A stretch of DNA of 64,000 nucleotides from Myxococcales bacterium 68-20 (lineage in GTDB: Bacteria > Myxococcota_A > Polyangia > Polyangiales > Polyangiaceae). Location of the stretch: assembly GCA_001899635.1 (NCBI GenBank), contig MKVQ01000042.1, positions 62,001 through 126,000 on the forward strand, read 5' to 3'. Each line of letters begins with the position of its first letter. The stretch's first letter is position 1. The notes under the pieces are model-generated. The model saw only the letters and a program-made list of their open reading frames with translations. It was not told the origin of the DNA and searched no databases. Shown piece after piece: positions 1 through 64,000 of this stretch. The translations under genes were made by a program, and so were the position numbers.

Positions 1-576
1 GGCAGCGTCCTCCGCGGCGGCGCGTCCGCCTACGAGGCGGCCCTCATCGTGCGCGAGAGCTCGAACATCCTCTCGATCGACGCCCTCCGCGGCACGAGGG
101 CCGGATGGGTGGACCCGTGGAGCGCCGCCGGCTTCGTCCTTCCGCGGGTGAAGCTCGCGCTGCTCGGCGTCGATCCACGCACGCTCTTCCGCACCGAGAC
201 CTTCCACGGCTCGCATCGAAGCGCGATCCAAGCGCTCCTCGACGGCGCGTGTGACGTCGCGGGCACGCATGCGCGAGCCGACGAGAAGGGCGACATCACC
301 GCCGGCGCATGGTCCGACATCGAAGGCGCCGACGTCCGGGTGCTCGCCACGTTCGGCGCCATCCCGCCGGACGTGCTCGCGGTGCGCACCGGTGTCGCCG
401 ATGAGGTCCGCGAGAAGGCCTTCGCTGCCTTCAAGGACGCCTGCTCCGACGAGACCAAGCGCGTCCTGATCCGTCAGGTCTTCGGGGGCGACGACCTGAC
501 CGAAGGGCTCGCTCCCGGCTACGACGGGCTCCAGAAGGCCCTCGACATGGCCTCCTCGCGCGGCATCTTCGACTGA
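1..576 (+). CDS. PhnD-like phosphate/phosphonate-type periplasmic binding protein, 3' part
   Basis: This is the C-terminal 191 residues of a type 2 periplasmic-binding fold protein; the start lies left of the window and the frame is open from base 1. The stretch GTRAGWVDPWSAAGF followed by GSH and a GACDVAGT motif is typical of the PhnD/phosphonate-binding family, which usually delivers ligand to an ABC importer. A full-length paralogue lies at 35250-36071 on the other strand and aligns over the whole visible length, including the shared VFGGDDL motif and the final GxFD. No ABC permease or ATPase gene is visible beside it. The family is clear; ligand and location are unknown, because the N-terminus that would show a signal peptide is missing. 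Confidence 0.8.
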   Translation, partial: GSVLRGGASAYEAALIVRESSNILSIDALRGTRAGWVDPWSAAGFVLPRVKLALLGVDPRTLFRTETFHGSHRSAIQALLDGACDVAGTHARADEKGDITAGAWSDIEGADVRVLATFGAIPPDVLAVRTGVADEVREKAFAAFKDACSDETKRVLIRQVFGGDDLTEGLAPGYDGLQKALDMASSRGIFD

Positions 577-884
577 CCGGAACTTCTCGCGAGGGCAGGC
601 CCCCCGCGCGCCCCCCGAAAGGCCTTCACGTATCTCGCGCGCGGCGCCCTCTGCGGCATGGACTTCGGCGGAAGCGATCTCGCCAAGGCCGGGCGCCGCT
701 CGATCAAGAGCGAGCGCGCCGCCTGCTGCGGAGGCCTCTCCTGCGAGCGCGGCTGCGAGAGCGAGTGTACGCAGGCACTGGAGCAGGTCCGCGCCGAGCT
801 CGAGCTCGCGTGGTCGACGCGGGATCGACGAACCTCAGGTCTCGTGCCCGAGAGCGCAGCCCAAGAGGACGGATCGCGTCGCGC
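577..884. other. Intergenic stretch, no supported gene
   Basis: About 300 bases between convergent genes. A short open frame (658-912, plus) has a Cys-rich centre but no ribosome site and no family I recognise. I saw no strong hairpin or repeat. Confidence 0.5.
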
Positions 885-1238
885 TCAGCAGGTGACGTGC
901 AGGATCGCGTGAGCTCGCCCAACGCCTCGGTTGATCCGTTCGATCGCGCGAGCCGTGGGCTCGATGACGAGCTCGACGCCGCGACGCTTGGCCTCTCGCT
1001 TGACGTCGTCCATCACGGGAAGTCGACCGTAGGCGCCGGTGCCGATGATGAGGCGATCGCACCCGGCCCAGGGGATGTCTTCTTCGCTGGAGAGAGGCGT
1101 GTGCCCGAGCTCGCCCTTGAAGCGCTTCGACGGTCCCTTCTTGCGCTTTCTCACCGAGCCCTTCGCCAGAACGACGTCGTGGTCGAAGGTCTCGCCATCG
1201 ACGCGGATGTGCCCGAACTCGAACTCGTCGACGTGCAT
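885..1238 (-). CDS. Mth938-like (NDUFAF3-type) domain protein
   Basis: A 117-residue protein beginning MHVDEFEFGHIRVDG, with a central RLIIGTGAYGRLPV segment and a VIEPTARAI segment. This order matches the Mth938 fold family, which in eukaryotes includes the complex I assembly factor NDUFAF3; the bacterial role is not established. The start at 1238 is supported by a GGAGG ribosome site six bases upstream and by family length. The frame stays open far upstream, but that extension is Arg-rich and looks non-coding. A basic KRKKGPSKRFK patch sits at about residues 29-39. No neighbouring gene suggests a pathway. Confidence 0.72.
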   Translation of the reverse strand: MHVDEFEFGHIRVDGETFDHDVVLAKGSVRKRKKGPSKRFKGELGHTPLSSEEDIPWAGCDRLIIGTGAYGRLPVMDDVKREAKRRGVELVIEPTARAIERINRGVGRAHAILHVTC

Positions 1239-1596
1239 GATGCCTCCACTGGATTGCCGTCGTAGGCGCCGGCCCCGAAGCCGCAGACGCGCTCGCCCAA
1301 TCGTCGAGGCGCGCTCACAGCCGGGACCTTCGTCTTCGCCACACCGGACGTCGAGCGCGGCGGCAGGGCGGCCGACTTGGATCAGCCAAGGCGAATGGCG
1401 AACGGTCCGAACGGGGGCACGACCGAACAAACACGATGCTCTGCTATCGACAGGCAGTCGACTCGTCGGCATTTCGAACGCGACCAAAGCGAAGGAGAAG
1501 CCGGAGTCGGGCGCGGCTCGATTCACCCGAGCGATGAAGTCATCCGGTTCTTGGTCCTCAGCTCGCTATCGAGGCCGCCTGCGCTACGGCGTCGTC
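1239..1596. other. Intergenic stretch, no supported gene
   Basis: About 360 bases between two minus-strand genes. The base composition is less GC-rich than the flanks. Open frames on both strands lack ribosome sites and recognisable domains. The right end is the 3' side of the small gene at 1597. Confidence 0.5.
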
Positions 1597-1944
1597 TCAG
1601 ACATCGAGCAGGGTCGGGTCCTCCCACACGTCCTCGTAATCTCCGGCCATGAGGAACCGCCAACCTGGCGGAAGACCGAGAAATCTGAGTACTGCCGGAC
1701 ACCATTCGGCAAGGTGCAAAACGTGGAGTGGCTCGAAGAAGTCCGGTGCCGTGGAGAGTTCCTCACCAGCCCAGATGTACCACCCCGATGTATCTCCCTG
1801 CGGCGGATGGCGCAATCCGTTGAGCGGCATCAAGCCAGTGCGGACATTGCGCGCGATCCCCACCTTCAGATGGTCAGGCGCCCCTACCCACTGCGCACCG
1901 TGCTTCTTGCAAACCGCTTGCTGGTCTTGGATTGCGGCATTCAT
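1597..1944 (-). CDS. Imm33-like (DUF2185-type) putative immunity protein
   Basis: A compact 115-residue acidic protein. A GLRHPP segment is followed by [10 protein letters not shown], a PLHVLHL helix and [19 protein letters not shown]. The SGW...GEE...LPPGWRF layout is what I associate with proteins labelled Imm33/DUF2185, a family found among contact-dependent toxin immunity proteins and also as free-standing genes. The start at 1944 is the first Met before the conserved region. It lies 28 bases downstream of the large exported protein 1973-4249 on the same strand, the order expected of a toxin-immunity pair. That protein's C-terminus is not a toxin domain I recognise, so immunity is inferred from family resemblance and order only. 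Confidence 0.6.
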
Positions 1945-1972
1945 GGTCCGAACGCGGATATCGAGATGGCTG

Positions 1973-4249
1973 CTACTTCGCGATGTAGAAGTTGCTTGGC
2001 CCGTTCGGATAGCCGCCGGGGCAGACCGCCTTGTTGGTCTGGACCCACCAGTCATAGCCGTTGCCGGTGCATCGGTGGACTTCGATCGTGGAGGTCGTCG
2101 CCTTCGTCTTCCAGTCGAGAAGGACGTCCCCCTTGGTCTTCCACGCATAGCCGCCGATGCGAACGAGGGTGAGGCGCTGACCGCTGCCGACACGGACCTC
2201 TTCGCACGCCGCCTTGGCCTCGGCCATGAGCTCGGCCTCGTTCGGCGCCGCCTTCCAATCCTTCCAGACTGCCTTCAGGTACTCGTTCGTGATGAACGGC
2301 TTGCCCGGGTTGATCGGCTCGTTCACGAGGACCATGCCCTGAGCGCCGGCTGGGCCCTCGAACCACGCCGTCTCCGCACGGCACTCGGCGATCGGGACCG
2401 TGTCCGGATTCCATTTCGAGGCGAGCTTGCCGAAATAGAGATCGTTCTGGACGGCTGCGAGGTCGCAGCCACCGCTGATCATCTCGGCCTTCGTGCGCGT
2501 CGTGACGACCCAGTCGTGCGGGAAGTTATGGGCGGTCTTTGCGGTCTTCGTGCGACAAGCGAAGGCGCGAAACTCCTTCAGCGGTCCGTAGTCGGGCTCC
2601 TGGAAGGTGCCCCAGAGGATGTCCGTCACGCCGGACGACACATCGCTCGCCCCGAGCTTGATCCCGTCCCAGTCGAAGATCTCCGTGTCGTAGCGATCCC
2701 ACCAGGTGTCGACGAACGCGAAGAGGTAGCCGGAGAGCGCCCACACGTCCGACTCGATGTTGGCGGTCATGCGCTGCTTGAAGCCATTCTCCTCGTAGCG
2801 CGAGACCGCGCGGCGCGTGAACGAGGCCGCCCCGCTCGCGTCCTTGTTTCCGAGGAGCGCGACGTGACCGCCGACACCGACGCTGAAACCGACCATGCCG
2901 ATGCCCGCGGTGAGCTCGGCGTAGGCGCCGAACTTGGGGCCGACTTGGGCCGCGACGCCGAGGCCGTCCGGCTCGATCCCGAGCTTCGCGTAGCCCCCGA
3001 CCTCGTACGCCATCATGAAGCTGAACTCGGCAAGGAACGGACCGACGGGTACGGCCGCCGAGACCGACCAGTTATCGCCCTTCGCCCACGCCGGGCCGCT
3101 CTCGAAGCCCTCGAGCTTGGGAAAAACGGGCGCGCCGATCCCCATGATCGCGAGCGAGCCGCTCTTCGTGTGACCGCCGCTGCCCTTGCCGAACGTCTTC
3201 TTGTTCTGGTCGAACGTGTGCTCGGCGGTGTTCTGGATCTCGGCCTCGATCGAGAACAGCGGGAAGTCGATGCCGGCCGCGTAGCCGCGGATGCCCATCG
3301 TCGAGCGCGCCTTGCGGCGCTTCTTTCCGGCCGCGAACGTCGCATCGGCATCGATGTCGAGCCCGACCTCGCCGCCGGACTTGTAGTACCAAGTCGTCGT
3401 CGCGTCGGGTCGGTCGATCTCCTCGGGCGGCGGTGGCGGCGGCGGCTGCCGGATCGGCGGCGGCCGGCGCTTCTCGTTCTTCGACGGGAACTCGTCGAGC
3501 GTCACCGAGTCGCCCGACTCCCACAGCGAAGCGCTCGCCTGCGAGAGCGTCTGTGCTCGCGCGATCGGGAGCACGGGAGGCTTGCCACGAAGCGTCGGGA
3601 TGTTGCCTGGTCGGAGCGTGTTGGCATCGGCCGCAGGGAGCTGCGCGCGCGGGACCTGCCGCTTGATGTCGCGAGTCTTGCGGCGCGCGCTCTCCTTCGT
3701 GCGCTGCGTGATGCCGCGTCCGTTGAGGTAATCCTCCAGCGTATAGGTGTCGGCCTGGTAGGCCGCGGCCGGAACCTTCCGGCCGTCCGTATCGACCACG
3801 ACCTGCGCCCCGGCCTTGAGCGACGGGCCCCCTGCACCGAGCGTCGGCGGGAGCGCAGGAAGCTGGAGCGCTCCGCCGCGACGCGGGACCGGCCTCAGCG
3901 TGCCCCGCTCGTCGAACGCCGCGTGCTTCGACTGCCGTGCGACGACCATCGCGACCGCCGGCGTCAGGCGCGAGGGTCCGATCAGCGGCTTCTTCGTCTG
4001 GAGCGAGTTCGCCTTCATCGCCGTGCCGGGTGCGACGGGGTTCTTCGGCATCGCGACGGGTCCGCCCGGCGACGCCGGCGGCGGTGTCGGTGTCGGGACC
4101 GGCAGCGGCTGCCTCGGCACGGTCGGTACGCCCGACGGGAGGCGAGGCTGCGCGAGCACGGCGCTCGCGGTCACGAGCGTCGCCCCGAGAATGCTCGCGA
4201 CGACGAGGCGCCCGACACGCGGCGGCGACGATCCGTGCCCCCTCTTCAT
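1973..4249 (-). CDS. Large exported protein of unknown function, Pro-rich N-terminal half
   Basis: About 758 residues. The chosen start gives a clean signal peptide (basic [14 protein letters not shown], then a hydrophobic stretch, cleavage near VLAQ) and has an AAGGGA-like ribosome site; the frame is open further upstream without such a signal. Residues 35-75 are Pro-rich, and a second polyproline run ([15 protein letters not shown]) lies near 290. The middle (about 310-500) alternates Gly and hydrophobic residues like a beta-rich surface or barrel segment, for example [15 protein letters not shown]. The C-terminal third has several Cys (FACRTKT, GGCDL, AECRAE, EVHRCTG, AVCPGG) that may pair as disulfides. 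I do not recognise the family. The downstream gene at 1597-1944 resembles an immunity protein, so an effector role is possible but unproven. Confidence 0.7.
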
Positions 4250-4412
4250 TCGAGTCCCTTTCGACCTGTGTGGCTTCGTCCCCAAAGCCGAAGAGAGCCG
4301 AAGGGCTCGCCGTCGACCGTTCGACTGCGATTCTCGTCGAATATTCACGCCGCCCAAAGGGAAATGCGGGTGCGCCCGCCTGCAGTCGTGGGCCTTCGAC
4401 CCGCGTTCCCAA

Positions 4413-6341
4413 TCAAGGACGCTTGAACGCCGCGAGCTCGTGGCGAGTCCATTCGTCGCCCGTCTTCGCGAGCCGCTCGATGTGACTGCATGCCCGCTCG
4501 CTTCGACGGCACAACGTCATCAACCGCGAGGCGGCGGGCTTCTTCACGGACTCCTCCGGGTCGTGCTCGAGCCGATCGGCGACGGCGTCCGCGATGCCGT
4601 CGTCGGGCTTCCGGAGGAGGACCGCCTCGAGCGCCGCGGAGCGCACGGACGGATCCGCGTCCTTGGCGAGCGCGCTGACGAGCGCGTCACGCGCGGTGGT
4701 GGTCGGCACGAGACGGTAGGCGCTGACCGCGGCGCGGCGCACGGCGGGCGCGACGTCAGCATGGCTCCATCGCGCGAGCTCCGGCTCTGCGAGCGGCGAG
4801 CCTGCATTCCCGAGCGCCTCGAGCAGCTGCGCGCGTGCAACGTCGTCGCGCGCCGGCTCCACGCGCGCGACGAGACGGTCGAGCACGGGCTTGCCGCGCC
4901 CCGGATCGATCGCCGCGACCTGCCCCGCAGCACGACCGAGCGCGAGCAGCGCGGCGTACGTGTGCGGGTCCTCCTTCGTGTTCGAGAGCCTCTCGAGGAG
5001 CGTGATGGTGGCATCGGTGGGCACGTCGGCGCGACCGAGCGAGAAGAGCGCGACCTCACGGCCCGGATCGGATCTCGGTCGCCCGCCGATCACTCGAGCG
5101 AGCGCTGCCTGCGACTCGGGCCCGCCGTCCTCGCCGAAGGCTCGTGAGATGGGGACGAACGCGCGCTCGCCGATCGCCGGCTCGAGCATCACCTTCTCGA
5201 GCAGCGCGCGAGCCTCGGGCGAGGCATCGACGGCGGCGGAGAGGATTCGCGCATAGGTCGCGGCCTCGCGGCTCTGCGGCGGCGGCGGATGCGCCCGCGC
5301 GTCGGCGACGATCGCGGCGACGTCGACGCGAGCAAGGAGCGCTTCGTTCTCGCTCCTTCGCTCGGCCGCGCGAAGCTCGACGGGATCGAGCGGGCGAAGC
5401 TTGCCGACCGCTCCCGCGCGCGCGTCGACCCGCGCACGGAGCTCCGCCAGGTCGCTCTGCTCGTCGCCCGTCAGCCGAACGAGCAGCGTGCTGTCGTCGC
5501 TGCCGACACGGAGATCGCCGATCACTTGCTCGGTCGTCGTCGCACCGGCGGCCTCGACGAGAATCCCCAGTGCAGGCGAGACCTCGTACGCGAGCGTCGC
5601 GGAGCCGGCGGTCCCGCCCGTCGCGATGAGCCTCCCGAGCGCCCCGCTCGTTCGAGGAGCGCGCTGACGCGTGACGAGCTTCTGGATCAGCTGCCCGCCC
5701 GGACGCGACGGAGCGTCGTCGACGAGGGAGTAGCGCGCGTGCAGATCGCCGAGCCCATCCTTCTCGTCGGTCTCCCAGCTCGCGCCGTGGCCGCGCGGCA
5801 CCTGGAGCTGGAGGAACGCGAGGATCTGCGATGCGAGGCGGCCAGCGACGGGATTCGCGTCGTCCTCCACCGCAATCCCGCGCACCTCGCCGGACGGTCC
5901 GTATTCGATGAAGAACCCGCGCGCGAGCGGCGCGAACGTCGCGTCGGGGAGCGCGACGTTGCGATCGGAGAGGACGACGTCCACCTCGAGATCGATGAGC
6001 GTCGCGAGCACGCGCGCAGAGCCGTCGGTACGACGTTCGACGACCGTCATCGTCAACGTTCCAGCGAATGTCGACGAGAGCGTCAGCACGCTGTCGATGC
6101 GCGGCGCATTCTCGGATGCTGACGATCGTTCGAGGGCGCCATCGACGAGCGCCTCGGACCGGTAGTCGACGTCGTACGTGAGCCGACGACCGGGCGTGAA
6201 CGAGTATGCGAACGACGGGCGCGCTGCATCGACGAGATCCGCGGGCGGCTTCGTGTCGGCGCGCCTCGAGAGCGCGACCGCACCGGCTGTGACGACGCCC
6301 ACCGCGAAGATGAGGGCGAGCGAACGATGGCGAGAGGTCAT
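4413..6341 (-). CDS. Exported HEAT-repeat protein with vitellogenin-like N-terminal region
   Basis: 642 residues with an N-terminal membrane or signal segment (about residues 6-25). Residues 45-290 form a beta-rich region beginning FTPGRRLTYDVDYRSEALVDG. Later it has GFFIEYGPSGEVRGI, a LASQILAFLQLQVP helix, and SWETDEKDGLGDLHARY. This order resembles the N-terminal barrel of vitellogenin/large lipid transfer proteins, where a glycine-turn strand precedes a lipid-facing helix and a W...E.D..G...Y strand. The remainder (about 330-640) is alpha-helical HEAT-type repeat with recurring LLEALGNAGSP and AALEAVLLRKPDDG-like units, also as in that family. The lipid-transfer link is by eye. The gene lies 12 bases downstream of the S41 protease gene, so the two are probably co-transcribed. 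Confidence 0.75.
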   Translation of the reverse strand: MTSRHRSLALIFAVGVVTAGAVALSRRADTKPPADLVDAARPSFAYSFTPGRRLTYDVDYRSEALVDGALERSSASENAPRIDSVLTLSSTFAGTLTMTVVERRTDGSARVLATLIDLEVDVVLSDRNVALPDATFAPLARGFFIEYGPSGEVRGIAVEDDANPVAGRLASQILAFLQLQVPRGHGASWETDEKDGLGDLHARYSLVDDAPSRPGGQLIQKLVTRQRAPRTSGALGRLIATGGTAGSATLAYEVSPALGILVEAAGATTTEQVIGDLRVGSDDSTLLVRLTGDEQSDLAELRARVDARAGAVGKLRPLDPVELRAAERRSENEALLARVDVAAIVADARAHPPPPQSREAATYARILSAAVDASPEARALLEKVMLEPAIGERAFVPISRAFGEDGGPESQAALARVIGGRPRSDPGREVALFSLGRADVPTDATITLLERLSNTKEDPHTYAALLALGRAAGQVAAIDPGRGKPVLDRLVARVEPARDDVARAQLLEALGNAGSPLAEPELARWSHADVAPAVRRAAVSAYRLVPTTTARDALVSALAKDADPSVRSAALEAVLLRKPDDGIADAVADRLEHDPEESVKKPAASRLMTLCRRSERACSHIERLAKTGDEWTRHELAAFKRP

Positions 6342-6353
6342 GTCTCGCTATCG

Positions 6354-8225
6354 TCAGTACTTCGCGATCGGCGTGCGCTTCGAGCCACCGAGGAGACGGA
6401 GCGCCTTGCACGTCTCGGCGTCCTGACAGGGACCGACGTTTCCTCCGTGCACCGGCCATGACGTGTCGTCGCGCGCGCTGAGGACTGACAGATCGCGGAC
6501 GTCGGGGCCCCGCCACGGCGGCGCGGAGTGAGCCAGCTTCGCCTCGCGCTCCTGTGCTGCGCCGGGCTCGCCTTGAGGCGTGAAGGGGAAGCGCACCTGC
6601 GGGGTCAGACCGATGCGCTGCACCGGCGTCCCATCCGGCAACGCGTACACGAGCGTGGTGAGCCGGAGCACTCCGGCATGAGCGTCGTCGTCGACGTACT
6701 CCTGCGCGCAGCCCTTTCCGAACGTGGTCGCACCGACGCTCGAACCTCGCTTGTAGGCGGCGAGCGCGCCCGCGATCATCTCGGCGGCGCTCGCCGTCGT
6801 GCCGTCCACGAAGGTCGCGACGGGGCCGGTCCACCGGTCTCGATCGCGCGGGACGGGCGCGCGATCGATCTCCACCGTGCCGTCGCGCCGCCGCATCGCG
6901 AAGAGCGGCGCGCCGGGGAGGAAGAGCGAGAGCGCGCTGAGCGCCCCGTCGGTCGACCCGCCGCCGTTGCCGCGAAGGTCGAGGACCACGCCGGAGAGCT
7001 TCCGCGGCCCGTGCGCACGCTCGTCGGCGATGAGCCCCGCGAGGTCGTCGCCGAGATCGTCGCGGACGTCCTTCACCGAGACGATGAGCGCATCCCCGTC
7101 ACCGAACGCGACACGCTCGAACGGGAGATCGCCCGCGGCTCGGACCGGGGGCTCCGGCTCTTCGACCTGGCCGACCTCGAGCTGCACGATCTTCCCGCCG
7201 CGGAGGACGATGGCCGAGAGCGGTGTCTTCGCGTCGCTCGAAGCGAAGCCGAGCTGGTCGACCTGCTCGAGCGGCAGCCCCGCGGTCGCGACGTTCGCGA
7301 CGGAGAGCACGACATCGTCGATCGCGAACGGCGTCGTGGCGGACTCCGTCACTCGAACGCCGATCGCGGTGAGGACCACGCGGCCCCAGAGACGCGAGGG
7401 CGGTCGCGACGCGAGATCGACCTCGTAGATCCGGGACTCTTCGTCGAACGGCGCCCATTCGCCGTGCGGATCGACGAGCGGAACGTAGGCGCGGACCGCA
7501 GAGGCGAGGACGACGCGCGCCCATCCGGCCTTGTCGAGCGGCGGGAAGAAACGACGGCGCGCCTCGTCGGCGTAGAGCTTCCCCTGCCGACCGAACGCTG
7601 CCTCGAACGCGCCCGCGCGCCGGCCGAGCTCCTCGGCAGACTCTCGCGCGCTCCCCGACGGCGGGATTGGCTCGAGCGCGGCGTCGACGGCGACGATCGT
7701 CCCGGGAGCGCGACGCCCCTTGTCGAACGCGTCGCGAAGCTCGCTGACCCACGACTCGAGCACCGTCCCCGGCGCCGTCGCGGAGGCACACGAGCGCTGG
7801 CGCCTTCCCTCGATGTCCGCGAGGAGATCCGGCGCAGCCTTCTCGAGCGCCTGCGCCGAGGGTGCGTCCTTGGCGAGCGTGAGCAGACCATGGGGATCGA
7901 GCCAGTCCGCGGCCGACGCAGCAAACGCGGAGGCCTTCACCGCGTCCGGCGCGTACGCGAGGCCCGCGCGAACCTGGTCGACGATGGTGCGCGCCTCTTC
8001 ACAGGAGAGCGACGTCGGCTCTCCGGAGGGGATGCGGAACACGTACGAACGCTCGTCGTCGTGAGTGTCATCGGAAGGCGATGACGGACGGGGCGCCGCG
8101 GACGCGCTCGACACGACCGCCGGCGGCTCGCTCGTCGGCTCCGGCGCAGAGGGCGTGCGCCAGATCGCCCAGCCCACGAGGCAGGCCGGCACGAGCGCCG
8201 CTACGACGATACCGGCCTTGCGCAT
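6354..8225 (-). CDS. S41-family (C-terminal processing) peptidase, membrane-anchored
   Basis: 623 residues. The start at 8225 gives MRKAGIVVAALVPACLVGWAIW, a signal anchor placing the enzyme in the periplasm. After a helical N-terminal region comes the DPHGEW motif (about 252), the equivalent of the DPHS/T motif of tail-specific proteases, then a PDZ-like segment (about 285-355). The catalytic core follows: VVLDLRGNGGG at 413-423, the Ser nucleophile in GTTASAAEM (Ser479) and the Lys base in TTFGKGCAQEY (Lys504). The Ser-Lys dyad is intact, so the enzyme should be active on unfolded or C-terminally exposed proteins. The C-terminal tail after about 560 has two Cys near the end. It is upstream of, and probably co-transcribed with, the HEAT-repeat gene at 4413. 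Confidence 0.9.
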   Translation of the reverse strand: MRKAGIVVAALVPACLVGWAIWRTPSAPEPTSEPPAVVSSASAAPRPSSPSDDTHDDERSYVFRIPSGEPTSLSCEEARTIVDQVRAGLAYAPDAVKASAFAASAADWLDPHGLLTLAKDAPSAQALEKAAPDLLADIEGRRQRSCASATAPGTVLESWVSELRDAFDKGRRAPGTIVAVDAALEPIPPSGSARESAEELGRRAGAFEAAFGRQGKLYADEARRRFFPPLDKAGWARVVLASAVRAYVPLVDPHGEWAPFDEESRIYEVDLASRPPSRLWGRVVLTAIGVRVTESATTPFAIDDVVLSVANVATAGLPLEQVDQLGFASSDAKTPLSAIVLRGGKIVQLEVGQVEEPEPPVRAAGDLPFERVAFGDGDALIVSVKDVRDDLGDDLAGLIADERAHGPRKLSGVVLDLRGNGGGSTDGALSALSLFLPGAPLFAMRRRDGTVEIDRAPVPRDRDRWTGPVATFVDGTTASAAEMIAGALAAYKRGSSVGATTFGKGCAQEYVDDDAHAGVLRLTTLVYALPDGTPVQRIGLTPQVRFPFTPQGEPGAAQEREAKLAHSAPPWRGPDVRDLSVLSARDDTSWPVHGGNVGPCQDAETCKALRLLGGSKRTPIAKY

Positions 8226-8537
8226 GATCCGGACGTCGAAGGGTAGCAGGCCCCCGCATGCTCCGCGAAGAAACGGGCACCGGATCCCTCGCGCGCCCCG
8301 TAGCGTATTCTTTGCGGGTAGTTGCCCGCGACAGCCTGGCACCGTCCGCGCCGCGAGCCCCCCGGCGAAGCCGCCTCGTCCCTGCTCTACACGAGCGCGC
8401 GGCCCCCCCGACTGCGAGCGCGATGGTCGCCGTGTCATGCGGTCCTCCGGGTCGCGACCACTCCGCAGCGACGGCAGAGCTCGAGGAGCACCGTGCTAGT
8501 CCGCGCGATCAGTTCTTTTTCGTCCGGGCACTCGCGC
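8226..8537. other. Intergenic stretch between S41 protease and sigma-factor genes
   Basis: About 310 bases. It must hold the protease promoter on the minus strand, but I see no clear -35/-10 pair. No supported gene or repeat. Confidence 0.5.
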
Positions 8538-9362
8538 TCAGGCCACGAGATCCGAGAGCTCGGCGAGCTCGCCGCGGAGCTTCGTGCGGGCGCGCTCCTC
8601 GAGCTGGCGAACGCGCTCCTTGCTCACGCCGAGGCGTGTTCCGAGCTCCTGGAGCGTCGGGGGCTCCTCCTTCATGAAGCGCTCCTGGACGATCATGCGC
8701 TCGCGGGGATCGAGGTGATTGACCGCGTCGTGCACGGCTCGCCCGGCTTGCGCACGGATCTCGGAGCGCGCAGCCTCGTCTTCGGGCGTCGGCTCCGTGC
8801 CCGCGAGCCGCTCGGTCGCCGGACCGACGTCAGCCGTGCTCGCATCGAGGCTCATCTCGCGAGAAGAGAGCAGCGGGAGGAGCATCCGCACCCGCTCCTC
8901 CGAGAGGCCGCACACCTCCGCGAGGACCGCGGGGTCGGTGATCTTCGTCCTCCGATAGGTGCGCAGGACGCGGCGCTCGCCCTTCGTCGTTCCGAGCCGC
9001 ACGACGCGGAACGCACGCACGACGTACTCGCGGATCTCGGCGCGGATCCAGTAGGCCGCGTACGTCGCGAGGCGACATTCGCGGCTCGGGTCGAACTTCG
9101 CAGCGGCCTTCAGCAGACCGAGGTTGCCTTGCTGGATGATGTCCTCGAGCGGAACGCCCCAGCGGCGATACTCGAGCGCGACCGACACGACGAACGGCAG
9201 ACAGGCTTCGACGAGCTTCTGCCCCGCACGCTTGTCGCCGGCGAGCCAGCGACGCGCGAGATCGCGCTCGGTCTCGCGATCGAGGACCTGGACGTTCGCC
9301 AGGCTCCTCCGATACGCATGCAACGATCCGCCTTCGAGCTCGCGAGCCGTGCCGCCGCTCAT
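8538..9362 (-). CDS. RpoH-like (sigma-32 type) RNA polymerase sigma factor
   Basis: 274 residues. Region 2 is clear: LVEACLPFVVSVALEYRRWG, then LEDIIQQGNLGLLKAAAKFDPSRECRLATYAAYWIRAEIREYV, the core-binding and -10 recognition helices. Region 4 near the end has DPRERMIVQERFMKEEPPTLQELG followed by a LGVSKERVRQLEERARTKLR helix-turn-helix for -35 recognition. Lacking region 1.1 and with this size, it fits the RpoH group, which in Myxococcus includes SigB, SigC and SigE; which of these it matches cannot be told. The start at 9362 is fixed by an AGGAGG site at proper spacing; a longer open frame upstream is not convincing. The gene stands alone, with no anti-sigma gene visible. Confidence 0.9.
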   Translation of the reverse strand: MSGGTARELEGGSLHAYRRSLANVQVLDRETERDLARRWLAGDKRAGQKLVEACLPFVVSVALEYRRWGVPLEDIIQQGNLGLLKAAAKFDPSRECRLATYAAYWIRAEIREYVVRAFRVVRLGTTKGERRVLRTYRRTKITDPAVLAEVCGLSEERVRMLLPLLSSREMSLDASTADVGPATERLAGTEPTPEDEAARSEIRAQAGRAVHDAVNHLDPRERMIVQERFMKEEPPTLQELGTRLGVSKERVRQLEERARTKLRGELAELSDLVA

Positions 9363-9645
9363 GTCGTCCTCCTGGGTTTGCTGGAGCGCCGGACGAAAGG
9401 TCGGGCTTCCACTGAGGCAGCGGGATGCATGGCCGATGCCATCGTCGACCGCCGAAAAGGACGTCAATTCACCGAGATTTCATCGATCGCTCGCGGAGAG
9501 CCCACGAACGGTCGCGCAACGGAGGCCGGAAGGGCCTCGCCCCCGCGCAACCGTTTCGCGATCCGATGGGAAGTACGACGCGGCGACGCGCTGCGAGCCC
9601 GCCGGTCCCGCTCGAGAAGGGCGGGCTTGCCACCCCCCGCCCCCG

Positions 9646-10485
9646 TCAGAGCTCGAGAACGAGCCCCTCGCGCGCAGCTTCTGCGTTCGGGAAGAGGGCG
9701 CGCGCGCGCTGCTCTTTCTCGGCGACGGCCGCGTCGCTCTGCATCGGATCGTGATGGTAGAGGACGAGCTTCTTCGCGTTCGCCGCCTTCGCGAGCTTCA
9801 CGGCTTCCTCGAAGGTGCTGTGCCCCCAGCCAAGCTTGGGACCGCCGCCGGCCATCCCCGCATATTCTTCCGGCGTGTACTGCGAGTCGTAGATGAGGAT
9901 GTCGGCGTCCTTCGCCAGCTTGGTGAGCTTGGGATCGACGACGGCGTAGTGCTCGGTGTCCGTCGCGTAGACGACGCTGCGCCCCGCATGGTCGACGCGG
10001 TAGGCCCACACGCCGTTGGGATGGTTGCCTGGAGCAGCGGTGATGACGGCCTTCGTGCCGTCACCGGCGTCGACCTCGACGGGTGAGCGATCGCTGACGC
10101 CGTGGAAGACCATCTTCGCGCCCATCTCACTGAGATGGACCGGGAAGCTCGGGTGGTCCATCTGCCCCGCGAGCGTCTCCTCGAGGGTGCGCGAGACGTT
10201 GTTCCCGCCGTAAAGGTGGATGACGTTGCCCGGCACGAACGCAGGGTCGAAGAACGGAAACCCCTGGATGTGATCCCAGTGGACGTGGCTGAAGAAGAGA
10301 TGCGCCGTGAAAGGCATCTCCTTCAACATGCGCTTGCCGAGCAAACGGAGCCCCGTACCGCCGTCGAAGACGAGGAAGGCCTTGCCTGCTCGCACCTCGA
10401 CGCAGCTCGTGTTGCCGCCGACGCCCACGGTGTCCGGCCCCGGGCACGGGATGCTCCCGCGGACACCCCAAAACGTGATGCGCAT
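9646..10485 (-). CDS. MBL-fold metallo-hydrolase (PhnP/RNase Z-like)
   Basis: 279 residues starting MRITFWGVRGSIPCPGP, the usual opening of this subfamily. GGNTSCVEV and DGGTGLRLLG precede the metal-binding HxHxDH signature, SHVHWDHIQG at 66-75 (His67, His69, Asp71, His72). Further ligands are likely in GNHPNG, ATDTEH and the late GHSTFEEA and LYHHDP motifs. Such proteins are two-zinc phosphodiesterases or related hydrolases; in some bacteria they sit beside PAS or cyclic-nucleotide domains, but this one is a single domain. A GGAGG ribosome site precedes the start at 10485. Substrate unknown. Confidence 0.88.
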   Translation of the reverse strand: MRITFWGVRGSIPCPGPDTVGVGGNTSCVEVRAGKAFLVFDGGTGLRLLGKRMLKEMPFTAHLFFSHVHWDHIQGFPFFDPAFVPGNVIHLYGGNNVSRTLEETLAGQMDHPSFPVHLSEMGAKMVFHGVSDRSPVEVDAGDGTKAVITAAPGNHPNGVWAYRVDHAGRSVVYATDTEHYAVVDPKLTKLAKDADILIYDSQYTPEEYAGMAGGGPKLGWGHSTFEEAVKLAKAANAKKLVLYHHDPMQSDAAVAEKEQRARALFPNAEAAREGLVLEL

Positions 10486-10668
10486 CTGCCTCCGTTTCGA
10501 ACTTCAAGGGATACGAGGAGCCGCTGGCATGGTCAAGGGCTCCGGTAGGGCTTGATCGCCTCGATCGAGGCAAGTCGCTTTGGCGCTTGCCCTCGGGTAT
10601 GAAGACGCGGTGTCTGTCGTCCGTCGAGCTGCATCCGTGACCTCGATGGGTCATCGTTTTCGTTGCCC

Positions 10669-11124
10669 ATGACCGGCGTCGTCTGCGTGCTCGGGTGCCG
10701 TCCAGGGAGCGCGGCGCTCGCTCGTCGTGTGCGAGCCGCGCGTGACGTTTTCGTCGCGCGCCAGGCCTCGCTCGTCGTCGCTTGCGGCGGGCGAGACTGG
10801 AATGGCCGGGTGGAGGCGGACGAGCTCGCGCGCATGCTCGAGGACGGCGGCGTTCCACCGGAGGCGATCCTCCGCGAGCGGGCTTCGCTCGATACGCATG
10901 GGAACGCGACCCACGCCGCCCGGCTCCTCTCGGCGCGTGGCATCGACGAGGTCGTGGTCGTGACGTGCTCGTGGCACCTTCCGCGAGCGACGAAGCTGTT
11001 CCAGCGCACTGGGCTCCGCGTCGTCGAAGGTGTCGGCGCGCCGCCGCCTGCGCCGACGTTGCTCTCGCGCGCGTGGTGGACGGCTCGCGAGCGCGTGTCG
11101 TTGTGGAAGGACTCGTCCCGGTGA
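10669..11124 (+). CDS. YdcF/ElyC-family (DUF218) protein
   Basis: About 151 residues with the DUF218 layout: an opening GVVCVLGCRP strand, LVVACGGRDWNGRVEADELARMLEDGGVP, then LRERASLDTHGNATHAARLL and VVVTCSWHLPRATKLFQR. The family includes ElyC and SanA of E. coli, linked to envelope carrier-lipid and barrier functions; biochemical activity is unclear. This member lacks the usual N-terminal membrane segments, so it may be cytosolic. An in-frame TTG at 10663 is an alternative start to the ATG at 10669. The stop overlaps the GTG start of the next gene, suggesting translational coupling. Confidence 0.8.
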   Translation: MTGVVCVLGCRPGSAALARRVRAARDVFVARQASLVVACGGRDWNGRVEADELARMLEDGGVPPEAILRERASLDTHGNATHAARLLSARGIDEVVVVTCSWHLPRATKLFQRTGLRVVEGVGAPPPAPTLLSRAWWTARERVSLWKDSSR

Positions 11125-13391
11125 AGCGCCCCTCGATGCCCGGTTCGTTCGCGTGCGTGCTCGTGTCCGCGCTCGCGGTGACGAGCGCCTGCTCGCGGCC
11201 CCGCGGCGCTCCGGTCGACGCAGCAGCCGACAACGTCGCCACCGCCAGCTTCGACGAGGCCGCGATCGCGCGCGCCGAGGATGCGCGACGCGCGAAGGAC
11301 ATCCCGCCCGAGGTCGCGACGAGCCACGACGTCGCCGCGCGCCGGCGAAGCGCACGCGCGCTCGCTCGCATCGCCGATGCAGCGAGCATCGACGGGCTCT
11401 CGAACCACCTGTCCGACGAGGATCCCGAGACCGTCGCGTGGGCCGCCTACGGGCTCGGCTACACGTGCAAGGGGCGCGAAGACGTGCACGTCCGTGCGCT
11501 CTCCGCGCGTGCGGCCAGCCTTCCGGCGACGAGCTCGCCTCGCCCGGCCGAAGCACGCGGAGCCCTCGAGCTCGATCCGCGCGTCGCCATTGCACGGGCG
11601 ATCGGTCGCTGCGCCGGTCCGCTCTCGGAGCCGGTGCTCGTCGCGCTGGCCCGCACCGCCACCAAGGCCGCGCCCGGCTCCGACGCGCCGGCGAACGGCG
11701 CGTGGACCGAGCCGGCGCTGCTCGGACTCGGTGATCTCGCGACGCGCAGGAAGCAGCTCGGCGCCGACGCGATGACGGTGCTCCTCGACGCGGCCGGCGA
11801 CAAGTCGAGCCCGCAGGGCCTCGCGTTCTATGCGCTCGGAAGAGCGGAGCCAGGCGAGGCATTCGCACCGCGCGTGGCGGACGTGGCGAGGCTCGCGCTC
11901 GGGCGCCCGGGCGAAGCACGGATCCACGCGATCCGCGCGCTCGGGCGTGCCGGCAAGGAGAGCCCGAAGACGATCGCGCCCGAGCTCACGCGCGTCGTCG
12001 TCGACGCGAAGGGCTTCGGCGAAGGTGAGCGCGCCGAGGCCGCGAGGGCGCTCGGCACGCTCGGCGATGCCGGTCAGGCCGCGATCGCCGAGGCGATCAG
12101 TGACATCACCCCCGACGCCAAGGACTCGATCGCAATCGCAGGCCTCGCCGGACCGTCTTTTCATGTACTCTACACGTTGCTTGGACAGCTCGGCGCCGAG
12201 GCTCCGAAGAGAGCCGAGCCGGCGCTGTTGGTCCTCGCAGCCCTGAAAGCCCCGACCGAGCCGAAGCCCGGCTTCGCGCGCCGCCTCGCCGAGATCCGCT
12301 GCTCCGCCGCGCTCGCGCTCGCGCGAGGCGCGTACGACGCCGACATCCTGCGAAAGTGCGATGCCGAGTCGTCCGAGACGTCCCAGAGGACGCGCCTCAC
12401 CTCGCTCCTCCGGCGCCCGCTCGTCCGCGATCGGCTGGCGGCCTTCCGCGCATTCGCCAAGAGCGAGCACGTGCGTGTCCGCGAAGAGGCCGTGGAGGCG
12501 CTCGCTTCCCATCCCGAAGTTGGAGGAGCCGGCGCGCACGTCATCGCCGACGCGCTCGCGTCGAAGCACGCGGGGCTCGTCGCCACGGCCGCCGAGATGC
12601 TCCACACGCACCCCGAGCGCGCCATCGTGCTCGCCGAGAGCGAGAAGCGCGCGGCGCTCGACCCGAGGTCGCCTCCGCCCACGGCCAATCCGGCGCAGGA
12701 GCTCGCTCCCGCCGTGGCGAAGGCGCTGTCGGCGGCGATCGCCGAGAAGTGGCCGGAGGATCGGTTCGAGACGCGGATCGCGCTCGTCGAGGCAGCAGCG
12801 AGCGTGCGCCATCCGCAGGCGAAGGAGATCGCGACGCTCGCGTGCAGCGATCCGAACCAGGTCCTCCGCGAACGCGCCCTCAAGGCGCTCCGAACGCTCG
12901 GCGCGCCGGTGACGGCGTGCGACGCCCCCGAGCGCGACCCGACAGGCGCGGCTGAGCTCGGCGCCACGCTGGCGAAGCCCACGAGGGTCGTATTCACGAC
13001 CGACGCCGGCGAGCTCGCGATCGTGCTCGAGCCCGAGCTGTCGCCGATCACGGTGACGCGCATCGCGTCGCTGGTGAAGTCAGGCTTCTACAAGGGCGTC
13101 GTCGTCCACCGCGTGGTGCCGGGCTTCGTGGCCCAGCTCGGCGACCCGGACGGCGACGGCTACGGCGGCTCCGGCACGTCCCTCCGCTGCGAGACCTCGC
13201 CGGTCGCGTTCAACCGGCTCGAGGTCGGGATGGCCCTTGCCGGACGCGACACCGGCTCGAGCCAGTTCTTCGTCACCCTCTCGCGCACGCCGCATCTCGA
13301 CGGCGAATACACTCGCGTCGGCCGCGCCGAGGGTGACTGGGCAAGCGTGGCGCAGGGAGACGTCATCCTCGATGCGCGCATCGTCGAGTGA
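11121..13391 (+). CDS. Lipoprotein with HEAT repeats fused to a cyclophilin-type peptidyl-prolyl isomerase
   Basis: About 756 residues. The likely GTG start overlaps the previous stop; an ATG at 11136 is also possible. A lipobox (LAVTSAC) predicts a lipid-anchored protein. Residues 40-600 are helical HEAT-like repeats (GLSNHLSDEDPETVAWAAYGLG, ALRTLGAP). The C-terminal 140 residues form a cyclophilin domain beginning FTTDAGELAIVLEP. It carries FYKGVVVHRVVPGFVAQLGD, where the Arg aligns with catalytic Arg55 of human CypA, and SSQFFVTLSRTPHLDGEYTRVGR. The Trp of the CypA drug pocket is His here, and the CypA His126 position is Tyr. The likely role is prolyl isomerisation or folding in the periplasm, with HEAT repeats as the scaffold. 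Confidence 0.85.
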   Translation: MKRPSMPGSFACVLVSALAVTSACSRPRGAPVDAAADNVATASFDEAAIARAEDARRAKDIPPEVATSHDVAARRRSARALARIADAASIDGLSNHLSDEDPETVAWAAYGLGYTCKGREDVHVRALSARAASLPATSSPRPAEARGALELDPRVAIARAIGRCAGPLSEPVLVALARTATKAAPGSDAPANGAWTEPALLGLGDLATRRKQLGADAMTVLLDAAGDKSSPQGLAFYALGRAEPGEAFAPRVADVARLALGRPGEARIHAIRALGRAGKESPKTIAPELTRVVVDAKGFGEGERAEAARALGTLGDAGQAAIAEAISDITPDAKDSIAIAGLAGPSFHVLYTLLGQLGAEAPKRAEPALLVLAALKAPTEPKPGFARRLAEIRCSAALALARGAYDADILRKCDAESSETSQRTRLTSLLRRPLVRDRLAAFRAFAKSEHVRVREEAVEALASHPEVGGAGAHVIADALASKHAGLVATAAEMLHTHPERAIVLAESEKRAALDPRSPPPTANPAQELAPAVAKALSAAIAEKWPEDRFETRIALVEAAASVRHPQAKEIATLACSDPNQVLRERALKALRTLGAPVTACDAPERDPTGAAELGATLAKPTRVVFTTDAGELAIVLEPELSPITVTRIASLVKSGFYKGVVVHRVVPGFVAQLGDPDGDGYGGSGTSLRCETSPVAFNRLEVGMALAGRDTGSSQFFVTLSRTPHLDGEYTRVGRAEGDWASVAQGDVILDARIVE

Positions 13392-13401
13392 AGAGCCGTC
13401 T

Positions 13402-13460
13402 GGGGCTCGCGCCCCAACCACCCGCGAAGGATTCGGCGAGCTCGAGGGTAAAACCCCTCG
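13402..13460. repeat. Intergenic hairpin element (reverse-oriented repeat family member) and adjacent stem-loop
   Basis: Starting 11 bases after the stop at 13391 is a GGGGC/GCCCC stem with a 4-base loop (13402-13415), then AACCACCCGC. This is the reverse complement of the GCGGG..GGTTGGGGCGCGAGCCCC module seen twice near 41.2 kb. A second stem, CGAGGG/CCCTCG with a TAAAAC loop, spans 13443-13460. Together they may end transcription of the HEAT-cyclophilin gene, but there is no T-tract. Confidence 0.6.
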
Positions 13461-13575
13461 AAGGAAGGACGATGCGAGCGGGCGTCGAGCTCGGTCCAAG
13501 GCAACCGATCTGAGCACTCGCGCTCTACTTTTCTTCAATCAGCACAACGGGGTTGCGCTGTAAGCTCCCGCCGCC

Positions 13576-14343
<768 letters not shown>

Positions 14344-14350
14344 CGCGTCG

Positions 14351-15346
14351 ATGACGCGGCCGTCCGGCGTCATCGCCCTCTCGCTTCTCGCGCTCACCGC
14401 CGCGATCGCCCTCGGCGTCTCGTTCGGCACCGAGCCGGTGTCGCTCGTGCGCGCGCTGTCGGACGTGGAATCGCTCGATCGCGCGATCGCGCTCGACGTC
14501 CGCTTGCCGCGCGTGCTCCTCGGCGCGGTCGCAGGCGCCGGGCTGTCGATCGTCGGTGTCGCGCTCCAGGCGCTCTTGCGCAATCCGCTCGCGGAGCCCT
14601 ACGTCCTCGGCGTCTCGGGCGGCTCGGCGGTCGGCGCGACGGTGGCGATCCTCGTAGGCGTCTCGACGGCGACGTCGATGGGCGCCTCCGTCGTGCCTCT
14701 CTTCGCGCTCGCAGGAGGCCTCGGTGCGACCGCCCTCGTGCACACCCTGGCGTCCGCCGCGCCCGACTCCCGGGGCGCGAGCGTCCTGCTCGCAGGCATC
14801 GTCGTCAACGCCATCGCATCCGCGGCGATCACGTTCGTGAAGACCCTCGTCACGCAGTCGAAGGCGCAGGAGCTCTTGTTCTGGCTCACGGGCTTCCTCG
14901 ACGTGCCCTCGCGCGCATCGCTCGTCGCGATGACGCTCTACGTCGCCGTCGGCGCTGCGGTCCTCCTCCGGGACGCGGCGCGGCTCAACGTGCTCTCGCT
15001 AGGCGATGCCGCCGCCGAGCACCTCGGCATCCCCGTGCGCGGCCTCGAGCGGCGCACCTACCTCGCGAGCTCGCTCGTGGTCGGCGCCATCGTCAGCGTG
15101 ACCGGGCTCATCGGCTTCGTCGGCCTGCTCGTCCCGCACGCGCTCCGCCGGATCGTCGGCCCCGACGCGCGCCTCCTCATGCCCGCATCACTCGGCTTCG
15201 GCGGCGCCGCGCTCGTGCTCTGCGACCTCGTGAGCCGCGCGGCCTTCCGCTTCCTCCACACCGAGCCGCCCGTCGGTGCCGTGACGGCGCTCATCGGCGG
15301 CACGCTGTTCCTCTTGCTCCTCCGGCGACGCGCAGCCCACCCGTAA
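14351..15346 (+). CDS. FecCD/BtuC-family ABC transporter permease
   Basis: 331 residues, all of it membrane helices (about 9-10). Family signatures include LDVRLPRVLLGAVAGAGLSIVGVALQALLRNPLAEPYVLGVSGG (first third) and GFVGLLVPHALRRIVGPDARLLMPAS near the C-terminus. Such proteins are the inner-membrane channel of importers for iron-siderophore, haem or cobalamin. No ATPase or binding-protein gene lies beside it: upstream is coaX, downstream a convergent lipoprotein gene only two bases away. Its partners must be encoded elsewhere, or it is a remnant of a split operon. The substrate cannot be read from the sequence. Confidence 0.9.
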   Translation: MTRPSGVIALSLLALTAAIALGVSFGTEPVSLVRALSDVESLDRAIALDVRLPRVLLGAVAGAGLSIVGVALQALLRNPLAEPYVLGVSGGSAVGATVAILVGVSTATSMGASVVPLFALAGGLGATALVHTLASAAPDSRGASVLLAGIVVNAIASAAITFVKTLVTQSKAQELLFWLTGFLDVPSRASLVAMTLYVAVGAAVLLRDAARLNVLSLGDAAAEHLGIPVRGLERRTYLASSLVVGAIVSVTGLIGFVGLLVPHALRRIVGPDARLLMPASLGFGGAALVLCDLVSRAAFRFLHTEPPVGAVTALIGGTLFLLLLRRRAAHP

Positions 15347-15348
15347 CG

Positions 15349-16410
15349 TCAGGGGCAGAGCTGGTTGTAGTTGCACTCGCAGATCCCGTTGGGCCGACAG
15401 GTGCCGGTGTGGCAACCGCAGGGACCGTCGCTGCAGAGCTGATTGCAGGTGACGGTCCGACCGCAGTTGTCGACGACTGTACCGCTACAGCGGCTGCCGC
15501 ACGGGTTCAGGCTCGGCGAGCAGCAGGCGTTGGGACCAACGGCACCGGCACCGCACATCTTCCCCGGCCCGCAGGTGTCCGGGCAAATCACCGTCTGCCC
15601 GCAGTTGTTCACCTTCGGCCCGCACGCCACGCCAGCGCACGTCGTCGTGATCGGCTCGGGCGTGCAGCAGCTCGTGCCGGCGCAGACCTGCGAGGCCGGG
15701 CACTGCGCAGGGCACCCGATCTCCTGCCCGCAGTTGTTCGTGACCCTGACGCCGCCGCAGCGGCCATTGCACGCCGCGCCGTTGTCGGAACAGCAGGAGC
15801 CATCCGACTTGCAGATCGCGCCGGCGGCCGCGCACGCGCCGTTGTTCCCGCACGCCACGGTCTGCCCGCAGTTGTTGACCGCCGTCCCGCAGCTCTTCCC
15901 GGCACACGTGGTGGCGACGGGCTCGGGAGTGCACCCGCACGCGTTGGCGGTGCACTCGACGCCGACCCCGCTGCAGCCGCCGCAATCGACGGGGCGCCCG
16001 CAGTTGTCCTGCGTCTGACCGCAACGGTTGTTGCACCACGTCCCGTCGGAGACGCACTCGCACTTTCCCCCGGCGCAGGCCTTGCCCGTGCCGCAGTCCG
16101 TGGAGCATTCGCGCGAGCTCTTGCAGTTGTCCTCGGTCGGACCGCATCGATCCGCACAGGTCACCGCGTTCGGGTCGGGCGTGCAGGTGCTCGCGTGGAC
16201 ACCACCGTCTGCGTCACCGCGCGGGGTTCCTCCACCCGGTCCCTCGAACGACGGCGCCGAGCCGTCGAGGCCGTCGTTCGAGTCGGCGAGGCGCGCCTTG
16301 TCGAAATCCACGCCCGCGATCGTCCCGCACCCGACGCTCACGAGCACAAACGCGAGCACGAGCCCGAGCCCGAGCCGCACGGTCGTCCGAGAGGTGCCGA
16401 TCCGCTCCAC
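15349..16410 (-). CDS. Cysteine-rich repeat lipoprotein
   Basis: 353 residues. A lipobox (LVSVGC, Cys28) predicts a lipid anchor, followed by an Asp/Gly-rich linker (about 40-75). Residues 80-353 hold six imperfect Cys-rich repeats built on C-x(2-4)-CG-x(4-6)-NCGxxxxC, for example CGQTQDNCGRPVDC, CGTAVNNCGQTVAC, CGPKVNNCGQTVIC and CSGTVVDNCGRTVTC. The repeats are linked by shorter Cys pairs such as CTPEP. The many Cys suggest a disulfide-stapled surface stalk. This style of protein is common in large myxobacterial genomes but has no assigned function that I know of. It converges on the permease gene with a two-base gap. Confidence 0.82.
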   Translation of the reverse strand: MERIGTSRTTVRLGLGLVLAFVLVSVGCGTIAGVDFDKARLADSNDGLDGSAPSFEGPGGGTPRGDADGGVHASTCTPDPNAVTCADRCGPTEDNCKSSRECSTDCGTGKACAGGKCECVSDGTWCNNRCGQTQDNCGRPVDCGGCSGVGVECTANACGCTPEPVATTCAGKSCGTAVNNCGQTVACGNNGACAAAGAICKSDGSCCSDNGAACNGRCGGVRVTNNCGQEIGCPAQCPASQVCAGTSCCTPEPITTTCAGVACGPKVNNCGQTVICPDTCGPGKMCGAGAVGPNACCSPSLNPCGSRCSGTVVDNCGRTVTCNQLCSDGPCGCHTGTCRPNGICECNYNQLCP

Positions 16411-16565
16411 GCCCGAAGAGCATAGCGCGGGAGCGGCGCAAATCGCCGTCTCAACCGCGAACCAGACCGGACTGCCGCAACGACCGTCCGCCGGCCCCTC
16501 GCCCGCGCGAGGCTCATTTCACGTGCGCGGCTCGGCCCGACCGCCGCGTCCCGCGCTTCACCGCC

Positions 16566-18110
16566 ATGCAGGATTCCGATGCTAAGCTGAGGGAGTTGGG
16601 TACGGAGACCCGCCACCTCGCCCAGAGCCGCGTCGCGTCGCGGCTCGACGGCAAATGGCTCCTCGACGCGCTCCTCGGGTACGGAGGCAGCGCCGCGGTC
16701 TATGCGGCGACCCATCGGAACGGCAAGCGGGCGGCGATCAAGGTCCTGCACCCACACTGCGTTGCCGACGAGAACCTCCGCAACCGGTTCGTCCGCGAGG
16801 GCTACGTCGCGAACAAGATCGATCATCCCGGCGCCGTGTCCGTCCTCGACGACGACATCGCGGAGGACGGGACCGTCTACCTCGTGATGGAGCTCCTCGA
16901 GGGAACGTCCCTCGAGAAGGCGGGGCGCGGTGAGGCCCCTCCTCCGACGATGGCCGACGTCGTACGGATCGCCGACGACCTCCTCGACGTGCTCGCGAAG
17001 GCTCACGCGCTCGGCATCGTTCATCGCGACATCAAGCCGGCGAACCTGTTCATCACCACCGCCGGGCAGCTCAAGGTGCTCGACTTCGGCATCGCGCGGC
17101 TAGCGGAGGCGACGCCCGACGGAGCGGGAGCGACCCAGACGGGCTTCATGATGGGCACGCCCGCGTTCATGCCGCCGGAGCAGGCGCGCGCGCGGTGGGC
17201 CGAGGTCGACGCCCGCTCCGATCTCTGGGCCGTCGGCGCGACGATGATCGCGCTGATGACCGGCCGGCGCCCGCGCTCGGCGGAGACGCCGAACGAGGAG
17301 CTCCTGCTCGCGATGACGGCGGCGCTGCCCGCGGTGTCGTCGATCGTGCCGAACCTCCCGTCACCCATCGCCGCCATCATCGACCGCGCGGTGGCGTTCA
17401 ATCGCGACGAGCGATGGCCCGATGCGAGAGCGATGCAGCAGGCGCTCCGCTCGGCGGCTCGTGAGAGCCAGCCGAACCTGAACGCTCCGGGGACGGCCGT
17501 CTACGGCGCCTCGGTACCGCCGCCCGTGATCAACGCGACCCTCGTGGCGCCGCACTCGGGACAGCGAACCGGACCTTCGGTTCAGCAACAACAGGTGTCG
17601 AGCCCGGTCTCGGCAGTGCCCGACGTCGAGCATGCGCACGGCCTGACGACGGGCCGCGCCGTTCTCCACTCGGCACCTCCGTACGGGGAGCCCAAGAAAT
17701 CCTCGGCGGGCGTGCTGGGCGCGATCGTCGGCGTCGTGATCGCGCTCGGGCTCCTGGGCGCGGGTGGCCTCTATGCACGATCGCGCGGCGTCTTCGCCGA
17801 TCGAGCGACGACGCAGGCGACGGACGCGCCGCCCGCGAACGTCGCGCCGGAGCCCGTGGTGAGCCCCTCACCGGTGAACGTTGCGCCCGAGCCCGCGGTG
17901 AGCGCGGAAGGTACTGCCACGGCGGCCCCGGCGCCGACGCCCGCCGCGGTCTCGGACGATCGGCTCGAGGCCGCCGGCTCCGGCACGCCCCCCGCCGCCA
18001 CGACGACGGCCGCCGCGGCGTCCGCGAGCGCGAAGGTCACGAAGCCCGCTCCCCGTCCGCAGGGCTCGGGCGCGGCCGATCCCTCGAAGTACTTCGACTC
18101 CCGGTTCTGA
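16566..18110 (+). CDS. Eukaryote-type Ser/Thr protein kinase, single-pass membrane
   Basis: 514 residues. Kinase domain at about 30-300: Gly-rich loop GYGGSAAVY (38-46), ATP-binding Lys59 in AIKV, catalytic HRDIKPAN (His153-Arg154-Asp155), DFG at 173-175, activation segment with MMGTPAFMPPEQA, then RSDLWAVGATM. All key residues are present, so it should be active. A Pro/Ala-rich linker follows, then a membrane span at about 380-402 (GVLGAIVGVVIALGLLGAGGLY) and a low-complexity Ala/Pro/Thr-rich extracytoplasmic tail without a sensor domain. The downstream TPR gene starts 3 bases after the stop, so the two probably form a kinase-partner unit. Substrate unknown. Confidence 0.93.
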   Translation: MQDSDAKLRELGTETRHLAQSRVASRLDGKWLLDALLGYGGSAAVYAATHRNGKRAAIKVLHPHCVADENLRNRFVREGYVANKIDHPGAVSVLDDDIAEDGTVYLVMELLEGTSLEKAGRGEAPPPTMADVVRIADDLLDVLAKAHALGIVHRDIKPANLFITTAGQLKVLDFGIARLAEATPDGAGATQTGFMMGTPAFMPPEQARARWAEVDARSDLWAVGATMIALMTGRRPRSAETPNEELLLAMTAALPAVSSIVPNLPSPIAAIIDRAVAFNRDERWPDARAMQQALRSAARESQPNLNAPGTAVYGASVPPPVINATLVAPHSGQRTGPSVQQQQVSSPVSAVPDVEHAHGLTTGRAVLHSAPPYGEPKKSSAGVLGAIVGVVIALGLLGAGGLYARSRGVFADRATTQATDAPPANVAPEPVVSPSPVNVAPEPAVSAEGTATAAPAPTPAAVSDDRLEAAGSGTPPAATTTAAAASASAKVTKPAPRPQGSGAADPSKYFDSRF

Positions 18111-18113
18111 TCG

Positions 18114-19058
18114 ATGAAAGCAACACTCGTCCTCACGGCGTCGGCCGCGGTCCTCTCGTTCACGCTCGTCGCTCGAGCAGCTCCGTCGGAGGGTGAGCTC
18201 CTGTTCCGCGAGGGGCGCGCAGCGATGCAGGAGAAGGACTACGAGCGCGCGTGCACGAAGTTCGCCGAGAGTCAGAAGAAGGAGCCCGCGCCCGGGACCG
18301 CGCTCAATCTCGGCGAATGCGAGGAGCAGCGCGGCCGTCTCGTGGCCGCGAATGAGGCCTTCACGATCGCGGCCTCGACGTTCACCACAGCCGACAAGCA
18401 GAAGTACGCGGCGGCACGCGCCGAGGCCGCCGATCGCCGGACACCCCGGCTCACGGTACGTACGAGCGTCGCGATCGAGGGCCTCGTCGTCCACGTCGGG
18501 GCGAACGTGATCCCGACCGAGACCGAGGTGAAGATGGATCCCGGCGAGGTCGTCATTCGCGCCGGTGCGCCGGGCCGGCGACCGAAGGAGCTGACCGCGA
18601 CTCTGCGCGAGGGAAAGAACCACGAGGTGGACATCGGAGCGCTCGAGCCCGACGAGACGGAGGCCCCCGTTGCCGTCTCCGTCGCTCCACCATCGTCGAA
18701 GGCCGAGCGCAGCAGCACGGACCTCCGGACCGTCGGCCTCATCGTCGGTGGCGTGGGCGCTGCGTCGCTCGTCGTCGGAGCCGTCACGGGGCTCCTCACG
18801 CTCGACCGAGCAAGCACCGTCGAGGAGCGATGCACCCCCGACCTCGTGTGCGATGCCGAAGGGCTCGACGCGGCGCGATCCGGCAGCACGCTCTCACTGG
18901 TGAGCACGATCACGGTCGCCGCAGGCTCCACCGCGCTCGCGGGCGGAGCGCTCCTCTACTTCCTCGCGCCCCGCACACAGACGTCCACCGCGGCCGTCCG
19001 CCTGACGCCGAGCGCGTCACCGAACAGCGCCGGCCTCTGGCTTCGCGGATCGTTCTGA
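18114..19058 (+). CDS. TPR-type envelope protein with two C-terminal membrane segments
   Basis: 314 residues with a cleavable signal peptide (cleavage near VARAAPS). Residues 25-95 resemble two TPR units: LFREGRAAMQEKDYERACTKFAESQKKEP and GTALNLGECEEQRGRLVAANEAF. A PEGA-like beta region follows (about 110-180; LTVRTSVAIEGLVVHVG). Two hydrophobic segments (about 203-228 and 256-285) flank a loop with Cys in CTPDLVCDAEGL. Such proteins often sit beside kinase genes in Polyangia, and this one is 3 bases after the kinase at 16566. It is probably a periplasm-facing partner of that kinase, inferred from position. Confidence 0.78.
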   Translation: MKATLVLTASAAVLSFTLVARAAPSEGELLFREGRAAMQEKDYERACTKFAESQKKEPAPGTALNLGECEEQRGRLVAANEAFTIAASTFTTADKQKYAAARAEAADRRTPRLTVRTSVAIEGLVVHVGANVIPTETEVKMDPGEVVIRAGAPGRRPKELTATLREGKNHEVDIGALEPDETEAPVAVSVAPPSSKAERSSTDLRTVGLIVGGVGAASLVVGAVTGLLTLDRASTVEERCTPDLVCDAEGLDAARSGSTLSLVSTITVAAGSTALAGGALLYFLAPRTQTSTAAVRLTPSASPNSAGLWLRGSF

Positions 19059-19087
19059 CGTTCGAGCTCTCGCGCGTGCTCGCTACT

Positions 19088-19975
19088 TCAGAAGCGCGCG
19101 CCGAGCGTCACCCCGGAGCTCCGGCCGGTCGTCCACGGCATGACGCGGAGCGCGGTGCTGGGCCTCTTGCTGCCCGTCGGCTCGAGGAAATGCCAGAGCA
19201 GGCCGCCGGCGACGAGCGCGAGGCCCGATCCGGCCACGATGTACCCCAGTAGAGGTTGCGAATCCGCCGAACCGGCGTCCTCCTGGTTCTTGCGGAAAGC
19301 GGCTTCGCTCTGCCCGGGGACGCGCGAGCACATCTCCGTGGAGGCGTCGCAGTTCGCGGGACGAGCGGGTGCCGTCGCTATGAGCACGGCTCCGGCCGCC
19401 ACGCCGACCGCGCCGATACCGACGACGATCCACGGGTACGGCGTGTGGCCCTTCTTGCGGCCGGCGGGCGCCACTTCCGTCTCCGCGTCACCTTCGCGCT
19501 CGAACATGACGTCGACGACGCGGGCGCGCTCGCCCTCCTTGATCAGGACGGTCTCCGATACTACCGGGAAGCCCTCCGCTTCGAAGCGGAACGTGTGCTT
19601 GCCGGGATCGACGGTCACCGCCTTTCCGTCGAGCTTCTTCACGATCGTCTCGCCGTCCATCGATACGAGCACGTCGAAGAGATCACGTCCCTGCTCGTCG
19701 CGGGCACCGAACACGACGGTAGGGAGCGCCTGCGCGAGCTCCGAGTTCCACTGGGCGCAGTCCTGACGGACGAGCGCTGGGCATCCCGCCCCTCCGCAGA
19801 CGACGAAGTGCTCACGTGCCTCCCGCAGCTTGCCGGCCGCGCGCGCGTGTTGCCCTTGCTCCGAGGCCGCCAGACACGCCTGGACGTCGGCCGAAACATC
19901 GGTGGCCGTGAGCAGCACGCCGAAGGCAAAGCTTCCAGCGAGCAGCCGAGGCAGAAGCGATCTGGTCATCTTCAT
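19088..19975 (-). CDS. PEGA-like envelope protein with two membrane segments (second of a coupled pair)
   Basis: 295 residues with a signal peptide ending near VSADVQ. An N-terminal TPR-like hairpin (CLAASEQGQHARAAGKLREAREHF) holds a Cys pair, CGGAGCPALVRQDC. Next is a PEGA-type beta domain with VSMDGETIVKKLDGKAVTVDPGKHTFRFEAEGF, the classic surface-anchored PEGA loop. Two membrane-like segments (about 175-197 and 243-262) flank a Cys-bearing loop. It is a diverged copy of the upstream gene 19975-20841, with the same order and Cys pattern. The upstream stop and this start share one base (TGATG), so translation is probably coupled. Likely an accessory of the kinase at 21010. Confidence 0.8.
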   Translation of the reverse strand: MKMTRSLLPRLLAGSFAFGVLLTATDVSADVQACLAASEQGQHARAAGKLREAREHFVVCGGAGCPALVRQDCAQWNSELAQALPTVVFGARDEQGRDLFDVLVSMDGETIVKKLDGKAVTVDPGKHTFRFEAEGFPVVSETVLIKEGERARVVDVMFEREGDAETEVAPAGRKKGHTPYPWIVVGIGAVGVAAGAVLIATAPARPANCDASTEMCSRVPGQSEAAFRKNQEDAGSADSQPLLGYIVAGSGLALVAGGLLWHFLEPTGSKRPSTALRVMPWTTGRSSGVTLGARF

Positions 19976-20841
19976 CAGAACTGGAATCCCGCCCCGGCAA
20001 GCCCGCCATGCGAGAGCGAGCGACCAAAAGGCATGAAGCGTGAGGCCCCCGACTTGACCGCGCGGTCGTGCGTGAAGAAGAGCACGACCCCGGCGATCAG
20101 CGCAGCACCGCCGAGCGCGGCAGTGACCCCCGCGATGACGTAGCGGTTCTCGACATCATCGACCTGACTCTGCTCACACGACGGCGCACACGTCTTGCGC
20201 AGGTTGCGCGCGTCGGCGTTTGCGTCGAGATCGATGTAGAGCGCAGCACCGAGGGCGGCGAGGCCGATCCCGCCCGTTACGAACGCGGCGATGGGGGCCG
20301 AACCATCCTGTTTCGAATGCTTCATGCCCGAGGGCGCCTCCCCCTCCGCTGGACCGGTGGCGAAGGTGACCGTGAGGATACGGTTCTTCTCGCCCTGGCG
20401 AACGACGACCTTCTCCTCGACCGCAGGGGCTCCCTGCGTCTCGAAGCGGAACAGGTGGACGCCCGGATCGACGGCGACGGCCTTGCCGTCGAGGGACTCG
20501 GTCACGACCTTGCCATCGATCGACACCTTCGCGTCGACGATGTCCCGACCGTCCTGGTCCTTCGCGCCGAGGACGACGCTCGGGAGGATCGCGAGCACCT
20601 CCCTCATCCACTCGGAGCAGTCCTGCTGGACGAGCTTCGGGCACTCGATCCGACCGCAGGTGGCGAGCTCGGCGCGTGCCTCGGACAACCGCCCGGCGAT
20701 CCGGAGCTTTTGGGCCTTCTCGGATGCGGCCACACACTGCGGCTTCTCATCGGCTCGAGCGGTCCGCAGACCGACGACATCGAGCAACACGACGAGAAAA
20801 ATGAAGAGGGAGACGCCATGCCTCCGCGGCATGAACCGCAT
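19975..20841 (-). CDS. PEGA-like envelope protein with two membrane segments (first of a coupled pair)
   Basis: About 288 residues from the Met at 20841; another Met three codons later is possible, and neither has a clear ribosome site. The signal segment GVSLFIFLVVLLDVVG ends near TARADEK. The N-terminal TPR-like helix pair carries CGRIECPKLVQQDC. The PEGA domain reads VSIDGKVVTESLDGKAVAVDPGVHLFRFETQG, and two membrane-like segments lie in the C-terminal half around a loop with CAPSCEQS. It is a paralogue of the next gene, overlapping it by one base. The longer upstream frame contains a 5-base repeat (GAGGC, four copies, 20889-20909) that looks non-coding. The kinase gene at 21010 lies upstream on the same strand. 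Confidence 0.78.
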   Translation of the reverse strand: MRFMPRRHGVSLFIFLVVLLDVVGLRTARADEKPQCVAASEKAQKLRIAGRLSEARAELATCGRIECPKLVQQDCSEWMREVLAILPSVVLGAKDQDGRDIVDAKVSIDGKVVTESLDGKAVAVDPGVHLFRFETQGAPAVEEKVVVRQGEKNRILTVTFATGPAEGEAPSGMKHSKQDGSAPIAAFVTGGIGLAALGAALYIDLDANADARNLRKTCAPSCEQSQVDDVENRYVIAGVTAALGGAALIAGVVLFFTHDRAVKSGASRFMPFGRSLSHGGLAGAGFQF

Positions 20842-21009
20842 GCTAGAGCACCCGACGCCTTGCGGACCGAGTATTTCCGCCGAGCTCCGAGGCGAGGCGA
20901 GGCGAGGCGCGACGACGACGGTTGCCGAAGTCTCCGGAGGACGAGCAACGAAGCGCCGAGATGGCGATCGGCGAAAGAACGACGGGAGCAATCCGTTCGG
21001 TGCTCTCGG

Positions 21010-22701
21010 TCACTTGCCCGTGAGGCACTGCGGCTTGTACTTCTTCACCCCGCTGCTGTCGTACCAGTACGGCGTCGCGCAGTCGTCGTTCGCCGGAGGC
21101 GCCGTGGGGATCGCCGCCGTGCCTTTCGGGGTCGAGCTCGTGCCCTTCACCTTGCCGGTGCCCGCCGCCTTGGGCAACGCCGGCGCCAGCGCAGCTCCGG
21201 CATCGACGGGCTCGTCGTCGATCTCCGTCGTGACGATGACCGGCGGCTCCGCGATCGGCTCGGGCTGCGGCTGCGCACGACCGGCCGGCTCCGCCGAGAG
21301 AGCGGGCGCGCTGGCGAGACCGACGTCGGTGGTCGGGACGTCGGCGACCCGATCGGCCTTCTTCGAGTGCCGATAGACGAGAGCGCTCGCGAGCACACTC
21401 GCTCCGAGCATGACACTGATGAGCACCGCCACGGCCCGGCGGCTGCCGCTCGGCTCGTGCTGCACTCGTCCCATCGAGCCGGTCGACACGGAGATCGACG
21501 ACGGCTGGGTGACGGGCGGCCCGTCCAGCGGCGCAGGGTGAGCCGAGTACGGCATCGCGAAGTTGGGCACCATCGCCGGACCGAGACTCGAGGTAGAGGG
21601 ACGGTTGCTTGTCGACACCTCCAGGAACGTGTTCGACCCGAGCGGCGACCTCGCGTTGAGCACGGACATGACGTGGCTCTCTTGTCCGCCGACGGTCATC
21701 GACGCGCTGCTCTCGATCTCCGCGATCATCGCCGCACGCGAGCTCAGGACGTCGCGCGCGATGTTCTCGACCCAGTCACTGCACTCGGAGGCAGTCGCGG
21801 GCGGGCATTTGCGCTCGATCTCGATCGCCATCTCGCGCGCCGTCGCGAAGCGCGCCTCCACCTTCATGCTGAGCGCCCGGAGGATCGTGGTGTCGAGCGA
21901 CGCGAGCGCCCGCAGATCTCGGTCGGTGACGTTCGTGGCGCGATTGCGCGCGAGGACCATGCTCGGTGGCTCGACCCGCCCCTCGAGCACCTTGGCGACG
22001 ATGACCCCCTCGTTGTCGCCCGAGAACAGACGCTGCCCCGTGACGAGCTCCCAGAGCATGACGCCGGCCGCGTAGATGTCGGTCTGCCTGCTCACCTCCG
22101 CACCGCGCAGCTGCTCGGGCGGCATGTACGAGAGCTTGCCCTTGATCTGACCTTCCCTCGTCGTCTGCATGCGGCCCGCGGCCTTGGCGACACCGAAGTC
22201 GAGGACGCGCGGGACGCCGTCGGTCCCGATGAGGACGTTCTGCGGAGAGACGTCACGGTGCACGATGCCGAGCGGACAACCGCGCTCGTCCTTCGCCTCG
22301 TGCGCCGCATGGAGGCCGTGGAGGACTCCGGCCATCGTCGCCGAGAGGATGCGGGGCGGCAGCGTCTGCTGTCGTTCGCGGAGCGCGCGGGAGAGCCGAG
22401 CGATCGACTCTCCAGGCACGTAATCCATGACGAGGAAGAGCTCTCCGCCCGTCGCGACGACGTCGAGCGTCGGGACGACGTTCGGGTGGCGGATCCGCGC
22501 CGCAAGACGCGCCTCGTCGAGGAACATCGAGACGAACTCGGGGTCGGACGCGAACTGCGCGTGCAGCCGCTTGATCGCGACGGTGCGCGAGAACCCGACC
22601 GGACCGAGCAGACGCCCGAGATGGACGGTCGCCATACCACCGGCCGCGATGGCTCCGTAGAGGGCATACCTGCCCACGACGCGGACGTTCCGTTCCGGCA
22701 A
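21010..22701 (-). CDS. Eukaryote-type Ser/Thr protein kinase, single-pass membrane
   Basis: 563 residues. Kinase domain at about 10-300: Gly-rich loop AIAAGGMATVHLG, Lys44 in VAIKRL, HRDVSPQN (His148-Arg149-Asp150, with the Ser-Pro form common in myxobacterial kinases), DFG at 168-170, KLSYMPPEQL and RQTDIYAAGVMLWELVTGQ. A Ser/Pro-rich linker leads to a membrane span near 430-450 (AVAVLISVMLGASVLASALVY) and a short periplasmic tail ending in a Cys-bearing DDCATPYWY...QCLTGK segment. It is followed by the two coupled PEGA-like genes, forming a mirror image of the kinase-TPR pair at 16566-19058. All catalytic residues are intact. Confidence 0.92.
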   Translation of the reverse strand: MPERNVRVVGRYALYGAIAAGGMATVHLGRLLGPVGFSRTVAIKRLHAQFASDPEFVSMFLDEARLAARIRHPNVVPTLDVVATGGELFLVMDYVPGESIARLSRALRERQQTLPPRILSATMAGVLHGLHAAHEAKDERGCPLGIVHRDVSPQNVLIGTDGVPRVLDFGVAKAAGRMQTTREGQIKGKLSYMPPEQLRGAEVSRQTDIYAAGVMLWELVTGQRLFSGDNEGVIVAKVLEGRVEPPSMVLARNRATNVTDRDLRALASLDTTILRALSMKVEARFATAREMAIEIERKCPPATASECSDWVENIARDVLSSRAAMIAEIESSASMTVGGQESHVMSVLNARSPLGSNTFLEVSTSNRPSTSSLGPAMVPNFAMPYSAHPAPLDGPPVTQPSSISVSTGSMGRVQHEPSGSRRAVAVLISVMLGASVLASALVYRHSKKADRVADVPTTDVGLASAPALSAEPAGRAQPQPEPIAEPPVIVTTEIDDEPVDAGAALAPALPKAAGTGKVKGTSSTPKGTAAIPTAPPANDDCATPYWYDSSGVKKYKPQCLTGK

Positions 22702-22952
22702 GACAATGCAATCTTACCGACCTCGAGCGCAGAATTGAAACGGGGTCGTCCAGCAATGCTGAACCTCCGAACAAGCCCGCCCCCAGGCGCTTACAGACGG
22801 CCCGCGTCTCCCACACGGGCGAAGAAGAGCTGGCCGGGGGTACTCGCTCGGGCACGATCAGCTCAATCGGGCCACCTCCGGCGACGAGCCGCCGATCAAC
22901 CCGCCGACGCCACGCCCTCCCCCGCCGCCGGGGGTGAGCCTCGAAATGCAAA

Positions 22953-22988
22953 ACGAGCGAGGCTCCCTGAGAAGGAAGCCTCGCTCGT
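22953..22988 (-). terminator. Rho-independent terminator of the TPR gene
   Basis: A perfect 12-bp stem (ACGAGCGAGGCT / AGCCTCGCTCGT) with a 12-base loop. On the minus strand it begins 23 bases past the TPR gene's stop at 23012 and is followed by TTTTGCATTT. This is the clearest intrinsic terminator in the window. Confidence 0.88.
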
Positions 22989-23011
22989 CGGGGTAGCGTC
23001 GTCGGGAACGC

Positions 23012-24172
23012 TTACTTCGCGGTCGCGGCAGCCTGGAGTGCCTGCTGCTGCTGCTGGAGCATCTGGGCGATGGCGCGGCTCCGCTCGATCGCGAACTGCT
23101 TCACTTCCTTGTTCGACGACGTCGCGAGCTTGTTGAGGAGCGCGGTGATCTTCGCCATGTCCTTCGACTGGAAGAGCGCCTCGAAGTAGTTGTGCGCGAG
23201 GCGGACGTCTTCCTTCATGAGCGCCTCTTGCGGAGCGAGGAGCTTGATGACGTCGTCGAGCTTGCCCGCCTGCCCGTAGAGCGCCGAGAGGACGATGAGC
23301 GGGATCGGATCGGTGGGGTTGCGGTCGACGGCCTTCTTCGCGAAGCCGATCGCCTTGTCGCGCGTCGACTCCTCGTTCGCGTAGAAGCCCTGGAGCGCGA
23401 CGTACGGCGCCGCCGTCTTGGCGTTGACGGGCGCGTTCGCGAGCTCTTCGATCTCCGCGATCGCCTTCGCCTCGCCGTCGCTCTCCTTGATGAAGTTGAA
23501 GAGGTAGGCCCAGGCGTCGACGTTGCCCGGCTGGATCTGGATTCCGCGCTCGACCGACTCGCGCTCCGCCTTCGCGTCCTTCTTCGCCTTGTACAGCTTG
23601 GCGAGGTGGAGGCTCGGGTACGGATTCTCCTTCATCAGGTTCTGCGCGCCCTTGAGCGTGCCTTCGGCCTTGTCGAGCTTCTCCTGCGCGAGCTGCGAGA
23701 CGCCGAGTCCGAGCCAGTCGTTGCCGTCGCCGCCGCGCGCGACGATCTTCGCGAGCACCGCCTCCGCCTTTTCGTGGCGGTTGTACTTCATCAGCTCCTG
23801 GGCGTAGATGCGGCCGCGATCGAGATCTTCGGCGTTGTCCTTCCAGTGCTTCTCGAGACCGCCGAGGAGATCCTCGAGGCCGATCGCGATCGGGCGGCCC
23901 TGGTCGTCCTGCACCTGAACCGCGGGACCGTTGAAGCCGAGGAGCTGCCAGACCTGCTCCATCGTCAGCGCGACGGGGCCCTCGACGACCTGCTTCTCGA
24001 CCGCCTGCCCGTTGGGCCCGAGCGGGATGAGCACCATCGCGTTGCCCGGCACTCCGTTCGGGAACGCGGTGATGGGCGCGAGGATGGCAGCGCCACCTTG
24101 AATGGCGACGGCGCCCTCGCCCTCGGCAGCGTTGGGGTTTTGCGGGTTCGGCTGGGGAGTGGGCTGGGTCAT
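23012..24172 (-). CDS. TPR-repeat protein of unknown function
   Basis: About 386 residues. The start at 24172 gives a Pro/Asn/Gln-rich opening (MTQPTPQPNPQNPN) without signal peptide; an open frame extends upstream but is Arg-rich and looks non-coding. A hydrophobic Gly/Ala/Pro-rich segment (about 17-60) precedes helical repeats from about 95 on. Units such as YNRHEKAEAVLAKIVARGGDGNDWLGLG, LDKAEGTLKGAQNLMKENPYPSLHLAKLYKAKKD and NPTDPIPLIVLSALYGQAGKLDDVIKLL are TPR-like. The C-terminus has a Gln run (MLQQQQQAL). Probably a cytosolic scaffold. Its transcript ends at the terminator 22953-22988. Confidence 0.78.
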   Translation of the reverse strand: MTQPTPQPNPQNPNAAEGEGAVAIQGGAAILAPITAFPNGVPGNAMVLIPLGPNGQAVEKQVVEGPVALTMEQVWQLLGFNGPAVQVQDDQGRPIAIGLEDLLGGLEKHWKDNAEDLDRGRIYAQELMKYNRHEKAEAVLAKIVARGGDGNDWLGLGVSQLAQEKLDKAEGTLKGAQNLMKENPYPSLHLAKLYKAKKDAKAERESVERGIQIQPGNVDAWAYLFNFIKESDGEAKAIAEIEELANAPVNAKTAAPYVALQGFYANEESTRDKAIGFAKKAVDRNPTDPIPLIVLSALYGQAGKLDDVIKLLAPQEALMKEDVRLAHNYFEALFQSKDMAKITALLNKLATSSNKEVKQFAIERSRAIAQMLQQQQQALQAAATAK

Positions 24173-24777
24173 GGGAAGGGCGCGGACCGTAGCACGGAAC
24201 TCGATCGATGAAACTGGTCGCCGGGGCTCCTTCCACCGCGCGCCCTTGCGGGTGGGCCGCAGCGGAGAGCGGCCACGCTTTCCTGCGGCGGCCTGGGGCG
24301 GCGCGCGTCGTCGCGCGTCGCCCAAAGCATTGAGACGAGCGCGAGACGAGCCTGGGGGCGCTGTAGGTGGTTGAACGCGCGGCATGAAAGAAGAGCCCTG
24401 GGTCTTCTCCCCCGTCCGCGCCTGAGACCGCCGGAGCCGCGTGCGCGCCCGCGCCGGCCCCGCTCTCCGCCCGGCACCCGGCTCGCTAACCGCGTGGCCG
24501 GAGCGGGTGGGCTGGTCGAGCGGCAGGACGATGGCAGGAGCCAGATCGTCAATCTCCGTGACGACATCGGGCGGCGGCTCGTTGCGAACGGCGAGGGCGT
24601 GCTGCTCGACACTACGAAGGATCTGCACGGCGCGGGAACACCTCCGAGCCCTCACATCAGTCTCGTGCCGATCCCATCACGCCCCCCGATGCCACCGATG
24701 CCACGCATCGGAATAGCGCCGGATGAGCCCGAGCAACACGTGATCAGCCTCCACTGCACGGGGTCGGAGGCCAAGTG
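24173..24777. other. Gene-poor 600-base stretch
   Basis: Between the TPR gene and the small membrane-protein gene. Several open frames cross it on both strands but are Arg/Pro-rich, lack ribosome sites and match no family I know. The segment near 24630-24780 is less GC-rich than its surroundings. Confidence 0.5.
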
Positions 24778-25137
24778 TCAAAGCGCGTTCCATCCTCCGT
24801 ACAGCGTCAACATGGCGACGCCAACGCCGACGAAGGCGAGCGCGAGCAGCGCGCTGACCACCTGCGCTGCGCGGAACCCAAAGGTGTTGGCGATCCACGC
24901 CAGGTTCAGACGACCACCGCCCCCCTCAAAAACCCAACCCCATTTGAGAAACGTACCGATGAGCAGCACCACGCCAAGCACGAGCGGCAACCAGCCGAAT
25001 TGCCCCGGATTGGCCTGAAAGTAGTCTTTAGCCTCGTCGATGAGCTCGGGCTTTTGCGTGCTGGACGTTGTTGGCGTGGATTCGACTCCAACCGCGACCG
25101 CGGAAGCTTTAGGAGAAGCAGTGGTGGAAGAAGGCAT
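24778..25137 (-). CDS. Small two-span membrane protein, Imm17-like
   Basis: 119 residues. Residues 1-30 are Ser/Thr/Ala-rich. Then comes DYFQANPGQFGWLPLVLGVVLLIGTFLKWGWV (first span about 45-65), a Gly-rich loop, and IANTFGFRAAQVVSALLALAFVGVGVAML (second span about 88-112). The pattern NPG...GxxLLIG..W.W...FG.R...ii.gi resembles Imm17, a family of two-span membrane immunity proteins that I recall from polymorphic toxin loci. No toxin gene lies beside it, so this would be an orphan. The family call is by eye; a small membrane protein is certain, immunity is not. No strong ribosome site is visible. Confidence 0.6.
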   Translation of the reverse strand: MPSSTTASPKASAVAVGVESTPTTSSTQKPELIDEAKDYFQANPGQFGWLPLVLGVVLLIGTFLKWGWVFEGGGGRLNLAWIANTFGFRAAQVVSALLALAFVGVGVAMLTLYGGWNAL

Positions 25138-25466
25138 CGAGCTCGACGGCTAGCACCGAGTGCCAGCGTTCGGGAAGACTGGTGGGGCTCCCCCCGGTCG
25201 ACCGATGTTTTCCACCTGCGCTCGGCGTCAGGATCCCGAGACCGGTGCCTATCATGTGGCAGGCGCGAGCCTCGTTCTTCGCAATCGAGCGGAGAAGCGA
25301 TGCTCCTCTCGAGCAGCCGCTCGACGAGCTTCAGGGGTACCCCTCTTGACGTCGGAATGGATTTCGACGCGGCTGGTCGGGCCAGATCGACAGGCGGCCC
25401 AGACCGGCGAACGACCTCCGGCGAGTTGAAGAAGCTGCCCGATAGGTGACATGACGCGAAGCTCCG
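25138..25466. other. Intergenic stretch, no supported gene
   Basis: About 330 bases between two minus-strand genes, less GC-rich than the flanks. No convincing gene, repeat or terminator was seen. Confidence 0.5.
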
Positions 25467-27677
25467 TCACCTCGATGTCTCCGTCGTCCAGCGAAGGCTG
25501 AGAAGGACGCGACGACCGGGGAGCGGGTAGTCGAACAGATCGCCGGCCGGCGCCCGCACCCGCCCGAGCGCGCCCGGATATTCGACGACTCGGAAGTCGA
25601 AGATGTTTCGCACGTCGAGCGTGAGCGAGAGGCCGGGCACCCACGGCATCGCCACCCGAACACCTGCACCGTGGAAGACCCGGAGCGGCACCTCGATGTT
25701 CGCGGTGACGTCGGCGAGGATCCCGGCCACGGCATCGACACCGTAGCGAAGCCGGACCGGTCCACGGGCCCATGAGAGATCCCCGATGAAGTCATGCGCG
25801 GGTCGGCCGGGCAGCGGAGGGCGAAAACACGTGGTCCCCTCGAACCGGCACTCGCTCTCGTTCGCGGTCGCGAGCGCCGTATGCGAGGCCCTCGCCTCGA
25901 AGCCGAACGCCGCGAGGCGGAGCTCGCTCTCGATCCCGAAGAGGCGCGCGCGTCCGATGTTCGTCGCCTTCGCTCTCCCGTTCGCTCCGGCGTAGACGAA
26001 CGTGATCAGATCCTCGGCCCACGTCGCGAAGCCCACCGCCTCGGCATGCAGACGGACGGGCCCGAGCCGCCTCGTTGCACGTGCGCCCGCGTCGGCGGTG
26101 AATGCCGACTCCGGCTTCAGCCTGGGATCGCCGATGAAGGCGCCTCGGTTACCGTAGCGCTCGAGAAAGCTCGGCGGCCTCGCAACGAAGCCTCCATGGG
26201 ATGCCAGGATGACCGGGCCGATCGGCAGCTCGATGCCGAGGTTCCCGGTCGGTCGCTCCTCCGTCGCGCTCGTGCCGTCGTCCGCGGTGTCGACCCACAG
26301 GTCACCGCGCGCGCTCGCCGCGATCGTCATCGCGCCCAGCAGACGCGTGCTCGCGTCGATCGCGACGCCACCGTTGGTCCGACGCGCCCCGGGCGGTGCG
26401 GTGGTCCCACCGACCCACGTTCCAGGAGCGAAGCGCTCGGCGCTACCGTCCACCCGGAGCTCGACGTTCGTATTCTCGGCCGTTCGCACGCGCCAGCCCG
26501 CGCTGCCGCCGGCGGCGATGATCGCGTCGTCGGTGTGCGTCGGGTTGAACGTGCTTCGCGCGCTGATCGGGCTGTCCTTCAGCGAGAGCCCTTCGCGCCG
26601 TCCCCAGGCGCGGACGCCGAACGTCCCTTCGCGTACGGGCACAGTGAGCTCGAGCGCGGAGACGAGCCGCGACGAGTCGAGGCGCTGGTAGGCGGTCGGC
26701 ATGCGATGCGAGCCGGGCAGCTCCTGTCGTCGCGCTTGGGCGAGGCCGGTGATCGTGAGCGCACCGCCGGTGGACGCGCCGACGCGCACCGGGATCGCCA
26801 CCGACGCGAGCCCGGCAACCGCCGCATGTCCCGCGTTCTGCCTCGTCGTGAACACATCGCGGCCTGCATCGAGCGTCGCCTCACGGTCGAGGTAAGCGAA
26901 GTCGTCGTCCGATCGCGACGCGCTCAAGCCCGTCGCGATGCGCACGCCGTCGCGATCGCCGCGCACGTCGCCGAGCCGTATACGCTGAGACCCGAACGAG
27001 CCGGCGGCGGTCCAGACGTCGGTGCGCTCCGGAGAGCGCGGCGACGGCGGATCGATCACGAGCGTGCCCCCGAGCGATCCTCGCCCGAGCGACGCGGGCG
27101 CGAACGTGCGGTGGACGCGCGCCTGCGCGCCGGGCCAGAGCGGGAGCGTCGCCAGGTCGAGCGTGGGGTCGGCGCCGCCCGAGAGCGGCACTCCCGCGAG
27201 GTACACGGCGATCTGCGTCGAGCTCGAGCCACGGATCGACAGCGTCGCGAAAGAGTCGTCGGCCCCGAGCCTCCTCACGTGCACGCCCGGGAGCGGCTCG
27301 ACGAGGCTCGCCGCGTCGGTGATCTCGCGAGGCGAGTCCTCGATCCGCGCGCGCGACACGAACCCCCCCGCCTGACGCCCGCGGACGAGCACCTCATCAT
27401 CGCGCTCGTCGCGCTGGTCGCTCGCCTCGTCACGCTCGACCTTCGCGGCGCCGGTGCCGGCCGGCGGAGCGCTCGTGTCCGCCGGACCACCGGCGGCTCG
27501 TGCGTCCGCACCCGCCGTCGAGAGGGCGACGAGGACGAGCGCGCCCGCCGGCGCTCGAAGCGGGCGACGAGCATCGCAGAGCGCGAGCCGAGCTCTCGTC
27601 GGATCGACGGAAGGCGCTCCAGGTGCGCGGCGCGTTCGACGAGAGACCCCGGGCATACGGCCGCTCCGCTCTACCAT
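25467..27677 (-). CDS. TonB-dependent outer-membrane receptor
   Basis: About 736 residues. The start at 27677 has a GGAGA-type ribosome site and leads into a signal-like hydrophobic stretch (APAGALVLVALSTAGADARA). The plug domain (about 85-190) carries VLVRGRQ, a REITDAASLVEPLPGVHVRRLGADDSFATLSIRG segment, AVYLAGVPLSGG and the plug exit FAPASLGRGSLGGTLVI. The remainder is a 22-strand-type barrel ending in LPGRRVLLSLRW, close to the usual aromatic C-terminus. The substrate could be iron chelate, cobalamin or another large nutrient; no binding-protein or energiser genes lie nearby. It is divergent from rseP, with 116 bases between the starts. Confidence 0.88.
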   Translation of the reverse strand: MVERSGRMPGVSRRTRRAPGAPSVDPTRARLALCDARRPLRAPAGALVLVALSTAGADARAAGGPADTSAPPAGTGAAKVERDEASDQRDERDDEVLVRGRQAGGFVSRARIEDSPREITDAASLVEPLPGVHVRRLGADDSFATLSIRGSSSTQIAVYLAGVPLSGGADPTLDLATLPLWPGAQARVHRTFAPASLGRGSLGGTLVIDPPSPRSPERTDVWTAAGSFGSQRIRLGDVRGDRDGVRIATGLSASRSDDDFAYLDREATLDAGRDVFTTRQNAGHAAVAGLASVAIPVRVGASTGGALTITGLAQARRQELPGSHRMPTAYQRLDSSRLVSALELTVPVREGTFGVRAWGRREGLSLKDSPISARSTFNPTHTDDAIIAAGGSAGWRVRTAENTNVELRVDGSAERFAPGTWVGGTTAPPGARRTNGGVAIDASTRLLGAMTIAASARGDLWVDTADDGTSATEERPTGNLGIELPIGPVILASHGGFVARPPSFLERYGNRGAFIGDPRLKPESAFTADAGARATRRLGPVRLHAEAVGFATWAEDLITFVYAGANGRAKATNIGRARLFGIESELRLAAFGFEARASHTALATANESECRFEGTTCFRPPLPGRPAHDFIGDLSWARGPVRLRYGVDAVAGILADVTANIEVPLRVFHGAGVRVAMPWVPGLSLTLDVRNIFDFRVVEYPGALGRVRAPAGDLFDYPLPGRRVLLSLRWTTETSR

Positions 27678-27793
27678 GGCGCTTTCTCCGGGTGGGGACC
27701 CGATCAAGCGCATCCGTCGCGCGATCGCGCGGGGTGGACAGTTGGCTTCAGCGCTTCTGGCACGGCTTCGAAAAACCGAGCTAAGCTCCGAGC

Positions 27794-28846
27794 ATGTCCG
27801 TTGCGTACGCCCTGATCGCCATCCTCGGGCTTGCAGTGTTGATGGTGGTCCACGAAGGCGGGCACTACCTCGCCGCACGCCGCTTCGGCATGCGCGTGAC
27901 GAAGTTCTCGATCGGCTTCGGCCCTACCCTCTGGAAGCACCGGCCGAAGGCGAGCCCGACGACGTTCCAGATCGCGATCGTTCCGTTCCTCGCCTACGTG
28001 CAGATCGCAGGGCTGAACCCCTACGAGGAGATCGACCCGAAGGATCCCGGGAGCTACGCGAACGCGTCGCTCTGGGGCCGCATCGTGACGATCGCCGCCG
28101 GTCCGCTCGCGAACTATCTGTTCGCGTCCGTCCTCATGTTCTTCGGCTTTCTGCTCGGCGGAAACCACGTGGTCGACGAGACGAGCATGCGCGTGAACAT
28201 CGCCCCCGAGGGCCCCGCCGCTCAGGCAGGCATCCAGAAGGGCGACCGGATCATCGCGGTGAACAGCGAAGGGATCCGTGACTGGGATCACCTGAAGCAG
28301 ATCGTCGGCGCACACGCGGGCGAGAAGGTCGACATCGAGATCGAGCGTGGCGAAGAGCGCCTGCACGTTTTCCCCACGCCGATCGGCGACGACGGCGACA
28401 CCAAGGGCAAGATCCTCGTCGGCCCCTATACCACGTGGCAGCCGGTGACGGCGGGCCAGGCCGCGGTCCTCAGCGTCACCGAGCCGCCGAAGGTGGTCTA
28501 CAGCGTGATCAGGGGCATCGGACGCATGATCGCGGGCAAGGAGAAGCCCGAGCTCGCCGGCCCGGTCGGGATCGTGAAGGAGACCGCCTCGGCGGCGAGG
28601 GGCGGCGCGCACACCTACCTGAAGATGCTCGGCGCGCTCAGTGCGTACCTCGGAGCGTTCAACCTGCTCCCGCTGCCCGCGCTCGACGGCGGACGCCTCA
28701 TCTTCCTCATGTTCGAGGCGGCGTCGCGCCGGCGCGCCGACGCCAAGGTCGAGGCGAAGGTCCACGCCATCGGCCTCCTGATGTTCCTGACGCTGATCGC
28801 GTTCGTGACGTTCGGCAGCGACGTGCCGGCGCTGTTCCGCAAGTAA
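27794..28846 (+). CDS. rseP: Site-2 intramembrane metalloprotease (RseP/MmpA family)
   Basis: 350 residues. The first membrane helix carries HEGGH (His20, Glu21, His24), the zinc-binding HExxH form of the M50 family. A single PDZ domain spans about 125-200 (EGPAAQAGIQKGDRIIAVNSEGI), where E. coli RseP has two. The third zinc ligand is in NLLPLPALDGGRL near 290, and a last helix (LLMFLTLIAFVTFG) ends the protein. RseP cleaves anti-sigma factors within the membrane during envelope stress, after a first periplasmic cut. The S41 and sigma-factor genes elsewhere in the window are possible functional partners, but this is inference. It converges on proC. Confidence 0.93.
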   Translation: MSVAYALIAILGLAVLMVVHEGGHYLAARRFGMRVTKFSIGFGPTLWKHRPKASPTTFQIAIVPFLAYVQIAGLNPYEEIDPKDPGSYANASLWGRIVTIAAGPLANYLFASVLMFFGFLLGGNHVVDETSMRVNIAPEGPAAQAGIQKGDRIIAVNSEGIRDWDHLKQIVGAHAGEKVDIEIERGEERLHVFPTPIGDDGDTKGKILVGPYTTWQPVTAGQAAVLSVTEPPKVVYSVIRGIGRMIAGKEKPELAGPVGIVKETASAARGGAHTYLKMLGALSAYLGAFNLLPLPALDGGRLIFLMFEAASRRRADAKVEAKVHAIGLLMFLTLIAFVTFGSDVPALFRK

Positions 28847-28871
28847 CCGCGCTCATCGCGCGGCGCGTCTT

Positions 28872-29702
28872 CTACTTTCGGAGCTTCTGGGCCATCTGCT
28901 CACCGAGCGCGGCCGAGCGCGTCGTCGCGGCCTCGACCGCGTCGATCAGCGTGCGGCGCAGACCGCCGGACTCGAGCGTGTGGAGTCCGGCGATCGCGGT
29001 TCCTCCCGGGCTCGTGACCATGTCCTTCAAGCGCCCCGGATGCTCACCGGTCTCGAGGAGGAGCTTCGCGGAGCCGTAGACGGTCTGCGCTGCGAGGAGG
29101 AGCGCGGTGTCACGGTGGAGGCCCACCTTCACGCCACCGTCGGCAAGCGCCTCGATCATGAGCATCACGTACGCGGGCCCGCTGCCGGAGAGCCCGGTCA
29201 CGGCGTCGAGGAGCGACTCGTCGAGCGTGACGACGCGGCCCACCGCAGCGAAGAGCTCGTGCGCGACCTCGAGATCCGCTTCCGTCGCGTGCGTCCCGGG
29301 CGCGATCGCGGTCGCGCCCGCGTCCACCGTCGCCGGCGTGTTCGGCATCGTACGCACGACGCGCGTGCCGTCCGGGAGGCGCGCCTCCATCGCCGAGACG
29401 GGCACTCCCGCGGCGACCGAGACGACGAGCTGCTCCGGCCGCACGTCCTTGCCGATCGCGGCCAGCACCTTGTCGATGACCTGAGGCTTCACCGAGAGCA
29501 CGACGACGTCAGCGTCGCGAACGAGCTCGTGGTTGTCCGTCGTCGTACGAACGCCGTGCATATCGTGGAGCGTCCGAAGGCGCTCCTCCTTCACGTCGCT
29601 GACGATGATCCTCTCGGGCGGGACGACCTTCGAGTGCAAGAGTCCCTTCACGAGCGCTGCAGCCATGTTGCCGCCGCCGATGAAACCGAGCGTCTTCTTC
29701 AT
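28872..29702 (-). CDS. proC: Pyrroline-5-carboxylate reductase
   Basis: 276 residues. It reduces 1-pyrroline-5-carboxylate to proline with NAD(P)H, the last step of proline synthesis. Rossmann opening KKTLGFIGGGNMAAALVKGL, then VVLSVKPQ, VRTMPNTPA, and the highly conserved C-terminal region TGLSGSGPAYVMLMIEALADGGVKVGL with MVTSPGGTAIAGL near the end. A GGAG site lies ahead of the start at 29702. The upstream gene at 29723 is 20 bases away on the same strand, probably one transcript. Confidence 0.96.
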   Translation of the reverse strand: MKKTLGFIGGGNMAAALVKGLLHSKVVPPERIIVSDVKEERLRTLHDMHGVRTTTDNHELVRDADVVVLSVKPQVIDKVLAAIGKDVRPEQLVVSVAAGVPVSAMEARLPDGTRVVRTMPNTPATVDAGATAIAPGTHATEADLEVAHELFAAVGRVVTLDESLLDAVTGLSGSGPAYVMLMIEALADGGVKVGLHRDTALLLAAQTVYGSAKLLLETGEHPGRLKDMVTSPGGTAIAGLHTLESGGLRRTLIDAVEAATTRSAALGEQMAQKLRK

Positions 29703-29722
29703 CGCGTTCTCCGGTACGTACG

Positions 29723-30847
29723 CTACTCCGCCCCCATCGGGAAGGCTGCAGGAGCGAGGACGTCGTTCACCCATTCGTCCACGCCGAGGCGCGGCTTGGC
29801 GCCGTCCTCGCCCAGGTCCTGTGCGATGCGATCGTGACGCGCGCGGAGGAGCGCCCGCCGCGCGATGGACGGGTCGTCGTAGAGCGCCGCCGCCCACGCG
29901 ATGCCGAGGACCATGTTCTTGTCCTCGCCGGAGAGCTGCGTGTAGCGCCGCGCCAGCGTGACCTTCGCGCCATGGCCGACCTGCGCCATCACCTCGTCGC
30001 GGTAGCGCTTCGGGATCATGATCGCGCCGCTCTTCGCCGCGAGCGTGACGCCGTGCCCGGGCATCCGATCCGAGAGCACGAACCGGATCGCGTCGACCAC
30101 GGCCTGCCCGGCCAAGCGTCGAGCTTCGACCTTCTGCACGACGTCGTTGCGAAGGCCCTCGAGGTCCATCGCGGGGAAGTTCAGCTTGTTCGCGACGACG
30201 CGGATGATGTGCTCCTCGCGCGGATCGAGCGAGTCCCAAACCGCGGCGAGCCAGGCGCCGCGCAGGAGGGCCTTCGCGAAGGCCGGCTCGACGTCGCCGT
30301 AGACGTCGAGCTGCTCCACCGGGATCGGCGCCTCGGCGTAGAGCGGCTGGGCGTCTTCGTCCGGGAGGCCGAGCGACGCGACCAGACTCGCGACGGTACG
30401 TTGCTCCTCGTTGTCGAGCGGGCCGTCGGCGACGTACACGGCGCGGAGCACGCGCGTCGCGAGCGTCCCGAGCCGCTTCACGCGGAGCACGTCCTTCTCG
30501 CTCGGCTTCGACGAGAAGAGCGAGCGAAGGCCGCGCGCGCCGACCTCGAGCGTGACCTTCTCGCGGAGCACATCGGCCATCGGCATCCACGCCGGCGGGA
30601 AGATCGGCGCAGCCGCACGCGTCATCTCGACGAGCCAGTGGTCGAGCTCGCTCGACATCGTGTTGAGGCGATGACCAGCGAGGATCGCCTGATAGGCCTC
30701 GCCGCGGCGGCGCCCGAGGCCCTCGAGCATGTTCGGACCTCCACCGGTCGACAACCCGAAGATGGCATCCTCGGCAAGGGCACCGAGGAGTCTCCCGAGG
30801 GCAGCCAGGTTGGGATCGACCATCGGGGCGTAGGCGTCGAACGTCAT
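29723..30847 (-). CDS. Unknown helical protein with a TerB-like region
   Basis: About 374 residues; ATG at 30847, with a GTG one codon earlier as alternative. Mostly helical. Residues 130-180 read RAVYVADGPLDNEEQRTVASLVASLGLPDEDA, resembling a TerB-type tellurite-resistance helical domain with its acidic helix-loop. A Gly-rich opening segment (AIFGLSTGGGPNML) might form a short membrane loop. The C-terminal half is helical with conserved-looking patches RVVANKLNFPAMDLEGLRND and MVLGIAWAAALYDDPSIARR. No signal peptide. I do not recognise a full-length family. It is the upstream partner of proC. Confidence 0.7.
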   Translation of the reverse strand: MTFDAYAPMVDPNLAALGRLLGALAEDAIFGLSTGGGPNMLEGLGRRRGEAYQAILAGHRLNTMSSELDHWLVEMTRAAAPIFPPAWMPMADVLREKVTLEVGARGLRSLFSSKPSEKDVLRVKRLGTLATRVLRAVYVADGPLDNEEQRTVASLVASLGLPDEDAQPLYAEAPIPVEQLDVYGDVEPAFAKALLRGAWLAAVWDSLDPREEHIIRVVANKLNFPAMDLEGLRNDVVQKVEARRLAGQAVVDAIRFVLSDRMPGHGVTLAAKSGAIMIPKRYRDEVMAQVGHGAKVTLARRYTQLSGEDKNMVLGIAWAAALYDDPSIARRALLRARHDRIAQDLGEDGAKPRLGVDEWVNDVLAPAAFPMGAE

Positions 30848-30898
30848 CACCCGAGAAACCTAATGCATCGAGTCCATCGGAACGATGGGAATCAACGC

Positions 30899-30943
30899 GG
30901 GCCGACGGCCCACCTCTGCGGGTGATCGGAAGGCGAGCCCCAA
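30899..30943 (+). repeat. Dispersed two-hairpin intergenic repeat, degenerate copy
   Basis: GGGCCGACGGCCC (5-bp stem, 3-base loop) followed by ACC-TCTGCGGG and GGCGAGCCCCAAG. The order and spacing match the repeats at 41211-41318. The second stem is mutated here. Confidence 0.6.
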
Positions 30944-31052
30944 GCCTCGATGCCCCGGCGTGGCCGGGCTCCCTCGCGTTTCTCGAGGTCCGAAGCGATC
31001 ACCGTCCTGCGAGGAACTTGGCCCAACGCCGCGCTCTTCTTAGGGTCGCTCC

Positions 31053-31595
31053 ATGCGCATCCTCGGAGCTGCCGGCCTCTCGCTCGTCTGGGCTGGGCTC
31101 TTCGCCGTCGGCTGCCTCGACCTGCAGCAGGGCACGGACGGCGAGGACGGCGGCGCGACCGCGGCCGACGGCGGAGCCGACTCCGCCTCCCGCATCGTCG
31201 GCGGCGGATGCGGGACCGAGCAGAGCACCGGCGCTCAGCTCTGCATCGCGACCTCGCAGTGCCCGAACGTCGTCGTCGACACGCAGGCGATGCCGGGCTG
31301 CGGGTTCCGGATCCGCGGCGGAGTAGTCGACCTCGTCTGCGCGTGCGGGACGGCGATCTGCCCGATGGGCATCTTCTCGACCTGCGCGGAGGCCGCCCAG
31401 CTACTGGCGAACCAGACCGAGCAAGGCGTCTGCGTGCAGGTGGCGGAAGGCCGCTGCATGGAATCGTCGAGCGGATCTACGAGCAGCAGCAGCAGCAGCG
31501 GGTCCTCGAACGGCGGCAATCCGGCCTGCGACCGGCAGTGTATGAAGGACTGCGGCGGCGGCGAGGCCTGCGCGACCGTCTGCAACTGCAACTGA
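31053..31595 (+). CDS. Cysteine-rich lipoprotein with Ser-rich linker
   Basis: 180 residues. Lipobox GLFAVGC (Cys21) followed by an Asp/Gly-rich spacer (DGEDGGATAADGGAD). The core, about 50-138, has Cys in GGGCGTEQSTGAQLCIATSQC, GCGFRI, CACGTAICPMG and GRC. A Ser/Gly run (SSGSTSSSSSSGSS) encoded partly by six AGC triplets (31482-31499) precedes a last Cys-rich knot: CDRQCMKDCGGGEACATVCNCN. Probably a disulfide-bonded surface protein. The AGC run could vary in copy number by replication slippage, changing linker length in frame. No known family. Confidence 0.78.
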   Translation: MRILGAAGLSLVWAGLFAVGCLDLQQGTDGEDGGATAADGGADSASRIVGGGCGTEQSTGAQLCIATSQCPNVVVDTQAMPGCGFRIRGGVVDLVCACGTAICPMGIFSTCAEAAQLLANQTEQGVCVQVAEGRCMESSSGSTSSSSSSGSSNGGNPACDRQCMKDCGGGEACATVCNCN

Positions 31596-31773
31596 TCCGC
31601 GCCGCTGAATCGACTGGTAGCGGCTCTCGCATCACCATCGGAGCGTCGCCGACGACGAGCTGTCGCCGGAGATCGGCGAGGGTGCCGTTCCATCGGCGGC
31701 CCTGCCGATCAAGGCACGCGCGGCCGGCTCTCGCAAAGGTCATCGCGAAGGCCTCACGCGCGCGTGCGTCGTG

Positions 31774-32397
31774 TCAGCTCTGGTACGCCTGCTTCACGAC
31801 CGGATCGGCGAGGGTCATGAGCGCCCAGATGCCGACGAAGATGTTCAGGTAGCAGCAGCTGCCGGTGCACGGGACCATGCTCGCGATGACCGCGACGTAG
31901 GCCATCGTGCGGTTCTCGAGGCGCATCATCTTCAAGAACGCCCAGATGCAGAAGGCGCTGAACAGCATGCCAACGACGTTCATCACAGCGCCCACTGCGC
32001 CGCCCATGATGCGCTGAAGCTCGTCGCCATCGCCCGACGCAACGCCGACGCCCGTTCCGACGATGTTCATGATCAGGCTCAGGAGCTGCATCGCCGCCCC
32101 GAGCCCCGTGCAGACCATCATCACGATCGCGGGCGCCTTGATTTTCGCCTCTGCAGCGCTTCGATCGCCAAACGGCGGCGGCGGGCCGCCAAAGCCCGGA
32201 GGACCACCGTAGCCCGGAGGAGGGCCGCCGAACCCGCCGGGAGGAGGGCCACCGAACCCGCCGGGAGGAGGGCCGCCGAACCCGCCGGGAGGCGGTCCGA
32301 ATCCACCTCCGGGAGGTGCTCCGGCCCCGCCGGGCGGCCCGTAACCGCCCGCGGCGGAGATGGAGGGAGCGACAGGACCTTCAGCACCAAGTGTCAT
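31774..32397 (-). CDS. Membrane protein with Gly/Pro-rich repeat N-terminus
   Basis: 207 residues. Residues 18-80 are a low-complexity PPGGFGG-type repeat region, encoded by 24-bp DNA repeats (32217-32288). After a charged RSAAEAKIK junction come about four membrane helices: APAIVMMVCTGLGAAMQLLSLIMNIVG, GGAVGAVMNVVGMLFSAFCIWAFLKMM, TMAYVAVIASMVPCTG and YLNIFVGIWALMTLADP. This resembles Gly/Pro-rich-tailed small membrane proteins common in Myxococcota and Actinobacteria; function unknown. The final helix pair (VGIWAL..LADPVVK) looks like a DUF4190/CD225-type small membrane domain. The palindrome array 32539-32807 lies just upstream. Confidence 0.8.
   Translation of the reverse strand: MTLGAEGPVAPSISAAGGYGPPGGAGAPPGGGFGPPPGGFGGPPPGGFGGPPPGGFGGPPPGYGGPPGFGGPPPPFGDRSAAEAKIKAPAIVMMVCTGLGAAMQLLSLIMNIVGTGVGVASGDGDELQRIMGGAVGAVMNVVGMLFSAFCIWAFLKMMRLENRTMAYVAVIASMVPCTGSCCYLNIFVGIWALMTLADPVVKQAYQS
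32217..32288 (-). repeat. Three 24-bp in-frame tandem repeats
   Basis: Units at 32217-32240, 32241-32264 and 32265-32288 differ by one base and encode the GGPPPGGF periodicity of the membrane protein at 31774-32397. A unit length divisible by three keeps the frame if copy number changes. Confidence 0.85.
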
Positions 32398-32538
32398 GCG
32401 CTTTGACTCTAAAGGGACCGCCGCCGGTCGTCATCTGGTTATCGGTCAGTACCTCGGCGCGCCGTGATCGCACGATTGGGCGAGTCTGCGCTGTCCCAGG
32501 ATTTTGGAGAGATAGCTTCAACGCTCGCGCACACCGGC

Positions 32539-32807
32539 GTGAGGTGCTCGGACCTCACCGATCGATGCGCGCAGCGTCGTGCAAGGTCCCGCGACGTTCG
32601 CCTTCGACTCTTCGTGAGGCGGACGATGTCCCCGGCCCTCGCTTTCGCGGTCGGCTGCCGCATGTCCGAGGTCGGACGAGGCAGTCTTCGGCGGTTTGCA
32701 TGGAAAAGGAAGGTCCGCGGACCTTCCCTTTCGACATGCGTGTCGTCCGTGAAGGTCCTCGGACCTCGGCTACCGATGCACGTGTCGTTCACGATGTCCC
32801 GGGACCT
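32539..32807. repeat. Array of about seven palindromes with a ~42-bp period
   Basis: Palindromic cores related to AGGTCC-NN-GGACCT are centred near 32548, 32590, 32632, 32670, 32717, 32759 and 32800; the intervals are 42, 42, 38, 47, 42 and 41. The best, 32708-32727, is a perfect 20-bp palindrome; 32753-32766 is AGGTCCTCGGACCT; 32796-32805 is GTCCCGGGAC; 32664-32677 is GTCCGAGGTCGGAC. The spacers are also partly alike (TCGA..GCGTGTCGT.C), so the unit is about 42 bp, not just the core. It fills the gap between the genes at 31774 and 32843. Cores on one helix face (42 bp is four turns) would suit a cooperative DNA-binding protein; a chain of RNA hairpins is the alternative. Confidence 0.8.
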
Positions 32808-32842
32808 AAGTACGTCCTCGGTTCTGCCGGTGACGACAGGTG

Positions 32843-33607
32843 TCAGGCGGTCGGTGCGGCCGGTGTGGGCGCCTCGGGCGGCGGTGCCTCGACCGGCACT
32901 CCGCTGCCGCGCCGCCCCTGCGCCTGACGGAACTTGTCGACCGGGCTGACGGCGTGGCGGACGGCGGCGAGCGAGGATGGGTCGTCGTCGGCGTAGGCGA
33001 GCAGCTGGACGTTGTACGCCCCGATCGCCGCCGTGAGCTTGCGGAGAGGCTCGTCCAATGCGGGGACCGTCTCTCGTACGGCACCTGCCTTCGTGATCCC
33101 GAGGCCCTCGCCATAGCTGTGGTGCGCCTCCTGTACAGCCACGAGGAACTCCTTGCCTGCAAGGCCGTCGATCGTGGCCCCGAGCTTCCGCTCCTCGATC
33201 ACGTCGAGCCGGCGCTGGCTCTCGGCGTGCTCGGCGATGTACGGCAGCTTCAAGAACGCCAGCCCGTCGGGGAAGAGCAGCTTCAATACCTCGCCCGCAC
33301 GCGCCTGCTTGTCGGCGTGCTCGTCGAGCGCTTCCCAGGCGGCGACGCGCTCGTGGAGCGCCGCCCAGCGGAGATCGAGCTTTCGATCGAGGGGACGCAG
33401 ATCGGAGAGCTCCTCGACGCGCACACGCTGTCGCCACGCGCCTTCGAGCGCCTGTACGGAGGTGTGCATCCGCTTCGCGGCCTTCGTCACCGTCGCCGGC
33501 GCGTCCTTCGGCACGAGGGCGAGGAGCATCTTGCCGAGGCTGATCGCGTTTGCGACATCGAGTCGGGGCAAGCGCAGGTACGCCATCGGATCGAGATCGT
33601 CGGTCAT
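32843..33607 (-). CDS. Unknown helical protein
   Basis: 254 residues with a strong ribosome site (AGGGGGA, about six bases before the ATG at 33607). Mostly alpha-helical without signal peptide or membrane span. Notable segments are YLRLPRLDVANAISLGKMLL near the start, LKLLFPDGLAFLKLPYIAEHAESQRRLDVI in the middle, and VQEAHHSYGEGLGITKAG; the C-terminus is Pro/Ala-rich. The helical spacing suggests a four-helix bundle, and possibly a partner of a larger complex. I recognise no family. The palindrome array starts directly beyond its stop. Confidence 0.75.
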   Translation of the reverse strand: MTDDLDPMAYLRLPRLDVANAISLGKMLLALVPKDAPATVTKAAKRMHTSVQALEGAWRQRVRVEELSDLRPLDRKLDLRWAALHERVAAWEALDEHADKQARAGEVLKLLFPDGLAFLKLPYIAEHAESQRRLDVIEERKLGATIDGLAGKEFLVAVQEAHHSYGEGLGITKAGAVRETVPALDEPLRKLTAAIGAYNVQLLAYADDDPSSLAAVRHAVSPVDKFRQAQGRRGSGVPVEAPPPEAPTPAAPTA

Positions 33608-33653
33608 GAAATCCCCCTAGCTGGTCTGGCAGTGCCAGGCGTCCAATCCTGCA

Positions 33654-33681
33654 CGCATTCGCAGGAATGGCAAGACACGGA
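33654..33681 (+). repeat. 28-bp direct repeat, copy A
   Basis: The segment CGCATTCGCAGGAATGGCAA plus the next 8 bases matches copy B at 35191-35218 in 27 of 28 positions. It lies just upstream of the gene ending at 32843. Its last bases begin an 8-bp stem (CACGGAGG 33676-33683 with CCTCCGTG 33705-33712). Confidence 0.85.
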
Positions 33682-33790
33682 GGAGGTCCCGAGTGACGGC
33701 CCAACCTCCGTGCCTTCGCCCATCCGCAGGTCGTGTCCGCGTCTCGTCCTCGCTACGCGCCGCCAGCGTGGAGCACTGCAACTGATCAGG

Positions 33791-33970
33791 TCACGGCGTC
33801 GTCGTGACCTCGATGTCGTCCCAGCGCACGATCCAGGGCTTGGCGCCTGCCTCACCGTTAGCCGAGAAGCCCCCTCCGACGCGAAGCTCGATTGGACCGC
33901 TCGCCTCGGAGACGCTCCATGACGAGGGGCTCGGCACGGCGAGGTCGCGCTCGAAAGCGAGCGTGCTTTC
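33791..33970 (-). pseudogene. Truncated C-terminus of a LamG-like lipoprotein
   Basis: The minus frame ending at 33791 reads FERDLAVPSPSSWS, then GPIELRVGGGF, KPWIVRWDDIEVTTTP. It resembles the last strands of a concanavalin/LamG-like domain, similar in layout to the end of the lipoprotein at 36243 (TIGTGFASADGQEWRILFDNY). Coding similarity stops at about 33970, where the frame runs into the end of the unrelated gene at 33969. No start, signal peptide or upstream domain remains, so it looks like a decayed fragment left by a rearrangement. The call is by eye from a short stretch. Confidence 0.45.
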
Positions 33971-34550
33971 AGTGGACGCCGCTCGAGATGAACCGCGCGA
34001 GCAGGACCGACCCGATCGCGGCGAAGACAACTGCCACGACGATGCATATCGCGAGCTCCGTACGACTCAGCCCCCGGATGCGCCGGCCCACACCCGTCGT
34101 CACTTCGCGTTCCGTTCGCCGCTTGCGTGGCGCGGGCGCTCCCGATGTGTATCCCAGCCGATCGCTCGCGCGGGGGGACCATGCGAGGACCGGCGTTCGA
34201 GGCCGCCCCTGTCGCGCCATGGGGACCGTCGAGGTCTGCTTGAGAGGAGCTACGACGACCGACTCCGTAGGCAGCATCACGTCCGTTGACTTCGGCGGCA
34301 AATGAGGTGCGAGATGGACGCGCGCCGCGAGCGCACCATTCGAGGTGAGCTCTCCGTCGTCGGCGGGCTGCACCCTCCACTCCCGGTTGGGCAGGTGCGG
34401 AGCGCGAACGATGTCCTCGACGTTCATGTCCGGAATCGTTTGCTCGTCGGCCATGGCGAACAGGTCGGCGTCCGTCGCGACATGTGCGGCCTCGTCGCTC
34501 CTGTCGCGCGCTGGCTGACCGGTCGGATCGGTATCGTGATCCGCCCTCAT
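33969..34550 (-). CDS. Tail-anchored protein of unknown function
   Basis: 193 residues with a GGGGGA ribosome site ahead of the ATG at 34550. The first 150 residues are hydrophilic and probably disordered, with an acidic opening (MRADHDTDPTGQ) and a basic stretch near 140-160 (PAPRKRRTEREVTTGVGRRIRGLS). A single hydrophobic helix at about 164-186 (TELAICIVVAVVFAAIGSVLLARFI) then ends at SSGVH, so the N-terminus should lie in the cytosol. A tail-anchored topology with basic residues before the span is consistent. No family recognised. It lies within a 1.5-kb interval bounded by 28-bp direct repeats. Confidence 0.65.
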   Translation of the reverse strand: MRADHDTDPTGQPARDRSDEAAHVATDADLFAMADEQTIPDMNVEDIVRAPHLPNREWRVQPADDGELTSNGALAARVHLAPHLPPKSTDVMLPTESVVVAPLKQTSTVPMARQGRPRTPVLAWSPRASDRLGYTSGAPAPRKRRTEREVTTGVGRRIRGLSRTELAICIVVAVVFAAIGSVLLARFISSGVH

Positions 34551-35190
34551 CGGTTCCCCCGGCTCAAGACGGCGGACGATCCGACGACGCGCCGTGCCGC
34601 TCGTCGCATGTCCACATCGCTCTGCTCGTATTTCCCCTGCTTCCTCGTGAGCATCGAGTGGCCCTTCCCTCCACCGACTTCGCTGATGGCTATGAGCAGC
34701 TACGTGGCCTCACACTCGAAACCGTCGGCGGAACGACCAGCGCGGATGCGCCGGTCGGAACGACGGAAAACCGTGCTCCTGCGCTTCATCTTACGGCGCG
34801 CGCGGTTCTTCCGGCCGCGTCGTGCCCGCGACAGCTGCCCCCTTTCGGACGACTTCCCCAGAAGTCCCCCTTCTCACGTCCATACCAGAATGTTCGCGAC
34901 CTGCGCATAGGAAACAGAGCGCGTGCGGACCTGGACGATCTGGCGAGCGCTGTCGAGATGCGCTGTCGTGCTGGACCGGTATGCTCGGAGGGGTCGTCCG
35001 CCACGAGCTACGACGATGGTGCTCAGGTCGGCGTTCTTCGAGAAGCCGCGCGCCGGTGGTTCGCAGATCGCGCCCGCGGGCTCGGCGGCGCCCGAGTGTT
35101 GGATCGGGCTCCTCAATCAGTCCCTGTAAAACCGCCTTGGGACCATCTCGGGAGCGACCACGAGAAGGGGAGCCTCCTCGCGCGCGCCTA
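34551..35190. other. Gene-poor stretch of about 640 bases
   Basis: Upstream of the tail-anchored gene. Composition is visibly lower in GC than the rest, and no frame has both a ribosome site and a coherent protein. Minus-frame fragments such as ADLSTIVVARGGRPLRAY may be gene remains, but I cannot assign them. Confidence 0.5.
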
Positions 35191-35218
35191 CGCATTGGCA
35201 GGAATGGCAAGACACGGA
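35191..35218 (+). repeat. 28-bp direct repeat, copy B
   Basis: CGCATTGGCAGGAATGGCAA plus 8 further bases matches copy A (33654-33681) at 27 of 28 positions, same orientation, 1537 bases apart. It lies just beyond the end of the PhnD-like gene at 35250. Confidence 0.85.
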
Positions 35219-35249
35219 CGCCGCGCGTGAGAAGACGGCGACGAAGCGA

Positions 35250-36071
35250 TCAGTCGAAGAGCCCGTTCGCCAGCGCGCGTTCGTACGCGCGGCGGAGCGC
35301 ATCGTGCCCGGGCTCGAGACCTTCGTGCAGATCGTCGCCGCCGAAGACGGCACGCACCAGCCGGCTTCCGGTCTCGTCGACGCATGCCTCGCGGAACGCG
35401 CCGAGGACGCGCTCGTAGCTGTCGGGGGCGAGGTTCCGCCGTACCGCGATCACGTCCGTCGGGATCGGGCCATACGTCCCGAGCACGCGCACGCGAACGC
35501 CTTCGAGCTTCGACCAGCCGCCTTCGAGCACCACCTCACCGGCCTCGGATGATCGGGCGTAGGTCCCGGCCACGTCGCACGCGCCTCGTGACAGCGCGAG
35601 CAGCACGTCACGATGACTGCCGTAGAATGCCTCCGACTGGAAGGTCGCCGCCGGGTCCATGCCCGCTCGTGCGAGCTCGATCCGCGGAACGACGAAGCCG
35701 GCGGCGCTCCAAGGGTCGACCCAGCCGGCGCGCGTACCGGACAGGTCGGCGAGCGCCTCGACCTTCGAGTCCTCCGGGACCACGATCGCCGCCGCGTAGG
35801 TCGTCCTTCCCTCGCGCACGATGCTGCCGATCGGATTCACCGCCTCGGCGAGCCAGGCGTAGGCGACCGGCGGGAGCCACGCGACGTCGCTGCTGCCATC
35901 GCGCACGCTCGCCGCGAGCGCCTGATACGTCGGCGCCGTCTTGCGCTCCAGATCGACCCCGGCATGCGCTCGCATCCACGCCGCGAGCTCGTCGAATGGG
36001 GCGCTCGCTTCGCTCTCGGGCGACGTGGCGACCAGCCCGAACACGAGACGCGTGACGTGCGACGAAGGCAT
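35250..36071 (-). CDS. PhnD-like periplasmic-binding-fold protein lacking a signal peptide
   Basis: 273 residues from the ATG at 36071. Type 2 periplasmic-binding fold: VTRLVFGLVATSPES opening, FDELAAWMRAHAGVDLERKTAPTYQALAASVRDGSSDVAWLPPVAYAWL, then SGTRAGWVDPWSAAGFVVPR, FYGSHRDVL, ACDVAGTYAR and VRVLGTYGPIPTDVIAVR. These are the ligand-cleft motifs of the phosphonate/phosphite-binding family. The protein begins directly with the first strand and shows no signal peptide, so it may act in the cytosol, or the true start is further upstream. Paralogue of the gene at 1-576. No transporter genes adjacent. Confidence 0.8.
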   Translation of the reverse strand: MPSSHVTRLVFGLVATSPESEASAPFDELAAWMRAHAGVDLERKTAPTYQALAASVRDGSSDVAWLPPVAYAWLAEAVNPIGSIVREGRTTYAAAIVVPEDSKVEALADLSGTRAGWVDPWSAAGFVVPRIELARAGMDPAATFQSEAFYGSHRDVLLALSRGACDVAGTYARSSEAGEVVLEGGWSKLEGVRVRVLGTYGPIPTDVIAVRRNLAPDSYERVLGAFREACVDETGSRLVRAVFGGDDLHEGLEPGHDALRRAYERALANGLFD

Positions 36072-36242
36072 CCTTCGACTATGCCGGAACGGGGCACCGG
36101 ATCGCCACGCGATCCGCACTGGAATCGGGCGCCGCGCATGAGCTTCGCGGCTCGACGGCCCTGGCCTCGAGGCCGACACGCACGCTCAACGATGACGTCA
36201 CCGGCGGTCCGAGCTGACGAACCATCCCCCGCGTATTGGGCG

Positions 36243-37103
36243 CTACTCCCAGTCTGCGGTGTAGTTGTCGAAGAGGATCCGCCACTCCTGCCCGTCTGCC
36301 GACGCAAACCCAGTTCCGATGGTGAGGTCGAAGGTGTCCGGGACGAAGAGATTCGCGTCGAGCGTCTGCTTCGCGGCGATGCTCCCGTCGAGCCGGACGG
36401 TCACGGTTCGCGGGCTGCTCGCGTAATCGATCTCGATGTCGACGCGCGTCCACGTGTCGAAGGTCGGGTTGCCCGCGAGGTTGGTCGCCTTCTCCGAGAG
36501 GCCGCCGTCGGCAAGGACGCTGGGCGTCGCCAAGCGCACCGAAGAACTAGAGGTTCTCAGCTGGAGGTAGACGTACTTCGTCGCCTCGGGCATCGACCGG
36601 TTGACGGCAACGTAGCCAATCTCGGCGTACTCGCCACGCTTCTCGACCCGCACGTCGAAAGCCGTGCGGAGCTTGCCGAGCGGCATCTCGTACGTTCGTC
36701 GAAGGTACGCCGACTCGCCGCTCTGGCCCGAGGTCCCGGCGAGCAGCGCGTAGGGAGCCGAACGCACGTCGGAGTCCGCCCGCGTGAGGACCGTATTCGA
36801 AGCAACGGACGTCCACCCGGGAGCGAGCTGGGCGGGATCGTCGAAGTCCTCGCAGACCTTCGGCACCGGATCCTGCCGCTGACACCAGCGCCGCGTGTCC
36901 ACGTCCGCGTCGGCGATGCCGCCGTCACTCCCCCCGTCGCTCACGTCCGGACCGTCGGCTCCCTTCACGGCACCGCCGGAAAAGCCGTCGAGCGCAGTAC
37001 CGAGCGAGCAGCTGGCCGCGCCGATACCCAGCGCGAGCGACGCGAGGAAGAACCACGAGCGGACACGGCTACGTCGAGTCCGCGGCGCGCGACCTTCCAG
37101 CAT
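36243..37103 (-). CDS. Lipoprotein with LamG/concanavalin-like domain
   Basis: 286 residues from the ATG at 37103: a basic N-terminus, hydrophobic FFLASLALGIGA and lipobox GAASC. An Asp/Gly-rich spacer (DVSDGGSDGGIADADVD) leads to WCQRQDPVPKVCEDFDD, the usual opening of this myxobacterial lipoprotein type. A beta-sandwich follows (about 90-286), with YLRRTYEMPLGKLRTAFDVRVE, TWTRVDIEIDYA, VTVRLDGSIAAKQTLD and IGTGFASADGQEWRILFDNYTADWE. This concanavalin-like fold often binds sugars. A decayed relative may lie at 33791-33970. Function unknown. Confidence 0.8.
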   Translation of the reverse strand: MLEGRAPRTRRSRVRSWFFLASLALGIGAASCSLGTALDGFSGGAVKGADGPDVSDGGSDGGIADADVDTRRWCQRQDPVPKVCEDFDDPAQLAPGWTSVASNTVLTRADSDVRSAPYALLAGTSGQSGESAYLRRTYEMPLGKLRTAFDVRVEKRGEYAEIGYVAVNRSMPEATKYVYLQLRTSSSSVRLATPSVLADGGLSEKATNLAGNPTFDTWTRVDIEIDYASSPRTVTVRLDGSIAAKQTLDANLFVPDTFDLTIGTGFASADGQEWRILFDNYTADWE

Positions 37104-37233
37104 GGGAAACACTGTACCACGCCTCGTAGCGAGCTTCGTGCCGCCGACTCGCACGCTCCCGCGGCCTCGTGCGCACCGCCGCGCTCACGCCGGCGGTCAC
37201 GCCCCGAGGCGCGCGAGGGCTCGCCGGAGACCG

Positions 37234-38100
37234 TTACGGTGCTGCCGGCGCCGCCGCGCACGTCCCGTTCGACCGAAAGCGAACAACGAGCTGCCGCGTG
37301 AGCGCTTCCACGAACGCGCCGAGATCGGCGATCTCGGTCTTGTCGCCGGTCGCATAGGGGGCACCGGTCGCCCGCAGCGCCTCGAGCGGCTTGCCGCGAA
37401 GCTCTGCGAGGGTGATGACGCCGTCGTTGTCCGCATCGGCGGCGAAGATCGCATCGCCGCGGAGCGCGCCGCCCGCGAGATCGTCGCGGAAGAGCACGTC
37501 GCCGCCCATCACGACGTCGGCCGTGTCGTTGCCGTCGGGTGGCACGACGAGCCCGCGAACGACGGTGCCGTTCACGTTCGCGTTGCAGTCCTTGTAGAGC
37601 GTGTCCGTGGAGAAGCCCCACTTGAACGCCTTGGAGACGCCCGCCTTCGATGCCTTACCCTCGACGTAGAGCGCGAGGCCGTCCTTCTGCATCATGTCGC
37701 GGTCGGCCTCCTTCACGGGAAGGGCGACCGCCGTCTCGGTCTCCGGGTCGACCGTCGCCGGACCGATCCGAAGGGTCACGTCTTCCCATGGTCGTGCCGT
37801 CCGAACCGTCGCGCTGAGGAGCGACTTCGGTGCGGGTGCGACCTGATCGATGATCTGCGACGTCGCCGATGCGGCGAGCACCTCATCGTCCCCCGCGACC
37901 TCCACGGAGGTGACGTGCACGAGGAAGCGGTCGTACTTGACGAGCCAACCGTCGGAGGTGGTGAAGTCCTTCTCCGCCGTCGGCGCGGTGGTGGTGATGT
38001 CCATGCTGCCGAGCTTCTGGAACGACGGATCCTCGTCGCAGGCAGCGACGAGACACGCCGTGAGCGCGGAGATCGTGATGAAGGCGCGGGGTGCGTTCAT
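37234..38100 (-). CDS. Lipoprotein downstream of TPR-PEGA-TonB receptor
   Basis: 288 residues with lipobox CLVAAC (Cys21) and DEDPSF after it. Core segments are DGWLVKYDRFLVHVTSVEV, WEDVTLRIGPATVD, GLALYVEGKASKAGVSKAFKWGF and VNGTVVRGLVVPPDGNDTADVVMGGDVLFRDDL. An EF-hand-like loop DADNDGVITLAEL (near 236) could bind calcium. The gene starts 11 bases after the stop of the receptor gene, so the two are almost certainly co-transcribed, and the lipoprotein is probably the surface or periplasmic partner of that receptor. I do not recognise a named family; the FLVHVTSVEV opening recalls metal-handling lipoproteins, which is only a suggestion. Confidence 0.78.
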   Translation of the reverse strand: MNAPRAFITISALTACLVAACDEDPSFQKLGSMDITTTAPTAEKDFTTSDGWLVKYDRFLVHVTSVEVAGDDEVLAASATSQIIDQVAPAPKSLLSATVRTARPWEDVTLRIGPATVDPETETAVALPVKEADRDMMQKDGLALYVEGKASKAGVSKAFKWGFSTDTLYKDCNANVNGTVVRGLVVPPDGNDTADVVMGGDVLFRDDLAGGALRGDAIFAADADNDGVITLAELRGKPLEALRATGAPYATGDKTEIADLGAFVEALTRQLVVRFRSNGTCAAAPAAP

Positions 38101-38111
38101 GGTCTCTTTGC

Positions 38112-41084
38112 CTAGAAGCTGAGGGTGACCGAGGCGAGGAAGGTACGTCCGTTCTGGACGATCTGCCGTTGGCGAAACTCGCCGCTCGGGATGATGGCGT
38201 AGTGCCAGTCGAGGGCGTTGTAGACGCCGAGGTTGTAACGCATGCCCATCTTCTCGACTTCGCCCGAGAGCACGAGATCCCATACGACGCCCGGATCCGT
38301 CCGGTCCTGGGGAGCGTCGGTCGCCTTCTCGTTGCGATCGGGGCGCGGGCCTTCGATCGTCAGGCGCGTCATGCCCATCAGCGTGCGGCCGAGGATCGGC
38401 ATCGCGCCGCGGACGGACGCGAGATGCTCGAGGGAGTTGGCAACGTCGCGAAGACCGCCACCGCTCGTGTACTGGGCCTTCTGGTACGAGTACGTCGCGG
38501 CGAGCATCCAGCCCTGGCGCCATTCGCGACGCGCCTCCGTCTCACCGCCGAAGATGAGGACGTCAGCGGGGGAGTTCTGATACTGGACGATGCCGGGCGC
38601 GATCTCGTTGAGGACGACGAGATCGGAGACGAGGTTCGTGTATCCGGCGACCGTACCGGTGACGGTCTGGGAGAAGCGATGGGTGAGCTCCGCCTCGCCC
38701 GAGTAGATCTGCTCGGGGCTGAGCTGCCTCGGTGGGACCTGGAAGGGCGCCGTGTAGTGGAGCTCGTAGACGCTCGGAGCGCGGAAGGCCTTCGCTCCCA
38801 TGATCTTGAGCACGCCGCCTTCGTACGGCTTCACGATGAAGGCGAGCCGCGGGTTCGTCGCCGGAAGGAGCTCGAACTTCGGAAGGCTCGAGTAGTAGTC
38901 GAGCCGCGCGCCGGCCACGACCTTGAGCCTGGGCAGCGGTGAGATGTCGGCGTTCAAGTAACCGGCGCCCACGGTGAACGGATCGTTGCGACCGGCTCGG
39001 CCCGCGTCGTCGAGGACGTACGCGCCGGCGTCGTTGACGCCGACCTGACGCGTCGCGAAGTGCTGCACGATCTCGCCGCCGGCCGTGAGGCGGAGCGTCG
39101 AGCTCGGCGTGTAGACGAAGCGCTGCTCGAGGCCGCCCCAGCGCCCGCGATACGAGTCGCGTGACGCGCCTTCCTCCCGCGGGAAGTAAGGCGTGTAGCC
39201 GTCGAAGTTGTACATGTTGAAGTGACCGCGGCTGAGCGACTGCAGGCTCTTCGTGAGCTGCGGCTCGAATCGGGCCTCGATCATTCCGCGGGTGTCGCCG
39301 AACCGCGCGCGCGGGTGATCGAAGATCGCCCCGTACTCGCCGGTGGGGAGGAACTTCTTACGCGAGTTGAGGAACCACTGGACCGTGAGCGCCTTGTACC
39401 AGGCGCGTCCCGTGATCATCCCGCCGTACTGGCGATCCGTCCCGCGGGTGATTCCGTCGGAGGGAAGGCCGTTCGCCTTCTTCTCGGCGTTCGGATCGCT
39501 GGGGTCGAAGTCGTATTCGGCGAAGTAGAACTCACGCTGCGCGCCGCCCTGGACACCGGCCACCGTCGCCCAGAAGCCGGCCTCCGGTGAGAAGCGGACG
39601 ACTCCGGTGGCGCGCCCGCGACCGAGGCCGTATTCGAAGGTGCCGACGGACGCCTCGGCGTGCGTCGGCTGGTTGCGCGAGCGCGTGACGAGGTTGATGA
39701 CGCCGAAGAACGCGCTCGAGCCGTAGAGCACGGAGCCCGGGCCACGGACGATCTCGATGCGCTCGATGTCGTCGATGTCGAGACGCCCGTCGGTGCCGAC
39801 GTACGACGACCAGATGTAGTTGTCGTTCATCGGCTGCCCGTCGAGGAGGACGAGCACGCGGTTTCCGTAGTCTCCGGGGCGCGAGAACCCGCGGAAGCCG
39901 ATCGTGCTGTAGCTCCGATCGTCGGAGAGATAGAGCCCGCGTACGCCACGGACGGCTTCGGCGACCGTCGGATAGCCCATCGCACGCAGCTCCTGCGTCG
40001 AGATGATCGTGACCGAGGCCGGCGCGTCCTCGACGGACTCCGTCGTACGCGACGCGGCGCTGACCTCTTCGACGAAGGCGAGCTGCGCGTCGATCTTCGT
40101 CTCCTGCCGCGTCGAGACGTCGATCGCCTGGACGAACGGGCGATAGCCCTGCTGCGTGACCTTGATCGTGTGCTTGCCGACCGGCACGCTGAGGACGGCC
40201 GGAGTGAAGCCAACGGGCTGGTCGTCGATCGTGATCAGCGCGTCGCGCACGTCGCTGGCAACGACGACGGCGCCGGTGTGCGACGAGAGGCGGGCGCGGA
40301 CGGGCGTGACGGCGTTCGGCGGGATCTCGGCCGTGATCTCGCTCGTCTGGAAGCCCTCCTTCACCACGAAGAAGGTGTGCCGGCCCGGCGCCACCTGGAG
40401 CGTGCACGGCACCGTGCACGCGACGGGGCCCTGCTCGTCGTCGACTTTGATCTGCGCGCCCGGCTCGCCCTCGATCTTCGCCGTGCCCAGGATCTGCTTG
40501 AGCTTCAGCTCGACCTTCACCTCCTTGCCGATCTTGAGGTCGATGACCTCGGACTCGGCGGGCTCGTAGCCGGCCTTCTCGACGATCACCTTGCGGCGAC
40601 CACTCTCGAGACCGAGCGTGCGCGGGGCATTGCCACGCGGGCCGAGGTCCTTGCGATCGAGATAGACCGTCGCGCCAGGCGGATCGGTCTCCACCTTCAG
40701 GATGGCAACGTTCGGGGTGATGCGCGTGAGCGCGTCCTCGACGCGCTTCTTCGCCTGAAGCGATGTCTCGCCCTCGAGCGCGAGGACGTAGTAGCGATAC
40801 GCGTCGGGAGCACGCCGTAGCTGCTCGTAGGTGCGCGCGATGTTGAAGAGCACGTTCTTGTTCGCGACGAGCCGGTTCGACGCGAGGAAGTGCTCGAGCG
40901 CTCCCTTGTAGTCGCCGACTTCGTAGCGCTCGGCCCCTAGCTGGAACTGGAGGTCGGCCTCGTCGGCGACGTCGTCGGCGCGTGCAGGCCCGGCGGCGAG
41001 CAACGTTGCGAACAGCACGGGAAGGAGTCGGCGGAGCGAGCGACAAGCCCGCTGCGCACGCGAAGGTTCATGAACGATGTTCAT
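38112..41084 (-). CDS. TPR-PEGA-TonB-dependent receptor fusion protein
   Basis: 990 residues. Signal peptide to about residue 37 (LLPVLFATLLAAGPARADD). TPR units at 42-110 (FQLGAERYEVGDYKGALEHFLASNRL; NVLFNIARTYEQLRRAPDAYRYYVLAL). Three PEGA-type domains follow at about 125-345: VETDPPGATVYLDRKDLG, VAPGRHTFFVVKEGF, and ITIDDQPVGFTPAVLSVPVGKHTIKVTQQGY. A TonB-receptor plug starts near 370 (VEDAPASVTIISTQELRAMGYPTVAEAVRGVRGLYLSDD), with GFSRPGDYGNRVLVLLDGQPMND and IVRGPGSVLYGSSAFFGVINLVT. The barrel runs to the end, closing with RTFLASVTLSF. Periplasmic TPR/PEGA modules in front of a receptor are unusual and suggest coupling to peptidoglycan or to partner proteins. It is followed by the lipoprotein gene at 37234. 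Confidence 0.9.
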   Translation of the reverse strand: MNIVHEPSRAQRACRSLRRLLPVLFATLLAAGPARADDVADEADLQFQLGAERYEVGDYKGALEHFLASNRLVANKNVLFNIARTYEQLRRAPDAYRYYVLALEGETSLQAKKRVEDALTRITPNVAILKVETDPPGATVYLDRKDLGPRGNAPRTLGLESGRRKVIVEKAGYEPAESEVIDLKIGKEVKVELKLKQILGTAKIEGEPGAQIKVDDEQGPVACTVPCTLQVAPGRHTFFVVKEGFQTSEITAEIPPNAVTPVRARLSSHTGAVVVASDVRDALITIDDQPVGFTPAVLSVPVGKHTIKVTQQGYRPFVQAIDVSTRQETKIDAQLAFVEEVSAASRTTESVEDAPASVTIISTQELRAMGYPTVAEAVRGVRGLYLSDDRSYSTIGFRGFSRPGDYGNRVLVLLDGQPMNDNYIWSSYVGTDGRLDIDDIERIEIVRGPGSVLYGSSAFFGVINLVTRSRNQPTHAEASVGTFEYGLGRGRATGVVRFSPEAGFWATVAGVQGGAQREFYFAEYDFDPSDPNAEKKANGLPSDGITRGTDRQYGGMITGRAWYKALTVQWFLNSRKKFLPTGEYGAIFDHPRARFGDTRGMIEARFEPQLTKSLQSLSRGHFNMYNFDGYTPYFPREEGASRDSYRGRWGGLEQRFVYTPSSTLRLTAGGEIVQHFATRQVGVNDAGAYVLDDAGRAGRNDPFTVGAGYLNADISPLPRLKVVAGARLDYYSSLPKFELLPATNPRLAFIVKPYEGGVLKIMGAKAFRAPSVYELHYTAPFQVPPRQLSPEQIYSGEAELTHRFSQTVTGTVAGYTNLVSDLVVLNEIAPGIVQYQNSPADVLIFGGETEARREWRQGWMLAATYSYQKAQYTSGGGLRDVANSLEHLASVRGAMPILGRTLMGMTRLTIEGPRPDRNEKATDAPQDRTDPGVVWDLVLSGEVEKMGMRYNLGVYNALDWHYAIIPSGEFRQRQIVQNGRTFLASVTLSF

Positions 41085-41210
41085 CTCGGGATCTCAGGCT
41101 CCTGCTGTCCCCCACCGAGACCATCGAGCGACGCGCCGCTGCTTCCCGCCACCCCTGCTCGGCCGAACGTCTAACGGTTATACGGCGAAGGTCGTCAGTA
41201 CACGAAAAAT

Positions 41211-41318
41211 CGAGGAGCGCCGAAGGCGCACATTGGCGGGTGGCTGGGGCGCGAGCCCCAAGTTCGAGGAGGGCCGAAGGCCCACCGCTGCGGGAGGTTG
41301 GGGCGCGAGCCCCGAGCT
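41211..41318 (+). repeat. Two tandem 54-bp two-hairpin repeats
   Basis: Units 41211-41264 and 41265-41318 are head-to-tail and 54 bp each. Every unit holds a first hairpin (GCGCC-GAA-GGCGC in one, GGGCC-GAA-GGCCC in the other, a compensated change) and a second, GGGGC-GCGA-GCCCC, with a GNRA-type loop. It lies between the kinase stop and the TPR-PEGA receptor start. Related copies are at 13402, 30899 and 44490. Confidence 0.88.
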
Positions 41319-41325
41319 CAGCTCC

Positions 41326-42819
<1,494 letters not shown>

Positions 42820-42891
42820 GTGAAATGCGCACGCTCTCACCTCGATCTTTACGGCGTACGATTCCACTCACAGCCGACGAACGCGCGCGAG

Positions 42892-44433
42892 TCAGCGGCT
42901 TCGTCGGATATCCGAATCGGTTGTGACAGGCCTCACCGGCTGTCCGGATCCGGATGCCGGTGCGTGAGGCACCGGGCGATGCGGCGGCGGAACCACGCGA
43001 TGTCCTTGGACGAGCGGAGCGACGCTCGCCGAAGGCGCGGCGCTCGGGCTCGGGCTCGGGCTCGGGCTCTCGCGCATGGCAACGACGCCGCTCGGGACAG
43101 CCGAGGTGCTGCCTGCTGGAGCGTCGCTGGAGCCAGCGCTCGCAGAGAGCGACGCGGCTCCTGCTCGAGACGGATCGCTCGCGTGCTCGGCAGGAGCGCC
43201 GGCGCGCAGCCACAAGACGACTCCGCCGACGACGAGCAGGAGGAGCACGCCGGCGACGAGGATCCCCTCCGCGCGGCGTCGCGCGGGCGGTGCCGCCGGT
43301 GCCGGAGCGGACGCCGGCACTACGCCCGAGGGCGGAGCGGAGCTCGGTCCGGTCGACTGCATGCTCGAGAACGAAGGCACACCAGGCGCACGGAGGTGTG
43401 CGCTCGAGGGAAAGTCGATCGAGCCGTCCGAGGGCGGCGGCGGCATCGACGACGGCATCTCGAGGTGCGGGTCGAGCCCACCGGACTTCACGTGAGCCAC
43501 CGCGCGGGCGGCGGCCGAGTGCGCGCGCCGCCGCGCGAACGGGAGCAACGCGAGCGCGAGCTCTCCAGTGCTCGCGAAGCGCTTCGCCGGGTCCTTCTCG
43601 AGGCACCGCTCGATCGCGGCCACGACCGGAGCCGGCACCCCGAGGTCCTCGGGAAACGGATGCGGCGGTGCCTCGAGGATCTTCGTGACGAGCTCGGTGA
43701 AGCGCGTCGCGCGGAAGGCTCGTTCGCCGACGAGCAGCTCGTAGAGCACACAGCCGAGCGACCAGATGTCGGCCCGATGATCGACGGGGACCGAGCCGCG
43801 GAGCTGCTCCGGAGCGAGGTATGCCGGCGTGCCGGTCGAGCGATGGCTCGACTTCGCGTCGACCTCACGCTCCTTCGTTCGCATCGTGGCGATCCCGAAG
43901 TCGAGCAGCTTGATCGACGGCCGGCCGTCGGCTCCTGTGACGAGGAACAGGTTCGCCGGCTTCACGTCCTGATGGACGATGCCGCGCGCGTGCGCCTCCG
44001 CGAGGCCTTCGCACGCGTCGATGATGTACTCGATGGCCCGATGCATCTGGACGCGACCGACGGAGCCGATGACGTCGGCGAGCGTCTGCCCATCGAGCAT
44101 CTCCATCACGATGAAGGGCCCGTGGAGCGTGTCCTTCCCGACGTCGTACACACGCGCGACGTGCTCGCTGCGCAGGCGAGCCGCCGCGCGGGCCTCACGG
44201 CTGAAGCGCTCGACCACGGAGGGATCGTCCGCGCCGGTAGCCAGCAGCTTCAGGGCAACTTTTTGATCGAGCTGTACGTTCGTGGCCTCGATGACCACGC
44301 CCATGCCGCCACGCCCGACGACACGCTCGACACGAAACTTCCCCGCGAGCATGTCGCCGGGGTTGACCGAGGCTCGGTGAGAGGCGACCGCGGAGACGCT
44401 CTCCCGAGGGCTGCTCGTCGGATTCGAGCTCAT
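42892..44433 (-). CDS. Eukaryote-type Ser/Thr kinase with HQD catalytic loop
   Basis: 513 residues. Kinase domain: VVGRGGMGVVIEAT, Lys62 in VALKLL, catalytic loop GIVHQDVKPANLF (His154-Gln155-Asp156) where Arg is normal, DFG 178-180, TGTPAYLAPEQL, VDHRADIWSLGCVLYELLVGERAF. The catalytic Asp is present, so phosphotransfer should be possible. The Arg that contacts the phosphorylated activation loop in RD kinases is replaced by Gln, which suggests regulation that does not depend on loop phosphorylation. After a Pro/Ser linker come a membrane span (about 395-415, GILVAGVLLLLVVGGVVLWL) and a Ser/Pro/Ala-rich tail ending SDIRRSR. It precedes the related kinase at 41326. Confidence 0.92.
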   Translation of the reverse strand: MSSNPTSSPRESVSAVASHRASVNPGDMLAGKFRVERVVGRGGMGVVIEATNVQLDQKVALKLLATGADDPSVVERFSREARAAARLRSEHVARVYDVGKDTLHGPFIVMEMLDGQTLADVIGSVGRVQMHRAIEYIIDACEGLAEAHARGIVHQDVKPANLFLVTGADGRPSIKLLDFGIATMRTKEREVDAKSSHRSTGTPAYLAPEQLRGSVPVDHRADIWSLGCVLYELLVGERAFRATRFTELVTKILEAPPHPFPEDLGVPAPVVAAIERCLEKDPAKRFASTGELALALLPFARRRAHSAAARAVAHVKSGGLDPHLEMPSSMPPPPSDGSIDFPSSAHLRAPGVPSFSSMQSTGPSSAPPSGVVPASAPAPAAPPARRRAEGILVAGVLLLLVVGGVVLWLRAGAPAEHASDPSRAGAASLSASAGSSDAPAGSTSAVPSGVVAMRESPSPSPSPSAAPSASVAPLVQGHRVVPPPHRPVPHAPASGSGQPVRPVTTDSDIRRSR

Positions 44434-44934
44434 TCGAGAGATGAACCCCTCCTCACCGTGGGAGGGTCTCCCCTCCCCGTGTTCGACGCGGGCCGAAGGC
44501 CAATCTGGTCTCGTAAGTCGCGTGAATCGCGAAGAGCGCGTGGTCGGGGCGCGAGCCCGAGCTGCAGCGCCCCGCTGTTTCGACGCTGATCGCTGCCCCT
44601 CCCGCGACTCACCAGATGGCAGTTGTACCCATTCCGGGAGGCGCCGGCCCTTACCGCTTCTTTCAACGAGGAGCGCCTCGCCTCGGTCCTTTCGCCGTTG
44701 CGGAGCGCTCGCGCGAGCTCGAACGCGCCGACGGCGAGCAGGAACATCCCGCGATGCTAGCAGCGGGAGCCGACGCCAACACGTGCAGATTCTCGGGAGT
44801 CGTCGTGCGTGACACGTCGCCCCCGCCCTTCTTCGCGAACCAGGCGAAAGGGCTCGATTTGTACGGGCCGCGCGACGCCTCGACGCGAGGTCGATGCGCA
44901 GTCGCTCGGCCCCCTGAGCCGATGCAGACGGCGC
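44434..44934. other. Gene-poor 500-base stretch with repeat copy
   Basis: Between the kinase and the two-component genes. A degenerate copy of the two-hairpin repeat spans about 44490-44562 (GGCC-GAA-GGCC; later CGGGGCGCGAGCCCG). A G-rich/C-rich stem-loop (GGAGGG/CCCTCC) lies just before it. A 105-residue minus frame starting MFLLAVGAFELARAL has no ribosome site and ends in repeat sequence; I do not accept it as a gene. Confidence 0.55.
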
Positions 44935-46374
44935 TCACGCGTCGCGTCGTGCCGCTTGGTCGTCGGCCTCGCCGCTTGTCCGGACGGTCGGCAAGCGCAC
45001 GATGAAACGCGTCGGGTTCGCCGTCGAGTCGAGCATGATGTCGCCTCCGTGGCGCGCGGCCACCTCGCGGGCGATCCCGAGGCCGAGGCCTGCACCGGAG
45101 ATCGCGCGCGCGTCGGCGCCGCGATGGAAATGCTCGAAGATCCGATCGCGCTCCTCCTCGGCGACGCCCGGGCCGTCGTTCTCGACGACGATCGCGACGT
45201 CCAAGCCCTGCGACGTCACCTGCACACGCACCGGCTCCGCGCCCGCGCCGTGCTCGACCGCGTTGTCGACGAGGTTGCGGATCATGCGGACGAGATCGTC
45301 GCGTACGCCCCGGACGCGCGCGTCCGCGCCGGCGACCTCGATCGGGGGAGCCTCGGGGACGCGCGCGCGAGAGGAAGCGATCGCCTCGTCGATCAGCGCG
45401 CGCACGTCGAGAAGCTCCGTCGGCTGGCTCGCGCCGCGAGCGCCCGAGCGTGCCACGACGAGCAGGTTCTCGGCGAGGTTCGCCAGGCGCTTCGTGTCGT
45501 CGAGCGCATCGCGAAGGAACGTCTCGTATTCGCTGCCCTGGCGCGGCCGCCGTAGCGCGAGCTCGAGCTCGCCGCGCAGGACCGCGAGCGGCGACCGGAG
45601 CTCGTGCGCGGCATGGGACGCGAAGCGCCGCTCCGTCTCGAGGAGCGTCTTCAAGCGACCGACCATCTCGCGCATGGCCGCAGCGAGCGCGGCGACCTCC
45701 TCGTCGCGAGGTCGATCGGGCTCGAAACGAACGTCGAGCTCGCCGGAGGCGACGCGACGCGCGGAGGCCGCGAGATCTTCGATCCCGCGCGTCGTGCGGC
45801 GTCCGAACCACCAACCGACCACGAGGCTGCTCGGGACGGCGATGACGAGCACCCACCAGCCCACCGCGAGGAGCTGCTGGGCGTCGGCGTCCATGTCACG
45901 GCGAGATGCTGCGAGCAGGAGGTACTGCTTCTCCGACGCCCCCTTCACCTCGACGACCACGCCGCGCAACGTCGAGTCGCGGAACTTGAAGTCGAAGCAA
46001 TCGGCGTCGCGCGCGCTCCGCTCGACGTTGATCCCGAGCTGGGCCAGCGAAGGCGCGTTCGCGAACGAGGGCGTGTCCGCGACGAGCGAGCCGTCGGCAC
46101 GGTAGAGCGCGCCGTAAGTGACGAGCTGCTCGAGCGGATCGGGCTCGTCCTCGTCCTCCTTTCCTTCGTACTTTCCTTCGTATTCCGCCTCGAGCGCCTT
46201 TCGACCGACGAGCGCGACTGCGTTGCCCTCCTCCTCTGCCCGGGCCTTGAGCCCGCGATCGAGCTCGTACTGCTGGACGCGCTGGAACGACGCGAGCGTT
46301 GCGAGCCGGGAGGTGACGAGGAGCGCGCTCGAGCCGAGCGCGAAGTAGATCGCGAGGCGATGCCGAAGCTTCAC
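44935..46374 (-). CDS. Sensor histidine kinase
   Basis: 479 residues, GTG start at 46374 overlapping the response regulator's stop. First span near residues 8-30, a periplasmic sensor region to about 168, second span about 170-190 (WWVLVIAVPSSLVVGWWFG), then HAMP (about 190-245). Phospho-acceptor His257 is in ASHAAHELRSPLAVLRGEL. ATPase motifs: NLVDNAVEHG (N), DGPGVAEEERDRIFEHFH (G1/F) and GAGLGLGIAREVAARHGG (G2). The order fits an OmpR-paired kinase. The sensor region holds an acidic repeat, YEGKYEGKEDEDEPD, encoded by a 12-bp DNA repeat (46160-46183), possibly for cation sensing; that role is a guess. Confidence 0.93.
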   Translation of the reverse strand: MKLRHRLAIYFALGSSALLVTSRLATLASFQRVQQYELDRGLKARAEEEGNAVALVGRKALEAEYEGKYEGKEDEDEPDPLEQLVTYGALYRADGSLVADTPSFANAPSLAQLGINVERSARDADCFDFKFRDSTLRGVVVEVKGASEKQYLLLAASRRDMDADAQQLLAVGWWVLVIAVPSSLVVGWWFGRRTTRGIEDLAASARRVASGELDVRFEPDRPRDEEVAALAAAMREMVGRLKTLLETERRFASHAAHELRSPLAVLRGELELALRRPRQGSEYETFLRDALDDTKRLANLAENLLVVARSGARGASQPTELLDVRALIDEAIASSRARVPEAPPIEVAGADARVRGVRDDLVRMIRNLVDNAVEHGAGAEPVRVQVTSQGLDVAIVVENDGPGVAEEERDRIFEHFHRGADARAISGAGLGLGIAREVAARHGGDIMLDSTANPTRFIVRLPTVRTSGEADDQAARRDA

Positions 46375-47042
46375 GAGTTGCCGAAGGCGACCATCCGGTA
46401 GCCGACCCCGCGGACCGTCTCGATCGCAGGCCCCACGACCCCGAGCTTCTCACGCACGTTCTTGACGTTGACCTCGATGACGTTGCTTCCGGGATCGCGG
46501 ACCGTCTCCCAGACCTGGCTCAGGATCTCGCTGCGCGGGACGACGCGCCCGGCGTTCTTGGCGAGGAGCGCGAGGAGCGAGTACTCGCGCGGCGTGAGGT
46601 CGACTCGATTCCCGGCGACATGAACGATGTGCTCGACGGAGTCGAGCGAGAGCGTGCCCACGCGGATCGTCTGCGGCTCCGACTGGCCGCGCCGGATCGC
46701 CGCGCGCACCCGAGCCAGCAGCTCCTCGAGCTCGAACGGCTTCGTCATGTAGTCGTCCGCGCCTGCGTCGAGCCCCGTGACACGCTCGCCCACCTCCCCT
46801 CGCGCGGTGAGCATGAGGATGGGCACCTTGTTGGCCGAGCTCCGAAGCTCCCGACAGACGGTGACACCATCGAGGTCGGGCAACATCCAGTCGAGGACGA
46901 TGAGCGCGTACGTGATGTGCTTCGCTTGCTCGAGCGCATCGCGGCCGCGGCTGCACGCGTCGACGACGTAGCCCTCTTCCGTCAGGGCCTGCGCCAGGAA
47001 GCGAGCGAGCTTCTTGTCGTCCTCGACGACCAGCACCTTCAT
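46371..47042 (-). CDS. OmpR/PhoB-family response regulator
   Basis: 223 residues. Receiver domain: acidic pocket VVEDDKK near the start, phospho-acceptor Asp51 (LIVLDWMLPDLDG), Thr in LMLTARG, Lys in YMTKPF. The winged-helix DNA-binding domain (about 125-223) has TLSLDSVEHIVHVAGNRVDLTPREYSLLALLAKNAG, then VVPRSEILSQVW, and ends with GVGYRMV. The start at 47042 gives MKVLVVEDD directly, the usual family opening; a longer frame is not needed. The stop overlaps the kinase's GTG start (GTGA), so translation is coupled. Regulated targets cannot be read from the window. Confidence 0.95.
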   Translation of the reverse strand: MKVLVVEDDKKLARFLAQALTEEGYVVDACSRGRDALEQAKHITYALIVLDWMLPDLDGVTVCRELRSSANKVPILMLTARGEVGERVTGLDAGADDYMTKPFELEELLARVRAAIRRGQSEPQTIRVGTLSLDSVEHIVHVAGNRVDLTPREYSLLALLAKNAGRVVPRSEILSQVWETVRDPGSNVIEVNVKNVREKLGVVGPAIETVRGVGYRMVAFGNS

Positions 47043-47307
47043 CGGTCGCCCTTGCTTAGCAGCGAGCGCCGTCCAGGGAGAAGCGAAGCCTGCTTCCACG
47101 GTCGCTGAAACTCCGCCGCTGGGGCGGGGCGGCGGTCCCCGTCCGCCCCAGGCGCCCGGCTCGATGCGGCCGCCCTTCCACAGCTCGGACGCGCACGAAA
47201 ACGTCGTCGAATCACGCGTCTACAGGGCGAGCTGGCAATGCGAGGCCATCCGCGACATTGCCGGCAACCGCGAGCGTCCGCGCCTCGCCTCCTCGGCTCG
47301 GCGAGGC

Positions 47308-48663
47308 TCAGAGCTTCGGCTCGAGGATCCGACCGAGGAAGACGAAGGTCTTCGTCTGTCGATCGACGATTCCGAGGAGGAACGGACGATCGACGGTCAT
47401 CGCGACCGGCTCCGCCGGCGCCGACATCCTCTCGAAGACCACGGCGGTCGCCGCCGCCGCCTCGGTGCCGCGCTCGTCGAGCTCGAGGAACGTTTTGTGG
47501 AGGACGTCCGTCACGGCGAGCTTCTCCGCGGTGGTGATCCCGGAGAAGTCCGCGCGCGATGAGAATGCGGACTCCATCCCGAGCGACGAGAGCGACCTCT
47601 CGAGACTGAACGCGCCCTCGAGCTTGAGCTTCGGGAACGCCAAGCTCACCTCCTTCGTCTCGAGCGCATCGAGGATGGAGAGCAGCTTGCTGCCGGTCAG
47701 CGACGACTCGAACGCCCCGAAGGTTCCCGCCGTGGGCGCGATGACGAGCATCGAGAGCTCGTTGTCGTCGTAGGGCATCTCGACCGCCTCGTAGCCGTCC
47801 CCCTTCACATACGGACGCGACGTCGAGCGGTTCATCATCGGGACCTGCACGGTCGACCCGTCGACCTTCGTGAACGGGGCCTCTTTCGTCGCGCCCGGAT
47901 CGAACACCGACGCCCACGCCGCGTTGAAGTAGACCGCGTTCACGAGGACGAGGCGCGTGTCTTGGGTGACGACCCCTGTGGGGAGGATGTCCTTGATGCG
48001 CTTCTCGGTCTTGTCCTCGACCCACGCGTTGATCGTCGCGCGCGACTTCTCGGTCGCGCGGATGAAGTCGACGACGTTGAGCCCCGCGCCGTAGTTGACG
48101 GCGAGGTTGTCGAGGAAGGGCCCTTCGAGCTTCATCCCCTGCTGGCCCCAGATCGAGTTCGTGACGTTGAGCCGGAACGGCTCGCCGTCCTTGCCCTTCG
48201 CGTCCTTGCCCCGACTCTCGAGCTGGAGGTCGAGGTAGTCGAACGCGGTGTGGAGGCGGTCGTCGGGCAAATTGAAGTGGAGCGCCTTCTTCATCTCGCC
48301 GGCCGTATCGCCGCGCGCCCCCGCGTACGTCATCGCGAGCGCGATCGAGACGCTGTGCGGTGAGAGGAACAAGTCCTTGTCCGCGTAGTCGGACTGCTTG
48401 CGGACCGCCTGATAGAGGTCCACCGCAAAGTCCGCCTGACTCGACACCAGAGTCGAGAGCTCCGACGAGGAGAGCGACGGAGTCGTGTTCCGCTCCAGCG
48501 CCGATCGCACGACGGCGATCTCGACGTCGGGTTGGGCCGTGGCTCTCTCGGCATCGTCCGGAGCCGACGTCGGCGGCGGGTGACGGTGCGTCGAAGGCGA
48601 CGACGAGGAACACGACGCGAGCGCGAGCATGACGGCAAGAGAAGCAAAACATGCGGACTTCAT
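47308..48663 (-). CDS. Serpin-family protease inhibitor lipoprotein
   Basis: 451 residues. Lipobox LALASC and a Ser-rich spacer, then a full serpin fold (about 85-451). Family motifs: NLFLSPHSVSIALAMTYAGARGDTAGEM, DNLAVNYGAGLNVVDF, INAWVEDKTEKRIKDILP, LVLVNAVYFNAAW, VQVPMMNR and DRPFLLGIVDRQTKTFVFLGRILEP. The reactive loop hinge reads ERGTEAAAATAVVFERM-SAPAEP with small residues at P12-P9, as in inhibitory serpins. Counting from the Gly at P15 puts P1 at Met and P1' at Ser, the same pair as human alpha-1-antitrypsin. The predicted action is covalent trapping of elastase- or subtilisin-like proteases at the cell surface. Start at 48663 chosen for the lipobox. Confidence 0.93.
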   Translation of the reverse strand: MKSACFASLAVMLALASCSSSSPSTHRHPPPTSAPDDAERATAQPDVEIAVVRSALERNTTPSLSSSELSTLVSSQADFAVDLYQAVRKQSDYADKDLFLSPHSVSIALAMTYAGARGDTAGEMKKALHFNLPDDRLHTAFDYLDLQLESRGKDAKGKDGEPFRLNVTNSIWGQQGMKLEGPFLDNLAVNYGAGLNVVDFIRATEKSRATINAWVEDKTEKRIKDILPTGVVTQDTRLVLVNAVYFNAAWASVFDPGATKEAPFTKVDGSTVQVPMMNRSTSRPYVKGDGYEAVEMPYDDNELSMLVIAPTAGTFGAFESSLTGSKLLSILDALETKEVSLAFPKLKLEGAFSLERSLSSLGMESAFSSRADFSGITTAEKLAVTDVLHKTFLELDERGTEAAAATAVVFERMSAPAEPVAMTVDRPFLLGIVDRQTKTFVFLGRILEPKL

Positions 48664-49073
48664 GGTGGCCCCGCGCGCAGCAGCGGACATGCCACCAGCG
48701 CGCTCCATCTCGCGACCTGACCACACGCGCCGCGGGCTCGACGACGCGCGTCGTGCGGTCCCGGCGAGGACAGCGCCTCTGGCGAGCTCGAGCGCGAAGT
48801 CCCTCGCTGTCCGCGATCGGGTCCGTTCGTTCCGCTGGCGTAGCGGTTCGGTCGCTCGCCTCCACGAGCTCGAGGTACGCCGAGCGATGCGCATGCACGA
48901 TGCGCTCGCAGCGCGTCCACGGCGGCAGCCCTCAGCTCGCGCTCCGCGACGCCGCATCGTCGCTGGACCCGCAGGGCGGCACCACACACGGCAGAAGAAT
49001 GGCAACTTGCCCCGTCACGTGACGAAGAGCGAGCCACGCTCTCACGCGCGGGGACCGAGAGCTCAGACGATCG
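48664..49073. other. Gene-poor stretch of about 410 bases
   Basis: Between the serpin gene and ppsR. Frames are Arg-rich with no ribosome site. I see no supported gene, terminator or repeat; it presumably carries the serpin promoter. Confidence 0.5.
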
Positions 49074-49913
49074 TCAGACGATCTGCCGGGCGATCTGCTT
49101 CGCCTCGTCGCGCTCCTTGAGCGACTCGAGGATGATGACCGCGGTCTCTTCGATCGCGCGCCCGGTGACGTCGATGACGGGCCACTGCGGGTGCTGCCCG
49201 AAGATCTCGCGCGCGTACTCGAGCTCGGCCTTCACCTGATCCTTGAGCCCGTAGTTGGCGTCGACGCTCATGCCGAGCTGCTTCAGGCGCGCCTTGCGGA
49301 TCTCGACGAGCGGATCGAGCCCGATCGTAAGGCCGACGATGCGCTCCTGGTTCGCCTCCTCGAGCTCGGGCGGCGTGGGGACACCGAGCACGAGCGGGAG
49401 GTTCGCGACCTTGAGCCCACGCTGCGCGAGCAACGTGGAGAGCGGCGTCTTCGAGGTGCGGCTCACGCCGACGAGGACGAGATCCGCCTTCTTGAAGTTG
49501 CGCGGCTCCTTGCCGTCGTCGCTCTTCACCGTGAACTCGACCGCCTCGATCCGGCGGAAGTATTCGTCGGAGAGCGGGAGCATGCCGCTCGGCATGTTGA
49601 TCGGCTGGCGGTCGAGGTAGACCGTCAGCTTGCCGATCAGTGAGCCGATCAGGTCGAGCGCCTCCACGCGGAGCTCGTAGCTCGACGCGTGGATGAACTC
49701 GCGTAGCTCGGGGCTCACCACGGTGAAGACGACGAGCGCGCCCTCACGGGCAGCACGCTCGAGGATCGGCCGTGCGGCCTCCTTCGTTCTCACGCGCGTG
49801 TGCAAGCGGAGCTGCGCTCCCGAGTGCGGGAACTGCAGCATCGCTGCTCGCACGACCTTCTCTGCAGTCTCTCCTGTGGAGTCGGAGAGGACGTCGATGC
49901 GCTTGGCGTCCAC
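49074..49913 (-). CDS. ppsR: Phosphoenolpyruvate synthase regulatory protein (bifunctional kinase/pyrophosphorylase)
   Basis: About 279 residues from the GTG at 49913, matching the family length; an ATG at 49952 would add 13 residues. It phosphorylates and reactivates PEP synthase using ADP and Pi, a switch for gluconeogenesis. Family features: RIDVLSDSTGETAEKVVRAA opening, LVVFTVVSPELREFI, LPLSDEYFRRIEAVEFTVKSDDGKEPRN, the nucleotide loop GVSRTSKTPLSTLLAQRG, and VIDVTGRAIEETAVIILE near the C-terminus. No PEP synthase gene is in the window. It is the divergent neighbour of the Pro-rich gene at 50229. Confidence 0.9.
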   Translation of the reverse strand: MDAKRIDVLSDSTGETAEKVVRAAMLQFPHSGAQLRLHTRVRTKEAARPILERAAREGALVVFTVVSPELREFIHASSYELRVEALDLIGSLIGKLTVYLDRQPINMPSGMLPLSDEYFRRIEAVEFTVKSDDGKEPRNFKKADLVLVGVSRTSKTPLSTLLAQRGLKVANLPLVLGVPTPPELEEANQERIVGLTIGLDPLVEIRKARLKQLGMSVDANYGLKDQVKAELEYAREIFGQHPQWPVIDVTGRAIEETAVIILESLKERDEAKQIARQIV

Positions 49914-50228
49914 GAACCGATTTCTACCACGCCCTCGCGCACAAAGGAGCATCTCCCCGCCAGGGAACGACCGAAGAATGCTCGAGATCGCGATGGCGCC
50001 AGCTCCGTCGCGGCGCGCGCGCCGCGTGCGCCGCGTCAAAGAGGCCCCTGAGGGGGGTCATCATGGACCCAGGGGTGGATCTTGCGCGATCCGGGAAACT
50101 TTCGGAGAGGGCTTGTTCCATGAGGGATGTTAGCCTCGAAGAAACAAGGCAGTGAGCATGGAAGATGCAGCCCTTCCCTGCTCACCGCCTCCACGCGGCA
50201 GGATGCCGGGGTGGAAGGAACAACGAAG
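49914..50228. other. Divergent intergenic region
   Basis: Between the ppsR start and the Pro-rich gene start. It should hold both promoters but shows no clear consensus. A short GCCCCTGAGGGG stem lies near 50044-50055. Confidence 0.45.
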
Positions 50229-52088
50229 ATGGCGAACCGCGGAATGCTTCCGAAGTTTCGGCCGGCGGCCCTGGGTGGCCGAGAGGCCGCCGCTCGCCCC
50301 TCGATTCGTCCTGTGAGGCCGACGGCTCCCCCTCCGCCGCCGGCGCCTCCGCGCCGTGTCTCCTCCGGCGTCCGCCATCCCGCTCCGCACGGCCCGGCCA
50401 TCGAGAGCAGCGATGGCGAGGTGTCGACGGCGTCGTTCCAGGATCCGCCGACGATGGCAGCCGCGCGTCAGCGGATCCACGAGCTCGCGCGAGAGCTCCC
50501 CTCGCAGTACGACAACGCCCCGCGCTTCTTCGATGACGAGACGCAGGCGCGCCAGGTCGACGGCGACCTCATCATGGCCTCGCGCCCGCAGGCGCGTCAG
50601 GACCAGTTCGACGTTCCGTACAACGCGCTGCCCTCGCTGGAAGTGCCGCGCCCGTTCGACGAGTACGAGGAGCAGTTCGCGGAGCGAGATCCGGAGACCC
50701 AGCTCCGGGGAGCTCGCTACAGCGACGAGCATCGCCGTCCGTCGGAGCCGCCGCCGGCGAAGATCAAGACGAAGGGATACGGGGCACCGAGCGAGGACTC
50801 GGGCCCGCGCCAGCGCCCGCGCAAGAACGCCACGCCCGTCCCCCAATACGATGCGGCCGCCTACGAGGCGAACTACCCGGGCATCCGCCGCCAGGAAGAC
50901 AGCTTCGCGGATCGTCACGAGAGCTTCGACTCTCGGCGCCCCGAGCACGAGAGCTACCGTTCGTCGGCGCGTCGCGAGGAGCGGAGCAGCTACTCGCCGC
51001 CGCCGCCGGCGCGGAACGACGCTGGCCTCGACGCGATCCCGCAGGCGCCTGCGGTTCCGCGCGAGATGCAGGTCCCGGCGGGCTTCGTGATGGGCGTCCA
51101 ACCCATTCGCACGCCGGGCTCCGTCGCTGCTGCGATGCCGGCCTACGCGGACGCTCAGGCGCCCGAGGCGTTCCCTGCCCCGTATCCGCAGACCCCGTCG
51201 CGCACGCCGATGATGGGCGTTCCTTACGGACAGCCGGTGCCGCCGGTGCAGAGCACGGCGCCCCGCGGGGTGCATGCCTCCGCGCAGTACATGGCCATCC
51301 ACGCGGGGACCTCCGGACAGTTCGCGCCTCCGGTCGGTCATCAGCTCCAGATGACCGACGTCGAGGAAGCGCGTCAGGGTTCGAAGGTCGGTCGCTTCGC
51401 GTGGTTCGTGTTCGGCGCCGCGTTCGGGATCTTCTTCGCCTTCTGCGCCACGGGCTTCGTCCCGCGCCTCGGCAAGAAGGAGGAGATCGCGTTCCCGCCG
51501 CCGGCGCAGCTCCCCGCGCAGGAGCAGGCCCCCGTCGCGGTGGCGCCGCCCCAGCCGCTCCCCGTCCAGGTTCCGGTGCAGCCCGTGGTGGCGGTCACGC
51601 AACTGCCGGTGGCCGTGCCGCAGCCCGAGCCCCAGCCGATCGTTCAGCAGCCCATCGTCGCCTCGGCCCCGCCGGCCTTCGCGCCCGCGCCTGCTCCGCA
51701 GCCGATCGTCGCCCCGCAGCCGGTCGTCGCCCCGCAGCCGGTCGTCGCTCCGCAGCCGGTCGTCGCGGCGCAGCCCGCGCCCGCTCCGCAGCCGGTCGTC
51801 GCGGCTCCCGCGCCCGCTCCGCAGCCGGTCGTCGCGGCTCCCGCGCCCCAGCCCCAGTACGCTGCCGCGCCTGCTCCGGCTCCGCGCGGCCAGCGCGGCG
51901 CCGCGATCGCTCGCCGGAACGCGCCTCCGCCGTCGTCAGCACCGCGGGCGCTGCCGAACAGTGGCAGCGTGGACTCGGACGACGCGCCCTCGGCGCCTGC
52001 GTCGCGTGTTTCGGCTTCGAAGGAGTCGAAGGGCGGCGCAGACGTCGGCGGCATCAGCGATCTCCTGAGCGCTGGCCTCGCCCCCTGA
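50229..52088 (+). CDS. Pro-rich single-span membrane protein with APQPVV tandem repeats
   Basis: 619 residues from the ATG at 50229, with a GGAAGGAA ribosome site. Residues 1-385 are mostly disordered, with charged and Pro/Gln-rich segments (RQRIHELARELPSQYDNAPRFF, YEEQFAERDPETQL). A single span at about 397-415 (FAWFVFGAAFGIFFAFCATGFV) separates this cytosolic half from a Pro/Ala/Val/Gln-rich outer half. The latter contains the repeated units APQPVV (51695-51846). Such architecture recalls TonB-type or gliding-related Pro-rich rods that span the periplasm, but it lacks the TonB C-terminal domain. I do not know the family. The long N-terminal cytosolic half is unlike TonB. Confidence 0.72.
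   Translation: MANRGMLPKFRPAALGGREAAARPSIRPVRPTAPPPPPAPPRRVSSGVRHPAPHGPAIESSDGEVSTASFQDPPTMAAARQRIHELARELPSQYDNAPRFFDDETQARQVDGDLIMASRPQARQDQFDVPYNALPSLEVPRPFDEYEEQFAERDPETQLRGARYSDEHRRPSEPPPAKIKTKGYGAPSEDSGPRQRPRKNATPVPQYDAAAYEANYPGIRRQEDSFADRHESFDSRRPEHESYRSSARREERSSYSPPPPARNDAGLDAIPQAPAVPREMQVPAGFVMGVQPIRTPGSVAAAMPAYADAQAPEAFPAPYPQTPSRTPMMGVPYGQPVPPVQSTAPRGVHASAQYMAIHAGTSGQFAPPVGHQLQMTDVEEARQGSKVGRFAWFVFGAAFGIFFAFCATGFVPRLGKKEEIAFPPPAQLPAQEQAPVAVAPPQPLPVQVPVQPVVAVTQLPVAVPQPEPQPIVQQPIVASAPPAFAPAPAPQPIVAPQPVVAPQPVVAPQPVVAAQPAPAPQPVVAAPAPAPQPVVAAPAPQPQYAAAPAPAPRGQRGAAIARRNAPPPSSAPRALPNSGSVDSDDAPSAPASRVSASKESKGGADVGGISDLLSAGLAP
51695..51846 (+). repeat. In-frame tandem repeats (18-bp x4, then 33-bp x2)
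   Basis: Four 18-bp units (51695-51766) encode PQPVVA; two 33-bp units (51781-51813, 51814-51846) encode PAPQPVVAAPA. The repeats keep frame, so a change of copy number would vary the rod length of the host protein without breaking it. Confidence 0.8.
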
Positions 52089-52103
52089 TTCGGTCGGTCT
52101 ACT

Positions 52104-52128
52104 CCGCGACGACGTCGTGTCGTCGCGG
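52104..52128. terminator. Bidirectional hairpin between convergent genes
   Basis: A perfect 10-bp stem, CCGCGACGAC/GTCGTCGCGG, with a 5-base loop. It lies 15 bases past the plus-strand stop and 8 bases past the pyrE stop. There is no T-tract, so termination strength is uncertain. Confidence 0.6.
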
Positions 52129-52135
52129 GTAGCTC

Positions 52136-52690
52136 TCAGTCCGCGATGAAGTCGCGTCGCGTGTAGATTGCACTGAATCGAAGGCCGGCTGCCTCGATCG
52201 CTTCGCGTCCGCCCTCGAGCCGATCGACGAGGGTGATCACACTCTCGACCCGGTAGCCCGCGGCGCGGAGCTTCTCGACGGCCTTCAGCGTCGAGCCGCC
52301 GGTCGTCGTCACGTCTTCGAGGATGACGAGCGATGCGCCGGGGGCGAGGCGCGTGTCGCCCTCCACCAGGCGCTTGCTGCCGTGGTCCTTCGCATCCTTC
52401 CGGACGTAGACCGCGTCTTTCGGCGCACCGCGCTGGAAGCTCGTGAGAGAGGCCGCGCTCGCAAGCGGGCAGCCGCCGAGCTCGACGCCCGCAATGGCGT
52501 CGAACGAGCCTGCGGCGAGCGCCGCATCGAGCATCAGCTCTCCAGTCAGCGCGTGCCCTTCGGCCGTGAGGACCGTCTGCTTGCAGTCGATGAAGAAGTC
52601 GCTCTCCTTGCCCGACGCGAGCGTCACCTTCTTACGCGCGAAGGATCGGTCGCGAAGCAGCTCGAGGAGGCGTGCGCGCGCGTCAGCCAT
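52136..52690 (-). CDS. pyrE: Orotate phosphoribosyltransferase
   Basis: 184 residues, typical of the short PyrE group. It makes orotidine monophosphate from orotate and PRPP in pyrimidine synthesis. Signatures: LLRDRSFARKKVTLASGKESDFFIDCKQT at the start, DAIAGVELGGCPLASAA, YVRKDAKDHGSKRLVEG (mobile catalytic loop with Lys), and the PRPP-binding VILEDVTTTGGSTLKA. It starts 3 bases after the third bactofilin gene, so it appears to be the last gene of the bactofilin operon, an odd but probably housekeeping-driven pairing. Confidence 0.94.
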   Translation of the reverse strand: MADARARLLELLRDRSFARKKVTLASGKESDFFIDCKQTVLTAEGHALTGELMLDAALAAGSFDAIAGVELGGCPLASAASLTSFQRGAPKDAVYVRKDAKDHGSKRLVEGDTRLAPGASLVILEDVTTTGGSTLKAVEKLRAAGYRVESVITLVDRLEGGREAIEAAGLRFSAIYTRRDFIAD

Positions 52691-52693
52691 GGA

Positions 52694-53287
52694 TCAGCCG
52701 CGCTTCTTCTGAACGGCCTTCGTGCCCTTCTTGAGCACGGGCACCACCGGCGCCGGCGGCCCCGGTCGCGCGGCCACTACGGCGGGCTTGGGGGCCACCT
52801 TCGGCGCCGGAGCCGCGACCGTCTTCACGGGTGGCGGCGGCGGGGGCGGCGCGGCCTTCACGGCCGGCAACGCGGCGCGCGGGGGCGGAGGAGCGACGAC
52901 GGGACGGGCCTTCACCTCGGGCACGACCGCCCGTGCCGGCGCGGCTGCCGCGCGCGGGCGAGCAGCGCCCGCGGTGCCCGTCTGGACGTGGCCGCGAACG
53001 AGACCGCCGGGAGCGATCGCGATGCGCGGCGCGCGGAGGTCGCCGACGACCCGCGCCCCGGCCTCGATCACGAGCGCCTCGCCGGCGACGAGATCACCCT
53101 TCACGGCGCCACGCACCACGATGCGCGACGCGGAGATGTTTGCTGCGATGAGGCCGCTGGTGTCGATGACGACCTCGCCGCCGACGGCGATGTCGCCTTC
53201 CACGCGCCCGGCGATCTCGAGATCGCCGTCGCCGCTCACGCGTCCGCGGATGAACGACGCCCGGCCGATGACGGTCGAGGTTGCCAT
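52694..53287 (-). CDS. Bactofilin with long Pro/Ala/Lys-rich tail (BacP-like)
   Basis: 197 residues. Bactofilin beta-helix core (about 1-105): ASFIRGRVSGDGDLEIAGRVEGDIAVGG, then ASRIVVRGAVKGDLVAGEALVIEAGARVVGDLRAPRIAIAPGGLVRGHV. Bactofilins assemble into filaments without nucleotide and act as cytoskeletal scaffolds. The C-terminal tail (from about 108) is Pro/Ala/Val-rich with a polyproline run and a basic end, KKGTKAVQKKRG. Last of three adjacent bactofilin genes; the order and long tail recall BacP in the Myxococcus bacNOP cluster. Its start lies one base after the previous stop (TGACATG), so translation is coupled. Confidence 0.85.
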   Translation of the reverse strand: MATSTVIGRASFIRGRVSGDGDLEIAGRVEGDIAVGGEVVIDTSGLIAANISASRIVVRGAVKGDLVAGEALVIEAGARVVGDLRAPRIAIAPGGLVRGHVQTGTAGAARPRAAAAPARAVVPEVKARPVVAPPPPRAALPAVKAAPPPPPPPVKTVAAPAPKVAPKPAVVAARPGPPAPVVPVLKKGTKAVQKKRG

Positions 53288-53288
53288 G

Positions 53289-53603
53289 TCACACGTCCAT
53301 GTCGACGTTGCCCTTGAACTGGGCGCCGTCCGCGATCGTGATGCGCGTCGCCTTCACGTTGCCGATGACCTTGGCGCCGTTCTGGAGGTCGACGCGATCG
53401 GTCGAGTTGATGTTGCCGGTGACAGTGCCGGCGACCGCGACCGGTCCGCCGGAGATGTCCGCCTCGACGGCGCCGCCGTGCTCGATGCTCACGGCGTCCT
53501 TCGCGACGAGCTTGCCGCGAACGGTGCCCTGGACGACGACGTCTTCGTCGCTCGTGACCTCGCCCTCGATGGTGATGCCTGCGCCGATGACCGTGCTCGC
53601 CAT
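53289..53603 (-). CDS. Bactofilin, short form (BacO-like)
   Basis: 104 residues, almost only the bactofilin core: STVIGAGITIEGEVTSDEDVVVQGTVRGKLVAKDAVSIEHGGAVEADISGGPVAVAGTVTGNIN, ending FKGNVDMDV. A strong GGAGG site precedes the ATG at 53603; it has almost no tails. Middle gene of three bactofilins in tandem, with a 1-base gap to the following gene and a 32-base gap to the preceding one. It probably co-polymerises with its neighbours. Confidence 0.86.
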   Translation of the reverse strand: MASTVIGAGITIEGEVTSDEDVVVQGTVRGKLVAKDAVSIEHGGAVEADISGGPVAVAGTVTGNINSTDRVDLQNGAKVIGNVKATRITIADGAQFKGNVDMDV

Positions 53604-53635
53604 GGAATCCTCCGCTTGAATCGCGCTCGCTGGGC

Positions 53636-54019
53636 TCAGCGGCGCCGTCCACCGCTGCTGCCGCCGAGCTCGGGCGGAAGCTCGAACTCGACCAGTAGCC
53701 GGCCATTGAGCTCGGCACCATCTTCGATGGCTACCGACTCGCCCTGGATGTCCCCCCGAACGCGAGCACCCGACTCGAGGTGAACGACGCCCTGGGCCCG
53801 CACGTCGCCCTCGAGCTCGCCGCCGACGGTGACCGCTTGCGCCTCTACATTCGAGGCGGCCTTCGCGCCGTCCGCGATCGTGAGGTCGCCGCGAAGGGTG
53901 ATGTCCCCTTCGACCGTTCCCTCGAGGCGCAGATCGCCGTCGCCGGAAACGCGACCGCGCACGCGCGTGGACCGGCCGATCACGGCCTCGCCGCCACCAC
54001 CCGTTGTCGTCCTCGCCAT
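53636..54019 (-). CDS. Bactofilin, first of three (BacN-like)
   Basis: 127 residues. A Thr/Gly-rich lead (MARTTTGGGG) precedes the core GRSTRVRGRVSGDGDLRLEGTVEGDITLRGDLTIADGAKAASNVEAQAVTVGGELEGDVRAQG, which closes with LLVEFELPPEL; the tail is GGSSGGRRR. It is first of a bactofilin trio and pyrE on the minus strand, divergent from the membrane-protein gene at 54182. The promoter of the trio must lie between 54020 and 54181. Confidence 0.86.
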   Translation of the reverse strand: MARTTTGGGGEAVIGRSTRVRGRVSGDGDLRLEGTVEGDITLRGDLTIADGAKAASNVEAQAVTVGGELEGDVRAQGVVHLESGARVRGDIQGESVAIEDGAELNGRLLVEFELPPELGGSSGGRRR

Positions 54020-54181
54020 CGGGCCGCGTACTAGTACAGGCCGCGATCGCTGTCACGCCTGACCTGACCTCGCGCAGCCGGCGAGGACGAAGCGAGACGA
54101 GAGCGGACTACGAGAACCGGGGCGGGTGGAAGGCGAGAGCCGTGTTTCCGACTCCGCGTAATGAGCTAAGCTGCCCCCGCT

Positions 54182-55141
54182 TTGACCGCCGCGGCCAAAC
54201 CGAAGGAAAAGGCGCGTCAGACACGCGCTGGCTGGCTCCTCTGCGCCGTGCCGCTCGTCGGCCTCGCAGAGCTCGTCCTCCACATGAAGCAGACGTCGAG
54301 CGACGTCGTGCCCGAGTCCGACTGGACGGTGGCTCGCGAGATCGTCAAGGCCGAGCTCCAGCCGGACGACCTCATCTTGTTCGAGCCGTTCTGGACCGAC
54401 CCGCTCGGGCGGCGCACGTTCGGCGAGCTCGCGACGATGAAGCGCTCGGGCCGCTCCGACGAGCGCCGGTTCCCGCGCGCGTTCGAGGTCTCGATCCGCG
54501 GCGCCCACAACACCGACCTCGCCGGCTGGAAGAAGCTCAAAGAGACGAAGGCCGGCACGATCACGGTCACGCTCCTCGAGAACCCTTCCTTCACGAAGGT
54601 CATCGACGACACGCTCGATCTGGTGAACCCGGAGCGCCTCTCCGTCTCGCGGGTCGACGACGGCGTCGAGCAGCCGTGCACGTTCCAGCGTGGAAGCAGC
54701 CAGGGCGGGAGCACCGTCGTTCCGCAGGGACTGCTCGTGCCCGCGGACAAGTTCGTGTGCCAGGGTGGTCACGTCGGCGTCGCCGTCCTCCACGGGCTCG
54801 ACCACCACCCTCACGTCTGCATGTACGCAACGCCGATGCAGGGCGCGTCACTCCGCATGAAGTTCTCGAACGTCACGTTCGGATCGAGCCTGCACGGTCA
54901 CTCCGGCATCCAGTGGCTCGTCGAGCGGACGCCGACACCGGACAAGGTCGCGGTCACGTTCTCCGCGTTCGATCGCTTGATCGGGACACACCACCACAAG
55001 GTCGGCGTCGGCTGGGTCGGCTTCGAGCTCCCGACCGCGGAGATCGACGGCAAGAAGGGCGACCTCGTCGCCGAGATCGCTCCGTCGTCGCAACGTCAGT
55101 TCTGCTTCGAGGCGACGACGCGCCGTGAGGTCTCTCGGTGA
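54182..55141 (+). CDS. Membrane-anchored protein coupled to the glycosyltransferase gene
   Basis: About 319 residues from a TTG at 54182; no better upstream start is visible, and the next ATG would cut off the membrane segment. One N-terminal span (about 17-33, WLLCAVPLVGLAELVLH), so the remainder lies outside the cytosol. The body is beta-rich with FEVSIRGAHNTDLAGWKK, CTFQRGSSQGGSTVVPQG, VCQGGHVGVAVLHGLDHHPHVCMYA and SGIQWLVERTPTP, with several His/Cys pairs. No family recognised. Its stop overlaps the GTG start of the family 39 glycosyltransferase (GTGA), which suggests joint function in sugar transfer. Confidence 0.75.
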   Translation: MTAAAKPKEKARQTRAGWLLCAVPLVGLAELVLHMKQTSSDVVPESDWTVAREIVKAELQPDDLILFEPFWTDPLGRRTFGELATMKRSGRSDERRFPRAFEVSIRGAHNTDLAGWKKLKETKAGTITVTLLENPSFTKVIDDTLDLVNPERLSVSRVDDGVEQPCTFQRGSSQGGSTVVPQGLLVPADKFVCQGGHVGVAVLHGLDHHPHVCMYATPMQGASLRMKFSNVTFGSSLHGHSGIQWLVERTPTPDKVAVTFSAFDRLIGTHHHKVGVGWVGFELPTAEIDGKKGDLVAEIAPSSQRQFCFEATTRREVSR

Positions 55142-57117
55142 ACAAGATCGACGAACAGGATCGCGAGACGAAGCGCACGGACGTTGCCGAGCAAGGGCCT
55201 CTCGCGGACAGCACCGAGGAGCCGAAGGCCGCTCCGGTGACGGCGCCCGTCGCCGACGACGACGCGAACGCCGAGCCGAGCGCCGCGAACGCGGAAGCGA
55301 AGGAACGCGAGGAATCCCACGCCGAGCCGCGCTCGAACGAGACCGCGAAGAAGAACGCCGCGGATGCCCTCCCGATCGGCGCGCGCGTCAGCGCATGGGC
55401 GAAGCGCAACGTCGACCACCTGATCGGCGCGGGCATCGGACTCGTTTACGTGCTGTGGCTCCTCGGGACGGCGCGGAACCTCGGCTTCTCGCGTGACGAG
55501 GGCTTCTACTTCTCGGCGTCGAGCGAATACGAGCGCTGGTTCAAGCTGCTGTTCTCGACGCCGGGGAAGGCGTTCGAGCGATCGGCGATCGATCAGATCT
55601 GGGCGGCGAACCACGAGCACCCGTCGCTCGTGAAGAGCCTCTTCGCGCTCTCGCACCAGTTCCTCTGGGGGAAGTGGAAGATCTTCGAGGACCAGAGCAC
55701 CGCGTTCCGGTTCCCCGGAATGGTCTTCATGGGCCTCGCGCTGTGGATCACCTACCTGTTCGGCGCGCGCGCGTTCTCGCGTCGAGCGGGCATCATGGCG
55801 GCGATCCTGCTCGGGCTGATGCCCAACGTCTTCTATCACGCGCACCTCGCGTGCTTCGATGTGCCGATCATGGCGATGTGGATCGCCTGCATCTTCACGT
55901 ACTGGTGCGCCGAGAAGAAGGGCGGCCTCGGCTGGGCGCTCGCAGCCGGCGTGATGTACGGGCTCACGCTCGAGACGAAGCACAACGCCTGGATGTTGCC
56001 CGGCGTCTTCCTTCCCCACGCGCTGCTCATCCACGGGCGGGCGATGGCGACCGAGACGTCGAAGACGGCGCGCCTCCCCATCCCTGCGTCGCTCCTGGCG
56101 ATGGCGACGGTCGGGCCGGCGGTGTTCCTCCTGCTCTGGCCCTGGCTGTGGAACGACACGCTCCCGCGAATCCAGGAGTACGTGAACTTCCACCTGCATC
56201 ACGACTACTACAACATCGAGTTCCTCGGCGTGACCTACTTCGGCCCGCCCTCGCCGAAGAGCTACATGCCTGTGATGATCGCGGCGACGGTGCCGACGGT
56301 CACGCTCGTCCTCTTCGCCGTCGGCGCGATCGATCGCCTGCGCGTCCTCGTCGCGCGCCTCTTCACTTGGGCGGGCACGGCGCTCGAGCGCACGTTCTCC
56401 TGGCCGAAGGAAGCGCCGCCGAACGATCCGGTCCAGACCGACGTCCTCCTCTTCCTCTCGCTCGCCGTGCCGCTCGCGGTGTTCCTCCTCCCGCGCACGC
56501 CGATCTTCGGCGGGACGAAGCACTGGATCACGGCGTACCCCGCGCTCGCGATCTTCGCGGGCCGCGGCTTCGATCTCGTCGCCACGCGCATCGAGGCGCT
56601 CCTTCGAGAGAAGACGACGTGGGGCGACGCGAAGCGGCGCTGGGTCGTCGCGCTCGTCGGCGCCTTCACCTGCCTTGCGCCCTTCGTCGTGACGCGCCAC
56701 TCGCATCCGTTCGGGCTCTCGGCCTACGTACCGTTCTTCGGTGGCACCGCCGGCGGCGCCGACCTCGGGCTCAATCGACAGTTCTGGGGCTTCACCACCC
56801 AGAGCCTCGATCCGTGGTTCCGCGAGAACACCAAGCCCGGCGACACCGTCTACATCATGGATACGGCGTGGCAGTCGTGGCAGCGGATGATCGACGAGAA
56901 GCGCATCCCGCCGTGGCTCCGCGGCGTCGGCAGCCCGGCCGAAGCCGAGATCTCGATCGTGCACCACGAGCAGCACATCAACGAGGTCGACTACAACATC
57001 TGGACCGAATACGGCACGACGGCGCCCGAGTACGTGCTCACGCACGACGGCGTCCCGATCGTCTCGGTCTACCGCCGGCCGCCCGGGCTCCAGCGCGGTC
57101 GCGCACGCAACCGCTGA
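55138..57117 (+). CDS. Family 39-type (PMT/ArnT-like) membrane glycosyltransferase
   Basis: 659 residues. A long, charged, disordered N-terminus (to about 80) precedes a multi-span membrane body with about 9-11 helices. The first periplasmic loop holds the acidic catalytic motif GFSRDEGFYF and, a little later, NHEHPSLVK. Other conserved parts are HAHLACFDVPIMAMW and LETKHNAWMLPG. Such enzymes use polyprenyl-phosphate sugars to modify proteins, lipids or polysaccharides on the outer face of the inner membrane. The C-terminal soluble domain (about 555-659) has EYVLTHDGVPIVSVYRRP. GTG start overlaps the previous stop. Confidence 0.88.
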   Translation: MNKIDEQDRETKRTDVAEQGPLADSTEEPKAAPVTAPVADDDANAEPSAANAEAKEREESHAEPRSNETAKKNAADALPIGARVSAWAKRNVDHLIGAGIGLVYVLWLLGTARNLGFSRDEGFYFSASSEYERWFKLLFSTPGKAFERSAIDQIWAANHEHPSLVKSLFALSHQFLWGKWKIFEDQSTAFRFPGMVFMGLALWITYLFGARAFSRRAGIMAAILLGLMPNVFYHAHLACFDVPIMAMWIACIFTYWCAEKKGGLGWALAAGVMYGLTLETKHNAWMLPGVFLPHALLIHGRAMATETSKTARLPIPASLLAMATVGPAVFLLLWPWLWNDTLPRIQEYVNFHLHHDYYNIEFLGVTYFGPPSPKSYMPVMIAATVPTVTLVLFAVGAIDRLRVLVARLFTWAGTALERTFSWPKEAPPNDPVQTDVLLFLSLAVPLAVFLLPRTPIFGGTKHWITAYPALAIFAGRGFDLVATRIEALLREKTTWGDAKRRWVVALVGAFTCLAPFVVTRHSHPFGLSAYVPFFGGTAGGADLGLNRQFWGFTTQSLDPWFRENTKPGDTVYIMDTAWQSWQRMIDEKRIPPWLRGVGSPAEAEISIVHHEQHINEVDYNIWTEYGTTAPEYVLTHDGVPIVSVYRRPPGLQRGRARNR

Positions 57118-57884
57118 GGCTGCCGCCTCACCCCGCGGCTCCCTCGGCCAACTCGCCCGCGGGTTGCGGGCGAAGCCGATTTTGCGCGGTGCGCGCAACC
57201 CGTGCGCTGCCGCGGCGAAGCAGACTCTGTTTCGCGTGCAGATCGCGCGTGGCGCGCCAGTTGCTGTCGGTCGCTACGCGATCATCTGCGGCGCGGGGCG
57301 AGACCTGCGCCGGCGGTCGCCGATTCGAAGGAGCCTTTTGATGCCCGAGACCGTGATCTACGACCAGGGGGGTCATCGCAACATCCTGCTCGAGGACTAC
57401 GGGCACGGCCTCGCAGTGCAGGCGAACCAGCATCTCATCGTGCACGGCGGCGAGGGCATGATCCTCGATCCCGGCGGACACAAGGTCTACAACAAGGCGC
57501 TCAGCGCGACGACCTCGCTCCTGGCCGGGAGCAAGCTCCGTCACATCTTCCTGTCCCATCAGGACCCGGACATCGTCGCAGCGGTGAACGGCTGGTTGAT
57601 GACCACGGACGCCGACGCGTGGTGCTCGCAGCTCTGGGTCCGCTTCGTGCCCCACTTCGGCGTCGACAAGCTGGTCGTCGATCGACTCAAGCCGATCCCG
57701 GACGAGGGCATGTACCTGCCCCTCGGCGACAGCGAGGTGATGATCCTGCCCGCGCACTTCCTGCACTCGTGCGGGAACTTCCACGTCTACGATCCGATCT
57801 CGAAGATCCTCTACACCGGCGACCTCGGCGCCTCGCTGGGGATGGACTACGTGGAGGTCTCGGACTTCGACGCTCACATCCCCT

Positions 57885-62151
<4,267 letters not shown>

Positions 62152-62261
62152 TCATCGCGGACGCTCGTGCTTCGGTGGCCCGCACGTCCGCACGCTTCGA
62201 GCGTTCCGAGCTCGGCCCTCGTGCTCGCAGCGTGGCCGCGAGCACGAGCCATCTCAGAGCG

Positions 62262-63023
62262 CTACTTCCCGACCTCGACGATGACCGGGAGTGCGAACGC
62301 GCCCTGCGCCGGCGGCGTCGTCTCCTTGTACGTCATCTTGTTCCCGTCGACGCAGTAGTCGTAGGTCCGCGTCGGGTCCGTCGTCGTCACCACGCCGTCC
62401 GCCGCCGTGTACGCGTCGTCCTTCTTCTCGTCGACCGTCGTGGCGACCGTGCAGTTGCAGAGCGCGCCACCGTCCGTGCACGTCGCGGTGTCGAACTTCG
62501 GCGCTCCGGGGATCGCTCCCGACTGCAACGCGGCCCCGATGAAGGCGCAGTTGCTCACGCCCTGTGCACACGACTTCGGGACGGCCACCTTCCCCGAGAG
62601 CGTGAGCGTCGTGGTGCGCTGTACCTTGGTCGCGGTCGCGACCACCGTGCCGCTCGCTTTGATGACGACGTCGCTCTCCTGGAGGCCATCGCACTGCGCC
62701 TTCGCCTCGGCGAACACATCGCTGCTGACGCAGCCGCCCGTCACCTTCCAGGAGCCGACGATGTCGCCACCGCACTTCGTGAACGTGGGGCACGTGCCAT
62801 AGGTGATGTCGACGGTGGCAGCCGGGCCGCTGTCCTCCGGGGTGCCCGAGTCGACGGGGTCCCCGCCGGAGTCCTCGGCGCCCGCGTCGTTTCCGTTCGG
62901 GGTGCCCGCATCGGGATCGACCACTGCGCCGGGCGCCGAGCCGGCGTCGCCCGAGCAGCCTGCCCAACAAACGGCTCCGGCAAGGGTGACCATGACTGCG
63001 AGCGCAACGCTCCTGTTGAGCAT
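62262..63023 (-). CDS. Asp/Gly-rich lipoprotein with Cys-rich beta domain
   Basis: 253 residues; the ATG at 63023 has a GGAGG site 6 bases upstream, better than an in-frame GTG at 63035. Lipobox WAGC. An Asp/Gly/Pro-rich spacer (about 30-70, GNDAGAEDSGGDPVDSG) leads to a core with Cys at YGTCPTFTKCGGDIVGSWKVTGGCVSS and in KAQCDGLQ, KSCAQGVSNCAF and TATCTDGGALCNCT, then YDYCVDGNKMTYKET. The GSWKVTGGCV start and NKMTYKET end recall lipocalin-like or calycin-type lipoproteins seen in Polyangia; no function assigned. Convergent to nothing nearby; the upstream region carries its promoter. Confidence 0.78.
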   Translation of the reverse strand: MLNRSVALAVMVTLAGAVCWAGCSGDAGSAPGAVVDPDAGTPNGNDAGAEDSGGDPVDSGTPEDSGPAATVDITYGTCPTFTKCGGDIVGSWKVTGGCVSSDVFAEAKAQCDGLQESDVVIKASGTVVATATKVQRTTTLTLSGKVAVPKSCAQGVSNCAFIGAALQSGAIPGAPKFDTATCTDGGALCNCTVATTVDEKKDDAYTAADGVVTTTDPTRTYDYCVDGNKMTYKETTPPAQGAFALPVIVEVGK

Positions 63024-63061
63024 GAGAACCTCCACCTGGAACGGTAGCTCAGCTTACTGCC

Positions 63062-64000
63062 TCAAAGCGACAGCGCCGTCGTGACCACGGTCACATCGCC
63101 GTCCTGGAACGGCGTCGCGTTCTTCGGACGCGCGGCCGCCGCCGCCTCGGCCTTCGTGCCGGGAGGAAGGGAATAGGAGCGATCGAGGAGAGTGAATGCG
63201 ATGGGCCCCGACGACGGCGAGTCGAGCTCGACGACCACGCCCTCGGCCGGGACGGCGAGCAGGCCGACCAACGAGCCGCTCAGGATCGGACGCGGGATCG
63301 CGAAGCGGCCTTCGACCTTCACCTCGACGTGCCGTCCGAGCGGAAGCACGATCGCGAGCGACGACGCTCCGCGTGGAGACCGGAGGCGCGCGCGGACTCG
63401 GTGTCGTTTACCGTCGTCCTCGACCGAGAGCACCTCGGACGAGGGCGCCGCGAGCTCGACGCGCGGTACGTCCGCGAAGGGCGTCGGGATCGTCCATGGA
63501 AGGGCGGAGTCCTTCCGGACCGATCCGCCGATCGCGTCGAGCATCGACGGTGGCGGCGCCCCCCACGTGGACGGGCCCCAGGTCGTGTCGACGAACACGC
63601 GAGCGGAGCCGTCGTCCTGACGGAAGACGACGTTCGCGCGTTGCGGGACGGTGGCGGTGAACTTCGGTACGACGAGCGCGACGCCCGACGCGACGAGAGC
63701 GATCGCCGCGAGCGCCGCCGGAACACGCCGCCCGACTCGCGCGGGCACGTCCACGAGCATCGGCGCGAGCGTGGTCGTGAGGAGGAGCGTCGGCAACGCA
63801 AGGAGCGGAGCGACCGCGAACCCGAGCGCTTCGTAGAGGCTGGTGGCGAGCGCGAAGACGAGCATCGCTGCGGCGACGGCTGGTGCCACGCAGGCGCCCG
63901 CGAGCGGAAGCCATCCCGCGATCGCCGCCACCAGCGTCGGAACGACGAAGAGGTAGCTCATCCCGGGCGCGATCGCCGCGGTGACCACGCCGAGCGCTCC
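63062..64000 (-). CDS. C-terminal part of a multi-pass membrane protein (possibly M28-type peptidase)
   Basis: The frame is open to the right window edge, so the start is missing. The visible ~312 residues begin with PGMSYLFVVPTLVAAIAGWL and contain three more membrane helices (VAPAVAAAMLVFALATSLYEALGF, VAPLLALPTLLLTTTLAPMLV, VPAALAAIALVASGVALVVPKF). A beta-rich extracytoplasmic domain follows (LPLGRHVEVKVEGRFAIPRP; VELDSPSSGPIAFTLLDRSYSLPPG). The PGxSYLF..P opening followed by membrane helices and a beta tail is what I recall from membrane-bound M28 aminopeptidases of the ERMP1 type, but no catalytic part is in view. Confidence 0.65.
   Translation of the reverse strand, partial: GALGVVTAAIAPGMSYLFVVPTLVAAIAGWLPLAGACVAPAVAAAMLVFALATSLYEALGFAVAPLLALPTLLLTTTLAPMLVDVPARVGRRVPAALAAIALVASGVALVVPKFTATVPQRANVVFRQDDGSARVFVDTTWGPSTWGAPPPSMLDAIGGSVRKDSALPWTIPTPFADVPRVELAAPSSEVLSVEDDGKRHRVRARLRSPRGASSLAIVLPLGRHVEVKVEGRFAIPRPILSGSLVGLLAVPAEGVVVELDSPSSGPIAFTLLDRSYSLPPGTKAEAAAAARPKNATPFQDGDVTVVTTALSL

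Follow-up and report, generated by a model that had tools for sequence, protein, structure and literature searches.

The window, as the whole analysed stretch of 64,000 nucleotides from Myxococcales bacterium 68-20 is called here, contains a decayed array of seven palindromes with a period of about 42 bp (32542-32807). It is one of a class of arrays that are found next to the genes of an uncharacterised, multicopy protein family. The gene to which it belongs is the family member at 32843-33607 (minus strand) rather than the membrane gene at 31774-32397, which is rich in Gly and Pro. With a confidence just short of even, the array can be read as a phased DNA docking platform that is cognate to the gene at 32843-33607 and would be bound by a dimeric protein, most probably the product of this gene or a partner of it.

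The seven cores start at 32542, 32584, 32626, 32664, 32711, 32753 and 32794, and the intervals between them, 42, 42, 38, 47, 42 and 41 bp, are exactly those given in a preliminary description of this DNA. Six of the cores are of the type AGGTCC-NN-GGACCT and match AGGTCC-N-CGGACCT with zero to three mismatches. These are core 1 (AGGTGCTCGGACCT, 32542-32555, one mismatch), core 2 (AGGTCCCGCGACGT, 32584-32597, three), core 3 (ATGTCCCCGGCCCT, 32626-32639, two), core 5 (AGGTCCGCGGACCT, 32711-32724), core 6 (AGGTCCTCGGACCT, 32753-32766, none) and core 7 (ATGTCCCGGGACCT, 32794-32807, two). Core 5 is the centre of a perfect 20-bp palindrome, which had been pointed out earlier and is confirmed at 32708-32727. 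Core 4 (GTCCGAGGTCGGAC, 32664-32677) is a different palindrome, GTCCGA-GG-TCGGAC, unlike the other six and about 4 bp off register. The spacers are also partly repeated, and TRF, run over the window, did not report the array because it is decayed; the earlier characterisation as a decayed repeat of about 42 bp with partly conserved spacers is thus borne out. Since the spacers repeat along with the cores and none is unique, a CRISPR array was rejected, as it had been from the start. Counted over the entire window, the core pattern is no commoner than chance predicts (30 matches on both strands vs. 31.7 expected). It is the clustering that exceeds chance: six plus-strand matches fall within 270 bp, while 300 dinucleotide shuffles gave a maximum of five, and this only once.

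The core nearest to the family gene lies 35 bp past its stop codon, and the start of the Gly/Pro-rich gene lies 144 bp beyond the other end of the array. Pfam has no match at E<=0.001 for either neighbour, in agreement with their earlier designation as two unknown genes. Among the eight window proteins encoded at 27.8-37.2 kb, Pfam identified an M50 protease, a TerB-like protein and a phosphonate-binding protein, while five were without match; as far as these neighbours go, the earlier remark that there is no cas gene holds as well. Stretches of 3.8-11.6 kb from six genomes of the same genus were compared with this neighbourhood. The TerB-like gene and the gene at 31053 are kept in five of them and the TerB-like gene only in one. 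The Gly/Pro-rich gene, the family gene and a clear array were found in none of the six; the lag-42 signal of L252 is a 6-base coding-like repeat. The part of the genome that contains the window module therefore varies between members of the genus.

Homologues of the family protein were found in 26 of 58 genomes, the own genome included, with up to 12 matches per genome, and a profile search of the phylum found the family in 58 of 283 genomes. The named matches are metagenome bins labelled Deltaproteobacteria, Myxococcales, Polyangium, and Byssovorax. Arrays with a period of 40-44 bp, mostly 42-43, adjoin the family gene at 54 of 107 loci. Counted at lags 39-45, they were found at 33 of 68 loci from the relatives and at 21 of 39 loci from the phylum set, which comes from 18 other genomes and was collected after the pattern had been seen in the first set. 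The test was a local self-match of the flanks with lags of 25-65 allowed, and its threshold score of 24 was set after the first set of loci had been viewed. For the first set 75 of 82 matches were fetched, and the gene was not refound by tblastn at seven places (L092, which is the same place as L149, L093, L127, L138, L147, L148, and L150), leaving 68 with the window included. For the second set 40 stretches were chosen among the matches listed, and one of them (L240), which proved not to be a listed match and lacks the gene, was dropped; L155-L157 stand outside the tally, and the own genome has two further profile matches beyond those listed. Some of the family loci are orthologous, eight pairs having at least 70% protein identity.

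The controls gave no array of lag 39-45 at any of 30 dnaA loci, 106 window tiles, or 77 other tiles of the own genome; they include the window array and the array next to the own dnaA on contig C48, both of which are decayed and fall below the threshold. In 400 kb sampled from a single own contig there were four arrays of lag 39-45, two of them coding-like, corresponding to about 1.3 expected per 107 loci. At 53 of the 107 family loci no array exceeded the threshold. The window locus and L069, whose arrays are decayed, score below it, although both arrays are plain by eye. Some other sub-threshold loci seem to be truly without arrays, e.g., four copies from the same genus (L084, L086, L089, and L090). 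In these four, a family member stands directly before one conserved gene, which presumably encodes a ribosome hibernation factor, and they are perhaps a vertically inherited, array-free form of the family. No description of this pairing of gene and array was found among the best-ranked matches in the open-access literature.

The pitch of the arrays is narrowly distributed. The best lags of 56 arrays are 40 (one array), 41 (seven), 42 (22), 43 (25), and 44 (one), and four family flanks repeat at other lags. The median copy number is 4.4. Half of the arrays (28/56) are found upstream of the family gene and half downstream, at a median of 171 bp before the start (28 arrays) or 43 bp past the stop codon (27 arrays). 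The 3' repeat of L070 and the 5' repeat of L131 look coding, yet are counted among the 56, and L131 also among the 33 loci. These two and the coding or low-complexity 3' repeat of L220 were left out of the folding, co-divergence, per-event, and stem counts, while the L220 repeat was kept in the test of whole-unit symmetry. One family gene (L094, on contig C62 of genome G049) has different arrays on its two sides, with lag 43 downstream and lag 42 upstream.

With the pitch constant at about four turns, the sites would fall on the same face of the helix. A nucleoprotein assembly site of this kind, suggested earlier from the window alone, is now the best supported reading, as the period of 40-44 bp holds over 56 arrays of mostly unrelated sequence whose self-complementarity displays no strand bias. 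The same periods speak against translation. It had been remarked that both strands stay open, which means little in DNA so G+C-rich, and that the array might encode a repeat peptide. This was rejected because the periods of 43 (25/56) and 41 bp (7/56) are not multiples of three and because the array of the window includes steps of 38 and 47 bp.

The array had further been proposed to be a cooperative operator or nucleoprotein assembly site upstream of the Gly/Pro-rich gene. Assembly of a nucleoprotein complex is the part of this proposal that is now best supported, while the link to the Gly/Pro-rich gene has no support, as the arrays go with homologues of the other neighbour. That the array is a cooperative operator of 31774-32397 would agree with the 144 bp between array end and gene start, but the same architecture recurs in other surroundings with the family gene, sometimes before and sometimes after it, and at the second copy in the own genome the 3' end of dnaA takes the place of the Gly/Pro-rich gene. 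An operator of this gene is therefore very improbable.

While the pitch is kept, the sequence is not. The repeats are mostly unrelated between distant family members and similar between close ones, so that array similarity tracks protein similarity (Mantel r 0.51, reached in 0 of 2000 permutations). Such co-divergence is also expected from plain co-inheritance. GTCC-NN-GGAC is common to the arrays of the window, L069, L094, and L124, and GGT-N4-ACC to those of L077, L114, L078, and L100. Conservation in relatives, which the preliminary description had made a test of its interpretation, was thus found for the architecture, the sequences being others. A fixed pitch of about four turns in arrays whose sequence has drifted indicates a constraint of DNA geometry.

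Inverted repeats are found in the arrays beyond chance. Consensus stems of at least six pairs are present in 45 of 55 arrays vs. 45% of shuffled units, stems of at least seven pairs in 32 of 55 vs. 18%, and stems of at least eight pairs in 24 of 55 vs. 5%. Loop-less palindromes make up 12 of the 32 stems of at least seven pairs (15 of 32 under another tie rule), compared with 19 of 194 in the shuffles. Reverse-complement symmetry of the whole unit reaches p<=0.01 in 18 of 56 arrays, while in 34 of 56 it is absent even at p<=0.05. Against plain shuffles the mean folding z-value is -4.5 on each strand (57 arrays), but these values are inflated because shuffling breaks the repetition. A fairer control, in which shuffled units were tiled four times, gave means of -2.3 and -2.4 (55 arrays), with z <= -2 for 31 of 55 arrays on the gene strand and 30 of 55 on the other.

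The self-complementarity might alternatively reflect arrays that act as RNA, as a transcribed chain of hairpins. Such RNA could, e.g., be bound by the family protein in the manner of a guide or an antitoxin, or could serve as a stabiliser or terminator at the 3' end. The 28 of 56 arrays that directly follow the family gene could share its transcript, and a crude count over all inverted repeats leans toward G-T (436 vs. 386 expected, of 792). This lean is discounted because the counts are not independent, one change being counted many times; counted per event, one-sided changes are 42 G-T and 57 A-C (p 0.16), i.e., there is no G-T excess. The gene strand folds better in only 27 of 57 arrays (p 0.83), half of the arrays are found upstream of the gene, and the window has no Rfam match at the gathering threshold. 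Type III toxin-antitoxin loci such as ToxIN consist of one gene and a tandem array of repeats of about 36-45 nt, and a single gene with a tandem array is found here as well. In type III loci, however, the array is upstream of the toxin gene, and the arrays described here are found on either side of their gene, 28 of 56 downstream, that of the window likewise; there is no sign of a strand preferred as RNA, and no toxin family was matched by the family proteins scanned. On balance, RNA as the active form is unlikely. Of the earlier idea of RNA hairpins after the gene at 32843 the position holds, as the array does follow that gene, while hairpins are disfavoured by the equality of the strands. 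Hairpins cannot form without a loop, and G-U pairs are tolerated in RNA; the overrepresentation of loop-less palindromes, self-complementarity that exceeds the shuffles equally on both strands, and the lack of a G-U excess thus favour double-stranded DNA sites, even though palindromes are absent from some arrays.

The preliminary description had proposed a search for further copies of the window array, and a second one was found in the own genome (11.9 Mb in 52 contigs), at G000:C48:479807-480092 on the opposite strand, with 81% identity over 286 bp and directly 3' of dnaA. The block common to both places (32550-32939 in the window, minus strand; about 390 bp) has 77% identity over 399 columns and consists of the array and the last approximately 32 codons of the family gene 32843-33607. 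All 14 bases of core 7 are kept in the C48 copy, compared with seven of 14 in core 1 and eight of 14 in core 4; the five cores other than 1 and 4 keep 12-14. Cores are kept at 80% and spacers at 73%, a difference that is not significant (p 0.25). The best reading is that the window array is a worn gene-array pair with a second copy 3' of dnaA.

The position directly 3' of dnaA could suggest that the array is part of a replication origin. The site is unlike an origin, however, because the dnaA 3' flanks of the relatives differ and the sign of the GC skew is constant over C48:280-680 kb. An array like that of C48 was found at none of the dnaA loci of 29 relatives, and sites resembling DnaA boxes (a motif taken from general knowledge) are sparse, six in 400 kb. 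An origin is thus largely refuted, and we regard it as barely credible. A conserved dnaA-linked element was rejected as well, as the dnaA 3' flanks of the 29 relatives are other sequence. The dnaA gene itself (G000:C48:480128-481695) is found within 400 kb that show no change in GC skew, and it is possible that in this lineage the origin is not marked by dnaA. Another family gene has left a C-terminal remnant with a broken frame (profile E 6.9e-7) at approximately 468.87 kb of C48 (L271:8867-9020), some 11 kb away from the solo array beside dnaA; no clear array adjoins this remnant. In a relative with a single contig (L048, G030:C1) direct repeats of about 120-130 bp are seen by eye 3' of dnaA; they look unrelated to the arrays of about 42 bp.

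Arrays without a family gene are found elsewhere too. The array type of contig C33 in the own genome occurs again on C20 and C40, where the 7.5-8 kb around each array contain no family gene. No further copy of the C3 type was found in the own genome. In G037 the L121-type array is found at four loci (on contigs C7, C94, C85, and C71) with no family gene within 7.5 kb of each. The solo arrays on C20 and C48 retain the last 25-32 or so codons of the family gene. Contig C48 also carries two gene-less palindromic arrays with sequences of their own, at L270:2493-2605 (C48:442493) and L275:6228-6336 (C48:546228), with lags of 43 and 41, respectively; for the former, the own genome gave no further long match. 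Arrays that lack a gene could have a life of their own, and the gene 3' ends on two of them hint that gene and array have spread as a unit.

These observations recall mobile or selfish repeats of the REP/BIME kind, which likewise are extragenic palindromes, some beside a dedicated gene (RAYT) and others dispersed. The family gene would then aid the spread and the solo arrays on C48, C20, C40, and in G037 would be non-autonomous offspring, consistent also with the gene codons on two solo copies and with the window module missing from the stretches of six genomes of the same genus. REPs are, however, reported usually to exceed 100 copies in a genome (PMC2817692), while the four array types searched here were each found at between one and about six loci (the window type at two, the C3 type at one and the L121 type, in G037, at about six). 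The arrays differ further in their regular pitch of about four turns. No transposase, including the Y1 (HUH) tyrosine type, was matched by the window protein or 32 family members, the aligned pairs have no defined ends, and the copies in the own genome are old, with 71-81% identity. Mobility as the explanation for the arrays is thus doubtful, and appears slightly less probable than a function as RNA.

The window member of the family is a protein of 254 aa without Pfam, NCBIfam, or PADLOC match. AlphaFold2, given seven sequences, predicts an all-helical structure (pLDDT 84.6, pTM 0.50). No recognisable DNA-binding fold emerged from searches with this model: Foldseek found nothing in the PDB at E<=0.001, and VIA-align 2 gave middling Z-scores, at best 7.7, to helical bundles of various kinds, which is no higher than its documentation states for helical models. 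An hmmsearch of PDB sequences with the family gave no match below E 0.37. The family proteins are acidic, with a median pI of 5.75 and a charge of -4.6 (n=82; the window protein has pI 6.2), which does not favour simple DNA binding. There is a weak likeness to DUF6261 (PF19775), matched by six of 32 family members with a best E of 2.1e-5. The best-scoring member reaches 24.9 bits over residues 74-204, below the Pfam cut-off of 27, and the window protein has no match to this domain. Among the open-access papers searched, DUF6261 is named in a single one, which is unrelated by title. PHROGs gave two weak matches, each to a single family member, and a scan of viral contigs found no relative. A plasmid or phage module was rejected, as tblastn found no plasmid match for the window protein and neither a plasmid nor a phage match for the L114 protein.

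The design most similar to that of the arrays is found in sopC, the centromere (parS) of the F plasmid, which consists of twelve 43-bp repeats downstream of sopAB; every repeat contains an inverted repeat of 16 bp to which SopB, a ParB protein, binds as a dimer (PMC9178275). The period, the size of the palindrome and the position downstream of the gene of the binder, which for the arrays is a putative one, are all alike. The differences are that Pfam gave no ParB match for the window protein or 32 family members, and that none of the eight window proteins matched ParA. Furthermore, the family has many paralogues per genome with unrelated arrays, some of which are found 5' of the gene or solo, and no plasmid match. 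The resemblance is accordingly one of design only, not of membership. None of the gene-plus-array systems considered has its defining features here.

For a phased docking platform, the mechanism would be as follows. Dyad-symmetric sites at every four helical turns or so would allow bound dimers to align on one face of the helix, and the aligned dimers could then build a cooperative nucleoprotein complex. The likeliest occupant would be the family protein or a partner that it recruits. Paralogous pairs of gene and array may have drifted to separate repeat sequences with the pitch kept, and the gene-less arrays elsewhere may serve as targets in trans. By extension it is possible, at clearly lower confidence, that each paralogue of the helical family reads its own array of four-turn pitch and the matching solo arrays, giving a network of nucleoprotein platforms with a putative role in anchoring, silencing, or segregation. 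Such platforms might affect chromosome organisation, segregation, or expression.

The myxobacteria thus have an uncharacterised protein family that is physically tied to repeat arrays of its own, with many pairs of protein and site in one genome. If the proteins do not read the arrays, the strong linkage between gene and array requires another explanation. If they do, nature would have supplied a whole set of DNA-recognition pairs, independent of one another and based on an unfamiliar fold, and were the network to be real, this would be a protein fold without a known role in such platforms. In these bacteria, whose genomes are very large, the arrays and their proteins might then add a level to the organisation of the chromosome.
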